In this document: one piece after another, positions 1 through 64,000 of the stretch
Layout: every line of letters begins with the position of its first letter
Position numbering within the stretch: the first letter of the stretch is position 1
Origin: Naegleria lovaniensis
Taxonomy: Eukaryota > Heterolobosea > Eutetramitea > Acrasida > Naegleriidae
NCBI RefSeq assembly: GCF_003324165.1
Contig: NW_025407861.1
Span: forward strand, 124,001-188,000
Reading direction: 5' to 3'
DNA: 64,000 nt
Notes under the pieces: model-generated
What the model was told of the DNA's origin: nothing
Database searches by the model: none
The model's input: only the letters and a program-made list of their open reading frames with translations
Position numbers and translations under genes: made by a program

Positions 1-1
1 A

Positions 2-3000
2 TTGTTGAAGAAAGCAATGGAGGAGAGATTCGATAATATTCTACAGTTTTCTAAAGACCAGATTGACCAAATTTTGTCCAGAATGAATAGCGAGCTCGAC
101 ACTGTTAAAAATAACCAACAACATATGGAAGCTAGTTTTAAACAATCGTTGGAAAGCAACGTGTCAACGTTGACAGGATTAATCGATTCATCATTTTGTA
201 AGATTAATCAAACAAAGAATGATCTAGAGCATCAGTCCCACAACTTCTCATCGTTAGTGAAAGACTTGGAACAAAAGGTACAAGATACTGTCGCACAAAA
301 TCAGCTCGAAAATAATGAAAAATTCATCGACATTAAGAATGAATTGAAAGGCAAAGTAGACATTCTGACTGGCAGCTTGGACGAAGCTAGAAAATCCTTT
401 GAATCGAAAACAAACGACCTTAATTGTGACATTCAATCTAGTATTGAGCTAATGACTAGCAAGATAGAAAGTGTAAAGGTCGCTTCTCTAGAAATTATTG
501 AACAAAAATCAAAGAATCTTGAAGAGACCATCGCTCAAACTGGAGAAAATCTAGGTATCTGTTCTGATAAACTGCAAAAATTGAAGAAACAATTCAAAGA
601 AAGGCAATATCAATTACAAGAGTTGGTTTCAGATTTAAAGAAGAAAGCTGAGAACCATAATTTGGAAAACCAAGGTATGAAAATATCTTTAGCTAAGCTG
701 GAAGAGAATGCAGAAAGGTCCAACAACACTTGGAGAACGGATATTGATCGAATTGACGCTTCACTGGAAAAAATAGGCGTTGATATCAAATCTCTGACGG
801 AATATACGAAGACGAGAGTCAAGAGGTTCAAGTCTACGTTTGAAGCAATTAGGTCAGACAATGCGCAAAAAGATCAAGCTACATCCCAAAAGCTGGAGGA
901 GATTTTTTCGATCACTTCTCAACTTGCTACTAAGCAAGAACTTTCTTCGTCCGAGTCCTTGTATTCCAAAGAATTGAGGACGATTGATGAAAAGCTAACA
1001 CAAAAGCTAGACACAACTGAGCAACTTGTGAGTAACACGAAAAATACCTTGCAAAACAAAATTGAGGAGATTCAATCAACTTTGTCCACTCGCATTGAAA
1101 GGAACACAACCCAAATTATGGATCAAGTGGTAAAATATGAGGCAGACCTGAAAGACAAAATTACAACAGAGAATGAGAAGCTGTGTTCAAACCTAAAACT
1201 GGACGTTCAAGAAAAGATTACATCTGTTCAGGAAAAGATGAGTGCTGAAGCAACAAATTTCAAGATCGACATTCAAAACTTGGAAACGAGATTGAAAAAC
1301 GAGTTAATCCATTTGGAGTCAAAACAAAAGCACGATATTCAAAATCATGATACGAAACAAAAACAAGAAATTCAAAATTTAGAAACCAACTTTAAACTTG
1401 AATTGAAAACCCATGAAGCGAAGCAAATGAATGAATTGAAATCGATGGAGAACAAAATCTATGAAAAAATTGATGTATCAGAAACTGATATTAAGGGCTT
1501 TTTGTTGTCTGCAAAGCAAAATGTTGAAGAGATTAGCGCATTTCTAAGAAATGAAATGGATAGAAATACTCAAAGTTTAAAGAATGAGTTGACTCTCCAT
1601 GATACCAAGGTTAAAATTCAGATAAAGTCTGAGGTAGACTCTTTCGAAAAAGCTTTGAAAATCCTTCAAGAAGAGAACTTTAAAGAGATTTTAGACAAAA
1701 CTGGACATGAACATTCAAAATTGAGACATGATTTGCAAGTTGTTGAAAGCAAGAGCCTTCAAGAATTACAAGCCTTGGAAATACGATTTAAACAAGAACT
1801 AATGTCGTTGAGGGACAAACAGACGGAGGACATTATATCTTTAGATTCAAGGTATAAGCAAGAAATAAGTTTAGTTTCACAATCACTCTCATCAGAAATT
1901 CAATCCATAGAAACAAAGTGTGCAGAAAAGATAGCTGATGGCGAACAGAGAATTTCAAAGATGGAGGAAAAGCATGAACAAATTACTGCCGATGTGAATT
2001 CTAAGATTAATAGCGAAATTGAAACATTGAGTAAGAGATCAGAGGATGAATTGTTGAAAATGGAAATCAAGTTTAAGGGCATGTTGAAAGAGACTGAAAC
2101 CAATGCCCGAGCCATGAAAGTTGAGATGCACGACAACATCTCAACGGTCAGCGAAAAAATCAGAAGTGAAATAACGTCTGAACTTGTTTCGTTTAAAGAA
2201 AAACACCAACAAGAGTCGCAAACACTGGTTTCCAAACAAAAACAAGATATGGAATCATTTGACCTGAGGATAAAACATGATCTAAAGTTATTGCAGGACT
2301 CACATGAAAAAGAAATGCAGTACATTGAGACCAGACATGCCCAAGCACTCAATTCGATGGAAGCTATTTTAAATCAACGACTCGAGACAACGAGCAAGAG
2401 TGTTACAGAGATTAGCAATTCTCTCCAAAAGGAAGCAGTCAAACATGAGCAGCTATTGAACACAGAGCAAAAACTTGAATCCCATCTGAATGTGTTGCGG
2501 TCTGACTTTGAACAGATTAGAAATTCTGCTCATCACCAGTTTGGTGTGTTAAACGAGAAAATAGAAAATATTTTGAGGTGTGAGTCCAAACAAGAACAAT
2601 TGAACAAGGACCTTGTTTTGAGGACAGAGCTTCTCCAAGTACAACAGCAAGTAGACTCAACATTGGATTTACTGAACAAGGGAATTGACACTGTAGCAAA
2701 ATCATTGAACGATCTCAAGGTTAAAATTGGTTCTGTGGAAGAAACGAGCAGTAGCAATCTCCACAAGATCACTCAACACCACTCATCGATTGAGGAACTA
2801 CTTTTGCAGGATAGAACTCTACAGGAAAGATTGAACGATGTTGATCAAAGACTAAGCGATGAAATAGACTCAATGAAAGCTACCACTAAGGAATCTTTAA
2901 CAGATGTTGAAGAAACAATGGTAAAAAATATTACTCGATTCGAAACTCAAATAGGCGAACAAATTTCCAAAATCCAATCATCTATTGAGAATATCAAGGT

Positions 3001-4615
3001 ACAATCGGTGCAAGACGTCCAGCAAGTAGATGAAAAACTTATGGGCCTTCTACAACAAGAATGTTCTAAGCTAGCAGCCAAAGATATTGAATTGCAAAAT
3101 CGTCTTGAGACAGTCCATCATAGTCTGCAATCTGAGAATGAAATTTCAAACAAATCCATCCATACTCTCAGAAATAAGGTTGATGCCACCATTTCCGAAA
3201 TTGATAATCTGGTAAAGTTACAACAGGATTTCAAGAACGAATATCGAAGCGTGCTTACCAACGTTGAGAATGCAATCACAGAAATACGTTCTGCATTAAA
3301 GGAAAATGAGAAAGAAGATGAAGAAACAAAGAGAATGTTTACGTCATTTAAAGATGCTCAGTTGGTTGTGAACAGTACTCATGAATCTAAGATTTCCTCG
3401 ATACAAGGATTTATTGAAGAGAGACATATTCAAATGGGGGACAAGCTTGAATCATTTAAGGAAGAGTTGCGAGATCAAGTAAGAGAAATAGCAGTCTCTT
3501 TACCAATTCTAACAACAGCTGTAGAAAAATTGGAAGCAAACCACAACGAGCTCAGCACAACGTCCTTGCAAAATACTCAATCTTTGCAAAATATGATAGA
3601 TGAGCAAAAAAACAACATGCACCAAGCACTTAAATCGTTATCAGAGGTGGTAGAACTTGAAAACAAAAACAACACAGATGCTTTAAGCGCATTAAGAAAG
3701 TGTAATGAGAGACTGGAAACTAATTTTGTGAGAGCTGAAGAGGATATAGAACAAAAGCTTTCTAAAATGAAAGACATGATATCTCAAAGCGTCGACTCGT
3801 TTAAGGAACTCGTTGCACAGTTAGAAGAAAAATCAGCAACATCGAATGAGGTCCATCAACTAATTAATAATATTGAGGTGAAGATGGCTGAGTCAAAAGA
3901 GTCATTACTTTCACAACAACGAGACTCTGTCGTTGAACTACAAACGAAAATCAGTGATATCAAAGAAATAGTTTCCAGGCATGTTGACTCGTCGATTCTA
4001 CAGCTGCAAGGCCTTGATCAAAAAACTTCTGATAAATTAGATATGCTCAAGAATGAGAGCAAAGAATTATTGAACAACGTTGAGAATAGAATCAATGACA
4101 TAATTCACAATGATACGGAAAAATACGAAACACTTCTTTCTACTTGCAGCCTTCTATCTCGTCAATTTGAAGATCTTAGAAGCCATTTAAATACTCTACA
4201 AAACCTATTTGAAAATACAAGATCAGAAATGTTTGAGAATGAGAAGCGAGCCGACAACTATTGTAAACTAACTCAAGAACAATTTGTATCTGTGAATAAG
4301 GATATTCAAGATCTACTTCTCAATGTAAAAACCAACTCCGACCTCATATGCAAGGAGATAACGGTAATTAAGGAAGAAGTTGAATTGAGCAACATAGCTT
4401 CTCAAGAAGTTTCAAAAAGTACTCTGGAGAAGTTGTCCAAATGCTTCACAAAACTCAATAACCTCAACGACTTGTATTGTTTGTTAAAAGAGGATGTAAA
4501 CGGTCAGATAGAATCTCTAATGAATTTGGTGGAAGAATCAGAACGAAAGAAAATAGAGAAGCTGCAATCTGTATTGCTATCAAGCAGCAACACAAACTCC
4601 TCTGACACGCAGTAA
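2..4615 (+). CDS. Giant coiled-coil protein, 5' partial
   Basis: Open from the left edge, so the true start lies upstream; 1,537 codons are visible, ending in TAA at 4613-4615. Almost the whole product is predicted alpha-helical coiled coil, rich in Lys, Glu, Gln and Ser, with few aromatics and almost no Pro or Gly. There is no membrane segment and no catalytic motif. Several stretches have an 11-residue rather than 7-residue period, for example near residues 440-490 (KQKHDIQNHDT, KQKQEIQNLET, NFKLELKTHEA, KQMNELKSMEN) and again near 590-690 and 745-800. A structural or tethering role is likely (cytoskeleton, basal body, Golgi or nuclear envelope), but no family can be named from this part. 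Confidence 0.85.
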   Translation: MLKKAMEERFDNILQFSKDQIDQILSRMNSELDTVKNNQQHMEASFKQSLESNVSTLTGLIDSSFCKINQTKNDLEHQSHNFSSLVKDLEQKVQDTVAQNQLENNEKFIDIKNELKGKVDILTGSLDEARKSFESKTNDLNCDIQSSIELMTSKIESVKVASLEIIEQKSKNLEETIAQTGENLGICSDKLQKLKKQFKERQYQLQELVSDLKKKAENHNLENQGMKISLAKLEENAERSNNTWRTDIDRIDASLEKIGVDIKSLTEYTKTRVKRFKSTFEAIRSDNAQKDQATSQKLEEIFSITSQLATKQELSSSESLYSKELRTIDEKLTQKLDTTEQLVSNTKNTLQNKIEEIQSTLSTRIERNTTQIMDQVVKYEADLKDKITTENEKLCSNLKLDVQEKITSVQEKMSAEATNFKIDIQNLETRLKNELIHLESKQKHDIQNHDTKQKQEIQNLETNFKLELKTHEAKQMNELKSMENKIYEKIDVSETDIKGFLLSAKQNVEEISAFLRNEMDRNTQSLKNELTLHDTKVKIQIKSEVDSFEKALKILQEENFKEILDKTGHEHSKLRHDLQVVESKSLQELQALEIRFKQELMSLRDKQTEDIISLDSRYKQEISLVSQSLSSEIQSIETKCAEKIADGEQRISKMEEKHEQITADVNSKINSEIETLSKRSEDELLKMEIKFKGMLKETETNARAMKVEMHDNISTVSEKIRSEITSELVSFKEKHQQESQTLVSKQKQDMESFDLRIKHDLKLLQDSHEKEMQYIETRHAQALNSMEAILNQRLETTSKSVTEISNSLQKEAVKHEQLLNTEQKLESHLNVLRSDFEQIRNSAHHQFGVLNEKIENILRCESKQEQLNKDLVLRTELLQVQQQVDSTLDLLNKGIDTVAKSLNDLKVKIGSVEETSSSNLHKITQHHSSIEELLLQDRTLQERLNDVDQRLSDEIDSMKATTKESLTDVEETMVKNITRFETQIGEQISKIQSSIENIKVQSVQDVQQVDEKLMGLLQQECSKLAAKDIELQNRLETVHHSLQSENEISNKSIHTLRNKVDATISEIDNLVKLQQDFKNEYRSVLTNVENAITEIRSALKENEKEDEETKRMFTSFKDAQLVVNSTHESKISSIQGFIEERHIQMGDKLESFKEELRDQVREIAVSLPILTTAVEKLEANHNELSTTSLQNTQSLQNMIDEQKNNMHQALKSLSEVVELENKNNTDALSALRKCNERLETNFVRAEEDIEQKLSKMKDMISQSVDSFKELVAQLEEKSATSNEVHQLINNIEVKMAESKESLLSQQRDSVVELQTKISDIKEIVSRHVDSSILQLQGLDQKTSDKLDMLKNESKELLNNVENRINDIIHNDTEKYETLLSTCSLLSRQFEDLRSHLNTLQNLFENTRSEMFENEKRADNYCKLTQEQFVSVNKDIQDLLLNVKTNSDLICKEITVIKEEVELSNIASQEVSKSTLEKLSKCFTKLNNLNDLYCLLKEDVNGQIESLMNLVEESERKKIEKLQSVLLSSSNTNSSDTQ

Positions 4616-4702
4616 ATGTACATAAAGTTTTAGTTCCCAAATTGTGTATCGAATTCATCGAATTAAGTTGGAATTCTAGTTTGTCTCAACAAATCCGAAA
4701 AA

Positions 4703-5353
4703 ATGTCTTTCAAGATGTTTTCATTAATTTTAATTCTCTTCGTTTGTGCTGTGAAGTCGGATCAGACTGCTGTTTACTTGAAAAGAAGAGAAATAACAAA
4801 AGAAGGTGGATTTCATAGAACGATACGCACCGAATTTGTTGTTACAACAAATTCATACTCTTTTAAATTGTTGAATGTTTCGTATGTGGAGGAATTATCC
4901 TCCGATGTGTATATTGATATTTACGAAATGAAAAACATCAAACCAGATATACTCCTTTTAAAAGATCAAGAATATATCAACGTTGAAACACCTTCATATT
5001 ATAGCACTGAATATAATGTTACACTATCTAAAATTATTTCCGATATTAAACACCAGGATGAACATCACCTTGTTGTTACCTTTGAATTTCCATTGCATTT
5101 GAGATATCAAAAACCCAGCAATGAAGAATCCCTTCGTGCAGTTAAAATCAAAAATCCGAATATCTTTTACATGAATAATATTGAATACAAGATCATGATG
5201 GATGAAAACAGTGACATTAGTTCATTGAATGATGTGTGGATTCCTGTTGGAAATTTAAATGATTTTCATCTTGTGAGATATGTCACGTTAGTCATAACCA
5301 TTTTGGCATGTATATTAGTGTGTGTGTTATCATTTAGAGAGAATGGCAAGTGA
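4703..5353 (+). CDS. PIGX: PIG-X, GPI mannosyltransferase I regulatory subunit
   Basis: A 216-residue type I ER membrane protein. In known systems PIG-X (Pbn1 in yeast) stabilises PIG-M, which adds the first mannose to GPI-anchor precursors in the ER lumen. The sequence shows an N-terminal signal peptide (residues about 5-19), a lumenal domain, and one C-terminal TM helix (about 192-211) with a short basic tail. Family landmarks are present in order: KEGGFHR near residue 36, DVYIDIYEM near 72, VETPSYYS near 97, PLHLRYQKPS near 133 and KNPNIF near 152. The start has an A-rich leader (cgaaaaATG). It converges on the next gene with a 17-nt gap. The PIG-M partner is not in this window. Confidence 0.85.
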   Translation: MSFKMFSLILILFVCAVKSDQTAVYLKRREITKEGGFHRTIRTEFVVTTNSYSFKLLNVSYVEELSSDVYIDIYEMKNIKPDILLLKDQEYINVETPSYYSTEYNVTLSKIISDIKHQDEHHLVVTFEFPLHLRYQKPSNEESLRAVKIKNPNIFYMNNIEYKIMMDENSDISSLNDVWIPVGNLNDFHLVRYVTLVITILACILVCVLSFRENGK

Positions 5354-5370
5354 CATTCCAATGAAATTAC

Positions 5371-7350
5371 CTATTTCCCCTTCATGTCCTCTCGTTGTTG
5401 AACAGCACGAATCGTTCCAGTATTTCCCATTGAAACTAGAGTACCTGATTCTTTCAACTGAGATTGTTTTTCCAAAGTTATCAAATGATAGGCAGTCACA
5501 GCAAATAGAATGACGATAGCGATTGGAAATGCACTATAAAGAAATAAATCCTTCTTTGCAATCTCCACTCCAAAGAGATTTACAAAATATTTTTCTACTT
5601 GTTGTTTTTGAATGATTATTCTCTTGTCAATCAAATCAGTAGTATTGGAATTCACTGAGGACTCTTCATCATCATCATTGACATATTGTTTCATAAAAAT
5701 AGGGCCTTGCTTTGTAAAGAGAGTAATGTGTCCAGAAATTGGATGAATAGAGTCTTCACTAAAAGCAGTGGTAGAAGTCTTAGAGAACGAATCTGACGTT
5801 GATTCATTGATTTGATTATTGTTGGTTGTTGATTCTGAGCTTGATAATTCTCGTAATCTTTTCAAGTCATTTCTAGATACAATAATTCCTCCAAATTGAT
5901 TCACATCTAAAAATCCGTCATAGAGAATGTGTTGCGAATCAAAGGATACGTCGCTCCATCGTGTAGATGCCAATACATTGTAATTATTTGGTGAATTTTT
6001 ATCAAAATAAATAAAAATAGGATTAGCATCTGAATAGATTTTCAATTTGTTTGTGTTGTTAGAATGAGTCAATGATGAAGGAAGTTTGTGATTTGTTGAT
6101 GTAGTTTTTGTATCATTGGAAACAAATACTTGAATTCCCTTTTTTGTAAATTCCCATTCTTCTCCTTTCATGAGACATGAAATATCAACCTGACAATTAC
6201 CAGCCAAATTCAATTGGTTCAATTCAATATCGATGGAAGTTAAAGTTTGAATCTTCACATTAGTGTTTGATTCAATATTGTCAATAGTAATTCCAGTGGA
6301 TGATGCAATATGTTGACTAGTACCTTTATCTTCCTCTGTTGACCATCGATGATGAATACTAAGATCATTCACATTGTTCACATGATTGATATAACATGCA
6401 CCGTATTGAATATTAACATGAAAATGATTGACGTTTGAAATACCATCATCACTGACAAGGAGAGTACCAAACGTAGATTTCACAGAAACTTCATTTGAAA
6501 TGTTACGAATTCCTCTAAAAATTATATTTCCAATATCTGTTTCAACTCGAACCGAATTTTTGTTATGTTTTGGTAAATAGACTTTCATCGTTCCATATTT
6601 GATTAATTTCTCATCCAAATATTTTGCAACAAAACTTGGCATAAAAAATCCTGGAGCGTAATAGGTATATAATTTGTATCGAATATATAGAGGTGGAAGA
6701 GGAGCTTGATGAACATTAAATCTTAATGTATTTGTTAACTCTCTGTACAAGTATTCAAATTTATAATCAGAAAAGAATCCTTGTGGAGTATTGTTGAGAT
6801 CATACCATGAATATTCATTACAATTATGAGCATACATTTCAATCCGTAATTCGGAATCTTGTTCACCCTCACAAAATTCAACGTTTAAATTCCGAGTATT
6901 AATTTCTAAAGTGAGAGGAATATTAGAAGTGATAGGAAATGATTTTTCAAAAACACAATGAACATGTTGTTGAGAACAGGATGGATGAGGATCCTTTGAA
7001 AGAATACTACGAGATGGAATTGGATAGGAAATGGTTTGGTTCATTTTGGAAGGTTGTAGATGATCTTTTTGATCCATACGCGTGGTAGTGTTGTTGTTGT
7101 TGTTGGTCTTTTGTGGTTGATCGGATGAAGAGCCTTTTTCTGCTTCAGGAATGGTTGCCACAGTATTTGCTGCGGATGAAAATGATCGTAAGGTGAATGA
7201 TTCATGATCATGACGATTCATGATAGTATGATTCTTCCAACACGGAAAGATGGTATATTTACGAGATGTTGTAATATTATGATTGAATTTCAATGCTCGG
7301 CTCTGAAGATTCTTCTTGCCGTGAATTGAGAGAAGAACGGATCGTTTCAT
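5371..7350 (-). CDS. Probable mitochondrial C-terminally anchored protein, DUF4097-like beta repeats
   Basis: I chose the ATG at 7350, which follows an A-rich leader and gives 660 residues; an upstream in-frame Met at 7434 is possible. The first 40 residues (MKRSVLLSIHGKK onward) are basic, Ser/Thr-rich and lack acids, like a mitochondrial presequence. An Asn/Thr-rich linker follows. The centre has repeating short beta-strand phrases of the form 'xVxTxxGxIxF' (ETDIGNIIF, VKSTFGTLLVSD, IQYGACYI), resembling DUF4097 adhesin-like beta-solenoids found in mitochondrial FAM185A-type proteins. One TM helix lies near the C terminus (LFLYSAFPIAIVILFAVTAY), followed by a short hydrophilic tail. The family assignment is tentative; a single-exon gene with mitochondrial targeting is the firmer inference. 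Confidence 0.6.
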   Translation of the reverse strand: MKRSVLLSIHGKKNLQSRALKFNHNITTSRKYTIFPCWKNHTIMNRHDHESFTLRSFSSAANTVATIPEAEKGSSSDQPQKTNNNNNTTTRMDQKDHLQPSKMNQTISYPIPSRSILSKDPHPSCSQQHVHCVFEKSFPITSNIPLTLEINTRNLNVEFCEGEQDSELRIEMYAHNCNEYSWYDLNNTPQGFFSDYKFEYLYRELTNTLRFNVHQAPLPPLYIRYKLYTYYAPGFFMPSFVAKYLDEKLIKYGTMKVYLPKHNKNSVRVETDIGNIIFRGIRNISNEVSVKSTFGTLLVSDDGISNVNHFHVNIQYGACYINHVNNVNDLSIHHRWSTEEDKGTSQHIASSTGITIDNIESNTNVKIQTLTSIDIELNQLNLAGNCQVDISCLMKGEEWEFTKKGIQVFVSNDTKTTSTNHKLPSSLTHSNNTNKLKIYSDANPIFIYFDKNSPNNYNVLASTRWSDVSFDSQHILYDGFLDVNQFGGIIVSRNDLKRLRELSSSESTTNNNQINESTSDSFSKTSTTAFSEDSIHPISGHITLFTKQGPIFMKQYVNDDDEESSVNSNTTDLIDKRIIIQKQQVEKYFVNLFGVEIAKKDLFLYSAFPIAIVILFAVTAYHLITLEKQSQLKESGTLVSMGNTGTIRAVQQREDMKGK

Positions 7351-7786
7351 TATTTTTTTCAATTCTTTTTTTTTTAATCTGTGTGGCCTCTTGATACCAA
7401 GAGCATTGCAACACTTTATGTGAAAGTGAAACAAGGTGATGAATGAACGCTGCTTTTGGGCATGTCATTCATATTAGTTGGTTCAATGCTTACAAGAGGG
7501 AATACCAAATTCAATATATTGAATTCCAAAGTGTTTGAAATTAAATTTTTTAATTTTCTTCATTCAAATTGTTGAATGGATCATGTCCATCTCTTGAGCA
7601 CCTTTCCATTTGCCACTTGTCAAAGTAAAATTGGATGACACTACCAGCTTGTAAAATTGCCCGTAAAATATCCAAAATTGTGTTTATTGCAAAACTCCTA
7701 AATCATTTTGATTGGCGCTCCTCAGTTGACTGACTGTCAAGTATGGCGATGTTGCTGTCTCCTGACAAATTGAAAAATACAAAAAA
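7351..7786. other. Divergent intergenic region
   Basis: A 436-nt stretch between the divergent starts of the mitochondrial beta-solenoid gene and cytochrome c, so it probably holds both promoters and both 5' leaders. It includes short AT-rich palindromes around 7513-7530 (caatatattg). I see no RNA gene or credible exon here. Confidence 0.5.
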
Positions 7787-8603
7787 ATGTCTGGTACGTC
7801 TTTTACTTGAACCTATTGTTGTTGTTACAATGTTGTTACCGTTCATTCATTCATTTATATTTTTCAATCATGATATTATGTACTAATATATTGGTCAACT
7901 CAATGCTCCTAAATGACCACCACCATCTCATCATGTTATCATTTTCATCATCACCGTTGTCATCTTTCATACACCTCCTCCTCTTCTTTAGAAATTCCAC
8001 AAGGTAACGCTGCTAAGGGTGAAAAGATCTTCAAAGCTCGATGTGCTCAATGCCACACCATCAACAAGGGAGGTGCTCACAAAGTTGGTCCAAATCTCTA
8101 CGGAATGTGGGGAAGAAAGAGTGGCCTAGCTGAAGGTTATGCTTATTCTGCTGCTAACAAGGAGAAGGGTGTGGTATGGAATGAACAATCTCTTTTCGAT
8201 TATTTGCTAGATCCTAAGAAGTATATTCCAGGTACAAAGATGGTCTTTGCAGGTATGTTGTGTGGTTCTCATGAGTTGTTGTTCTAGTTTTTATTCTTGT
8301 CTTGATTGTTTTTATTGACTATTTTGTTATGAAAATGATGATGTGAATTTTTGTGTGTTAATTGTATCACACTCAATTGTGTGATGAAATGTGTGTGTAA
8401 CATTCACACATTGAATATTGTCAATATGACATTTCCTTGGTGGACATGTATATCATGACCCTGTATTCACACACACACACAAACGGAAATTCAATAATTA
8501 TTATGATGTGAATGATTCATGATGATTACATCCAACAGGTCTCAAGAAGCCTGGTGAAAGAGCTGACTTGATTGAATACATGAAGCAAGCTTCTCAAGAA
8601 TAA
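7787..8603 (+). CDS. CYCS: Cytochrome c
   Basis: Three exons, 7787-7793, 7992-8252 and 8539-8603, encode 110 residues. The first exon is only 7 nt (ATG TCT G). Both introns are phase 1 with GTACGT/TTAG and GTATGT/ACAG ends, and at 198 and 286 nt they are long for this window. The product is soluble intermembrane-space cytochrome c, carrying electrons from complex III to complex IV. It has the haem site CAQCH, the KVGPNLYG loop, and the axial Met region [16 protein letters not shown]. The spliced start is [16 protein letters not shown]. The intact two-cysteine haem motif differs from the one-cysteine form (AxxCH) known in Euglenozoa. Confidence in the splice model is high because every junction restores family sequence. 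Confidence 0.95.
8366..8412 (+). repeat. Two adjacent perfect inverted repeats in cytochrome c intron 2
   Basis: ATCACAC at 8366-8372 pairs with GTGTGAT at 8379-8385, and AATGTGTG at 8388-8395 pairs with CACACATT at 8405-8412. They could fold into two tandem hairpins in the pre-mRNA. A CA run follows at about 8467-8480. Confidence 0.6.
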
Positions 8604-8870
8604 ATATTAAACTCCCGAACTACACTACCTTTGGGTTTAAATTGAATTTGATGATCATTTCTTGTGTGTGTGGGTAACGACGATCAAAGATGACAATCAA
8701 TCGTGTGTGTGTGTGATTGAATGAATACAACGAACCACAATTATTATTGTCAACGATACAAGCATACATTCTCGACATGATGTTTGGTTGTGTGTTCAAT
8801 AATAATGTTATTCACTGTCGGATTTCGAGTGCTGTTGGTGTGTATGCAAAACATTCATCTTCAAGAAAAA

Positions 8871-10052
8871 ATGAGTCACACCTCGCCGGCCAATGATCAT
8901 AATCTCTCATCACCCAAGAAGAGAAAATTTCAAGACGAGGAGGAGCACACCGCTCCGATAGAGCAAGGCTCATCAACTCAACTCAGCTTGATACATGATA
9001 ATAATACTAGTGATGATACGAAAAAGAGAAAGATGAATACAACGAGTTTGATGGAATTACCTCCTCGATCTTCTTCTCTATCATCTCCAATTTTGCGATT
9101 AGAAGGACATCAATCCGAAGTGTTTACTTGTAAATTTTCGAATCGAGGACAATTTATGGCCTCTGGTGCCTTTGATAAAACAGTGTTATTGTGGGATGTT
9201 TTTGGAGAAACGATAGACGAAATTGATGAATCTGATTCGTCCTATCCAACAACCTTTAATTATGGATGTTTACTTGGACATAAAAACGCAATTCTTGATT
9301 TGGATTGGCTTCTTTCAGAGGATCGATTAATTACTGCTTCAGCGGATAACAGTGTCATGCTGTGGGATAGTGTGCGATGTACTCGAGTTAGACAGTTCAA
9401 AGATCACTCTGCTGTTGTCAATTGTTGTACAACTTCAAAATACTCTACACAATCAGATTTGTTTGCAAGTGGAAGTGATGATAAGACCATTAACATTTAT
9501 GATCAAAGAGAACGAAAATGTGTAAAAACAATCAGGGCCAAATATCCTGTTTTTTCACTGTGTTTCTCTGAGAATTCGGACAGATTATTTTCTTGTGGAG
9601 TTGATCACGTCATTTCAACATGGGATATGAAAACCGACAAGTTCTTGTATTCTCTTGGAAGTGGACATACCGATTCCATTACAGATATTAAGCTCTCTCC
9701 AGACGGTAATTTTATTTTGAGTAATTCAATGGATGGAACTTGTCGAATTTGGAATGCTAGACATTTTGTAGATACACCAAACAGATGTGTAAAACTATTT
9801 AATGGAGCAAAACATAGCATGGATAAGAATTTAACTCGTGTGAGTTGGTATAAGGATGGGTCTCTAATTTCAACAGGAGCAGAAAGTGATGTCATCATTT
9901 GGAATACTACCTCTCGAAAAATCGTTTACCAATTACCTGGTCACCAAGGCTCTGTAAATTGTGTGCATTTCCATCCACAACAACCAATTATTGCCTCAGC
10001 GTCAAGCGACAAGACGATTTATCTTGGAGAAATTGATCCAAAAGCAATTTAG
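8871..10052 (+). CDS. SNRNP40: U5 snRNP 40 kDa WD40 protein
   Basis: Single exon, 393 residues, starting at the ATG preceded by cttcaagaaaaa; an in-frame ORF extends upstream to 8784 but lacks a typical leader and family sequence. The protein is a nuclear spliceosome component that binds Prp8 in the U5 snRNP. A charged N-terminal segment with a probable nuclear signal (SPKKRKF) precedes a seven-blade WD40 propeller from about residue 75 to the end. Blade motifs are visible (FDKTVLLWD, SADNSVMLWD, SGSDDKTINIYD, GVDHVISTWD, MDGTCRIWN). The C-terminal block LPGHQGSVNCVHFHP...SASSDKTIYLGEI is characteristic of this family rather than of generic WD proteins. No intron is needed. Confidence 0.9.
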   Translation: MSHTSPANDHNLSSPKKRKFQDEEEHTAPIEQGSSTQLSLIHDNNTSDDTKKRKMNTTSLMELPPRSSSLSSPILRLEGHQSEVFTCKFSNRGQFMASGAFDKTVLLWDVFGETIDEIDESDSSYPTTFNYGCLLGHKNAILDLDWLLSEDRLITASADNSVMLWDSVRCTRVRQFKDHSAVVNCCTTSKYSTQSDLFASGSDDKTINIYDQRERKCVKTIRAKYPVFSLCFSENSDRLFSCGVDHVISTWDMKTDKFLYSLGSGHTDSITDIKLSPDGNFILSNSMDGTCRIWNARHFVDTPNRCVKLFNGAKHSMDKNLTRVSWYKDGSLISTGAESDVIIWNTTSRKIVYQLPGHQGSVNCVHFHPQQPIIASASSDKTIYLGEIDPKAI

Positions 10053-10186
10053 ATTCATGTCAAATTCTTTTTGAGCTTAACATGGTGCTTCCCACTAGAT
10101 CAAAATAAAATATAAACACATCTCAACCACCCATTCATGAAATCAAAACAAGCTGGCAAAAGAACAATCCTTCAATTTTACATGCT

Positions 10187-11747
10187 CTAAACATTTGTAA
10201 ACAGAAGTCTCTTGATTTGATTCAATCTATGGACGAGAATTCTGTCATCCTTATAAACGTATAGACGGTTCATGTCATTGACCTTGCTTTTAACAAGGAA
10301 GGTTGTTCGCTTTGTTTTCTCCTTTGCAGTACTTTCCTTTACAACTTCGTTCTCTGCTCTACAAGCTTTCTGTTTCAAAATTGTCTGTTCTTCGCTTTGC
10401 ACTCGCTTCTTGAAATCTTCTTGCGAAACATTCACAATATTGTCAATTACGTAGTTTGTCATAGCGCTCAAACTCAAACCAAATTTTTCTGGTTCCATCC
10501 ATTCATAGTATTCATTGTCTTTCTTAAACCATGTATTTTGATGTTTTGAGTATTTTCTTGTCGCCTGTTTAAACTCTGACAAGAATTGTAAAAAGCAATA
10601 TTTGAGGGATGAATCAAAGCTGGACCCCTTTTTCAAAGTCTTGACTTTGTTAATAAAATCAATGGTTTGTCTGTAACCTATTGCTCTATAGGGAACAGTA
10701 TGATCCAATAATATACCTTGCTGTAATAGCCCATACACTTCTTCTATTAACCCAAGCTCCACAAGCTCTTCGCATCTTTTTTCTAACCTGGGATATAGTT
10801 TGTATCTGTCTAGATACAAAATGGCTCCTCTAATATCTAAATTATTTTCAATAGATTTACAATTCAATTCACCGTACTTGTATTGCTTCATTGTCTTTCC
10901 TGTAGTGGTCACAATATGATATGCTCTATTTAATCTATACAAATCGTTTCTGTGAATTTTTGAGGCATATTCAGGATCCAACTCTTGAAGAATTTTATAT
11001 CTTCTGTCCCATTCAGTAGATGAAATTTTGGACGAATCATCACGTGATAATAGAGATATAGTTTGTGGTTGTGAGTGTTCTGGTACAACTCCATTAATGA
11101 AAGCGTCAATATAATAGGCAGAACCTCCTACGAGAATTGGTATCCTATTTCGGGAAAGAATTTCAGAGCATAAATTATGAGCATCTTTGTAAAAATGGTG
11201 CACTGTGTATTGATGTTGAACATCATGAGCACATTGTTTTAACGAAACATTATCTATCAGGTGATGAGGAATGTTTTGCATTTCATCCTTAGAAATTTTG
11301 TTACTACCAATTGTACATTCATGATACATTTGCACAGAATCAACATTGATTATTTCTCCATTCAGTCGTTTTGCTAATTCTATGGACAATCTTTTAGTAC
11401 AATTTCAATTGTTAATAATTTTTAAAATTAATGAAATTGTGGATATTAAATAAATTGCTTTACAAATTAGTAATTGACGTACCCAGTCTTTGAATGGGTT
11501 ATTAATCGAACGAATAATTAAAAAGTGAACATACCTTTCCAGTTCCTGTTGCACCAGAAATTAAGAGAACCATGTTGGAGCCAAAACGATGGGTTGCTTC
11601 GGAATTGTTGGATGTGCTCCAATGAAAATTCGTCCTGCTTCTCCGAATATTGGCTGTTTCAATTGAAAGAGTTGAGGCACTAAATTTAATGTGTTGGAGT
11701 GCCAGGCATTTTGTTGTTTGAAGTTTTTGACTTCTCCGCATGAACAT
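10187..11747 (-). CDS. TRIT1: tRNA dimethylallyltransferase
   Basis: Transfers the dimethylallyl group from DMAPP to A37 of tRNAs reading UNN codons (MiaA/Mod5/TRIT1 family). I read three exons on the minus strand: 11747-11535, a 5-nt microexon 11487-11483, and 11390-10187, giving 473 residues. Exon 1 has a basic Ser/Thr-rich leader (mitochondrial-type) and then LLISGATGTGK. The microexon ACTGG plus the first base of exon 3 supplies T-G, restoring the P-loop GATGTGK-TG-LSIELAKRL. Downstream are the family motifs INVDSVQMY, NKISKDEM...HHLID, ILVGGSAYYIDA and VPYRAIGYRQ. A shorter start at the Met just before VLLISGATG is possible. The introns are 47 and 92 nt. Confidence 0.85.
11483..11487 (-). 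other. TRIT1: 5-nt microexon of TRIT1
   Basis: On the minus strand the sequence reads CAAAG|ACTGG|GTACGT, that is, a 5-nt exon flanked by an AG acceptor and a strong GTACGT donor. Without it, exon 1 (ending in AAG, phase 0) and exon 3 (starting one base before the TTG TCC ATA frame) do not join in frame. With it, codons ACT GGA are made across two junctions and the P-loop is completed. Confidence 0.75.
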
Positions 11748-11909
11748 TTTTTTGTCTTGTCTTTCGCTTTCATTGTAAACTTTATAGCTGGTTGACTAAA
11801 AAAATCATGAAAAATTTGTTGAAAAAAATACGCCAAAATCACACATTGTAAGTCTCATATTCATCTTTTTTCGTATCTCACAACAAATTCCATCAACAAC
11901 AGATAAGCA

Positions 11910-12197
11910 ATGTCAGTGGGTAAAGGTACACAAAGCTTCGGTTTGAGACACACCAAGACACACGGATTGTGTCCTCGTTGTGGTAGAAGATCTTTCCACA
12001 TCCAAAAGAAGACCTGTGGATCTTGTGCTTATCCATCTCCAAAGATGAGAAAGTACCAATGGGCATACAAGGCCATCAGAAGAAACACAACTGGAACTGG
12101 CAGATGCCGTTATTTGAAGGTCGTCAAGAGAAAGGAAAAGAACGGATGGAAGGAAGGATCCACACCAAAGGCAGCCACAAACACCAAACAAAACTAA
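11910..12197 (+). CDS. RPL37: 60S ribosomal protein eL37
   Basis: Single exon, 95 residues. It is a zinc-binding protein of the large cytosolic ribosomal subunit. Visible landmarks are [13 protein letters not shown], a C-x2-C/C-x2-C zinc site (CPRC and CGSC, 14 residues apart), the block [20 protein letters not shown], and a basic C terminus EGSTPKAA. Length matches the family. It is divergent from the TRIT1 gene, with about 160 nt between the two starts. Confidence 0.95.
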
Positions 12198-12217
12198 ATT
12201 GTTGGTCAATAAAAACT

Positions 12218-12808
12218 TTATAAATTAATCAAGTAATTAATACCTCTTACTGAGAGTATCGTCATGCCAACAACGGACAGGGTTAAACCTTTCGCAGAGC
12301 ACAGGAATTCTGGAATAATGCAAAACGGTCTCTCTCCGAGCATGCCCAAGCAACACCACGATTCCCTTTGCAGAGTGAAGAGTGACCCTTCCCGACCATA
12401 CCACACCCAAATGCAAAGAATTGGCATTGCATAGCTTAGCGCATATTGCACCATTTTGGACAAGGCTGTTCTCACCCAATAACCAGTTGATGTTTGGATG
12501 GCAGAAAGTTTTCGTTCTCGTTCTTTCCATCGACGTTCAAGCTTGGCATATTGTGCAAATGTTGAAGGTGTATTAAAAGCGATTGATTTCTTCTTAAGCA
12601 GGGCAATTTCTCGCTCAAGTTTCTTCACAGAATAATTCAAAAGATAATTATGAACAAGTTTTTTCCAAATAATGTAAGCTATATGGGATATCAATACGCT
12701 AAAGGCAATAATTATGATGATATTTTCCGATTTTAACTGATTGAATTGAGAGTGGAGATGATTTCCGATTGACCATAAAGTACTGGTTGATGTGCTGTTG
12801 TTTGTCAT
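12218..12808 (-). CDS. GET1: GET1/WRB, tail-anchored protein insertion receptor
   Basis: A 196-residue ER membrane protein of the CHD5/WRB/Get1 family. With Get2/CAML it forms the receptor that takes tail-anchored proteins from GET3 and inserts them in the ER. It has one TM helix at about residues 30-49 (IIIIIAFSVLISHIAYIIW), a cytosolic coiled coil at about 58-108 containing the hallmark TFAQYAKLERRWKERERK, and a C-terminal pair of TM helices (ALSYAMPILCIWVWYG and a segment near 175-190). Length and order match the family. The start MTNNST follows a short leader. The gene ends 20 nt beyond the eL37 stop (convergent). Confidence 0.85.
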   Translation of the reverse strand: MTNNSTSTSTLWSIGNHLHSQFNQLKSENIIIIIAFSVLISHIAYIIWKKLVHNYLLNYSVKKLEREIALLKKKSIAFNTPSTFAQYAKLERRWKERERKLSAIQTSTGYWVRTALSKMVQYALSYAMPILCIWVWYGREGSLFTLQRESWCCLGMLGERPFCIIPEFLCSAKGLTLSVVGMTILSVRGINYLINL

Positions 12809-13004
12809 GGCTGATACCTATTTGCAAATTTTTGTTACATTGTTTTATTTTGGAAGTGATACAAATTCAAGTGTAGGTAACAACATTCAGGTTCTGTCCC
12901 CTTTTGATTTTGCATTATTGTTGAGTAAGGTTATCCCAGTTCTATGATTGCAACGTTCTGTCTGACTCTTTTTGCCTTTGCAGTGAGGCTAACCCAACAA
13001 AAAA

Positions 13005-15643
13005 ATGCTTGCAAACTCAGAAACAGGGTTTAGGCTGGCAACGCTGGATGAAGATTTCTTCTTGGACCAATATGTTGAGGACTCTCGAGGAGACAATTAT
13101 ACAACAACTCTTTATGAGATACCTCCCAACGAAACCGAAGATACTACTCTCGGGATGTCAGACAACAAGGGTTATTTCAAGTAAGTAATCTCGAATCGTT
13201 TTGTATTGAGGTAGTTAATTCGGATCATCTCACTTTTAGACTATTCAACATACAACAAAACAAGTATTCAATTTTTAAATTATTTGTACAGGACGACCAT
13301 CAATTTATTCCATTAAACACACCATGGAAACAATTTAAATTTATTCCATACCATCCACTGTCAACTCCAAGAACAATGAGGGCAAGAATGCTGATGGAGG
13401 AAGAAATGCAACAATCTGACGTTCCGTGTTATCATGAAACTTCCTCTTTCAAAATTTGTTTTATTCAAAACTTCTCTAATAAGGTGCTGTTTTCCACAGT
13501 TCATTTCGGAAATTCATACTTTGAAAATGACAGCATATATGCTCGATCTTGCAAGGTGTTTACGTGCGGTCAACACGACGACATTATAACTTGCATTGAC
13601 GCTGACAGTGATTATCTTGTTTCAGGAACTCAGAACGGCGACATCAAAGTTTGGCTCCACAAAGAAGATAGCAAGAAGAGTAATGAAGATGAATCGTTTG
13701 AGCTGTATTGGACCATATCAAAAGCACACAAGACAAACACTCTTACAAAATTAGTTATACTACAATCAACTATTGGAGTAAATAGAGGTACATATATTAT
13801 TAGTGGAGGAGGACCATCTGGAATTTTACAAATGTATGTCAATTTTTTTTGTGTTTTGATTTCATAACACAACCACAGACATAATATTCAGAAAAAGCAA
13901 TCAATTCAACAAATAGTTTTAGAATCATGTCCTCTAAATTACATGAAGTGCTTTTTACCGTCGTGTGCGATAATTGCCTGCAACGATTTGGGTACAGTGT
14001 ACTTGTATTCTGAATCGGAAAGCGAGAACACATTTCTTAACTTGAGCAATAATTATTATATATTGTCAGATTCTAAGGTAAGTGCAATTTCTCATGAAGG
14101 CTGTTTACGCTTATCATGCCACTAGATCAGAGTCACTTCTGCGACATGTTTTTTTATGGGGAATGAAATTATTAATGTGTTTGCAGTCATTTTCTTAGAT
14201 GATTCCAACCAAATTATGAACAATTCCATTCGCTTCTACATTGGTCAATTGCTTGTAATTGAATATTCTTTTGAAACTCCCATTCTATTTTGTACAGTTT
14301 TAAACCTAAAGAAGAGCGTCAACCTTAAAAGTTCTATGCCGTTTGCTGGGTCTCATCTAGTTGCTTGCGATAAAGATGGTAAAGGACATGTCTGGTTAAT
14401 TGATGAAATCATTGCTCAAATTTCCAGAGTGAACTCCCAACAAGAAGTAACAGTCACAGATGTGATGGACAAAAAAAACCAAGTATCCACGAGCAATTCA
14501 CATGATCTTCAACAATATTTACTTGAGCCTGAAAACCATGATCTTCTCCAGGACAACGCATCATCTTGTTCAGATGATGAACTCTTTTCTGATGTAATGT
14601 CCACCATTACGGATGTTTCAACTATTTCACTACCAAGAGAACCCTCTTCTTTACTACCAAATCCATATCCTATGCCCAGTGGCAAAATCAATAGTGGTGG
14701 CAAGTCTGACAACCAGACGAGTTGTGACAACGATGAGGCCTTAGAGGAACCAACCCCAACACCACAACCACGTTCGCTTAGATCTGTACCAACGATAACA
14801 CCTCAAAAACACATTGAGGATCGTCCAATGAAAAAACAAGTTTTGAACCAAGAATTAGTGTTAGACGGCTCAGCACAAAACCTTGAGAATTTTCAAACCA
14901 GTAATGAGCTTGACGAATATGGTTTTACTCTGACTAGTTCAAAACCACGACGATTGAGGACACAACCAGAAACTACCAAACTCAATCCAAGCCAACCTCA
15001 AACATCAACTAGTCCAGAAACTTCACAAGATGAAACAGCACGAACCAAGTCACCCATCCTTGTTCCACATCCCAAGTCTCCCAATAACAATTCAACAGAT
15101 TTGTCAGGCGCTCAAGATTGCTCCACTGCAGTGGAAAAACATCAACAACTGCTTTCAAATGAAGACTGTTCGAACACCCTACCGCTTGCTCCCTCCATCA
15201 TTCCAAATTCTTCTCGAAGACTCGAGTATCGTCTTGCAAGAAAGCAAGCAGAACAGTTCAACGAAGAGGCAGCACGGTTAGCCATACAAGAACAGAAAGC
15301 TTTGTTTCAAAAGAATGAAGCTGAGAAAGTTCTCAACTATTCTCCAGATGATGCAATGTTTGGAAATATAGGTTCCAACGCCAGTCAGCAAGATAAGATT
15401 GAAACCTTTGAGACACGAGTTCGGAAACAAGTGAACAAAAAGTATCTCAAAGAAGCAAAGGAAAGACCTTCTTTGATGGATCTCTACAACAAAGATGATT
15501 GGGAAAAGGAAATAACCCTTCAATCAACCGGACCGAGAATAATATATTCAATCGGTGTAGATCATTTCGAAAAACCGTCTCCGCACTCAAAAACTGAAAA
15601 TGAATACATCAGGAAATATTTAAAACAAAATCCAATCGTTTAA
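13005..15643 (+). CDS. WD40-like protein with long disordered tail, four exons
   Basis: Exons 13005-13180, 13240-13833, 13879-14077 and 14126-15643 give 828 residues; introns are 59, 45 and 48 nt, and frame is kept at every junction. The N-terminal half has WD40-like strands (DDIITCIDADSDYLVSGTQNGDIKVWL, near residue 185; ACDKDGKGHVWLIDE near 400), so a degenerate beta-propeller is likely. Residues about 430-740 are low-complexity, rich in Ser, Thr, Pro and Gln with acidic patches. The end carries a helical segment (RLEYRLARKQAEQFNEEAAR) and a conserved-looking tail, MDLYNKDDWEKEITLQSTGP. I do not recognise the family. A scaffold or adaptor function is a guess from the architecture only. Confidence 0.7.
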
Positions 15644-15699
15644 AGTTTAAACAAATTACTACATAATAAATTTAAATTAAGTTAATCGACAATGTTCCG

Positions 15700-15922
15700 T
15701 TAATTGCTAGCTGGCTTTGTTTCTGTCTTGTATTCAAAAGCCTTGGAGTCTAAATATTCAGGTCTCGAGAATTCTCTGTAACCTTTTATCACCACACTAA
15801 ATTTAATCCGATGATGATTTCGTATGAAAATTAATTTGCCATCGCACACGGCAAACTTACCGAGCAAAAATGATGGCACCCAGAATTTTCAAATCTGTTC
15901 CATGAACCACAGACAAACCCAT
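15700..15922 (-). CDS. Small 52-residue single-TM protein, two exons
   Basis: Too short to appear as a plain ORF. On the minus strand an ATG at 15922 follows an A-rich leader (aaaacaaaaaATGG). Exon 1 (15922-15861) ends at a GTAAGT donor; a 64-nt intron ends in AAATTTAG; exon 2 (15796-15700) ends in TAA. The product begins MGLSVVHGTDLKILGAIIFA, continues RVVIKGYREFSRPEYLDSK, and ends TETKPASN. One hydrophobic stretch at about residues 11-24 could be a TM helix followed by basic residues. The pattern resembles small subunits of mitochondrial respiratory or import complexes, but I cannot assign it. Leader, splice signals and a clean frame support a real gene. Confidence 0.6.
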
Positions 15923-16081
15923 TTTTTGTTTTGGTGAAAATGTTAAAGAGAAGAAAGTGAAGCCTGTTCATTCTACATCCAAAATATGTGTCGATGGATC
16001 TGAATTCACAACATGCTTCAGGTTCTTTGAGAATACATTTAGTAATATTTAAAAATAATGCACTAGTGAAACGTGAAAAAA

Positions 16082-17944
16082 ATGTTCGGAAGTAATGCAC
16101 AACCACCGCTTGATGTGATGGATACACAAGAACCTCAACATTTTGAATCTCTGAGGAGAGGAATATTTAAAACGCCTATCGGAAACTCCTCATTCAAGCC
16201 CTATTCAACAAACTCTAAACTATTACTCAATCATCATCGAGCATCTATCGTTGGTTCGACTGAAAATAAGAATTCCAATGTAGACATTGCCACCGAACTT
16301 GCTGTATATGATACTATTACAAATAATGATGTATATAATTTCAAAGAAAGAACACGGTTAGGACCTATTGGTATTTTTGACGAAGATGATGTAATGCAAG
16401 ACGAAATAGATCAACAACAACAACAACGATTTGAAAGTAGTTTTTGCTCGTCAAAAAAGAGTACTCTATCAACTTCTAGGCCACGAGTTTCCAGAACTAC
16501 TAGTTCAAACACTCATTTTGAAAAATACTACGAAATTAAACGCAATATAGAAAAAGAATTATTATGCAAGCCTTCTCCTAAGAATAATGTGAAAGAGCAA
16601 TTACAACTATCAACATGGGACCAAAATATTGCAATGACCTCAAAGAAAGAGTTACAATCCAAGTTACAATCGGCACAAAAAACTGTTGACTCTTTTCTAA
16701 AGGATATTGAAAAAGAAATACAGCAAGAACGTATGCGACTTGCACAATCCAAGCCTATCCAGCCACCACCATCAACAGAACCACCACAGGTTCAACCTCC
16801 CTCAATACCACCACAAACAACTTCTAATATTCAACCCACGCCTGTTATCAATGTGAAACCTATGGTGCAACCTCAACCTACTATTTCTCAACCTATTGTA
16901 CAACCTTTGATACAACAACCGTCAGTGCAACCAACTGTAAATCCTCCTCAGATTGTGAAAGTGCCACAACCTCAAGTTAATGCCCAACCCATTGTCACGC
17001 CATCAACTACTACTCCTCAGATTGTGAGAGTGCCACAACGTCCTTCTACTGAACCAGTATCCATATCACAATCCAAAATACAAGTTCCATCACAAGGTAC
17101 AAGAACAAGAGCCTATATGAGAGCAAAATTCTTTATGGACAAACTTGATGATATGAATGCAGTTGTGAAACAATTTGAAAATGACAAGTCATTTAAAAGC
17201 TCAAGACTGGACATCAAGAGAAGTATAAATGGACCATTTAATAGAGCTGCAGATGATGAAGATGCCATCAATAATGTTAAGAATGATTTCTTCCAAGCAT
17301 TTAACACTTTTAAACAATCTCAAGATCCTATACCAAATGGAAAATTCTATTATTCTCTCGTTCTCTTTGCTAATACGCTCATAGAAAACGCCTGTTCACA
17401 AGCCACCGATCTCAAAAAAGTATTCCCGTACGCTAGGATAACAGCACAGTTAATGGCAATTATGCCAGAAGTATTATATGTGGTGATGGGCACCATTCAT
17501 TCTAAATGTCTATTCACAATTCCATATTATCCAAATGCACAATCAAAAGATGAATTCAAGAAATTATATGGATTTGAAGAGGATGAAGATGAATCAACAT
17601 TCGTCAGAAGAATGAAAGAAATGATCATTCTATATGCATCTATTATTCAAACAGACGTTATTGGACATGAGTATGGGTTAGACAAGGGTTGGGAATGGCT
17701 TGCGGCTGTTCTAAATTTGCAGCCCGTCAAATATACGATTGAAATGGTAGATGCATTTGTGAAGATTGCCGGTCACAAATTAGAACAAGCTTACAAACTC
17801 CAATTTGCAAAACTTTTACACTATCTTGAAGTGCACTTCATACCAAATTTACCTCCGAATTCTGACCAAGGCTCAATAACAAGACTCAACCTTTTGATTA
17901 CCAACTACAAGAAAGACAAAATCATCCCTCCACCTATCAAGTGA
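16082..17944 (+). CDS. GLE1: GLE1-like mRNA export factor
   Basis: Single exon, 620 residues from the ATG of MFGSN. GLE1 sits on the cytoplasmic face of the nuclear pore and, with IP6, activates the DEAD-box helicase DBP5 to release exported mRNPs. The C-terminal 260 residues match the HEAT-like GLE1 domain: IPYYPNAQSKDEFKKLYGF, FVRRMKEMIILYASIIQTD, GLDKGWEWLAAVLN, and AGHKLEQAYKLQFAKLL. Residues about 160-225 form a coiled coil, and 225-340 are Pro/Gln-rich with repeated phrases (PPQIVKVPQ, TPQIVRVPQ). The N terminus carries an FG dipeptide. It lies head-to-head with the small membrane protein gene, 159 nt apart. Confidence 0.85.
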   Translation: MFGSNAQPPLDVMDTQEPQHFESLRRGIFKTPIGNSSFKPYSTNSKLLLNHHRASIVGSTENKNSNVDIATELAVYDTITNNDVYNFKERTRLGPIGIFDEDDVMQDEIDQQQQQRFESSFCSSKKSTLSTSRPRVSRTTSSNTHFEKYYEIKRNIEKELLCKPSPKNNVKEQLQLSTWDQNIAMTSKKELQSKLQSAQKTVDSFLKDIEKEIQQERMRLAQSKPIQPPPSTEPPQVQPPSIPPQTTSNIQPTPVINVKPMVQPQPTISQPIVQPLIQQPSVQPTVNPPQIVKVPQPQVNAQPIVTPSTTTPQIVRVPQRPSTEPVSISQSKIQVPSQGTRTRAYMRAKFFMDKLDDMNAVVKQFENDKSFKSSRLDIKRSINGPFNRAADDEDAINNVKNDFFQAFNTFKQSQDPIPNGKFYYSLVLFANTLIENACSQATDLKKVFPYARITAQLMAIMPEVLYVVMGTIHSKCLFTIPYYPNAQSKDEFKKLYGFEEDEDESTFVRRMKEMIILYASIIQTDVIGHEYGLDKGWEWLAAVLNLQPVKYTIEMVDAFVKIAGHKLEQAYKLQFAKLLHYLEVHFIPNLPPNSDQGSITRLNLLITNYKKDKIIPPPIK

Positions 17945-18007
17945 AAATGACAATCATCATTCCTATTTAATACTATCCAAGCCTTAGAACAAATAAAGTT
18001 TAATCCT

Positions 18008-21000
18008 TTATCGAAGCTTCTTTGTGAATAGCAATTCTCCATAATTTGTATCGGTCATATGGATGTTCTGCATATCAAAGTCCATCTCCGTTAACTCATC
18101 TTGTTTGTTGAATTGAGTTGGGACAATGCTCACCATTCTAGAAAGCCTATATCCCTTCTTTTGACGTTTAGAGAATCTATAAAGAGAGCAAGCTACGCAC
18201 ACACACAAACAAGCGCTAATACAAATAGACCCAAAAATACTTCCAATAACAATTCCAATGATTTGCAAAGTGTTTGAGGCAGTTCCACAATCGTCGCCAG
18301 TCCAACTAATCTCGCAATAACATTTACCAGAGACACACTTTCCATGAAGATTGCAAAAGTTTGGACAGGTGACTGTCTGACAAGCGGTAGAGTTGGTTTC
18401 ACATTGGTCTTGAGAGGCAGCACCAGCACTTGCTTTTGCATATTCTACATCTCCTGTTTGTATCACGTCAAACAAACATGATTGATAAAACTCATCGGTC
18501 AATCCTAAGTTACTGCAAACTCTCTCTGCCAATGCTTGAAGTGTCTTATTTTCAGTGGTAGCGGTCATGGCAGGAACAAAATCAACTGGATTAAGAGATT
18601 CATATGTTTCTGGTGGGACATAGAAAAATTTAGATTCAGTCTTTGGAACTCTCCAACTTTCTCCGAAAATGCTGTGAATTTCTACGGGAGAAGGAGTAGT
18701 AAGAACAACACCATTCCTTAATGTATATTCGTTATTGGGATTGCTATCTAAGGTGCCATACAAGCCACCACGATCACTTCCAGTGTAATTGGTGTCTTTT
18801 GATGGAGAGAAAGAAACACTAAGCCATCCAACACCATCATTCTTCAAACGAATTTGTCCCTTGAACCCTGTAGAAAACTTGATGACAACGATATTGAAAG
18901 GAATCACAGTACCGTTTTCTCCATAAACAAAGTTAGAAGGATCCTGTTCTTCTACCATAGTAGCTCCACCATTAAGCACATAAATAGCTTGTGTGGGAGG
19001 CTTAAAAGCAAGAGATTCTTTTGGAATGGTAGGAATTTCATTTGTAATAGGGTCTCTCTGATACTTGATCTGGTCGTAGAACTTTTGCAAGTTGGATGGA
19101 ATTTTAAAAGTAGAATTTGCTTCAACGCCAATCATATTGACTGTGGTTTTGGAAAGATCAACTAACTCTTGGTTAACATAGACTAGTACTTTTGATTTTC
19201 CATCAGATGTTACAACTACAGTATCATTTCCATTTGAAAATGCAATTGCTTTCATACATGACGTTTTAGAGGTTGATGTACACTGTTTCAATCGTCCCTG
19301 TAAATCCAACTCTGCAGATTTGTATAAATAAAACTCTCCTACAGAGTTAAAGGTATAATTCTGATTGTCGAGTGTTCTAATGTGAATATCTCCAAAGGCA
19401 AGTACTCTATTGAACAATTCGAATTCTTCAACTTTGTTACACATAGGTCCAGCGAATCCAGGGAAGCATGCACAAATATTGGGGCCTGTAAAGGTTAAAA
19501 AGTAAACAAGAATTAAAACTCTCTTTTCAAAAAAATACAACTTACCAACGCATGTACCATGCCCGTTACACCACTCACGATGAGCACAATGATATGTCGA
19601 GCAATCAGACTCTGTCCATCCCCACCGACATACACATTCATTCAGTCCTACGCACTTGCCTCTTTTAGCTCCACCACAGTTTGAAAAGTTTGAACATAGC
19701 GAGTTGTCAAAAGTAATGCAATCAAGTTCAGGAGGCACATAAGTAGCATCATTGATAAACAGTGTTGATGACGATTTAACAGTCAGAGAAACTGTGTTTG
19801 TCTTGCAATTGTAGGTTGCTGAACCATCTGTTCTATTTGAAGGAGAAAGAATAAGCTCTTGGTTGCTTGAAACAATGTTAATGTTCACTGGTCCCCACAT
19901 GGTAATTTTTAAAAGTAAACTAATAGGGTCTGTACCTTTCCAAACGAAATTGATCTTTTCCGGAGTTCCAACTTTTCCAAGCCATTCAAACGTGTAGTTG
20001 AATGTACTGTTATCTAGAAAACGAGCTCTGTATTTCCATTCTCCGCCTGTGGAAAGCTGACCTTGAAGATCTTCATGAAATCCGTTCGATGAGTTTACTC
20101 GAGTAGAGTCTACGCTGTTGGTTATTGCAGGAGTAATAACGTCGAAATTAGCCCAGTTCACAGATTGATCACAAATATAAGCATTCCATATGCTAACGTA
20201 GAAACACTTGTCGAAATTCACCATAATCGAGTTGGCTGGTATTATTCGAGAATTAATTGGATTAAATTCAGCAGGAAGAGTTAGGGAGTTGGACAGACAG
20301 CCATCCAGGTCGATAATGACCGCATGCTTGTAATTGTCAACTAAATTGGTTGTTTTTCCAACCAGAAGATAAAGAATGTTAGAATTATGGAATTTCAAGT
20401 TTTTCACCTTGTAGTCACCTTGTTCCATATGAGCCATAGCATCATTTTTGATGTCCAAGGCATTTGCTCTTCTATCACAATTGTCAACATAATTGAAAAA
20501 TTCTACACCATCCAAGAGCATAGGTTTGCCATCTCTGTGGAATTGAATTCCAACAATGGGCTGGCTTCTGTAATTTGCAAAGGAGCGATTGTAGGTAGAA
20601 TTGGGATTTTTGTAATCATTACCGCATCTATAACATCCAGTTTGGCAATTATTGGTATTACCCTTATTCTTTGATTCTCCAATGAAAATGCAATCTTTAA
20701 CTGTAAAGGAGTCTTGGTGAATCACGTTAAAAGTGTAGCCAATAGGATTATCTGCATAGATACTATCTTTCATTCTAATATCTCCTTGTACATAAGCAAA
20801 TTGGCCTTGTTGTCTATTTCTGAACGATACTAACTTTGTAAACTCAGCAACTGCCCAAGGATTTGCAGTAGTACCACAATAAATACGTTGAAAAATCTCC
20901 AACCTTGGATCCGTACAAACGAAGAAATCATGCCATAAATTCAGACCATGAACAGCGTTTGAATGCGCAGTGTTGTTAAAGAACTTTCCCCAATACCACT

Positions 21001-23440
21001 TTCGTGGTTGAATGTATGGGGACATATTTGGTCCAAGACTATATGGTTCCAGTTGATACCATATTCCAGAACCAGCCGAACCAGCCGCTCTGTTATTGAT
21101 GAGAATATTATTAGGGTTTGTCATCCAGAAAGTTGCAGGAGTAGAGTCAAAGTTTGTTGGCGAAAGAATGGCTCTTGAATCTGGAATTGATTTTGTGACA
21201 AGACCCAAGCAATTTTCGATCAAATTTCCTTCTTCCACTGCATCTTCTAGGAAAAAAGCATGACCAAAGTTATTGTATGCTACTAAACCTTCTGCATGCA
21301 AATTATGAACTCCATGGAACGTTACAGCGCGCTGGTACGTGTCATGAATACTAAGCTTTTTGATGTAAGATGAAGAAGCGTTTCCAAACATGTGAAAGTG
21401 AACTGGATAGCGGCCTAGTACACCAGCTTGTCCCATTCTTCTAAACTCAACATTGTTCAATTTGATGTATTTGGATGACTTCATGTAAATTGTATGACCT
21501 CCAAATAAAGTGAGGTCACTATCCTGATCTCCTTGAATGCGAATGTTGTGAGTTAATAGACCAACTTCTCCTCGTTGATCAAACTCAACGACGGTACCAT
21601 CTGATTTTGTGTAGTATTCTGTATCTGCATAATGACTATAGAGAAGAGGAGCGTTAAGTTCAAAGGTTGTGCTGTTAAATCGAGTGATTATGATCCTTCT
21701 TTCCGCCTGGTTCATATCATAATCAGTTGAGGCTAACACGATTTCATCTCCCACATCCCACAACGTATCCTGAATTACTGTGATAATGGTGTCTCCAACT
21801 TTGGTGGTTTTTTGTAAAAGAGTCCATGTTACTTGATGAGGTTTACCATGAAGACTCAATACTCCACCGCTTGTGATTGCAATATTTTTGTTTCCCAGAC
21901 CTTTTTCACTAAATTCATTCTTTTTTCCATGCAGAGTTAATGTTGCATTGTGTTTGTAGGGATTAGATTCGTTTCCAATTTGAAGAGAGCCTGTCACTAC
22001 CATTGTTTCAAAATGCATTTCAATATCTTTTTCATCACTGAAAATTAAGCATCCAAACACTCGAATATCCTGAAGCATTGGGGGGCTTGTGTCCAATAAT
22101 ACTGTGTAGTTCTTAGGTATCGTAAGTACACTACGAGTTGAGTTTGATGACATTGATTGTTCACTGCAAACAACTGAGGTTGTGTTAGCTTCTGTTGTGG
22201 TATTGATTGTTTTTGCAAAGCAATCATAGGTTCTAGTGATTGTAGTGTTGATGCAGTCGGGTTCATCATACGTAAACTCATCACAGTTAGTGAACTGAGT
22301 TGTGCAATTCTCTGTAGTGTTGTAATCACATACAAATTCACAATCATAAAACCAATCGCATAAATCATCCAACGTTGCGGCAGTGGTGTTACAGATGGTC
22401 ATGTTCACGGCAGAGGCGTTGCTTGTTGAGTTGCTGCATGCAGTGATAAAGTAATTGTACTGACAAACGTAGGTGGTGCTTGACACATTCACCTGTTGAA
22501 CAGAGCTCACGTTGGTGCAGACGGTAAAGTTGGTGGTTGTGACAACAGTTTCTTCTGAGGTAAAATTGAAGGAAGTAAGGTTTGAGAACAATTCTGACCA
22601 CTTAATAACATTTGGCGGGCAATTATCACCTATACCCTGTCCATATGGGTCTTCAGAGGTTTTTGCAAATATAATGGATTGTTTTCCAACACCGTACGGA
22701 GAATAACCTTTAAACTTGTTATAGGGCAAAATTCTGAAAGAATAAGTTGTGTTTTGATCTAAATTGTATCTAGTATAGGAATTAGCATTGTGTGTCTTGT
22801 ACATGACAGTGGAATATCCCAAGGCATTCAAGGTTGACATTTGGATTTGATAATAACAAATAACATTCGTAGTATCATTGGACAACTTCCACTTCAATTC
22901 AATACTAAAATGAGTCGGTATGGCAACTAGATCCTCCACTACTGAAACATTTGCAGCCGATGAAAAATTTGCGACACTTGAATTATCGGATGGGTCGCTC
23001 AATTCACTTAATAGATATCTTCTAGCTGCCGAATTTCCTGAGGACCAATAACAGCATGGATCGCCCAACTCATCACCGTTTGTTAGCCCATCACCGTCCG
23101 AGTCAAGTAAACAAAATTCTTCATTCCAAACATACTTGTTGGCTGCAAAGTCTTTTGCGAACTGGGTCATGGTGCCATTCTTAAAGAATATATTTGCAAA
23201 GAGAGGAGAGCTGGGATAAATCGCTCCGTTAGGGAGTTTTGTAACGTCAAAGTCTGCATAGTATGCTTCAACGGGTTTGGACTGTACATAGATAGACTTT
23301 GAAGGATATATATTGAGGAAGGAATAGAATAAGAGGGCCATTATCGTTATGCACATCCATTTCGTCAATGTGCTCACCCTCCGACTGGTCGGGCTATTAC
23401 ACCAATCGTTGTTGAGACTACCAAGCAGTGAGACTGTCAT
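18008..23440 (-). CDS. Giant membrane-anchored ectodomain protein: temptin, FN3, G8, beta-helix, EGF, vWD
   Basis: About 1,790 residues after removal of one in-frame 60-nt intron (19486-19545, GTAAGT...TTTACAG, inside an EGF-like module). Order: short cytoplasmic N terminus; hydrophobic signal anchor (about 27-44); temptin-like Cys/Ca module with DSDGDGLTNGDELGDP (about 58-135); FN3-like domain (about 165-265); a Cys and N-x-T-rich segment (about 270-420); G8 domain and right-handed beta-helix (about 420-1000) like fibrocystin-L/CEMIP/TMEM2; two EGF-like modules; a vWD-like start (FGDIHIRTLDNQNYTFNSVG); a possible DOMON-like region; a third EGF (CNLHGKCVSGKCYC); one TM helix; and a basic tail of about 50 residues. 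Dozens of N-glycosylation sites are visible. Likely a cell-surface adhesion, sensing or glycan-processing protein; enzymatic activity is unproven. Confidence 0.85.
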   Translation of the reverse strand: MTVSLLGSLNNDWCNSPTSRRVSTLTKWMCITIMALLFYSFLNIYPSKSIYVQSKPVEAYYADFDVTKLPNGAIYPSSPLFANIFFKNGTMTQFAKDFAANKYVWNEEFCLLDSDGDGLTNGDELGDPCCYWSSGNSAARRYLLSELSDPSDNSSVANFSSAANVSVVEDLVAIPTHFSIELKWKLSNDTTNVICYYQIQMSTLNALGYSTVMYKTHNANSYTRYNLDQNTTYSFRILPYNKFKGYSPYGVGKQSIIFAKTSEDPYGQGIGDNCPPNVIKWSELFSNLTSFNFTSEETVVTTTNFTVCTNVSSVQQVNVSSTTYVCQYNYFITACSNSTSNASAVNMTICNTTAATLDDLCDWFYDCEFVCDYNTTENCTTQFTNCDEFTYDEPDCINTTITRTYDCFAKTINTTTEANTTSVVCSEQSMSSNSTRSVLTIPKNYTVLLDTSPPMLQDIRVFGCLIFSDEKDIEMHFETMVVTGSLQIGNESNPYKHNATLTLHGKKNEFSEKGLGNKNIAITSGGVLSLHGKPHQVTWTLLQKTTKVGDTIITVIQDTLWDVGDEIVLASTDYDMNQAERRIIITRFNSTTFELNAPLLYSHYADTEYYTKSDGTVVEFDQRGEVGLLTHNIRIQGDQDSDLTLFGGHTIYMKSSKYIKLNNVEFRRMGQAGVLGRYPVHFHMFGNASSSYIKKLSIHDTYQRAVTFHGVHNLHAEGLVAYNNFGHAFFLEDAVEEGNLIENCLGLVTKSIPDSRAILSPTNFDSTPATFWMTNPNNILINNRAAGSAGSGIWYQLEPYSLGPNMSPYIQPRKWYWGKFFNNTAHSNAVHGLNLWHDFFVCTDPRLEIFQRIYCGTTANPWAVAEFTKLVSFRNRQQGQFAYVQGDIRMKDSIYADNPIGYTFNVIHQDSFTVKDCIFIGESKNKGNTNNCQTGCYRCGNDYKNPNSTYNRSFANYRSQPIVGIQFHRDGKPMLLDGVEFFNYVDNCDRRANALDIKNDAMAHMEQGDYKVKNLKFHNSNILYLLVGKTTNLVDNYKHAVIIDLDGCLSNSLTLPAEFNPINSRIIPANSIMVNFDKCFYVSIWNAYICDQSVNWANFDVITPAITNSVDSTRVNSSNGFHEDLQGQLSTGGEWKYRARFLDNSTFNYTFEWLGKVGTPEKINFVWKGTDPISLLLKITMWGPVNINIVSSNQELILSPSNRTDGSATYNCKTNTVSLTVKSSSTLFINDATYVPPELDCITFDNSLCSNFSNCGGAKRGKCVGLNECVCRWGWTESDCSTYHCAHREWCNGHGTCVGKLYFFEKRVLILVYFLTFTGPNICACFPGFAGPMCNKVEEFELFNRVLAFGDIHIRTLDNQNYTFNSVGEFYLYKSAELDLQGRLKQCTSTSKTSCMKAIAFSNGNDTVVVTSDGKSKVLVYVNQELVDLSKTTVNMIGVEANSTFKIPSNLQKFYDQIKYQRDPITNEIPTIPKESLAFKPPTQAIYVLNGGATMVEEQDPSNFVYGENGTVIPFNIVVIKFSTGFKGQIRLKNDGVGWLSVSFSPSKDTNYTGSDRGGLYGTLDSNPNNEYTLRNGVVLTTPSPVEIHSIFGESWRVPKTESKFFYVPPETYESLNPVDFVPAMTATTENKTLQALAERVCSNLGLTDEFYQSCLFDVIQTGDVEYAKASAGAASQDQCETNSTACQTVTCPNFCNLHGKCVSGKCYCEISWTGDDCGTASNTLQIIGIVIGSIFGSICISACLCVCVACSLYRFSKRQKKGYRLSRMVSIVPTQFNKQDELTEMDFDMQNIHMTDTNYGELLFTKKLR

Positions 23441-24395
23441 GAGATGTTTAATAAAAACTCAATGATGGAAAAGTGTACTTGTTGTTTCTGTACAAGTGAT
23501 GAAGGGCTCTAAGGAGCTTTCGTTATTAGTTTCGGGGAGATTGTATACAGTTTTGATACCCTCAAGACGACTACGTTTCGTAAATAATGGCGCTTTTTTT
23601 TTGAGTTGGACGCTGTGAATTTTCGCACAACATGCTGAAGTTCATCAAAATTTTTCTGACCGCTCATGATTGGGACGCTGTACATCTCTACATCTCTGGT
23701 TGTAATAACTCGTTACCGTTGATATCGACGCCCAATAGTTGATACAGAAAATCATTGACTACTTTGAGATCTCCAGAGAGAATGTGATGGGTTGTTTGTT
23801 GGTTGTTACTAAATTTGGTACTAGTTCCATTGAGAGATCAAGTCAAAGTGAATCGTTCATGTACATTGAAAACGAAATGATCATGAACGATTATGAACGT
23901 TCAAACAACACTGGAAAATTCATTTATTGAAACCACAAAGTAGAATAATATATAACGATCTCAATCGGACACTCGCTGCCTTGTACTGTCAAACAATGAG
24001 CTGGTCAAAGTAATCTCACTGCAATCCTTACCATCACTCTCGAGGTAGAATCACAGGACGCTGAAGGCTGCTGTTAGTTTCGATTGCTGTCTTGATCTGC
24101 TCCTGATGGCAGCTGGAGGCGTCTTTTTATGCTCCCAATCTTTTTATCACACGTTTATGACTAAATTGTGTTTACTCGTTAAGGGTTGAACATGATAGTT
24201 ACTATGACTTTATGGAAATATCAATGGCTACGGCCTTTCTTGATCTACCAGTATTAAGATTTCCTGTTTAAGTATTTATAAATATCACGCAACAAGAGAT
24301 AATCATGTCAAACGCCAAATTCTTATAATAAGGAATTTATTTCACTATTTACAAGATATCTAAAAGTGCATGATCCTTTGCGTTGAATTGATTCA
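23441..24395. other. Large intergenic region with an inverted repeat
   Basis: 955 nt between the start of the giant ectodomain gene and the 3' end of the ubiquitin gene, both minus strand. It should hold the promoter of the giant gene. I found no convincing exon, tRNA or snRNA. The only clear structure is an 11-bp inverted repeat (23851-23892). Short open frames exist but lack leaders and family sequence. Confidence 0.5.
23851..23892. repeat. 11-bp perfect inverted repeat
   Basis: AATCGTTCATG at 23851-23861 is the exact reverse complement of CATGAACGATT at 23882-23892, with a 20-nt loop. It lies about 410 nt upstream of the giant ectodomain gene and could be a paired protein-binding site or a hairpin. 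Confidence 0.6.
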
Positions 24396-24869
24396 TCATT
24401 GCCCAACACTACCTCCTCCACGTAATCTCAACACGAGATGAATGGTTGAATCTTTTTGCAAATTATAATCAGAAACAGTTCTTCCGTCTTCCAATTGCTT
24501 TCCAGCATAGATTAAACGTTGTTGATCTGCTGGAATTCCTTCCTTATCGCAAATCTTGGATTTGACGTTCTCAATCGAGTCATTAGACTCGACCTCCAAT
24601 GTAATTGTTTTTCCGGTTAAGGTTTTGACAAATAGTTGCATACCACCTCTCAGTCTAAGAACCAAATGAAGTGTGGAATCTTTTTGAACGTTGTAGTCGG
24701 AAAGAGTTCTTCCATCTTCCAGCTGTTTTCCTGCATAGATTAAACGTTGTTGATCTGCTGGAATTCCTTCCTTATCTGTGATTTTGCTCTTCACATTTTC
24801 AATCGAGTCGTTGGACTCGACCTCCAATGTGATGGTTCTACCAGTGAGTGTCTTGACGAATAATTGCAT
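24396..24869 (-). CDS. Divergent two-unit polyubiquitin
   Basis: Single exon, 157 residues from the ATG of MQLFVK: unit 1 (24869-24642), unit 2 (24641-24414), then a five-residue tail GSVGQ after the last Gly-Gly. An in-frame extension to 24935 has no leader and is not ubiquitin. Both units keep Leu8, Ile44, Val70 and the RLRGG end, so processing and conjugation are plausible. Unit 1 has Arg at position 11 instead of Lys; unit 2 keeps Lys11. Both units depart from usual ubiquitin at about ten positions (Leu3, Ser19, Ser22, Ser28, Ala38, Tyr45, Asp64 among them), unusual for so conserved a protein. The units differ from each other at positions 11, 31, 56, 61 and 67. Confidence 0.9.
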
Positions 24870-25274
24870 GTTTTTTCTTTGTTGTTGGGATTCAGGATGA
24901 AGGACGAAGTGAATGGTTTTATAATGAATTTTCAACAGGTATGAACCTTAGCTAACTAAAAATATCACTTGGTTATTATTAAAATGAAAAGGATATGAAC
25001 CAGTTCATCTGGGACAAGTGGTTGAACACTGTGGCTTACCGATTATTGAGTGGCAACCAATGCTGCTTTCAGTACTGAAACCTTTGTTCTCTTGATTTCA
25101 TGGACGGGATGCTTGTCAGGAATATGACCACTCTCCCGCTACAACTTTTGGTTGTATGAACAGTGAGGTACAAGAAATCAGGACGATTCTTGATGTTCTG
25201 TTTGGATCTTTATCATGTTGGTTTGGACACTTTATTTAAAAGCTTCTCACACTGACTGCTTTGAATCCCAATGT

Positions 25275-25319
25275 TTTGAGGTTTAAGAGTATTTTCGACA
25301 ATGTTTTGGAAACCTCAAA
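25275..25319. repeat. 10-bp perfect inverted repeat
   Basis: TTTGAGGTTT at 25275-25284 is the reverse complement of AAACCTCAAA at 25310-25319, with a 25-nt loop. Confidence 0.55.
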
Positions 25320-25426
25320 TCTGCATGAAAACCCAATCGATGACAACAATACACGAGTGAAAGGACAACCTTGAATTCATGAATTTGTATTATAGTAGTT
25401 CTATGGTTCATTCAATTGTCCACACG

Positions 25427-25515
25427 TTGGTCCCTTTTGATTGCCTTCGAATATTTCCTTCCTTTCAAGTACATCTCCCACATTTGGTCGTTTTTTGATT
25501 GTCTTCGAATATTTC
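25427..25515. repeat. Imperfect 32-nt direct repeat, two copies
   Basis: Copies at 25427-25458 and 25484-25515 share the pattern TTGGTC-n-TTTTGATTG-Y-CTTCGAATATTTC with about four mismatches and start 57 nt apart. This could be a duplicated regulatory element or a relic of local duplication. Confidence 0.6.
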
Positions 25516-26020
25516 TGTATCTTATCCCATTTAATCACAAAGAAAACGACACTCATTGAATACCATCTTTAGATCTCGACTATTTTCAATCACATTCGAG
25601 CTGAAGAATCTATTTTTTGCACAACTCGACACTCTTTTAAATAGAACCATTTTGAGCGTTGGGATCATTGAGATGACGCAATCTTCTTCCTTCATAAGTC
25701 TCTGAAAGCGTTCCAAGAAGATTTCAATCCTTTTTCAAAACTCTCCCATTGAACATTCTAAGCGTTTCTTTCAAATTGTCACTGAGTCCTCCTTAAAAAG
25801 ACTCATCAACGAAATCGTTGATTTACATACTACTTCTATGGCTCCAATTAATTTTACACTTTTTAGTGCATCAACCATGGATACGGAATAGTTCCGAGGA
25901 TTCAATGTTGAGGGCTAATGGAGTGGCAAATGTTGCATGCTGATAATTTGTCTATTTAAACCACAATCAAAGTGTTTAGTAAAAAACACTCTTGAAAAAA
26001 AAGAACATTTTACGCGAAAG

Positions 26021-26611
26021 ATGTTGTTGACGACCAAAGAAATCGTCAATTGCACTGAATGTCCCTCTCGAACATTTACTTGTTCTCACTTTTATGACCC
26101 AGATTCTCCATCGAACGCCATCGATTATTCTCAACTGGCCACGTTTGTCTTTCCCAAATGTAAAGCCGAGTCACACACTCATTCCAACGTTCCAGAGGTT
26201 ATGGAATCTGAAGAAGACGTAATCACCAATCAAGATGTATTTATTGAACAAGAGGAATTCTCTGTTAACTTGGAGTTAGATTTTTCATCAGAAGATGAAG
26301 ACAACTACTCTCAACAACAAGATGAATTCTGCATTTCTCAAGAGTCTCACGTGGATGATGGTGTTCAATTTCCAAACAATTCGTACAAGTTTTTGACGTA
26401 TCCAAAGCTTATCACACTTTTTTTGACACTTTTTTTGGTTTGGCTCCAACGGACGAGTAATCACACTATTCTAACTCTGTCGACAGCAATCATGTTCGTA
26501 GTTATTCTCTCAATTTTTGAACACCAATCGAGGGCGAATTCTTCCCTTTCAAAAGCAAACGCTCAGTTGCAATCACTGATTCTTCAAACAGAAGGAGCTT
26601 TGCAAAGTTAA
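26021..26611 (+). CDS. Unknown acidic protein with C-terminal membrane segments
   Basis: I favour the ATG at 26021 (MLLTTKEIVNCTECPSRTF), giving 196 residues; the frame is open upstream to 25937. The N-terminal part has a small Cys/His cluster (NCTECPSRTFTCSH). The middle is acidic (EEEF, SSEDEDNYSQQQDE). Two hydrophobic segments follow (about 134-146, ITLFLTLFLVWL; and about 152-170, ILTLSTAIMFVVILSIF), so it is probably a double-pass membrane protein with a short helical tail. No family is recognised. Single exon, with large non-coding gaps on both sides, so expression is not certain. Confidence 0.5.
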   Translation: MLLTTKEIVNCTECPSRTFTCSHFYDPDSPSNAIDYSQLATFVFPKCKAESHTHSNVPEVMESEEDVITNQDVFIEQEEFSVNLELDFSSEDEDNYSQQQDEFCISQESHVDDGVQFPNNSYKFLTYPKLITLFLTLFLVWLQRTSNHTILTLSTAIMFVVILSIFEHQSRANSSLSKANAQLQSLILQTEGALQS

Positions 26612-27008
26612 ACTTTCCTTTCGACTCCAAATTAGTAGAGTCACTATTTGAAATCACATTCCTTTCTGGACAATTTTGAAATATTTCCAGAGTGAAAGCA
26701 TTTAATGTACAGCTGCAACAAAGTATCGTTTGAAGATGATCAATGTATTGATCATACTTACTGTTTTCAGTAACAAAGTACCATAAGTGAGCATGTCATT
26801 GCTTGTTGTACGTAATGAAATAAAACATTATTTTAATGGACTTGCTTGTTCGATCTTCTGAATACGCCTGTCATTTGTGTTGAATGAGCTTCTTTGAACA
26901 ACAATTTAGAGAACAAATTCTATCACTTCTTCAACGGGAAAAAGTCTTGTAAAGGCATTTCATTGCTCATGCTACGTGGGGCTTTCCAAAAAATTATTCA
27001 AACAAAAA
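26612..27008. other. Intergenic region
   Basis: A 397-nt stretch between two + strand genes: 3' flank of the TM protein and promoter/leader of the F-box GTPase gene. AT-rich; I see no RNA gene or repeat of note. Confidence 0.5.
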
Positions 27009-28216
27009 ATGGGCCAAAAACAAACAGCAGCAACGAGTCATCAAGAGGAAACCCATGACCAAAAAGTAGAAGAATTTCTATCGGAACAAGTTGCTGTTCA
27101 GTATTTTGAAGTAAATAAATTTTTACTCAATTTGAAAAATCAAACAGAGCTGGAGAAAGCATTACCTACTGAGCTCATATTCGAAATTTTAACGTATTTG
27201 GCTCCGATTGATTTATGGAAACTTTCGTGTGCGAGTCATAATTTTAGGTTTTATTGGACTGAACATCCACAATTGTGGTGCTCATTGAAGCCTAACAAGG
27301 AGTGTATTTATGAAATTTTGAAGCAAAACGAACGGTTGAAGAAAGAAAAATCAATGCGTTGGTTTTGGAGAAATATTTACTTTGATATTTTACAGTTGTA
27401 CCTTTCTATTCCGAAAAATTTTATTGAGTTTTGTGGGCTATGTGATATTGGAAGAATGTATGGAGAATATAATAGACCGATCAAGATTGGATTCATTGGT
27501 CCACCAGGTAGGTGGTTTGACACATACAGCAATTTGAAGTATAACACAGTTGAGAAGAATGTGGTAAAAGTACATTGACACAGTGTATTGGAAATTTGGA
27601 TTACAAAATACCTGGATATTATACTGCAACTATTGGCGCTGAATTTGTCACACAATACTTGAATTATAATCCAGTAGAAGCTGATCCCTTTTGCGTTAAG
27701 CTTGAAATTTGGGACCTTGCTGGAGGGGACAAATTTGCAACCATACGACAAGCTTACACACGAGGTCTCAATTCTGCCTTTTTTTGTTTTGATTTAGCCT
27801 CGATATCAAGCTTCAAAAATATGTCAAAGGATTTGGATGAGTTTGTTAAAATCCGCATCGGTGGGTGTGTTGGAATAGATAGCCCATCAATGATACATAG
27901 AAAAATATGTGAAAGCTACTGTGAAACTATTTGCATTTTGGGATTGAAACGTGATTTAGAGAAAGAGGTTTCAAAAGAAATGATCATGCAACTCATGGCA
28001 AAGGTTTCAGATGTATCTGTTCCTTATTTGAAAAGAAGAGTTGCTTACTTCGAAATTTCATGTAAAACAGATCGTAGAGATATCAGTTTTTTGTGTCCTC
28101 TAATCTACGCTTGCTATTCGCGCATCATGGACAGTGCTACAACTTATCGCCACAAATTGACCTTGCTAACCAAAGAAAACATGGCTCAATTTTCAAATTA
28201 TGGAATTTTGGATTAA
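27009..28216 (+). CDS. F-box / Ras-like GTPase fusion protein
   Basis: Exons 27009-27507 and 27558-28216 (50-nt intron, GTAGGT...GAGAAG, phase 1) give 385 residues. The N terminus MGQKQT fits an N-myristoylation signal. An F-box follows at about 52-90 (ALPTELIFEILTYLAPIDLW), the module that links substrates to SKP1-cullin ubiquitin ligases. From about residue 158 there is a Ras-superfamily GTPase. The splice junction itself rebuilds the P-loop GPPECGKST (164-172). Switch I Thr191 lies in ATIGAEF; G3 reads WDLAGGDKF (218-226), with Gly where the catalytic Gln normally is; G4 reads GLKRD instead of GNKxD; G5 reads ISCK. It may bind nucleotide but hydrolyse poorly. A membrane-tethered ubiquitin-ligase adaptor gated by nucleotide is the inference. 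Confidence 0.8.
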
Positions 28217-28336
28217 AAGCAGGTCAAAATAAAGTGTAATTGGTTACACATCATAAAACTGTGAATGCTTCTAAGGAACTCTCCTTAACCGCACGCTCTA
28301 AAACCATCCATCTCTCAAAGTCGCTTCAAAAAAAAA

Positions 28337-29399
28337 ATGTCTTCTCTTCCCAATGAAATTCTTTATGGATCTCCTGAATATCTCCACCAACATACACACT
28401 TGAAAAGAAAGGAAGAGTCATCTTCCTCTGGTATGTTTTCCAAGAAGAATGAGAAAGACAAAGAAAATGCCACTGTACAGAGATTGGTTTCCTATGTTTC
28501 TACTTTCAAACCACCAACCAAACAACCATTCATCATTGGTGTTTGTGGAGGAAGCGCCTCAGGAAAGACAACCGTTTGTAGAGAAATTGTAAAAAGTTTA
28601 TCCGATAAGAGAGTTGCTGTTATTTCCCAAGACAGCTTCTACAGAAATTTAACGGAAGAAGAGAGAGAACTTGCTAAAAGCAATATTTACGATTTTGATC
28701 ATCCAGGTAAGTGATGGTTATCAGAAATTTGTATACATTAATTATTTGGATATGGAAATTCTGAAAACCAATAATTTCGGAATGATGATGATGAACATTG
28801 GAAATTTCGGGGATTTTGTATCATTTGAAAATTTCATTTCTCTTAATTCATTCAATGGAAAATTCCTCTGGCTCAATTTTACAGATGCATTTGACTATGA
28901 TGCATTCGAGGAATCCACCAGAGAATTGAAGGCTGGTAACCCAGTAGATATACCAGTGTATGATTTTAAAACCCATTCAAGAACCTCACAAACCGAACGT
29001 GTTGAAGGTGCGGATGTTATCATTATTGAAGGAATTCTCATCTTCTTCACCAAGGAAATGAGAGAATTGATGGACATGAAGATATTTGTAGATACTGATG
29101 CAGACGTTAGATTGGCAAGAAGAAGTACGTAGGTTAAACTATTCGTTGAACTTTAATGACCATTATTTCCGATACATGTAACAGTTCGAAGAGATACAAA
29201 GGAAAGAGGACGTGACCTCGAAGGTATTTTGCTTCAATATGAAAGATTTGTAAAGCCTTCGTTTGATGATTACATCATGCCAACCAAGAAGTATGCAGAT
29301 ATCATCATTCCAAGAGGAGGTGCCAACACCGTTGCCATTGATTTGCTTGTGCAACATATTCATCTCAAACTTCTCATGTTGGAACACCATAAGGAATAA
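28337..29399 (+). CDS. UCK: Uridine kinase (uridine-cytidine kinase)
   Basis: Exons 28337-28706, 28885-29124 and 29185-29399 encode 274 residues; introns are 178 and 60 nt, both phase 1. The enzyme phosphorylates uridine and cytidine to UMP and CMP in pyrimidine salvage. Visible motifs are the P-loop [20 protein letters not shown], the exon junction restoring [46 protein letters not shown], and [20 protein letters not shown]. The C terminus has [15 protein letters not shown], typical of this family. The first 50 residues are a family-variable leader. Every junction gives uninterrupted family sequence, so the model is secure. Confidence 0.92.
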
Positions 29400-29492
29400 C
29401 TCGTGACTAGTTTCTGCCATGATTTCATTTACCAATAAAGTGTGTCATTTCCACAAAGCAGTACCAGGATTTCATCAATTAAATTTGTAAAA

Positions 29493-29929
29493 ATGGCTCA
29501 ACAACCACCAATACGAAAAGGACGAAATTTTTTCACACGAGCACTTTTCCATCCCCGAACCTATTATTTGATTCAAATTGGAGGAATCTCAACAATTTGT
29601 TATGTGATGCTGGTAAAAACGAAGTGGGCCGAAGGAACTGTGTTTTATGATGTGAGTTTTAAATGAAGTACTGCGTCGGAAGTTAATTTAATTTTCAAAC
29701 GTAAAATTTACTTTGACATTCCAAATTGATTGAATTATTACTTCTTAATTTTCTAATTTCAATTGTTGAATGACCATTTTAATAATTATGTCAACTCCTA
29801 AATGAACAGCTTCAACAATGGGCAAAAGAAAAGAGTGATAATTGGATGAAAATGAGTGATGAGGAAATTGAACGACAAAAACAAATTATTCGAGTTTCTA
29901 GGGAAAATGCTTCCAAACGAGACCAATAA
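29493..29929 (+). CDS. Small single-TM protein of 92 residues, two exons
   Basis: Exons 29493-29651 and 29810-29929 (158-nt intron, GTGAGT...GAACAG, phase 0). The product begins MAQQPPIRKGRNFFTRALFH, has a hydrophobic segment at about residues 25-42 (YYLIQIGGISTICYVMLV), and ends with a charged helical tail (MSDEEIERQKQIIRVSR). The topology, with a basic N terminus, one TM and a soluble C-terminal helix, resembles small mitochondrial complex subunits, but I cannot identify it. It converges with the alanine racemase gene, only 2 nt between the stops. Confidence 0.65.
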
Positions 29930-29931
29930 CT

Positions 29932-31648
29932 TTATTTGACATATATTCTCTTTAATCTAGGTAATAAAGCAGTGACAATTTCATAGTTAATGGTATGAGA
30001 CCATTCAGATAATTTTTCACAGGTTAATTCTTTGTTTCCTTGCTTTCCTAAAAGTACAACTTGATCGTTCACCTTCACTTGATCTGCAATTTTGTCTGGA
30101 ATTCTCACAACAAATTGATCCATACACACCCTATGAAAAACATTAGTTTGAATATTTAGAAAATTGTTCTAACATTGAAACCTTGTACTTACCTTCCAAC
30201 GACTGGACATTCCTCACCTCCAATAAGGACATATGCTTTATGGGAGTTAATTCTCTTATATCCATCTCCGTATCCAACTGGAATTAACGCCAAAGTTTCA
30301 CTTTCATTTTCAACCACATAGGTATTTCCATAGGAAACTGTGGATTTGTGTGGAAGTTTTTCAACTCTGGCAACATGTGAAATTAAAGAAAGTGCAGGTT
30401 GTAATTGGAATGGCAATCGTTCATCATGGGTGAGATTACTGGGAGAGAGACCATAAATTGAAACTCCAGGTCTTACCTATATTCGTGTAAATTCATGTAA
30501 ATTCAGGTAAATTCATCAATCGAATGAACAATGATACTTACCATATCTAAATGCATTTCTGGATAGAATAAAGTTGCAGCACTATTACAACAGTGATAGA
30601 TGAGTTCATTCTGTAACTTGTTTGGATTTTCCTCAATCATTGTTTCAATGAGTTTTCTCATTTCAATAAATTTGTTAAATTGGTGTTGAGTGTAATCTTT
30701 GGAATTTTCATCAGCACTTGAAAAATGTGTGAAAACTCCTTCAAGAATGATTCGGGACTGAAAATTACGAGGATTTGTGAGGAACCATTTCAAAAAGGGT
30801 TCAACCTTATTCGGTAATAATCCAAATCTCCCCATTCCAGTATCAATTTTGATATGAACCTTAATTTTCTTATCTTGTTTCACACATTCATCAAATAATG
30901 TTTCAATAATTAATGGATCTCCAGAAATAGTTGGTGTTAAATCAAAAGTTACACAATTTTTAACTTCTGTTGGAATTGCATATCCCAACACAAGAATATC
31001 CACACAAAGATTTTCATTTAAATTTTGTAAAGATTTTCTAATTTTCACTCCTTCTAACACACGATTCACAGCAAATCGTTGAATATTCATTTCTTTCATT
31101 AATTCTTTGACAATGGGCACATCACCATGTCCATAAGCATTTGCTTTCACGACTGGCATGATTTTTACTTGTGAGTTGTGCTGTCTTGCCAAATTTAGAA
31201 TATTTTCAACATTGTGAAGAATATTGGTTAAATTCACAACTGCCACAGAAGTCGTTGAAAATTCATTGAGATGATGTCGCGCACGATGATGATGTTTTTT
31301 GTGAGCTCGGGTCAATGATGAATGATGACTGTTCGATGTCTGGTTCACTAGATTTTTTGAATAATATTTGAAATGTGGTTGATTCGGATCAACATGACAT
31401 GGCGAAGAGAATAGTAAATAACTGGATGAAAAATGTGAGAGAGGAACATTGAAGGAACGTTCCTTCATCATGGAGCTTGCAACACCTCGGAATCTTAATA
31501 TTGGCTTTACCGATTCTCCAGTGATGAATTTCATACTTGAGGACTGATGAAAGGTTTGAATGCAAGCACTGCCAGATCGAACGGCGAACGTGAATTTGAA
31601 TGAATTATTAAAAAATTTTTTTGTAAGCAAGTTAAAGACTGTTATCAT
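29932..31648 (-). CDS. alr: Alanine racemase, PLP-dependent
   Basis: Exons 31648-30542, 30476-30193 and 30130-29932 encode 529 residues; introns are 65 and 62 nt. Interconverts L- and D-alanine. A leader of about 130 residues, basic and with a His-rich patch (HKKHHHRARHHL), precedes the fold and could target a mitochondrion-derived organelle. Catalytic features are all present: PLP lysine in VVKANAYGHG, IDTGMGRFG, the arginine of VRPGVSIYGLSPSN (restored by splicing), the catalytic tyrosine in VSYGNTY, GYGDGYKR, CMDQFVVR, and NYEIVTALLPR. The enzyme is mainly bacterial, though some fungi, plants and protists have it; D-alanine use here is unknown. The three spliceosomal introns' context shows it is a resident nuclear gene, not contamination. 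Confidence 0.92.
30485..30516. repeat. 10-nt tandem repeat in alanine racemase intron 1
   Basis: The unit GTAAATTCAT/G occurs three times in a row (about 30487-30516), filling nearly half of the 65-nt intron. The + strand also reads as repeated GTAAAT, so slippage is the simplest origin. Confidence 0.7.
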
Positions 31649-31927
31649 AGGACAATGTCATGATGAAGGATTGACGTTAAGATGTGAAACCTGTGTTAAA
31701 CAAACTTAATTTATGTCGTTTGAATTGTGCATGATGATTCTTTTTCGTTGAATTGAACCCTCAAATCATTAAAGCTTGGCATGAACCATCATCAACCCTC
31801 ACACTCTCTCCGAATCAATTATCATTCAGACATTGTACTTACAACGTACACGAATGTGGCTCATGGACAAATGGAAAATTTGAATTGCAAACCTCCGAAA
31901 TTTCATCATCCTTCCACATTCCAAAAA

Positions 31928-33712
31928 ATGGATTCGAAACTCTCATCATCGTCCACAACCTCAACAACACAAAACAAATCGGATAACATCCCAATGACTG
32001 CTACATCTTCATCATCACCATCGACCAATGCTTCCGAATCACAACAACCAATCAAGATTGCAAAAAAAGATGATTTTAGAGATGATGATGATCATTCAGT
32101 TTCTATGAGTCCTAAAGTAGTTGCTACGGGAGCACTCTCGGTCAAGATACCCTCCAACAGCAATCTTGTGGGTGCTGCTGTTGTTGCAGGAGGAAATCAG
32201 TCTCCTGTGAGAGTATCTTATCAACAACAACAACAATCAAATTCATCTTCCATGTACAAGAAAACAATTCCTTCTCCACCTTCTTCATCATTGAATACCA
32301 ACAATACTTCTCCATCAGCACTGACAACAGCATTAAATTCTTCCATGTATCAAGAGGGACGAGAAGATGGAAACAACATCAATTCTTCGGATTCTTCTCA
32401 ATTCTCTGACCCTACTTCTTTGAATAACAACAATAAAAGTGAGGAGAATGGTACCAATGACTCTGATAACACGGGTGGAAACATTGCTGAGGACCATTTC
32501 ATATTCCTTCCGAACCACAATGAGCCTTTCCATCATTTTGCTCTCGATATCGGAGGCTCTCTTGTCAAGATGGTTTATATGGTACCTTTTGATAGTGAGA
32601 ATGAAATTATTTACCAAACCAAAGACTTGGAGAGCAATGAGCTCGAGGCTTATTATCATCATGCCAGTAGTGATGATGAAGAAGATGGAAAATTGTCTAT
32701 CAAATCACTTCCTCCTCAGTCTCCTCTCATCATCAATGATGTCAAAGATCACTTTGCTTGTAATAACGAGACAAAGAGAGGCTCTAAACTTTGTTTTGCT
32801 AGATTCCAAACAGCTGACATTGAGGATTGTTTAAGTCTGATTGAAAAATTGTTAAAATTAGACGACTCGATGCCGCAACATCAGATAAAACATATCAATG
32901 CAACTGGTGGAGGTGCATTCAAATTTGCCTCTCTTCTCAAAAACAGATTTGGACTTGAGGTAAACAAACTTGACGAAATGGAATCTTTAATTAAGGGACT
33001 CAATTTCTTGTTAATGAATCTTCCAAATGAGTCATTCAAATTCACAAGAGAGAAAAAGAGAGAATATATTTCATTTCAAGAGGGATCTAATAACGATGTA
33101 TTTCCTTATTTACTTGTAAATATCGGAAGTGGTGTTAGTATTTTGAGAGTCGATGGCTTGGGAATGTTTGAAAGAGTTTCAGGTAGCAGTATTGGTGGAG
33201 GAACATTTTGGGGTTTATGTAAATTATTGACTGGATGTTCATCATTCGAAGAAATTTTGAAACTCACCAAACAAGGTGACAACAAACCTGTAGATATGCT
33301 TGTTGGTGACATCTATGGAAGAGACTATGAAAAGATAGGATTACCATCAGACATTATCGCAAGCAGTTTTGGTAAATTGATAATGCAAAAAACAGGCAGC
33401 GAAGAAACTGTGAAACCTAAAGCTGCAGATCTTGCTAAATCATTATTATTTATGATTTGCAATAATATTGGACAAATTGCATATCTCAATGCTCTCAGAT
33501 TTGGACTTAAAAGAATATTCTTTGCAGGATATTTTATTAGAGGTCATGATATTACTATGCATTATATTTCATATGCTATTCAATTTTGGTCTAAAGGAAC
33601 AATATCAGCCATGTTTTTGCGTCACGAAGGCTATTTAGGAGCCATTGGATCTTTCCTTTCCTCTAAAAGTAAGGATGTAGATAATGACAACAACACACCT
33701 ACCACGGAATAA
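31928..33712 (+). CDS. PANK: Pantothenate kinase, eukaryotic type II
   Basis: First and rate-limiting step of coenzyme A synthesis, phosphorylating pantothenate. I favour the ATG at 31928 (leader ccaaaaaATG; MDSKLSSSST), giving 594 residues; an in-frame ATG at 31781 adds 49. The first 185 residues are Ser/Asn/Gln-rich and disordered. The kinase fold begins at FALDIGGSLVKMVYM, a P-loop-like ATP motif of the acetate kinase/HSP70 superfamily. Further motifs are HINATGGGAFKFA, LLVNIGSGVSILRVDG, VSGSSIGGGTFWGL, ICNNIGQIAYLNA, IFFAGYFIRGH and RHEGYLGAIGSF. This order is typical of PanK II. Single exon. Confidence 0.92.
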   Translation: MDSKLSSSSTTSTTQNKSDNIPMTATSSSSPSTNASESQQPIKIAKKDDFRDDDDHSVSMSPKVVATGALSVKIPSNSNLVGAAVVAGGNQSPVRVSYQQQQQSNSSSMYKKTIPSPPSSSLNTNNTSPSALTTALNSSMYQEGREDGNNINSSDSSQFSDPTSLNNNNKSEENGTNDSDNTGGNIAEDHFIFLPNHNEPFHHFALDIGGSLVKMVYMVPFDSENEIIYQTKDLESNELEAYYHHASSDDEEDGKLSIKSLPPQSPLIINDVKDHFACNNETKRGSKLCFARFQTADIEDCLSLIEKLLKLDDSMPQHQIKHINATGGGAFKFASLLKNRFGLEVNKLDEMESLIKGLNFLLMNLPNESFKFTREKKREYISFQEGSNNDVFPYLLVNIGSGVSILRVDGLGMFERVSGSSIGGGTFWGLCKLLTGCSSFEEILKLTKQGDNKPVDMLVGDIYGRDYEKIGLPSDIIASSFGKLIMQKTGSEETVKPKAADLAKSLLFMICNNIGQIAYLNALRFGLKRIFFAGYFIRGHDITMHYISYAIQFWSKGTISAMFLRHEGYLGAIGSFLSSKSKDVDNDNNTPTTE

Positions 33713-33903
33713 TTTGTACAAATTATGAGATTGGCGCTGTTGAACCAATGTCAGTCAGTGTAATTTTTTAAGTGAATATTATAACTTTTATTTATTTCAC
33801 ATGGACGATGAGCAAATAATTTGAGGCAAATTGGACCTTCAAACATGACAATTTATGTTAAAACTTCGAGAACAAGTGTTTGGAGCACCTAACCCTCATC
33901 CTT

Positions 33904-34915
33904 TTAAGGTTGAGGAGTTTGACCTTGTTGATCATCGACAACATCAACGACCACTGGATTTCCTTGATCATCAATAATTTCTTGCTGACCTTGCTCTTCC
34001 AATTCTCGTTGTCTTTGCTCCTCAGCCTCCTTCTCAGCTTGTTCTTTTGCTGCTTGATCCTTGGCTGCTTTTTCTTTCGCTTGTTCTCTAATTACTTTGA
34101 TTTCTGCTTCATAATCAACTCGAATGGGTGTTCGATCACAAGCACCACAGGTCGGACATTTCGTGTTGCGCAAGGTTCGTGCCAAACCGAATGGACACGA
34201 ACTCACTCGACATCGCGGTGGTGCACAATACACTCCTCTCACCACTGGAGTCTGGAATGGAATGCATCCACAATATCCTTTCTTGAATCCATGTCCAGGT
34301 TTAAAACCACATTCACACTTATTGGGACAGAAATAATCAGGTGGTCTCACTGGAGGAACATGAGGTTTTGGAACAGGGACTTTTGGAGGTACTACTTTTG
34401 GTGGATTGTAACATTTACAAAGTGGACATCCCTTGTATGATAAAAATCCATGAGGACAATGCATGCGACAAACTTGAAATGTACATGGTTTCAAAATGGA
34501 ATGGATCGTGTGTTGTTCACATGGATTTCATTGGCCACAATAATTATTCACGAATGAATAAACACCTACCTTCGACATAACGACAAACTGCTGCAATGTT
34601 TGGCAACATGGAAACACCATTAGAAATGTATGGAGCTGGACCTACCAATCGAGCACATCGATTAACAGGACATCCCTCTTCATCTGTATCGAGACCATGT
34701 GGACATTTCAAATCACATAATTTAACAGTACAGATTTTACCTTTCACGCTAGACACCACGTCTGATTCGATATCGAATGCTTCATTCACAACAGAATCAA
34801 TAAAAGAAGCATGTACATGTGGAGTGTGCATCAACAGCATCATCACTAGGAATGCCATGCATGAAATGAATAGGGTAATGGTACCCATTCGACGGGAAAT
34901 TCCTTGTTGTGACAT
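33904..34915 (-). CDS. Secreted cysteine-rich protein with antistasin-like repeats
   Basis: Exons 34915-34570 and 34472-33904, joined across a 97-nt intron (GTAGGT...TTTCAAG, phase 1), give 304 residues. The N terminus is a signal peptide or anchor (MGTITLFISCMAFLVMMLLM). Cys modules follow the pattern C-x3-C-PHG-...-GCP-x2-C: one ends GLDTDEEGCPVNRC, the next is CRMHCPHGFLSYKGCPLCKC, with looser copies (CGFKPGHGFKKGYCGC, SSCPFGLARTLRNTKCPTC). These resemble antistasin-type protease-inhibitor modules. A Pro/Lys/Val linker lies between modules, and the tail is an acidic Ala/Glu/Gln-rich helix. Function as an inhibitor or matrix protein is an inference. The acceptor is weak, but no other AG restores the frame. 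Confidence 0.7.
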
Positions 34916-35377
34916 TTTTTTTGACAGATAGATGGCTTTGGAGTTCAATTATCTCGAGATAGATTTATCGAGAACTAGTGAGGACATCTTGCGAAATGAT
35001 CCTATTGTATGTGACACTGCATTCCTGCCGTCATGCAATTATTACAAAATCTTGACCGCACTTTTAAGGAGCTACAGAAGTGTCTTGTTTACAGTGAGCT
35101 CCTTTATTTGCTGCTTGTTGCATAGCACAGCGTTCATCTAAATATTTCATGTAATACACGTCGTCAAGCTGTCCCATCGATTCTTGCTTTGTGAGATTTG
35201 GGAACAACGTTCTTCAAAATCTTCTTCAACCAACTCGTTGTATGAGCAAAGGTCAATTTCAAAATTGTCATCCAAAGACTCAACCAAGTCGAGTGGGTGT
35301 TGTTACCTTTCGGTTGCTGCTGAAAGAATAAATCCCAACAGCCAAATTATTATTTTTCTAAAGATTCAAAAAAAAAA
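34916..35377. other. Divergent intergenic region
   Basis: 462 nt between the starts of the cysteine-rich protein and eIF1A. It should hold two promoters. It contains an 8-bp inverted repeat (AAGGAGCT 35066-35073, AGCTCCTT 35097-35104) and a possible broken minus-strand coding stretch, given separately. Confidence 0.5.
35064..35303 (-). pseudogene. Possible frameshifted small gene or relic
   Basis: On the minus strand one frame is open from 35303 (LVESLDDNFEIDLCSYNEL..., then EEDFEERCSQISQSKNRWDS) and an overlapping frame continues from about 35190 to a stop at 35064 (DDVYYMKYLDERCAMQQ..., ending CKQDTSVAP). Together they look like one short Cys-containing protein interrupted by a single-base shift near 35165. 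No in-frame ATG precedes the first part before the eIF1A leader, so it may be a relic, a misread base, or chance. I do not recognise the family. Confidence 0.3.
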
Positions 35378-35842
35378 ATGCCCACAAAAAGCAAATCAAA
35401 AGGAGGTAAGAGAAAAAAGGACTTGAACAAGGGAGGAGCAGGAACCAAGAGAGACCTCCAACTCAAAGAAGAAGGACAAGAATATGGTACAGTGGTTAAA
35501 ATGTTGGGTAACGGAAGATTGGAGTGTTATTGTTTTGATGGTAAAACAAGGCTATGTACAATCCGTGGTACGATGAGAAGAAAAATTTGGATTAATCAAG
35601 GAGACACTATTCTTGTTGGTTTGAGAGATTATCAAGATGATAAAGCAGATGTTATTCATAAATATCTTCCTGATGAAGCTAGAGAATTAAAGAAGCTTGG
35701 TGAAATTCCAAAGGATGCAAAGATTAACGAAAATACCGAAGAACAAATTGGTATTGAATTCGTTGGAGATGAACAAGGAGACGAATCGGAAGAAGAAGGA
35801 AGCGGAGCAGAAGGAGAAACTATCAACTTTGATACTTTGTAA
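35378..35842 (+). CDS. EIF1A: Translation initiation factor eIF1A
   Basis: Single exon, 154 residues, start after a run of A (aaaaaaaaaATG). eIF1A binds the A site of the 40S subunit, promotes scanning and helps choose the start codon. The N-terminal basic tail reads [15 protein letters not shown]; the OB fold has [35 protein letters not shown] and [14 protein letters not shown]; a helical segment ([16 protein letters not shown]) and an acidic C-terminal tail ([14 protein letters not shown]) follow. All features and length match the family. Confidence 0.96.
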
Positions 35843-36025
35843 CTCTTCCTCGTTTCATCACTTCACCCACTATCATCAACAAGAACTCCTCAACAACAAA
35901 CTTAACGCTACATCATTATTCTCATCTTTCCCATCCCTAAAATAATATAATGTCTGATGATGATTCATAAAAATCGTCGAGACAAATAAATTATTAAAAT
36001 TCATAAATTCAAAAGATTCATGTAT

Positions 36026-39000
36026 TTAAAAGTTCATGGTCAACTTTTTCTTTGGTTTTGAAGCGGCAATTGGTTTTTTGGTGCTAGCACCACCAGTACT
36101 GGATGAATTAACCACGGACTGTTGTTGTTGTTTGGCAAATTCTTGAATGTCGGTAATGACCGATGGTGGCAACAACTGAGCCGTGATGAGAGATTTGAAT
36201 TGGTCTGGAGCTACTTTGGTCAATCGATCGAAACATTGAACTCCCAATGAAAATGTTTTGCTGATCTTGTGGTCTCTCGCGAATTTGGTCATATTCACAA
36301 GCATTGGCACTATGGTGCAGAGATAACTTTGAACCGAGGCTGGTGGAGAGTTCAATTCAGAAAGCAAGGAAAAGCCAGCAAGTAAAATGTTGATTGCTGG
36401 AGGAGCAATCTTATCAAGTGTATGAGAAGAATCCACTACTGACTCAACCAAGTACTTGGATTCAGAAGATAAATTCAATACAATGTCCACAGCAGCACTC
36501 ATTGAGTAAAATACAGCAAGTTTGGCAAGTCCACTTCTTGCAAGATAGAGAATTCCATTTTGTAGACCATACAAAATGTTGAAAGTGTTGTCAACTGCTT
36601 GTGAAATCTTTTTAGGGTCATTAGTGGAGTCATGCATGTTGTTAATTTCGTTTTGGAGAGCTTTGATAATATTTCTAACCACCTTGTCATGAAGTTCAAT
36701 GTTAGAACATAGAGAGGATGAGAGGAAAATGAATAATAGCTCAATTTCTGGAGTGTAAATAGTTTTTCCAGAAAATAATAATCGACTAATAATGTTATCA
36801 ATGGATGCACGAATAGCAACACTCCAAATACTGAATTTTTCTTCAGGAGTCATACTTTGGGCAGAGCTATCTGTTTCTGAATGAAGATTCTCGCTAACTT
36901 CAACAATGGCTGTTGTTGTGTCCAACCCCAAATTGGATTTTGTGAATTGCACCACTCTGCATGCTGTGTAAAGTAATGTTGGTACCACAGCACCTGTTAT
37001 TGAGAGGCCAAATGTTTTCACTATTGTCTTGAGGCATGACATGCTCTTTGCAATTAGGTCTTTCTGATCTTTTTCTAATTCAAATGAGCCCATTTCAAAT
37101 TCTCCATCTTGTTTGAATAGGTATGGGAAATGAAGTCTAAGAGGTTTCAAACAAACTTCTGTACTTGTTGTAACTATTGCTTGCGTGCTTACTTGGTCAC
37201 TGGATACAAATAGTGACACGTTGACATTAGCGAGAATCTTTTCTAAAAGGTCTAAGCAAGCATTGTGAAGAGGTAAATGTCTAATACCTTGAATTTCAAT
37301 TAATAGCAAGAAAACTTCGAAAATAGCTCCAGGTGCATGATGATGTTTTTGGAATTGTTTGGTAGCAATGATTTCTCCTATTGATTTGATGCATTTGATG
37401 GACTTGTCAATATTTTTCTTGTCAGCACCATAGAGATGAGAAATAGCAAGCCCAATGAGCAATGAGTCGTTGTAATCAATATCATCAACAGTTGATTCAA
37501 GATCTTCCTTTCCTCTTGCAACTGCAATAGCATTCAAAACTCCGGCATATGACTGTTTGAAATAGTATAGAACGTTTCTTTCAGTTCCAGGTTCTACAAA
37601 ATAAAAGTTATTCAAATTTTCCACAGCTTGTTCATAAATAGGAGCATAAAATTCGTTGCTGGTTCGTATCAGTATGTGATCATCTTCTTCATCATTAACA
37701 ACGACTGTTAAATTTGAAAAGTCTTGAAGTAAATTGTACCAATTAATAAAAATGTCCTTCATGTTTGGTTGTAAAATTTCCAAAAGATCCTTATTTTGAG
37801 ACTCTTGTGCAGAAACATAAATTTCAGCAAGAGATGTCAATACAGAGATTCTAACCATACACGTGGTAACTTCTCCTTGACTAGAACTGATAAAAGTTTT
37901 TGGGTCTGTTATGTAATTGATCAAATATGAGCACATTCTAGAAAGTAATTTAGATTGGTTTCTAAGCATACGAGATGGAATAAATATAGAAGCAAGTTGG
38001 CAAGACGCATATACAAGAAGTGGGGAATTAATTTGTGTGATGGTGTCACTAATGGCAGTGCTAAACCTAAGCGCATGTTGTTGAAGAAGGGGTTCTGTTG
38101 GAACATCAGGATCTTGATATTTTCCAAAAATATTATTAATATTAATCATTAACACAAGCCCTGCATGTTGAACAGAAATGGTTCCCTTATTTGTGGCAGT
38201 GCAACAAATGTCAATAATTTTGGAAAGGTGATTAACAAGACAATCCTTGTCGGGGTGTTTTCTTGCAACCGACAAATCCACATGCCATAATTCGTCACTG
38301 TAGGTTTCAATGACTTGTTGGAGACACTTCATTGCAAATACCTTTGTTTGCCAACTATACACCAATGGTTGAGCTTCAGATAGTTTCTTTTCAACAGGTG
38401 TGTCATCTTTTTCGTCAGTATCTCCTAACATCACGCTTTGGCTTGTTTCTTTTTCAAGGGTTCTAAGCTCTGAATATATAATAGTATAAATCAAATCAAT
38501 CCATGGCTTTGGTGAAATTAATTTGCTGGATATCAATGATGAAATAATGTTTTTGAAGTGATTTTCTTGGTTGTTACCTGCAATGTAGGTTTCGCTGGAG
38601 CTTTGAGATAACGATTGATATGTTAATGCTTGAGAGATTGAAAAGTCAATATCGTCAACAACTTCAAAGAGCTCAGATGGTGTGAAATACTTGGAAATTA
38701 GTTCTGGTTTTTGATCGCAAATAATTTTGATGCATTGGCCAATCTCATTTTGAATATTTTCAATGTACAGTCTTTCTTTCTTGAGATGAGTTAACTTCTT
38801 CAAAAAATCAACAATTGTTTCCAAATTCTCAACCAAATATGGAGTAAATACAATAACTCTCTGTAATAGGTGAATAAACTCAATTACCAAAGCATCAGAA
38901 CTGAAAAGTTCAGAGTTTGCTTGAATACTAGTCATCAAATCACTGATGAAATAGTTAAAGATTTTGTCAAACGGTTGAGTCTTTAGCTGCAGCAACTCTG

Positions 39001-42000
39001 GGCCCAAACCAATAAGACCTCTCATAATCTTGCATACAGCTGTCAAAATAGAGACTGCAGAATGAGGTGCGTCGAAAATAAGAGAAAATATGCATTGAAT
39101 AATGGTTTCTGCGTGAGGAGCAAACGCCACACCATTAGTATCAATTGTATGGTAAAGTGAAAGAAAAGCGCTTCTTTGTACGTCCTCCTCTGTAATTTTG
39201 GATAGCGCAATCAAGAAACTGACTGTTGAAGGAAGCAGTTCTCTACTTTTCAATGTGCCTACCGATCTGTTAACAGAACCAAGAGCAAGTGCTAAGCCAG
39301 ATTTTAGAGATGCATTTGATGTCGTAATCTTTTGAGTACATCGTTTGACAACATCTTCTAACAGAATATCGCCAATAATTTTTCCAAATGAATACATGCA
39401 CTCTGCAGCTGCAGCACGTACAAATGGATCTGAAAATCCAATAGCAGCGTTCAGAACAGAATGAATTTGAGGATAAAACTTATGTTTCTTGTTTTCTTCT
39501 GACTTTGTTTCCAAGTTTCTTAAAATGCAATATATTGTGGCAACGACGTTTGAAAAAATGCATAGTGTAGTATCCATTGTACTCGAGTCTTCTTCAAGTC
39601 TTGTTCTGTGTGAAGTTGTTGGGGGTGTCATCAAGTTGTTTGCTAGTGCTGTTTTAACTTGTTGAACTAAATGTTCAATTATTTGGGCTTTTGAGTTTGG
39701 TTTGTGATATGTGAAAAGTTTGCCTAACACTCTGATAGATGAATCTACCAATCTGACCGTAAGAGATGGCAATTTAAGGTAAATACTTTCAGAGTAGAAT
39801 AAATTAGAAATATTATCAAATAGAATGCATGAAGCATCAAAACTATCCACAGAAATAGAAGCATACTTTTCTTCAATAGGGTCTAGTTTTACCTTCAGAT
39901 CAACCATAGAATCAATGAGTGAGGTTCTGATAGGGATTGAATCAGAAATAGATGCATCTGCTTCAGCAAAAGCCATCTTAGTAACAAAATTAATCACATG
40001 TCTGTGCTGCGGAAGCTGTAATTTGCTATCTGTTGAAGGTACATAGGCTAACACACTTTCTGGAAGCTTTCCAACCAAATTGAAAAGATTCATTTTGATC
40101 AAGTTAATTGAATAAAGCCCTGATGATGTGGTTGGTTTGAATGTTGGTGGTAACGAGGATAGTAAATCGACTGTTGCTGATACATATCCAAAAATTAAAT
40201 TAAGCTTTTCAGGTGCTAAGAGAGGAATACAGTTCATAATAAAAATTTGTAAGGAGAGTAAACAACATGCTCTTGATCTTAGCCTGTAAGTGATTTCCTC
40301 TTCCTTGGTTGTATAGGTGATAGGTTCCTCATATTTTCCGCTCATTGTATCGTCCCATAGCTCCAAAATTTTTTCTAAGTTATTTTTTACCCAATAATCG
40401 TTTAAGGAAAGAATGGCACAAACAAGAATCCAACATGACTCCTGTCGTTTTGTGGAAACGTATAGATCGTCAGCTGACTTATGAGCAGCCTTTCCCAGAA
40501 GTGACGCGGTATCTAAAACTGCAGAACAAAGCGCATGTGAAATGGTAAGACTGTGTTTGGCCGAAACCATTATCAATGCAGCAAGTGCACAAGAGTGGCC
40601 GTGAAGTGAGTTTGCATAGCTTTTGATGTTTTCATCTCTTTTAGATGCTGTTGCCAACTCTGCATGATCAATTTGTACCATATTCATTAATGCGCTTATT
40701 AATCCAGTGGAATGAGATGGAAGAGCTTCCATTAGTTGCTTAATTGTCAAAGCTCCAATATATCTCACGCTTTCAATTGGATATTTTAAACTTTGCAAAA
40801 TTGCATCAAGGATAGAGTCTCTGTATTTCGCTACACTCTCTCCCAATACTTTGCATAGCTTACCGATACAATATAATACAGTAGTAAAACAGCTATCATT
40901 TGGCACTACAGTATTATTGATCACTAATTGAACTAAATTGTTCAATAAAGCTATTCTTCCTGCTTCCGTTAGTCTATCAATCAGCCCAATGCTTAGCATT
41001 TTAGTGACATACGTTTGAGCGAATTTCTTATCATAATTGGTGATATTGTTGGAGCTGATTGAAATTAAACCGGTCAAATTTTTCACAATTGTATCCATAT
41101 TTGATATGATTACATCCTCAGGACATTTCGAGAAGAAATAAATAATACAGGACGCTATCGCTGATCTTAATTCCTTTGTTTGACCTATTCTAGTAAAGGG
41201 AGCTGTCGCAATCATGATAGCATAACTGCAAGTATATTCTTTTGAAGGTTTTTGAGATCTTGGAGTAACACCGTCTTCATTGGCAACAGAATCGTGTAGG
41301 CCAGTGTCACTCATACAAGAAAGTAGTAACTGGGCAGTAGCGTGACTGAAAACCTTTCGAACTTCTTCTTCAGGGTCTTCCATACTTTTCAAACACATGT
41401 TCAGGGATGTATCGAACACTTTCAGGTTCACATCCGATGGTCTTGCATAGTTGACTGCGATAGACAACATTAATTCTCCACAGGCAATTTTGACGTGTTT
41501 GTTTGTCTCTTGAGTACCTTTCAATATCAATTTCAAGTACTCGGTCCATTCATTCTTCACTCTCTTCTTTGAATTAGCAACAAATTTAGCGCATAACATA
41601 AGTATGGCCTCTTTAATCGGATCATCCTGTGGATAAAATCATCATCACAGCATTAAATTTTGAAAAATATTGTTATTGTCAAACAACCATCATCATCACA
41701 CTTACGTTTAATTTCCATAATTTCCAAAATAAATTATTGTTGATGAGATTGAATAGATTCGGTACTAGATGGGATTGTATAGAATAGGCCTCCCCAAGAA
41801 TATCCAATAAACAAGCTATTTCGTTAATTTTCTGAGGGTTCCGAGTTGTGTTTGAGTGTTGTTCCAACAATTGTACTATTTTGCTTGATCCTGAAGGAAT
41901 CAACGTACTCGGATTGATATTGTAGAATTTGTTGAAACATCTACAAATAAGTCTTCTTGTGAGTACAGAATTGCCGATATTCGTCAAAAACGAAACCGAT

Positions 42001-42170
42001 TTCATCAGTGTAACTTCAACATTCTTATCCAATTTATCAATGGTACAATTCTCAAGAATACGAGCGAGATCAGTCCAAATCAAATAGATTTGCTCTTGTT
42101 GAGTACTATTTATCTTCTTGTTTTGAGAAGCGAGAGTGCAAAATTGTGTGAGCTGACTGAGACATTGCAT
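36026..42170 (-). CDS. HEATR5: HEATR5-family HEAT-repeat protein
   Basis: Exons 42170-41706 and 41626-36026 (79-nt intron, GTAAGT...CCACAG, phase 0) give 2,021 residues, close to animal HEATR5A/B (about 2,050). Yeast Laa1 and animal HEATR5 work with AP-1 clathrin adaptors and in endosome/Golgi trafficking; HEATR5B also binds dynein-dynactin. The protein is continuous alpha-helical HEAT repeats without membrane segments or catalytic motifs. Family-like stretches include KSGLALALGSVNRSVG, IGLGPELLQ, DPFVRAAAAECMYSFG and KIACGELMLSIA. The C-terminal tail is basic (STKKPIAASKPKKKL). Assignment rests on length and these blocks. Confidence 0.8.
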
Positions 42171-42511
42171 TTTTTTGTTGGCTGACGATTGAAAAACTGA
42201 AACGAGAAGACTCTCTTGACATTGTCATGGAACTTTAAAAACAGTTAACATTAGTTATAAAAAAGAGGTTACAATCTCAATGAATTTCTGACCAAATAGT
42301 TTCAGTTGTTTCTCAAAACGTCATGTTGGAAGGAAAAACTTCTGCAACAGTCTGGAGGCAGCTTTTACTCTTCATTATTGTCCCAGGCCAAGAACCAAAG
42401 AAAAGGCTCCTTAGCTAGGGCTCTATGTGCAAGGTAATGCGATCTTATTGGAGACCATTCAGTAAGAATCTGTCTCGAGTCCTGGTTCTATTACTGGCAG
42501 CCTCCCTTGAA
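42171..42511. other. Intergenic region, unusually GC-rich for this window
   Basis: 341 nt upstream of HEATR5 and downstream of the CFAP20-domain gene, both minus strand. A TATAAAAAAGAGG string lies at about 42256, and about 42330-42510 is visibly richer in G and C than other gaps. Neither strand gives a credible protein. A small RNA gene is possible, but I could match no tRNA or snRNA. Confidence 0.4.
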
Positions 42512-44245
42512 TTAATTCTCAAAGCTTTCAACTAAATTACTGTTTTCTTCACTGTCTTCTTCAAAATTGCTGAACATCCTCCTAGAGTTCAATTCTTCAA
42601 TATACTCGTCCATTCCCACATTCGCTGGACACAATCGATTTGGAGTTGGTGAGCTAAGTATCGTGTCAGAACTTTCAAGTACCGTATGCTTCTCAATCAA
42701 AGAATCATGAGCGGTTTTACAATTCATGCTTTGATTACCTTCTAATAGCACAAGGTCATCATCTTCAAACAACGCTGGATTGTATTTTCTTTCCTCCTTA
42801 AATTTGTAGCTGCTAAAAGTATGAATTGTTCCAAATCCCAGAACGTCATTACCATGATGGCTTTCTTCATTGCTGTCTTCTTCATTATCACTAAATTGGG
42901 GCTCTCCAAAATCAAGGTCCTCCTCTTGAGGGATTTCCGTTGGAGCTTGTTTTTGAGGAACTGGTAAGGAATCAGTGCTCAACGACGACTTGGAGCTCCT
43001 CACAGACGTCAGGCTTTTGTCCATGTCCGAAATACTGCTTCCCATTAACATAAATTTCTTCCTTGAACTGGTAAGCCCTATTAAGGGTTCCTGATTCAGG
43101 GGTTCCATATCTTGCTCGTTAAACACCAGCAATTCGTCGTTAGTAGTATCAATTTGGTAGTGATTTGGGTTATATTCTTCTCTTGGAGGTTTCTTCAATA
43201 TCCGTAATTCCTCTATGGAATTATGTGACTCATCGACATCCTCAGTCTCTTGTTCGTCGTCTTCACTATATCTCGAAATTGAGGTATCGTTGTTTTTTTT
43301 GGTCGTTGAGATGATCAAAATGTTGTTGCTCTTCTGTTTTTCCGGTTGGGGTGGTTGAGATTTTCTTTGCCTAATGATAGGTCCTGTTTTGTTTGTTGCG
43401 GAAGTTGATGGTTTGTGAATATTTGGACCAATTCTTGGTCCTGCAGTGTGAGGTTTTGCCTCAAGAAGTACTGAATTTTCTTGCAAAATTGAATGCTCTG
43501 GTAATCCTGTGGTGGGTCTAACAATTCTTCTCCCAAATGCTATCTGTGGTTTTTTATCCTTAGCTGAAGGAGGTTTTTCTGGAATAGTGGTTTGTTTTTT
43601 CTTCAATATTGAAATTTCCTCCTCGGAAAGGTAGGACGACGAATCAATAATGCAAACATTATTGTCTCCTGTATGAGAAAATGCCAGCTTTTTTGGTATT
43701 AAAACCTCAGTGTCCGGGTTATGTTTTAAAGTGAATACTTTTCTTATTGTACATGTTGGTCCGATGCATAACCTATCCAAACAATAATATTCTTCTTTAT
43801 CATTAAACGAAATCTCAACTAGTTCCAACAAATCAAGACATAAATTCATCCATTCTCCCGAGATAATATTTTCTGGCAGAGGAATTTGGGAATGGAGTTG
43901 AGTTTTGGTTATTGACTTGAAACTACTTGAAATAATTATTCTCTTTTTAATTTGCTTTTTGTCTCTAATATGTAATTCAACTTGAAATATCGTTCCGATC
44001 AAGCATTGTATCACCAAATACCTGTGCATAATTTGCAAAGATGAAGTATTTGATTTCGGAATCTCAATATTGGTCGTATGAAATGAGCTTCCTTCAATAC
44101 ACACAACATATGTCTTCACCTCTTTATCAAACACCTTGGTAACCAACTTTGTATTTTTGATTAAAATATTGTTCAAAGCGTTTGGACCTTGCATGGAAAG
44201 AAGCTCAATGCTGTCGCCAGAGCTGTTTGAGAGATGTTGGCTCAT
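42512..44245 (-). CDS. CFAP20-domain protein (CFAP20DC-like)
   Basis: Single exon, 577 residues. The first 180 residues match the CFAP20/DUF667 domain found in the inner-junction protein of doublet microtubules: IELLSMQGPNALNN, TKVFDKEVKTYVVCIEG, IMHRYLVIQCLIGTIFQVEL, SGEWMNLCLDLLELV, CLDRLCIGPTCTIRKVFTLK. The remaining 400 residues are disordered and acidic with Pro/Gln patches, as in CFAP20DC (C3orf67) rather than the short CFAP20 itself. Cilium or basal-body location is inferred from the family and fits BBS9 elsewhere in this window. The start follows an A-rich leader. Confidence 0.8.
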   Translation of the reverse strand: MSQHLSNSSGDSIELLSMQGPNALNNILIKNTKLVTKVFDKEVKTYVVCIEGSSFHTTNIEIPKSNTSSLQIMHRYLVIQCLIGTIFQVELHIRDKKQIKKRIIISSSFKSITKTQLHSQIPLPENIISGEWMNLCLDLLELVEISFNDKEEYYCLDRLCIGPTCTIRKVFTLKHNPDTEVLIPKKLAFSHTGDNNVCIIDSSSYLSEEEISILKKKQTTIPEKPPSAKDKKPQIAFGRRIVRPTTGLPEHSILQENSVLLEAKPHTAGPRIGPNIHKPSTSATNKTGPIIRQRKSQPPQPEKQKSNNILIISTTKKNNDTSISRYSEDDEQETEDVDESHNSIEELRILKKPPREEYNPNHYQIDTTNDELLVFNEQDMEPLNQEPLIGLTSSRKKFMLMGSSISDMDKSLTSVRSSKSSLSTDSLPVPQKQAPTEIPQEEDLDFGEPQFSDNEEDSNEESHHGNDVLGFGTIHTFSSYKFKEERKYNPALFEDDDLVLLEGNQSMNCKTAHDSLIEKHTVLESSDTILSSPTPNRLCPANVGMDEYIEELNSRRMFSNFEEDSEENSNLVESFEN

Positions 44246-44393
44246 TTTTAATTTGTAATTTTTGGAGGCAAATGACCTGATCCATCAAGCGACATGATGG
44301 TGTTGGAATATTGACAAACCTTCTCTAATACCTTATTTTATGATTACCACTACTACTTTTTAAAATCATTTTCATAAAATCATCAAGTAAAAA

Positions 44394-45749
44394 ATGGGCA
44401 AAAATTCATCCACAACCCCACCGACAGCAGAGAGCAAAAAGAGCAAGAAGAAGACTTCATCGGGCTCTTCTAAAAAAGTTTCAAATGCTGCTCCGATCAG
44501 TGCTACACAACCATCAACAACTTCTGCCACTTCTGTTGCCAAAAATCAACCAGTTGCTAGTAGCAACACCATCCCCGTCGGTTCTCCTGTAGCATCAGTC
44601 TCCAAGCCGAAAAAATCAACTACAACAAAGAAATCATCAAAAGGTTCTACTCCTTCAACAAATGGTCCAACCTTGACCTCTTCAATGATACAAGGCACTC
44701 CAGGTCCTACTTATCCGATGATTTCGTCATCTCTGGGCTTTCCGATGTCACAATTCTCATCTAAGAATTCTATTCCACAACAAAATTTTGAAATAGCATA
44801 CATGGAAGAAATTTCAAATATGATTACATGCTTTTGTTTTTCGAACAGGGCTGATCCTAGCACCATCAGGATCATTGAACAATACACTAAAAATCATATT
44901 ATGGATATAATATGTCAATTATATAAATTCGCCAATTCAAAATCAGTGAAAACTGTGGACCAAGTGGAATCTGTGGATGTAAACATTACTGTCGAAGAAG
45001 TATTATTTTTTATTAAGAAAGATGCTCTTAAATTTGCCAGATTTGAAAATATGATAAGAGTTCGAGAGCTGAGAAAGAAAGAAAGTGAGCCTGAAGAGGA
45101 GATAGAGGGAAAAAAAAGAAAGAATGCATTTTCTCATATCAAAGACAAAAGGTTAAAATTGGATCCTATTTTGGATATTGGACAATTTTCAGATGATGAA
45201 AGTGAAACCCCAACTTCAAATGAAAGTGATTTATTGGAAACAAATTCAGATTCAGTTATCAACAATTATATGCAAGAGAAACGAAGAGCTGCAGATTTTC
45301 TCTCCAAGAATTTGTCTCTGAATGATTACCTTGATTATACAAAATGTCGAGAATCTAACTTTGTATCGAAAGGGATCAAAAAATTCAGACAGTGGCTTGA
45401 AATTCCTCCAGACTTGAAAATTAATGACAATGCTCTTGAACTTTTGGCTTTAGAGGCCTATGAGACAGTTGGAAAACTTTGCCAAATAGCGCTTATCTGT
45501 TTGATCGACCGTGAAAACAGAATTGTCACTCCATTTGAGGACAGTTTATTCACAGCTGCCGGCCTTTTGACCCCAAGAGAACGACGAATGTATTCCCAAT
45601 TTCCTCAACTACAGGAAGTCAGCAGCTCTTCTTCTACCGGTACCGAACATATTCATCGACCCACTATTACTGCGTCTCACCTTCTTGATGCAATCACTCT
45701 TATTCATCCACCATCTGTATCAAGTCCAAGGTTTTGCCTTCGATTATAA
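44394..45749 (+). CDS. SUPT3H: SPT3/SUPT3H, SAGA histone-fold subunit
   Basis: Single exon, 451 residues. SPT3 is a SAGA coactivator subunit that recruits TBP to promoters. The first 130 residues are Ser/Thr/Lys-rich and disordered. A histone fold follows (EEISNMITCFCFSNRADPST, then ITVEEVLFFIKKDALKFARF). The C-terminal half has the SPT3 hallmark LNDYLDYTKCRESNFVSKGI plus KKFRQWLEIP, then NDNALELLALEAYETVGKL and a final helical block (RPTITASHLLDAITLI). Human and yeast proteins show the same order. The second histone-fold half is shorter than in yeast. Confidence 0.85.
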   Translation: MGKNSSTTPPTAESKKSKKKTSSGSSKKVSNAAPISATQPSTTSATSVAKNQPVASSNTIPVGSPVASVSKPKKSTTTKKSSKGSTPSTNGPTLTSSMIQGTPGPTYPMISSSLGFPMSQFSSKNSIPQQNFEIAYMEEISNMITCFCFSNRADPSTIRIIEQYTKNHIMDIICQLYKFANSKSVKTVDQVESVDVNITVEEVLFFIKKDALKFARFENMIRVRELRKKESEPEEEIEGKKRKNAFSHIKDKRLKLDPILDIGQFSDDESETPTSNESDLLETNSDSVINNYMQEKRRAADFLSKNLSLNDYLDYTKCRESNFVSKGIKKFRQWLEIPPDLKINDNALELLALEAYETVGKLCQIALICLIDRENRIVTPFEDSLFTAAGLLTPRERRMYSQFPQLQEVSSSSSTGTEHIHRPTITASHLLDAITLIHPPSVSSPRFCLRL

Positions 45750-45889
45750 AGGTGAATGAATATAAGCTCGAGGAAGTTCTCATTCTCTATACCAGCACTG
45801 ATCTCAAGTAAGTACAATAAAAATTGTACTTTGGAAAGGCGCCAAGAACATCACCACCAATCGAACACAACAAAAAAAAAACTCTCGCC

Positions 45890-48254
45890 ATGAAGAAACA
45901 GCATCATGCCTATACACTGAAATGTGATGATCAGTACCACCGATTGGATCTCAACATTGTCCTATCACATAAATTCTTAGAGGAGTTTAAACAATCATGT
46001 TTGGAACATCCATTGAAACACGAATTTTGTATTGAAGAAGACAAATTCTTATTATTTATTGAGCATCGAGGAAAGATCAATGACGACGAAGAGAAACGGA
46101 GCACACCTTCGGAACTTGTACAAGAGTATAGAGAGGAGAGAAAGAAGAATGCACAGGTGTTCAACAAACCTGATGTCGACGGGTCACGCTTAAAAGAGCG
46201 ATTGAATAGTTTAAAAGAAATGGGATTAAGATACCAAATTTTGTACGCTCAAGTCAACGAAGAAATTGAAAAGATTGTAAGTATTGCCATTATTAATATA
46301 AGAGCTAACCAAACAAAAGAAAGAAGAGTTGGAGAAGGAAAAAACGGAGGAGGAGAAGCTATTGAAATTGAAAAAGCAACGAGAAAAGAAATCAAACATA
46401 CCGAAATCTATTAACCGAGCCCAATCCAGTGTATATATTGATCCTTCTCACAAGAATGCAAGTATTCGTGTCGATATTACAGTGAGTGGCAAAAACTTTG
46501 GTCCTGCCACACTCAGAAGTAGAGAAAAATACCTAATAGAAGCGTCACCAGTCATAAAGGTAAGTGAGGTTTATTATGTGGCTACTAGCAATGCTGTTAA
46601 GAAAATTCTGGAAGATCCTGTCACCAAAATCGCTGTAGATGAGAACGACGAAAAGTTCAAACAAATCGCGTTCAGTGAAAATGATAAGCAATACAAGGAT
46701 TTAAAGTTATACGATTGCTTTCACCCTGAAACGTTTAAAAAATTCCTTCTATTTTCTGAAAACCCAAATCTAAAACAAAAGTATAATTTAATATTGGATA
46801 AACAGGAGGAAGTGAACGCAGAAAATGAAAATAATATTAATGATGCAGTCAACAAGTTAAATGAGATAAAGATAAAACATTTGAAACGATTCGAAGAAAA
46901 TATCAGAAGGTACAAAGCTGAACTGGAGCAGACTATGGAAAAATGTAAAGAATTTGATATGGAAAAATTGCGATTGCTTTATGAAGTTCACAAATACAAT
47001 GAACTGGACAAGGTGGACAAACTTTTTGAGGCGAGAAAGAAGGAAGTTGATCTCTTTTTTGATGAAGAAATTCGAAAAACGAAAGAACTCTTCTCAAAAC
47101 AACAAACCACGCGAAGAAACCAAATTTCTGGTGATCTGGTTAAATATGAGAAATTACTGAATGAAATATTCCCTAAAGAAACTCTTGTTTCCCTGCTAAT
47201 TTTGGCTGATCTTCTTCAAGCAACGGAGTTAAAGAACTCTTGCATCAAAGCCATGACGGAAAACTTTGAAATACACTTGTATCATGAAGCTCTTGGGGCA
47301 AGAATGATGACTGAAACGATGGCGGAAATTCTCGCTCAGTTACCAGTTCAAAAACTTAAGGATCTCAAAAATAGTTATGGATTTCATTTTTCAAGAGCAA
47401 TGGTTGAAAAAGAAATTGAATATAGAAAAGGAATGTTAGCAGATGAATTCAGAGACAAGACTGTAGAGGATTTAATGGAGCTCACTAAAAAGGGGTGTGT
47501 GTTTCCTGACGTATTGGAATCAGAAATTGAAAAGAGAAAAAACAAGAAACCTTATGTCTCTCTTAACACTGAAAGATGTTCGCCATTCTTAAGCATTGAC
47601 GATGATTTTGTAACGGTTCACTTGAAAGGGCAAAAAAGATACTCCACTGTGCATGCCACCCATTCCTTAAATTACAAAGGATGGGCCAAATGGTATTTTG
47701 AAGTATTGATTGAACAGTTTGATGAATCGTTTGGGTCAAGCATTAGTATTGGATGGGATGTGGATCGATCAAGTTGTGATGGACCAATCATTGGATTAAC
47801 GCCTGGTAATCGAAATCAATTTGGTTACAGTTGGCAGTCAGACGGATGTAAGTATCTAGTTAGAATGATGTACATGAGCGAACACAATTTCACAGTACTG
47901 CACCATTACGGAAAAGGAATGTTTATTGGAACAAAATTCGGAGCTGGTGACGTGATTGGATGTGGCATCAATCAAACAAAGAAGAAGCTCACGTTCTACA
48001 AGAATGGAGAAAAAATTATTCTCATCAAAAAAGAATCCAATAGAAGAATTCAAGAAATCAAATCCATAGCGATACAAGACGACTTTTATGAGCTATTTCC
48101 AGCTGCATGTCTTTATTCAACCAAGAAAAACTCTGATTGCACCATTCGATTCAATTTCTCTGGACCATTTATCAATCAACCAAAACACTATGAGCCATAT
48201 GGGGATCAAAGGCAAATTTTGAAGCAGCAAAAGCAAATTAAGGAGTTGGAGTGA
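45890..48254 (+). CDS. BTB-like / SPRY protein with an internal coiled coil
   Basis: Exons 45890-46276 and 46320-48254 (43-nt intron, GTAAGT...AAAAG, phase 0) give 773 residues. After an unknown N-terminal domain and a charged helix (about 120-160), residues 180-275 look like the first half of a BTB fold (VDITVSGKNFGPATL..., KDLKLYDCFHPETFKKFLLF). A coiled coil of about 120 residues follows (282-402). Then comes what reads as the last BTB helices (LVSLLILADLLQATELKNSC, about 417-437) and a BACK-like segment. The C terminus is a SPRY domain (about 550-745; GWAKWYFEVLIE, SISIGWDVD, GDVIGCGINQTKKKLTFYKN). Possibly a cullin-3 adaptor using SPRY for substrate binding; inferred. Confidence 0.65.
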
Positions 48255-48268
48255 TGTAGAAGAGATGC

Positions 48269-49008
48269 TTAATCCCCACTATTGAGTCGAATTTTGCTAT
48301 TGTAACATTTCCACATCATTCGTTTGACTGATTCTGGGACAAGTTCGAATGGATGATCGAGTTTGACCGATTGCATCTAATATTTTGGTTAAATTGGTGA
48401 TTTCTCAAGTCTATTCAAGAGAAGGTAATGAAAACTTACAGCAGTGTGTTTCACACATTGATAATGAACTTTGGATGGCTCAGTATTTGAACGTGGTCTC
48501 AGTAATGATCCACATTCCGCCCAATATGCAGCTCGTATCTATTCCAACCAAAATATTGTTGTGATCAATTTACTATATTAACATGTGTTTGATGACTCAC
48601 CTCACTACAGCTCCTATCATGTAAATTTCTTAAATTAACTGTTGAGCATTTTGGAGAATCATCAATGGCATGAATAAGCTCATGTCTTAACACTTCATTC
48701 AAATCCTTCTCTTCCAGTACATGGTTTTTACATACAATGATACTTCGCTCCTCCACTTGTTTTTCGTGATTGAATCTTCGTTGGTAGTAGGCTCTTGCAT
48801 TGTTATCACACTCCACAATTTGAAGAGAAATTTGTTGTCCACATTCCGAAATTAATGTTCTATAGAACTCTTGTACTTTTTCATCACATTGCACGTTTGG
48901 TGTATATTGTTCATTATTTTCAATACAATCTCGAAAATACGATCCAATCCAACATTCCGAATCGTTGGTTGAGGTGTTTTCGGATGGTGGGACGATGTGT
49001 TGAGACAT
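48269..49008 (-). CDS. ATP23: ATP23-like mitochondrial metalloprotease
   Basis: Exons 49008-48601, 48538-48440 and 48376-48269 encode 204 residues; introns are 62 and 63 nt, both phase 0. ATP23 is an intermembrane-space zinc protease that processes and assembles ATP synthase subunit 6 in yeast. The catalytic motif HELIHAIDD is intact, and the splice between exons 1 and 2 restores DRSCSEIRAAYWAECG, a family signature. The third exon gives the C-terminal helix ESVKRMMWKCYNSK. Several conserved cysteines are present. It converges with the BTB/SPRY gene (14 nt between stops) and starts 56 nt downstream of the RFC4 stop. Confidence 0.88.
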
Positions 49009-49064
49009 TTTTTTTGTAACACGCTGAAAGATCAACAACATTTGAAATTGTTGGAATTAATAAT

Positions 49065-50330
49065 TTAATACATGGACACATCACCATCTGAATCTACTCC
49101 TGCAGTTTGTGCCATGAATGAAACGAGTGATAGCAATTGCAACAATTCGTCTGCTCCATCAATAAGGCACTTGTCACATGATGCAATTTTCAAAAGAATC
49201 TTACTCTTTTGAAGATCGTCTAATTTCACTTCACAATGATCGCTTAGAATGTAATTTGCCAATTGGTTGATTATTTGGTAGGCAGCATAACCTTGTTTGA
49301 TAACTCTTTCTACTTCTTTTTTGATTACATTGACGTCTTGCTCTTTTGATAACTTGAGAATATTTACAATCAACTCTTCTGGAACTGTACCAGAAATTTC
49401 CACAATATGTTTCTCAGCAATAGAAAATCCAAACATTCTGGAAGCACTCTGTAAGGTTGTGATCGCTTTTCTCATATCCCCTTCACTATGAGAAACAACT
49501 CTATCTAAAACTTTTGAATCTTGCAGTGTAATTCCTTCCTTATCAGCGATCATTTGCAGTCTTTCTTTCAACAACGTGTTATCCAACGGTTTAAACCTGA
49601 ATTTGGCACATCTCGATGTAATTGGATCAATTATTCTGCTCACATAATTGCAAATTAAGATAAATCTTGTGACACTTGAATATGTTTCCATAGTTCTACG
49701 CAATGCAGATTGTGCGTCTACCGTCATTGAATCAGCCTCATCTAAAATAATGATTTTAAATGGTGGACAAGGATATTTCCCTTTCGATGGTGGATTTTCA
49801 CTTACTGCAGTCTGAGCGAATTGTTTCACTTTGGTTCTGATGACATTAATTCCTCTCTCATCACTCGCATTCAATTCTAATACTCGACTTTTATATAATT
49901 CAGGACCAAATAATTGTTTTGCAATAGCGGTTGCTGTACTTGTCTGAAAAGGAATGAGGCATTTATGATTTGATGATGTTGAATTCAATATTTTACAAGA
50001 AAATTGAAATCACATACCTTTCCATTACCCGGAGGTCCATAGAATAATAAATGCGGTAAGTTTCCCTCTTGCAAGCTATTCTTGAGAGCATTTACAACTT
50101 CTTCTTGATGAACGACATCATCCACAGTTTTTGGTCGGCTGTTGATAATGGTTCATGAAACAACAATTCGGAAAAGATGGCAAAAAAACGTTGTTCATCA
50201 TATGGCATGAAATATGAGGTTATTGATAGTACATGTTTCAATCAATCCGATGAAATGTTAATAAACTCTGATCCGAACCGATGATGCACTGTGCTACATA
50301 CTATTTTTCAGTCCACAACTGTTGAGACAT
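49065..50330 (-). CDS. RFC4: Replication factor C small subunit (RFC4/yeast Rfc2)
   Basis: Exons 50330-50302, 50138-50018 and 49943-49065 encode 342 residues; introns are 163 and 74 nt. A subunit of the clamp loader that opens and loads PCNA at primer ends. The first exon is just 29 nt ([10 protein letters not shown]), and the junction gives [14 protein letters not shown]. The P-loop GPPGNGKTSTATA spans exons 2 and 3. Downstream are [11 protein letters not shown], the DEAD-box variant ILDEADSM, the sensor-1/arginine finger region [21 protein letters not shown], and [10 protein letters not shown]. The stretch [18 protein letters not shown] matches the RFC4 (yeast Rfc2) type. Confidence 0.9.
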
Positions 50331-50543
50331 TTTTTGGCGCCATTATTTCAAATCAACAAATCGGGTTCATCATGAATTTGTTTTCGTTTCTATTCATATT
50401 GCAAACGGTCAAGATGATTACAACTCAAATGAAGGTCGAGTGAATTGATATAATTAACGAGCTGGACGCCACTTCCATGTTTGTATCTCTACTAATTTTA
50501 ATATCCTTCGCTTTACTTGAAGTTCATCATCATCAAAACAAAA

Positions 50544-52319
50544 ATGAAAAGAAGCTTCAACCAAGCTTCCGATCCTCATAATCATCTGTATAGATTCGAT
50601 GTTGAGAATATTATCAATGAAAATCAACAACCGTCCTTGAAAAAGATCAAAAATTATTTGGAATCGGAACATCATTTACCATGTTATTCTAGGCTTGATT
50701 TGGAATTGGTCATTCATATCATGGAGTTTGTGAACATTTATTTGGAACACACATTTATTTTGCGAGAATTTAATTGGAATCAAATTTTACAGTTATTTGG
50801 AGTGAAAAAGATCAATCCACAACAGAGAAGTGTGTTTTTACTCTATCCAAGTATTGAATTAGAAATTTATGACTTTGATGTGCTGTATAAATACTACTTT
50901 CCTTTGAAGTATGTGAAAAATCTTACATTGGCGGATCGAAGACCTCGCTCGAGTACGTTACACTTTCCACAAACAACCTTGTATCCTTTTCATTGCATGA
51001 AACAGTTGGAATCTCTTGATATTTACAGCCATGTGCTCGATGATGAGGCCCTGAATATTCTTTCACACACGAGAAAACTGAAATCGCTACATATAAGAGG
51101 CGCATTTTCCATCTCTATGACTGGCTTACGTATTTTTATGGAACAAAATCCACAGTTACAACGCCTTAAACTTGGAAATGTTGGAATTGATCATATAGAC
51201 GACAGCTTCTGTGAACACACATTTTGTGAGCATAGTGGGCTGATTGAATTACAAGCTCCGCAACATAACATCAGCAGTACAGGATTGGAGTCATTGATTA
51301 GTAATAGTAAATTAAGAACATTAAATTTACTGGAAAACGTAGAAATTGCAGAGACAAATCTCACAGCCCTAGCTTTTAATAATAATTTGACAGATTTAAC
51401 ATTATCGTACAACAAACTAGGAGATAATGAAATTACACAAATAGCTCGCTATGGAAGAAACATTAAATATTTGAACATCTCCTCCTTGCGATCTACTGTG
51501 TCTCCTGAGAGTATCATGGAACTGCTTCAGCAACCTCACTTTGTCAGTTTGTGCATACGGCATCTTAAACCAGCAATTATTGATTCATCAATTTTCAACA
51601 TTTCAAGCTCATTACGAGCACTAGATATTTCATTGACCTGTGGGAATAGCAATACCAGTGGAGACAGTATTGCTGAAGTCATTTCCAAGAATTTTAATCA
51701 GCTCCACTTTCTCTCCATGCGAAAATGCTATTTAACTGATGTTGGATTTATGCACTTGGCAAGAATGAAATCTCTGAGAAACTTGAATGCTAGTTACAAC
51801 GATTTAACTGATGACGGCATGCGATTTTTTGTTCAAGAAAACTCAACACTAGAGGCTCTACATGTTAATTCAAACAAACAAATTACAAACTATGGGTACA
51901 GACTGTTGGCTTGGCATCCAGCTCTTGTGAGATTGAAAATATCAGGTAAAATTGGAAATGATGCTCTCGTTCATATTTTCATGAAGCTCAAAACATGTAA
52001 GAGCTTACATATTGATGGATTTAGCAAATTATCAGAACTTCCATTTGAATATTTACCTCAATCAAATTTGGAACATTTATCAATCATTGGATCGTTCATT
52101 TCACAATACTCTGCAGAATTGATTGCAAGAGCAGAAAATCTCAAAGACTTGTTGTTGGACTTTGCCTCAGAAACGAGAACAATCACGAGTGAGCTTCTGA
52201 AAGTTTTAGCAACTAGCTCAAGTTTGCATATTTTAAGACTGCCTCAACAAAACTTTCATTCGCTTACAGAGGGTGTAAAGGCTGTCAAATTGTCAGGAAA
52301 GCAAATTATTTGGCATTGA
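50544..52319 (+). CDS. Leucine-rich-repeat protein
   Basis: Single exon, 591 residues from the ATG of MKRSFNQASD. The first 130 residues include a helical segment (LDLELVIHIMEFVNIYLEHT) that recalls an F-box but lacks the Pro-rich start. From about residue 140 to the end there are roughly 14 irregular LRRs of the RI/cysteine-containing type (NLTDLTLSYNKLGDNEIT, SLRNLNASYNDLTDDGMRFF). No signal peptide or TM. Such cytosolic LRR proteins are numerous in amoeboflagellates. Probably a protein-binding adaptor; the partner is unknown. Confidence 0.75.
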   Translation: MKRSFNQASDPHNHLYRFDVENIINENQQPSLKKIKNYLESEHHLPCYSRLDLELVIHIMEFVNIYLEHTFILREFNWNQILQLFGVKKINPQQRSVFLLYPSIELEIYDFDVLYKYYFPLKYVKNLTLADRRPRSSTLHFPQTTLYPFHCMKQLESLDIYSHVLDDEALNILSHTRKLKSLHIRGAFSISMTGLRIFMEQNPQLQRLKLGNVGIDHIDDSFCEHTFCEHSGLIELQAPQHNISSTGLESLISNSKLRTLNLLENVEIAETNLTALAFNNNLTDLTLSYNKLGDNEITQIARYGRNIKYLNISSLRSTVSPESIMELLQQPHFVSLCIRHLKPAIIDSSIFNISSSLRALDISLTCGNSNTSGDSIAEVISKNFNQLHFLSMRKCYLTDVGFMHLARMKSLRNLNASYNDLTDDGMRFFVQENSTLEALHVNSNKQITNYGYRLLAWHPALVRLKISGKIGNDALVHIFMKLKTCKSLHIDGFSKLSELPFEYLPQSNLEHLSIIGSFISQYSAELIARAENLKDLLLDFASETRTITSELLKVLATSSSLHILRLPQQNFHSLTEGVKAVKLSGKQIIWH

Positions 52320-52342
52320 GATACAGCTCAAGTAATCTGGTA

Positions 52343-55246
52343 TTATACTCTTCTATCACTTGCGGTGGATGATGACATGATGTCATCTCTCATTTCAGCA
52401 GTTGCACTCTTAACTTTTTGAACCATCTTTCCTCCGACTGCCTTGAACAACATGATAGATCGATTCAATAATGAGTGAGGCTGTAATTGCCACATTAAAA
52501 ACACAGCAAAAACTCGAAATAGAACGCACCAAAATATCATGGCATACCAATAATAACCAACAGACTCAATCTCGTATCCGTTGATAAACAAGGCAGAATC
52601 AATACGTTCTGTTTGACTTCTCGTTTCAATTTCAACCATATACAACAATCCCTTAACAAATCTTAAATAGGTGAAAATGTGAAAATAAGAAAATGGAAAG
52701 GGTAATTGTTCAACCTCAGGAAGAGTGGGTTGATTTCCTGAAATTGAGTACAACAACAGTACTACCATCGTTGCTGCTAATTGAGCAGTATGAGGAGAGA
52801 AAAAGAATGATATCATGTATCCTATTGGGAAGGATGCTAAAATGGTCAATATTGAAATGAGATAATAAATTCCAAAACTTGCTTGGGGATGAGAAATAAA
52901 TAATCCAGCCGTGAATGACAAGGAAATGAGTACGATCGGTATTAAGCTTATCAAATCCTTAGATGCAAAGAACATCCATGAATTAAGTCCTGAAAAAGAC
53001 TCTCGTTTAAAGTTTTCCATATCATGTCCAAATACTCTCAATGCTCGCATAATGGCAATCATGGCAAGTGCTAATTCCACAAAAGTAACAAATGCTGCAA
53101 TCTTATCGGACATGGGAAGCATTGAAAACGGTCTGAGAATTAATGGACATTGTTTGAAAACTTCCTCACTCACTGAACCTTTAAATTCTAGCTTGTTAAA
53201 AATTGAGCCAATCAATGCTCCAATACCAACACAAATAAGAATATCGACAATTAGTAATCTCCAATTTCTAAAAAACTGTCGCAAAGAACGATCCATACAT
53301 GCAACAAAGTGAGCCCAAAAAGGAGCAGTTGAGAAGTCACCAGAAATGTAATTAGATGTACAGTCCTGAGAGGATTCAGAACTGTTGTTGCTACTGCCTA
53401 CCAATTCAACACTAGTAGTACTTTTCTCTTCTTCTTGTTTTTTCTGAATAGCCCTGAGGATGGGAGTTCCATTAATTGGATCAATTAAGGTTCGTAAAAT
53501 TTCGTCTGCTGGGTTTAATCGAATTTCATTCACGGGGATTTTCTCTTTCAGTGTCTCAATGACATCATTCACTGAAGCATGTAGTAACAACTGTCCTTCG
53601 GAAAAGAGTAACATGTTATGAAATTGTTGAAATACTTCAGCTGAGGGTTGATGGATCACGCAAATAATGGTCAAGTGGTTGTCTTCGGCGAGGGATCGAA
53701 GAGTAAGGGCAAGACTCAATGCAGTCTCAGAATCTAATCCTGACGTTGGTTCATCCACTGTGGAGAGTTATGTTGACACAAATAAATGTTCATCATTGAT
53801 TAACTTACATATGAGTATGGGAGTATCATTGACTATCTCAATGCCAATCGATGTTCTTCTTCTTTCACCACCGCTAATTTCAGAAACAAGAGAATGTTGT
53901 ACATGAAGCAGACCTAACTTTCCAAGCGTGTCAATTATGTGCTGTGAAGAAAATTGTCTTCTTTTTCGATAGCGTAAACTAAACTCTAGAGCTTCTCTCA
54001 CAGTAATGTCACTCGCAATAATATCATCCTGAGGGACAAAACCAATCATTTGACAAGTCTCTCGAGTAATTTCCTTATCGGAAACAAATACTTTTCCACT
54101 CTGTAGCCCATGACTCGCTCTTCGACAGAGAGTGTTGATAAAGGTTGATTTGCTACTACCACTCTTTCCCACAATCGCAGTAAGACGACCAGCAGCTATT
54201 TCACCACTGATAGGATGTAAAATTTCCTTACCTGTGAAGGAAGTGAAAGCTAACTCGTGGAAGGAAATGGACTCTGCTCTTGGTGGTGAAAGGTGTTCAT
54301 TGAGAGTATCCTCTTCGCTCATGAATCTACCTCCGGAAGCGAGGGCGTGTATTCGACCACGGTTTCTTGGTCGAGATGGTAAACACCAATCATAACACAA
54401 GCATGTATCAAGTGACAAAAAGTTTTTCAATCTTTCAGAGAACGTACTATGAGCGTCTCCTCCAGATAACGCCGGTAATAACCTTAACAATGATTTAGCA
54501 TTAAGTAAATAAATTGTGTTAAAGAGCATCATGAAGAGCACGAATAAAATTGCTACATTGAATTTAAAAAATCCTCTATTATCTTGATACTCTAACCAAT
54601 ACCAAAAGTCAATAGATATATATTCTTGTTGAGTTATTAATTTTCTAAATACGAGATAAATTTCAAATGTTCCATTTTTGCATAATTCATGACTGTCGAC
54701 CACAGAGGTGTTACTGTCATAAATTTTGGTTGAAAAGAATCTGCTTGCAAATGAGTTATCAGATATCATTATTGTACTCCTGTCTAATGGATATTCTCTT
54801 AACAGGGAGAGTGTTGTTTCATTTAAATAATGTAAATGACTTGGACTTGACAAATTCATGTATGCTTCAAACATTTCAACATGTCTGAACACTAAAACGT
54901 CAATCGAAGCATTAGCACTAAATGAAAGAAGTATCATGGATGATTCACAAGGTAACGTTACGTTCACATTTTGAAAATGATTTCTATAAGGGTCTGGAAT
55001 CTTAATATATGGACCTAACTTGGATGGTAATGGTGTGGGTGGCTTGTATTCCAAATCTCTAATTTTTTGCCCATGAGAGAGAATGGAATGAGAAATTGTA
55101 ATTTTGGATGAAATGAAATCCACAAAATACCAGACAGGATAAATCAGAAAGAGTAAATTCACAACTAATAGTACACCATTCGTCAATATCAAAGAGACAA
55201 GCCTTTTTTTGTAATTCCGATGATGATTCGTGAGCATCATCATCAT
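52343..55246 (-). CDS. ABCG-type half-transporter with N-terminal ectodomain
   Basis: Exons 55246-53809 and 53757-52343 (51-nt intron, GTAAGT...CCACAG, phase 1) give 950 residues; I start at the first of four ATGs after GACACACCA. Topology: TM1 (LTNGVLLVVNLLFLIYPVWY), an extracellular domain of about 200 residues with N-glycosylation sites, TM2 (VAILFVLFMMLFNTIYLL), a nucleotide-binding domain, then six TM helices. This order resembles plant ABCG24/28-type proteins. The NBD has Q-loop FVPQDD, signature ISGGERRRTSIG, Walker B ILILDEPTSGLD (restored by splicing) and H-loop CVIHQP. Walker A near residue 359 reads GKSGSSKST, with Ser in place of the usual Gly before Lys. It should dimerise to export lipid-like substrates. 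Confidence 0.85.
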
Positions 55247-55500
55247 TGGTGTGTCCAACAACGTTGAAAAAAGCACACAACAAAATTTGCTATCAATCTA
55301 TATTACGATAGGCCTCAAATTAAACCATAACTCTGGAGAGTTCCATGTAATAAAACAGTAAGTTGTCTCCTTTATCTTCGGAGCAATTTTTTAAAGTTTT
55401 CAATTTTTGAATTTTTTAAATTTTAATGCCCCATTTGCAGATTCACAACAACAAGCCACTCAAAGATTTTTTGTTGGGATTTTTCTCAAAGACAACAAAA

Positions 55501-58500
55501 ATGCCCGTTTCCTATGCACCCTCATCAGCCAATCCATTCGGCAGTGCTGCAGCATCATCGTATCTGTACGATGAGTTTATAGAGGCACCCGATCTTACTC
55601 CACAAGAACAACACTTTGAGAATATGAAGAATTTTTTGAGTGAATTTCAATTGTTGTCCTGTAGTATGCAAGAAAGCTATCATGATGAGATGGTTTCCCA
55701 GTTATTGGAATCCTTTGATCAGACTCAGATTGGTTCGGCTTCGGGTATGCCTGCTGTTGGAAGTATAGGTAGGTATTATTGCGAGAAACGTGATAATTAG
55801 AAATATATTTGTGAATATCTTTGACCACTTTTCATCATGTTGATTCATTATAGGAACTTCACAACCTCTCATCCGATTTAGATTTTCTCCCAATGAAAAT
55901 CTTCGTTTCGATGAATTATTGCAAATCTCAACGGAGAATCAAATCCTCAGAAAAGTTCTTTTAGTATTCGCTCACCTTTGTGAAGAGATGACTTTTTTAT
56001 CATCATTTGCAAAACAACACTTCTATCCAACACTTTCATTGTTTGGTGTAACAGTACAGGATCAAGATGAATTAGATGGTGAGAAACAATTACAATTCGG
56101 ACGAGCTATTCCTCTATTGATGGATTTATGGAACTTTTGTGCACGATCCAATTACGTGGTAAAGTCGACAATTCACCAATTAGCAAGCTTGTTTTGTGAT
56201 GCCAATACGAACGACAAGAATTTATCGACCTATCTTGGAGGACCTGGTGGCGCACAAAATCAATGGTGTCATTTTGAAAGAGTATTTGAAAGTCTTAGCG
56301 AACTGCTTGGAGTATTGATAACATTGGATGAAATCATTCTTCAAAATAGCGCCTTTTCCCATCATTTAACACTGTACAAGAGAATGATCAGTAAGGGTAT
56401 GTGTTTTTGAAAAATTTCAAAACATGTGTTCATTTCAATTATCGAAACAGTCATGACTGAACCTGAGAGATACGGAACTACAAAACAAAATGTGGGAAAG
56501 GTGTATTATTTATTAGAAAAAGTAGAAGGAGATGTTTTAGATGATTCAATTTTTAAGTCTTGTATCAATCAAGCATTTGATGACGTAGTAACATATTCTC
56601 AATTAGTTCAAAATGAAACCGGAGAAACTCAAGAAAAAGTCGAGACTGTCAATGTAAACGTGCAGAGAAACAAATTACTTAAAGCAGAAATAGAATATCA
56701 TTTGAAATTACAATTTGAGGAAATTATGAACACGGTGTTTGTACAACCTTCAGCTACTTTCCAAGTACAATCATCAGGCGCAGCATCTCTTTCTGGATCC
56801 AACAGCACTGCCACCTTTTTGGAATCCGTACTCGAGAAGCGACAGGAATTTGTGGGTTTTTGTGGATTATACATTTTATATTTCAATTTATGGATGGATA
56901 ACCAAACTCTGAAGAAACTTTTCAAGCAAGTATGGGAGTTCCACAAAAAGTGCCCAATCATCCATTTGTACGGTAACACTGTGTGGTCTTCAGCAGAATT
57001 TTTCTTTACCAAAGTGCCAGACATGGTCAGGGTTGCAGGTATTAAGAACCCAAAGAAGGAAATTGAAGCAGACAGATCCAAGTACATGGAAAACTTGATG
57101 AAAACGTTGTTCCCCACTATGGTTAATCAACTCAATCTCAAGATGAACATTTGGGAAAGTCGATTTGAGTCGAACTTTGACGTATTGGCATCGTCAGGTA
57201 GAGATGTTCTTGCTATTGAAGGATCATTGTTGTTACAAGGACTCGAGCTTGCTCAACAAATTAACACTCTCGTTAAAAATGGAATTTATCTACACATTTT
57301 GGCTGGTAAGAGTTTGACCATGTCTCAAGTGCTCCAATTGTGTGGAATGGTTGAGATGGTCAAAAGCATTCAAAATAGTTTTTATAGAAAGTCTCCACAA
57401 TTGGCAAAGCACATCAGCTACATTACCGAGTTCTTAACTTTCAAGATTCAAAACTTCCTTGTGGTCTTGAGAAACAGACTTCAAACAAAGAAGAAGCAAA
57501 GTAATGCAGATGCCGATCAATTAAGCGCTGTTCTTTTGGCTTTGCATTTATTGGATTCAGGACATGCCAGTAGAAAGAGATTAGTATTACTCAATCTCAC
57601 ATTAGCAGTTGCCTTCTCCAGAGCTGCAGGTTTATTCAAAGAATCAGAGTATGAAGAAGTCAAAGTTTTAATGAAGAGATTGGAAGTACTTGCACACTTT
57701 GACGAATATTTAAACGAGTACTGTGATTGTTCATACTTGTACTGGAACAGACTAGTAATCCCAGCCTTCTTCGACAAGGTATACGAAAATCCATCTCGTG
57801 CTCCACAACTCCACCTCATGATGTCTGCACTTCAAGATCCATTATACAATGTTCTTCTCTCTGCCAAGGATGGAACAACACCAACAGCAGTCCACTTGGA
57901 AGACGCAGGAAAAGCACTAGTCAACTCTTACATTGACGAGGTAATGACATACTTTAAAACAAAAATTGTGGATCCTCTATGTCAAGAAGTTGAAACAGAT
58001 CTCAGACTTCACATCCACAACACCAATGTTTTGAAAAAGAAAGTCATTTCTTCCCATACTAAGGATCTATCTCCATTCTTCAAAACACTAGGTCCAATCA
58101 GATTCTACGACAAAATTATAGAAATCAAGAGAATGGTAGAGCAATATCTTGATAAGACGTTCTATGATTTTACCATTTTGGCCCTCCACGACTGGAAAAC
58201 TTATGAAGAAATGAGAAACTTGGCATATGAAAAGTATGGATTGCATTTAGTGAATGTGTATCTTCCTGGACAAACTCTAGAGCAGGGACTTGACGTTTTG
58301 GAAATTACTCGAAACATTCATATTTTTGTTTCCAAATTCTCTTACAACCTCAATCAAAACATGTTTATTGAACAATGCGCCAAGTCAGATGCTAAAAGTC
58401 TCAATGTACTCCACATCAAGCACATTGCAAACTCGATTCGAACTCACGGTACAGGTATTATGAACACTACTATCAACTTTGTGTTTAGATTCCTTGGAAA

Positions 58501-59551
58501 GAAACTCTACATTTTCTCTCAATTCTTGTTTGACGATCACATTAAGAGCAGACTTCTTAAGGATATCAGATTCTATAAAGACGAAGCTCTCAAGTCCCTT
58601 GATAACAAATTCCCTCTCAAGAGTGCCAAAAAGTTCATCAAGGACATTAAGAAATTGGGAGTTAATCCACAAACTGGTTTGTCCTATCTGGATCAATTCC
58701 GTGTTCTCATCACCGAAATTGGTAATGCATTGGGATATGTAAGAATGATACGTGCTGGTGGTCTTCGTTACATCAATGACGCCATTCAATTTGTTCCAAT
58801 GAATTGTTTCCCAGATGTTGAAGAATCCAAAGAAGAAAAAGAGAAAACTGAAAATGAAACATCAGCAGAAGGCACTGAATCGGCTCCTCCAACAGATGTG
58901 ACAAATAATACTGAAGAAAAGAAAGAAGACGATGCAAACAACATTAGCGTCTTGTGTAAGGATGTGTTCTCTGAAGAGACCATGAATGCTGCCAACAACT
59001 TACACAAAGTGGTTTTGAATATGGCCAAAATTTCCCAATCGCAACAAAGTGATTATTTCAAAACATTGGAAACTGTATTCAAGAATGAAATGATGAAAGA
59101 ACAAAACAACCATTTGAGAAACTTTTACATCATTATTCCTGCTTTAACATTGAGCTTTGTAGAAGCCATGCTTATCTCTAAAGACAAGATGATTCGTTCC
59201 GGAAAAGAAGCATCCTTTACTGATGACGGTTTTGCTTTGGGAATTGCATTCATTTTGAAGGTTTTGAGTCAAAACGATAAATTCGATAGTTTGCATTGGT
59301 TCGAAAGCGTAGCCATGACTTTCAAACAAGAATACGAAGATACCAAACGAACCATGTCTGAACTCAGTCAAAAGAAAAACGAAGGTGGAAAGAATAAGAA
59401 GATTTCAGAGAAGGAGCGAGAAAAGATGATGCAAAACGATGACGAGTTGCAAACCATGAACCTTACTTTGAACCGAATCCTGAGTTACAAGAGAGAATTT
59501 GAATTACTGTTTTTCAGTTTCTCTGGTGCGCGTGTATTCTTCAGAGATTAA
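55501..59551 (+). CDS. WASHC4: WASH complex subunit 4 (SWIP)
   Basis: Exons 55501-55768, 55854-56396 and 56451-59551 encode 1,303 residues; introns are 85 and 54 nt, both phase 1. An in-frame ATG at 55426 could add 25 residues. SWIP is a core subunit of the WASH complex, which drives Arp2/3 actin branching on endosomes. Landmarks: LEKVEGDVLDDSIFKSCI, YGNTVWSSAEFFFTKVP, HGTGIMNTTINFVFRFLGKK, LYIFSQFLFDDHIKSRLLKD, SYLDQFRVLITEIGNALGYV, HLRNFYIIIPALTLSF, ASFTDDGFALGIAFILK, and a C-terminal LLFFSFSGARVFFRD. These match the family end to end. An acidic Glu/Thr-rich insert lies near residue 1050. Confidence 0.92.
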
Positions 59552-59771
59552 AAAATTCCAAATGTTCTTCCTCTTTACTACTCCCAAATGATGATATCGT
59601 TGGTTCCATCTCCATGATTCCTCATTTCCAGTTCCGCAAGACTCAGAAATTCCAATCTTTGAAAAAGTATGCATCCTTGAAATTAATGCACCCGATGCAC
59701 ATCGGATAAACTTGCAAAAACATTTAAAAACTTGCCAACCAGATTAGATCTCACACCAAAATCAAAACAAA

Positions 59772-60770
59772 ATGTCTTCTGCACCAGTCAAGAAAGTCTT
59801 TTCTAGTCTTCAATTTTACACTTATTTCTTTTGTCCATACGCTCATCGTTCATTGATTGCGTTGATTGAAGCTCAACTCGCCAACAAATTAGATGCATTC
59901 TCTTCGGACCAACAAGCAACTGCCATCACGTACCATGAAGTCGACCTGTACTTGAACGAGCAATTGACTGATAGCTTTAAGAGCATCAATCCACAAGGAA
60001 AGGTTCCAACCATTCGCTTCAAGTTGAACGACGGATCCAATTCCGAACAGGAACTCATCATTAATGAATCGTTGGTCATTAATGATTTCTTGCAGGAAGT
60101 CTTGATTCCAGAATTACTTCCAATCAACTCGAACGATGGTCAAGCTGAGAGTGCCTACAAGAAATCTCTTGCTAAAATTTGGATTTCTTACTTTGACTCT
60201 AACGTCAATTCATTGCTTTTCAAATTAGTTTTTGGAGAGGAGCCTTCGCTTGAAAAAGTCAAAGCAGAAATTCTCACTCCTATCCAAGATAAGTTGACCT
60301 TTTTGGTGAGAAATGGATTTTCAGCTGCAAGAAAGGCTGTCTCTGAAGGACCATACTTTTTCGGAAATCATTTCAGCTTGGTCGATATTGCTTACTTCCC
60401 TTTTGTAACTCGCTTGGAAATTATCTTGAGACACAAGTATGGCTTGAATCTTTTTGAACCTTTTGGCAATGCTTCTCAACAAACTGCTGATGCTTTGAAG
60501 CTTTTCTCTGCGTGGTATGAAAATGTCAAAGCAAGAGAGAGTATTCAAAGATCAAGCTTTAAGCCCTTGTTTGTTCCAGTGACATTTACCTCTAATGAGT
60601 TAAAGAAGCAAAGTGTTTCTGGTTTCAATGCTGACATTAAGGAATTGAAAGAGTTGCGCAAACCAGGAGTGATTTCGCAAGACGAATTTGACACCAAATT
60701 CTTTGATTATGAAAAGTATGTCGTTCTTGGATTCGATTTGCTCAGAAAAAGAGAACAACAAAGAAAATAA
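59772..60770 (+). CDS. Omega-like glutathione S-transferase with C-terminal extension
   Basis: Single exon, 332 residues. The N-terminal thioredoxin-like domain has the active-site motif FFCPYAHRS (Cys at about 20), as in omega-class GSTs, and the cis-Pro motif GKVPTIRF; INESLVINDFL binds glutathione in relatives. The all-helical C-terminal domain includes GNHFSLVDIAYFPFVTRLEI. The protein is about 90 residues longer than usual; the extra end has a short-helix motif (KELKELRKPGVISQDEFDTK) similar to SHOCT modules. Likely a thiol transferase or dehydroascorbate reductase in the cytosol. No signal peptide. Confidence 0.85.
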   Translation: MSSAPVKKVFSSLQFYTYFFCPYAHRSLIALIEAQLANKLDAFSSDQQATAITYHEVDLYLNEQLTDSFKSINPQGKVPTIRFKLNDGSNSEQELIINESLVINDFLQEVLIPELLPINSNDGQAESAYKKSLAKIWISYFDSNVNSLLFKLVFGEEPSLEKVKAEILTPIQDKLTFLVRNGFSAARKAVSEGPYFFGNHFSLVDIAYFPFVTRLEIILRHKYGLNLFEPFGNASQQTADALKLFSAWYENVKARESIQRSSFKPLFVPVTFTSNELKKQSVSGFNADIKELKELRKPGVISQDEFDTKFFDYEKYVVLGFDLLRKREQQRK

Positions 60771-60809
60771 AAGAATGTAAACGCTTTTTATTGTATTGTG
60801 TGAAATGGT

Positions 60810-63472
60810 CTACTTTTTTTTCTCGTCTTTGGCTTCGGCGGGTACCAACTTGTACGATTGCAGTTTTTCAACCACGTTGGCAATTCTCTTTTTCAGGCGA
60901 CTCGTGTCTGTGAGCATCTCTAGCTCTGTCTGAAAGCTTTTTTCCTTTGGATTCTTGGTTAGCACGGTGTTCAATAATTGACCCAAGCCAAAATCAGCCG
61001 TTTCCTCCCAGCCAGGAGATTCGTCATTGACAAATGAGGGCCAATGATTTTCCAAAACTTCTGTCTCTTTGTCATCCAAAGAATGGCTGAGTGTAACAAG
61101 CACATGCATCAACAACGTCGAACAAGTAAGGTCATGAGATGCTTCTTTCAGAGATTGCTGGGTTTTCTCTATCTTTTTAGTGAGAGCTAAAATTTCTTGA
61201 TAAGTCTTGTCAAAAAGTATATCTAAACTGTTAATGGAAGTTGGGTTCTTGTCTTTGTATCGAACTAATAATCTCTTTTGTAAAGCTCGGAATTGAGCAG
61301 CAAGCTTGTCTAATTGTTGATAGTATATGTGAAGTCCTAATCTGTTCTTGAAATGAGCATCAATGACATCAAAGTAAGGGTAGTATGGCATATTTTCTGT
61401 AAATTCAATTTTCATTGGTTGTTTATCCTCCATTTGAAGAGCAGTGGCGCATTGTTTGAGCCTTCGTAGTGTCTCTTTGACTAAAATGTACATTGCGTCT
61501 AATGAAGACGATTGAATTCTGTACCTTCCAGCATTCTTTGAAACAAGGATGGTTGCATCTTTTCCGTTTGAATATTGCATAGTTAAAATGTTCTCACTTA
61601 TTAAGTTGGACGTCTCTGTATCATCTTTTTGTATTAAATCTTCAAATAAGGTTGCTATTGGAATTGGGGATTTGTTGGTGTCAAGAGTAATCTTATGCGT
61701 TGAGCTTTTCTTTGCAGGAACGACATCTCCGCAGAGCCCAAACGGAAGAAGGAAATTGCAGTTGGATATTTTCGGCTGGCCAGTTACTGGATCGTGATAA
61801 ATAGCTGTCACACTAGCCTCCAAGCTCTTTGGTGTGCAGTCACTTCCTCCAAAAACAGTTACAGGTAAAACGAAAGGAGTGCTTTGGTTACCTCCGTCTG
61901 CATGAAAGTCAAGTATTTAAGTTCAATTAAAAACTTACTAAGAGTGGTAATGTAGGTTGTAGGCGAAATTACATAAAATGGTTTTTCGACATGGAAATTG
62001 ACCGTAATGTTTTCAAGCACACAATTATTTCCAGTGTAGCCAATATACAATTGAATGGTTACTCGTTTGTTCTCATTTCCAGTATTAAACGATTCGGGGT
62101 CAACAGTGTTTGGAATTTGAGCTCGTATGATAAGTGATTCCGATGATTCGTCTTTTTGGTTTCGTTTTGTTCTTCGAATAATTTGTTGTAATCGTTTTGT
62201 TTCTTCTTCCAGTCGTTCGTAGTCGACATCCTTGTTTTCAAGAGTGGGAACTGTATTTGATATGGCACCTGTTCCCAAATAATTTAATGCTAAATTGCCT
62301 TCTTCGTCTAGTGTCACAATTACTCCTTTAATTCCTCCAATATTAGCTACTCGGATCGCAACAGGGGTTGAAGTCATACCTGCAGCCCAAGCTAATTTTG
62401 GGTCAGAATAAATCATGACTGTTTTGTTGTGGGTTCCAATTAGTAAATTATACCTGTCATCTACCAAAAGTCAATACTATGCTGTTGAAATGCTGAAATA
62501 CATACTCTGATCAGTTCCTGGTTTGTATAGCTCCACTGCACTTGGAAAGTAGTCAAACCTCATTTGTGATGCAAGCTCACCATTTTCCTTAATGCTAAAA
62601 AGGGTCCTTTCTCCCACAGCAAGGATTTCACTCTGTCCTGCTGATAAATATTGGCTGTATCTCCCAACTACAATGTCATAAACTTCTTCTCCGACATTCA
62701 CGGACCACGTCGCTTTTACTTTCTTTCCATTTGAATTTTCTTTTTGATTAGATCCAGAAGAAGCTGCTAACATTTGGTATTTGTATGCTTCTACTTCCAT
62801 AGAAGAATTGAACGTGATAAAACTATCCATTGATCTACTGTATGTCAACGGGCCAGGTATTAAACTTGTCGAGAGAAATCTATGAAAAGTGAAATGATCT
62901 TGTTCGAAGAATGATAATTGTCCATCAAAAGATTGAATGCAAATGTAGTCTTTTCCATAAGCGCCTCCAAAGGGTCCGTAACAAAAATTGTAAGACAATC
63001 GTTGAAGAGCGTGCTCATAATATAATTGTAATGCGTAACCCTCCATTGCATTGCTATCTTGTTGTTCCGATGAGTAATCTGAAGCTTGTTTTACGATTGT
63101 ATACACTGCAAACTTTTTTGGCATCAACACACCCAATGCATTGTCTCTCGAATTTCTATGCAAGCCATCGAAGAATAAGTATTGAAACACAGCCCAATCT
63201 ACTTACGGAATAAACTTTCCGATTTCCAATTGCAAAATTGGGGCCTCCAACTGTTTTTCTAACAATAAATCGGTAGGATAATAGCTATTCTTCTGAGGTT
63301 TGTATATTCTCAACATTCCCGATAAACTTCCAACAACAATCTTGTCCAAAAAACAAGTCCCGGAATCACCTCTTTCATTATCCACATTTCCAATACATAA
63401 TGATCCCTTTTCAAACTCTTCAGAGTCTCCACATTTTGTACTCCACCATTCCCGAAGTCTGAACAAGGACAT
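60810..63472 (-). CDS. BBS9: BBS9 (PTHB1), BBSome subunit
   Basis: Exons 63472-63207, 63155-62506, 62460-61939 and 61897-60810 encode 841 residues (human about 887); introns are 51, 45 and 41 nt. BBS9 is a scaffold of the BBSome, which moves membrane proteins in and out of cilia. The start MSLFRLREWWST is the family start. Further landmarks: LDKIVVGSLSGMLRIYKP, GAYGKDYICIQSFDGQLSFF, PGPLTYSRSMDSFITFN, LIGTHNKTVMIYSDPKLAW, GIKGVIVTLDEEGNLALNYLGT. The N-terminal part is a beta-propeller, followed by a GAE-like domain and C-terminal helices (LARYKDKNPTS region; HDLTCSTLLMHVLVTLSHSL). All junctions restore family sequence. Confidence 0.92.
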
Positions 63473-63737
63473 GATGGAGAAGTTAGTTCAGAGCTTTTGT
63501 AATTTTTTTTGAAATGTATACCGTGTTGTAAGGAGATGAGCGGGAATGAATGCCAAACAGCCACACACACGCAAATAATACAACTCGAACAATCATTTGA
63601 TCAATGATCTATCAACAACACATTTATCTCATTAAAAAATAGATATATATTATGAATACAACAAGAACAACAACAAACACAGAATAAATGTGTAAAAACT
63701 ACTACTACTACTGCTCATCATTTGGAACGAATTCGAA

Positions 63738-63998
63738 CTAATGAGTCTCAGTCTCAGTATTTGCATTGGTTTGAGCTGCATTATTCTGTGCTGCTTGTTT
63801 TTCCATATTGGCAGCTTCTTGAGCCAATTCTTCGAATTGATGTGGCTCAAAGAATCTCACATAGGTGGTACGAATGAGTGGGTATGGAAGTAAATCTTCA
63901 AAGAAGGAAATATCCAAATGTTTCGAGGTCTTCAAAGTTCGATCCAAGAAAATACAACAATTATCATATTGCTTTTCATAACCTTTGGTTCCATTCAT
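63738..63998 (-). CDS. Unidentified protein at the right edge, probably 5' partial
   Basis: 86 codons are visible from a Met at 63998 to the stop at 63738; the edge is 2 nt away, so this Met may be internal or the start of a later exon. The sequence has KQYDNCCIFLDRTLKTSKHL, FEDLLPYPLIRTTYVRFFEP and an Ala/Gln/Asn/Thr-rich acidic tail (QNNAAQTNANTETETH). No TM or catalytic motif. I do not recognise it. Confidence 0.5.
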   Translation of the reverse strand: MNGTKGYEKQYDNCCIFLDRTLKTSKHLDISFFEDLLPYPLIRTTYVRFFEPHQFEELAQEAANMEKQAAQNNAAQTNANTETETH

Positions 63999-64000
63999 GT

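Follow-up and report, generated by a model that had tools for sequence, protein, structure and literature searches.

A probable five-nucleotide microexon in the P-loop of a tRNA dimethylallyltransferase gene of Naegleria lovaniensis

How is the P-loop of a putative tRNA dimethylallyltransferase encoded when the two parts of the gene that carry its flanking peptides do not join in frame? This question is raised by a minus-strand gene in the window analysed here, a 64,000-nt stretch of the Naegleria lovaniensis genome (positions 124001-188000 of its contig; the genome comprises 30.69 Mb in 97 contigs). The 3' end of exon 1 reads GGA ACT GGA AAG at 11535, ends in phase 0 with the peptide GATGTGK and adjoins GTATGT; from 11390, exon 3 reads A/TTG TCC ATA GAA, preceded by AAAAG. 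Exon 3 thus begins one base ahead of the LSIELA frame, so that direct joining of exon 1 to exon 3 shifts the frame. The initial annotation had described this phase-0 end and the failure of direct joining, and had proposed that a CAAAG/ACTGG/GTACGT cassette within the range 11391-11534 supplies an exon of 5 nt. All of these elements were found as described: the range matches exactly the 144-nt composite (47 + 5 + 92) that separates exons 1 and 3, and the cassette is present at 11487-11483, with a GTACGT donor that scores 7.02 bits on a rough splice-site profile. The ACTGG exon is flanked by two canonical GT-AG introns, and its inclusion restores both the frame and the conserved motif. The gene is composed as follows.

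10187-11747, minus strand: gene span, Naegleria lovaniensis; IPP transferase family PF01715
11535..11747, minus strand: exon 1, coding part; ATG at 11747-11745; phase-0 end at GATGTGK; translation corresponds to residues 1-71 of P0001
11488..11534, minus strand: intron 1, 47 nt; GTATGT...CAAAG; top donor of the composite, 8.68 bits (rough profile)
11483..11487, minus strand: probable microexon ACTGG, 5 nt; encodes the P-loop Thr and the two leading bases of a Gly codon
11391..11482, minus strand: intron 2, 92 nt; GTACGT...AAAAG; second-best donor of the composite, 7.02 bits (rough profile)
10187..11390, minus strand: exon 3; remainder of the tRNA dimethylallyltransferase and stop codon; open frame; Pfam IPPT 202.3 bits on P0001

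Both introns are AT-rich, with GC contents of 27.7% and 18.5% versus 41.3% and 34.2% in the exons. Taken together with the evidence below, the 5-nt exon appears to be a real, probably constitutive microexon.

Mod5 and TRIT1 are the names of eukaryotic tRNA dimethylallyltransferases, and the assignment of this gene to the MiaA/TRIT1 type is well supported by profile comparisons. The spliced product with the microexon reaches 228.3 bits against TIGR00174 (miaA; curated cut-off 148.65), and the PF01715 (IPPT) score of 202.3 bits compares with a cut-off of 23.6. Among the forms scored against TIGR00174, all cut at the C-terminus, the microexon product is the best, in agreement with the enzyme identity given by the initial annotation; two single-intron alternatives score 221.1 and 215.7 bits, and the exon 3 frame alone 208.0. 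All four forms exceed the cut-off, so the evidence for the microexon lies in the score gap of at least 7 bits and not in the family call. At the start of the domain, the pattern GxTxxGK[ST] is present as GATGTGKT exclusively when the microexon is included.

The spacing of this motif is shared widely. Alignment with the solved chains 2qgn and 3eph is gap-free through the P-loop, and the same spacing is found, ungapped, in the N. gruberi orthologue GATGTGKTPISIEIA (GKTPISIE) and in Willaertia magna GATGTGKSKVGIELA (GKSKVGIE), as well as in the metagenome relative P0004 (GKTNLSVE). Among the best 120 of 851 homologues, the query's own record included, 118 contain [GA]x[TS]xxGK, followed by T in 101 and by S in 17. 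The gene resembles the known tRNA dimethylallyltransferases (TIGR00174, PF01715; 2qgn, 3eph) in its full domain and P-loop spacing and differs from them in that two introns, separated by 5 nt, interrupt its P-loop codons. The two listed homologues in which the motif is missing are P0002, from N. fowleri, and P0028; the latter (293 aa, from a 25-kb contig) begins after the P-loop, owing to a wrong start, a missing exon or a real loss.

The ACTGG structure was compared with other ways of splicing the composite. Single introns were enumerated with GT or GC paired with AG, or AT paired with AC, within 60 nt either side of the composite and at lengths of at least 30 nt; two-intron structures were limited to GT-AG introns of at least 25 nt enclosing an exon of no more than 60 nt. 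These rules yielded 18 structures, 11 with a single intron and 7 with two, that join both flanking peptides in frame, and one of the 18, that with the ACTGG microexon, gives GATGTGK-T-G-LSIELA. This completion of the P-loop, as originally proposed, is thus the sole solution in the enumerated set; it is identical to the deposited protein, and homologues share its spacing. The other single-intron (GT-AG, GC-AG, AT-AC) and two-intron (GT-AG) structures were ruled out by motif and spacing.

A single intron with unusual boundaries, which would dispense with the microexon, deserves separate mention in that all 11 such structures keep the flanks in frame, for example a GT-AG intron from 11511 after which the exon resumes at 11390 (GATGTGKVCSLFNYSLSIELA) or an AT-AC intron from 11532 with resumption at 11396 (GATGTGKVKRLSIELA). 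Each of the 11, however, loses either the P-loop itself or the Ser/Thr that follows its Lys, and none produces the KTGL of the deposited protein; the two forms scored against TIGR00174 fall below the microexon product (221.1 and 215.7 versus 228.3 bits), and the donor at 11511 attains 0.81 bits on the rough profile. We regard such an intron as extremely unlikely.

The splice sites themselves were scored with a profile built from 70 introns called de novo, without protein or RNA evidence, a noisy set whose scores serve as a rough guide. On this scale, good scores among the seven GT sites of the composite occur only at 11534 (8.68 bits) and 11482 (7.02), the next site reaching 2.34, and these two are the donors of the microexon model. 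The three AG sites score 4.48, 3.83 and 4.23; the two acceptors used, at 4.48 and 4.23, lie a little under the median of the profile set, 4.74. Both donors match GTANGT, the most frequent pattern among the de novo called introns; in this noisy set, GTAAGT, GTAGGT and GTATGT together make up 21 of the 70 donors, and GTACGT is absent. The reported median intron length of N. lovaniensis is 80 bp, 47% of its genes containing one or more introns (PMC6125883), and read mapping in N. fowleri has used a minimum intron size of 30 bp (PMC8296547); sizes of 47 and 92 nt plausibly fit the genus.

How often such a cassette arises by chance was estimated by dinucleotide shuffling of the interior of the composite (20,000 replicates), the constraint having been chosen after the case had been seen. 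Any AG-5 nt-GT arrangement appeared in 3.96% of shuffles, falling to 0.025% when a GT[AG]NGT donor was required and to 0.335% when the exon had to consist of a Ser/Thr codon plus 2 nt; the Ser/Thr codon and the GT[AG]NGT donor were found together in 0.005%, that is, in one shuffle. Although post hoc, the 5-nt length and the Ser/Thr constraint are fixed by the spacing of the family. These figures bear on the notion that the locus is a decayed gene copy or an assembly error, with the exon a coincidence. The frame is indeed broken without the microexon; yet exon 3 is open across the entire family domain, the orthologues are conserved (86% identity in N. fowleri, 58% in N. gruberi), and a cassette of this kind rarely arises by chance (0.005% of shuffles, under a post hoc constraint), which together leave this explanation with next to no probability.

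A blind scan for exons of 1-15 nt was conducted over 247,852 bases (the window and the additional loci L002 and L003-L020). It returned 493 AG-exon-GT[AG]NGT cassettes and 63 structures with two coding flanks, of which 8, at three loci, had no simpler reading; the ACTGG structure is the only one of these 8 with two GTANGT donors. The tiny-exon readings at the other two loci, L007 (1483, plus strand; 6 structures) and L010 (1865, plus strand; 1 structure), each involve at least one GTG donor and are probably noise.

On this evidence we consider it very probable that the P-loop codons are split by two spliceosomal introns that are removed constitutively, the 5-nt ACTGG being joined in. In the mechanism that we propose, two ordinary GT-AG spliceosomal introns, merely 5 nt apart, would divide the P-loop codons; each short intron would be recognised across itself, by intron definition, and both would be removed constitutively, so that ACTGG, joined between the exons, would provide the Thr of the P-loop as well as part of the following Gly. 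We infer the use of these junctions in cells, their constitutive splicing and the recognition by intron definition; special recognition of tiny exons by the spliceosome, invoked in the initial annotation, would be a general expectation.

The initial annotation had further suggested that, because skipping would disable the enzyme, the exon could be a regulated switch. In a broader version of this idea, skipping or intron retention under some conditions would shut the enzyme down by truncation or decay of the mRNA. The predicted consequences of losing inclusion are as follows: the skip product GATGTGKIVHRISKTTEWRNNQC would meet a stop after 87 codons, as anticipated in the claim that skipping disables the enzyme, and retention would lead to a stop after 81 codons for intron 1, whether or not intron 2 is retained as well, and after 77 for intron 2, so that loss of inclusion would act as an off-switch. 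A small predicted hairpin also encloses the microexon and its acceptor.

11481-11499, minus strand: 7-bp hairpin that takes in the microexon together with its acceptor; -6.5 kcal/mol; z -1.53; equalled or exceeded in stability by 14 of 200 shuffles

The loss of any frame-shifting exon, however, has the same outcome, so truncation is no evidence of regulation. When RNA folding was examined as the sole regulatory signal, with 200 shuffles each for the composite and the local hairpin, neither fold was significant: the hairpin, with the values given above, is weak evidence at most, and for the entire composite (z -0.77) 44 of 200 shuffles folded at least as well. Moreover, the activity could also be provided by L002, a paralogous isopentenyltransferase, so loss of the microexon need not abolish all tRNA isopentenylation. 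The switch, as originally argued, depended solely on the effect of skipping and finds no support in this analysis; we judge a real but regulated exon to be very unlikely. A fuller form of the idea, in which Naegleria would control one of its two tRNA isopentenyltransferases by exon inclusion, with the hairpin holding exon and acceptor, is highly improbable in our estimation; if true, such control might accompany changes of temperature, for instance, or the transitions among amoeba, flagellate and cyst.

The constitutive microexon appears already to be embodied in a deposited model. The spliced product is identical over 473 of 473 aa to N. lovaniensis C9374_009896 (P0001), and because no other enumerated structure gives its letters, that model very probably includes the 5-nt exon, which is not new to databases. 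N. lovaniensis genes are described as having been predicted by BRAKER1 with RNA-seq (PMC6125883), and at the microexon the model on deposit may stem from ab initio prediction.

The deposited N. fowleri orthologue differs. P0002 (FDP41_006489), a protein of 414 aa with 86% identity across 85% of the query, begins MIFFSICSQRLSIELAKRL and contains neither the exon 1 part nor the P-loop, its start lying a short way ahead of where exon 3 begins. The R that precedes LSIEL in this protein corresponds to AG/A at the intron-exon boundary, so its leading residues are probably translated intron 2. The missing P-loop is probably an annotation error in which the same 5-nt exon was overlooked. The kin species were compared as proteins only: the spacing is shared by N. 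gruberi, and in N. fowleri the model starts near the exon 3 boundary. Herein lies a practical danger, in that a missed exon of 5 nt has apparently deprived a close relative's deposited orthologue of its P-loop on paper.

Tiny exons are already a published phenomenon, and the N. lovaniensis exon follows their logic. In plants, 2,398 microexons of 1-15 nt have been reported from 10 species and described as frequently missed by annotation, and a 5-nt exon of rice was verified by RT-PCR sequencing (PMC8831610). The exon described here resembles these, as they are presented in that study, in its size, canonical flanking introns and tendency to go unannotated; it belongs to another lineage, and it was recognised from sequence, unlike the plant microexons, which come from RNA-seq (PMC8831610). 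A 1-nt exon is reported to complete the PKG motif of Fusarium CYP621A (PMC12940212) and, like the exon in N. lovaniensis, was deduced from unjoinable phases inside a conserved motif; in contrast to our 5 nt in one protist gene, the Fusarium case concerns 1 nt of a fungal P450, with SRA reads and 20-24 genes (PMC12940212). Literature searches of partial coverage, which are no proof of absence, listed no title on a microexon in Naegleria or in the tRNA dimethylallyltransferase family. In a protist whose genes contain few introns, the locus offers a clean test case of how tiny exons are spliced.

The paralogue L002, a second isopentenyltransferase encoded on the minus strand, carries a single intron of 84 nt, likewise within the P-loop, after GGAAAGTCAG, and under our own splicing model its junction reads GKS-G/CC-LALHLA. 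This intron lies four bases past the Lys codon, versus five for intron 2 of the window gene. An old common intron that slid by one base, followed by the later arrival of intron 1, would explain the tiny exon, but the sequences of the introns bear no clear resemblance to each other; independent gain of the L002 intron and intron 2 may be the alternative origin. Two possible sources of the introns, tandem duplication of local sequence and the intron of the paralogue, were also considered and rejected, the alignment scores not going beyond 500 simple shuffles. The fraction of shuffles at least as good was 0.83 for intron 1 with intron 2, 0.33 for intron 1 with the exon 1 end, 0.65 for the microexon region with the exon 1 junction, 0.99 for intron 2 with exon 3, 0.076 for intron 2 with the paralogue intron and 0.53 for intron 1 with the paralogue intron. 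By eye, the C-terminus of L002 resembles a C2H2-like zinc finger; a Pfam search reported no zinc finger there.

Several minor observations concern the 5' region of the gene and its surroundings. Over the window, neither a tRNA scan nor a search of Rfam at its gathering thresholds gave a match. The 58 residues before MVLLISG (MFMRRSQKLQTTKCLALQHIKFSAS..., 11574-11747, minus strand) resemble, by eye, a mitochondrial targeting sequence and are absent from the N. gruberi and Willaertia models; an amino-terminal mitochondrial targeting sequence has been reported for human TRIT1 (PMC7200024). We speculate that the second ATG might be used for a cytosolic form. From an upstream ATG, a second, uORF-like frame of 70 codons (MKAKDKTKKCSC..., 11561-11773, minus strand) overlaps exon 1 and stops 10 bases beyond the second in-frame ATG (11573-11571). 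Across a short intergenic region, a divergent neighbour at 11910-12197 on the plus strand resembles, by eye, ribosomal protein eL37.
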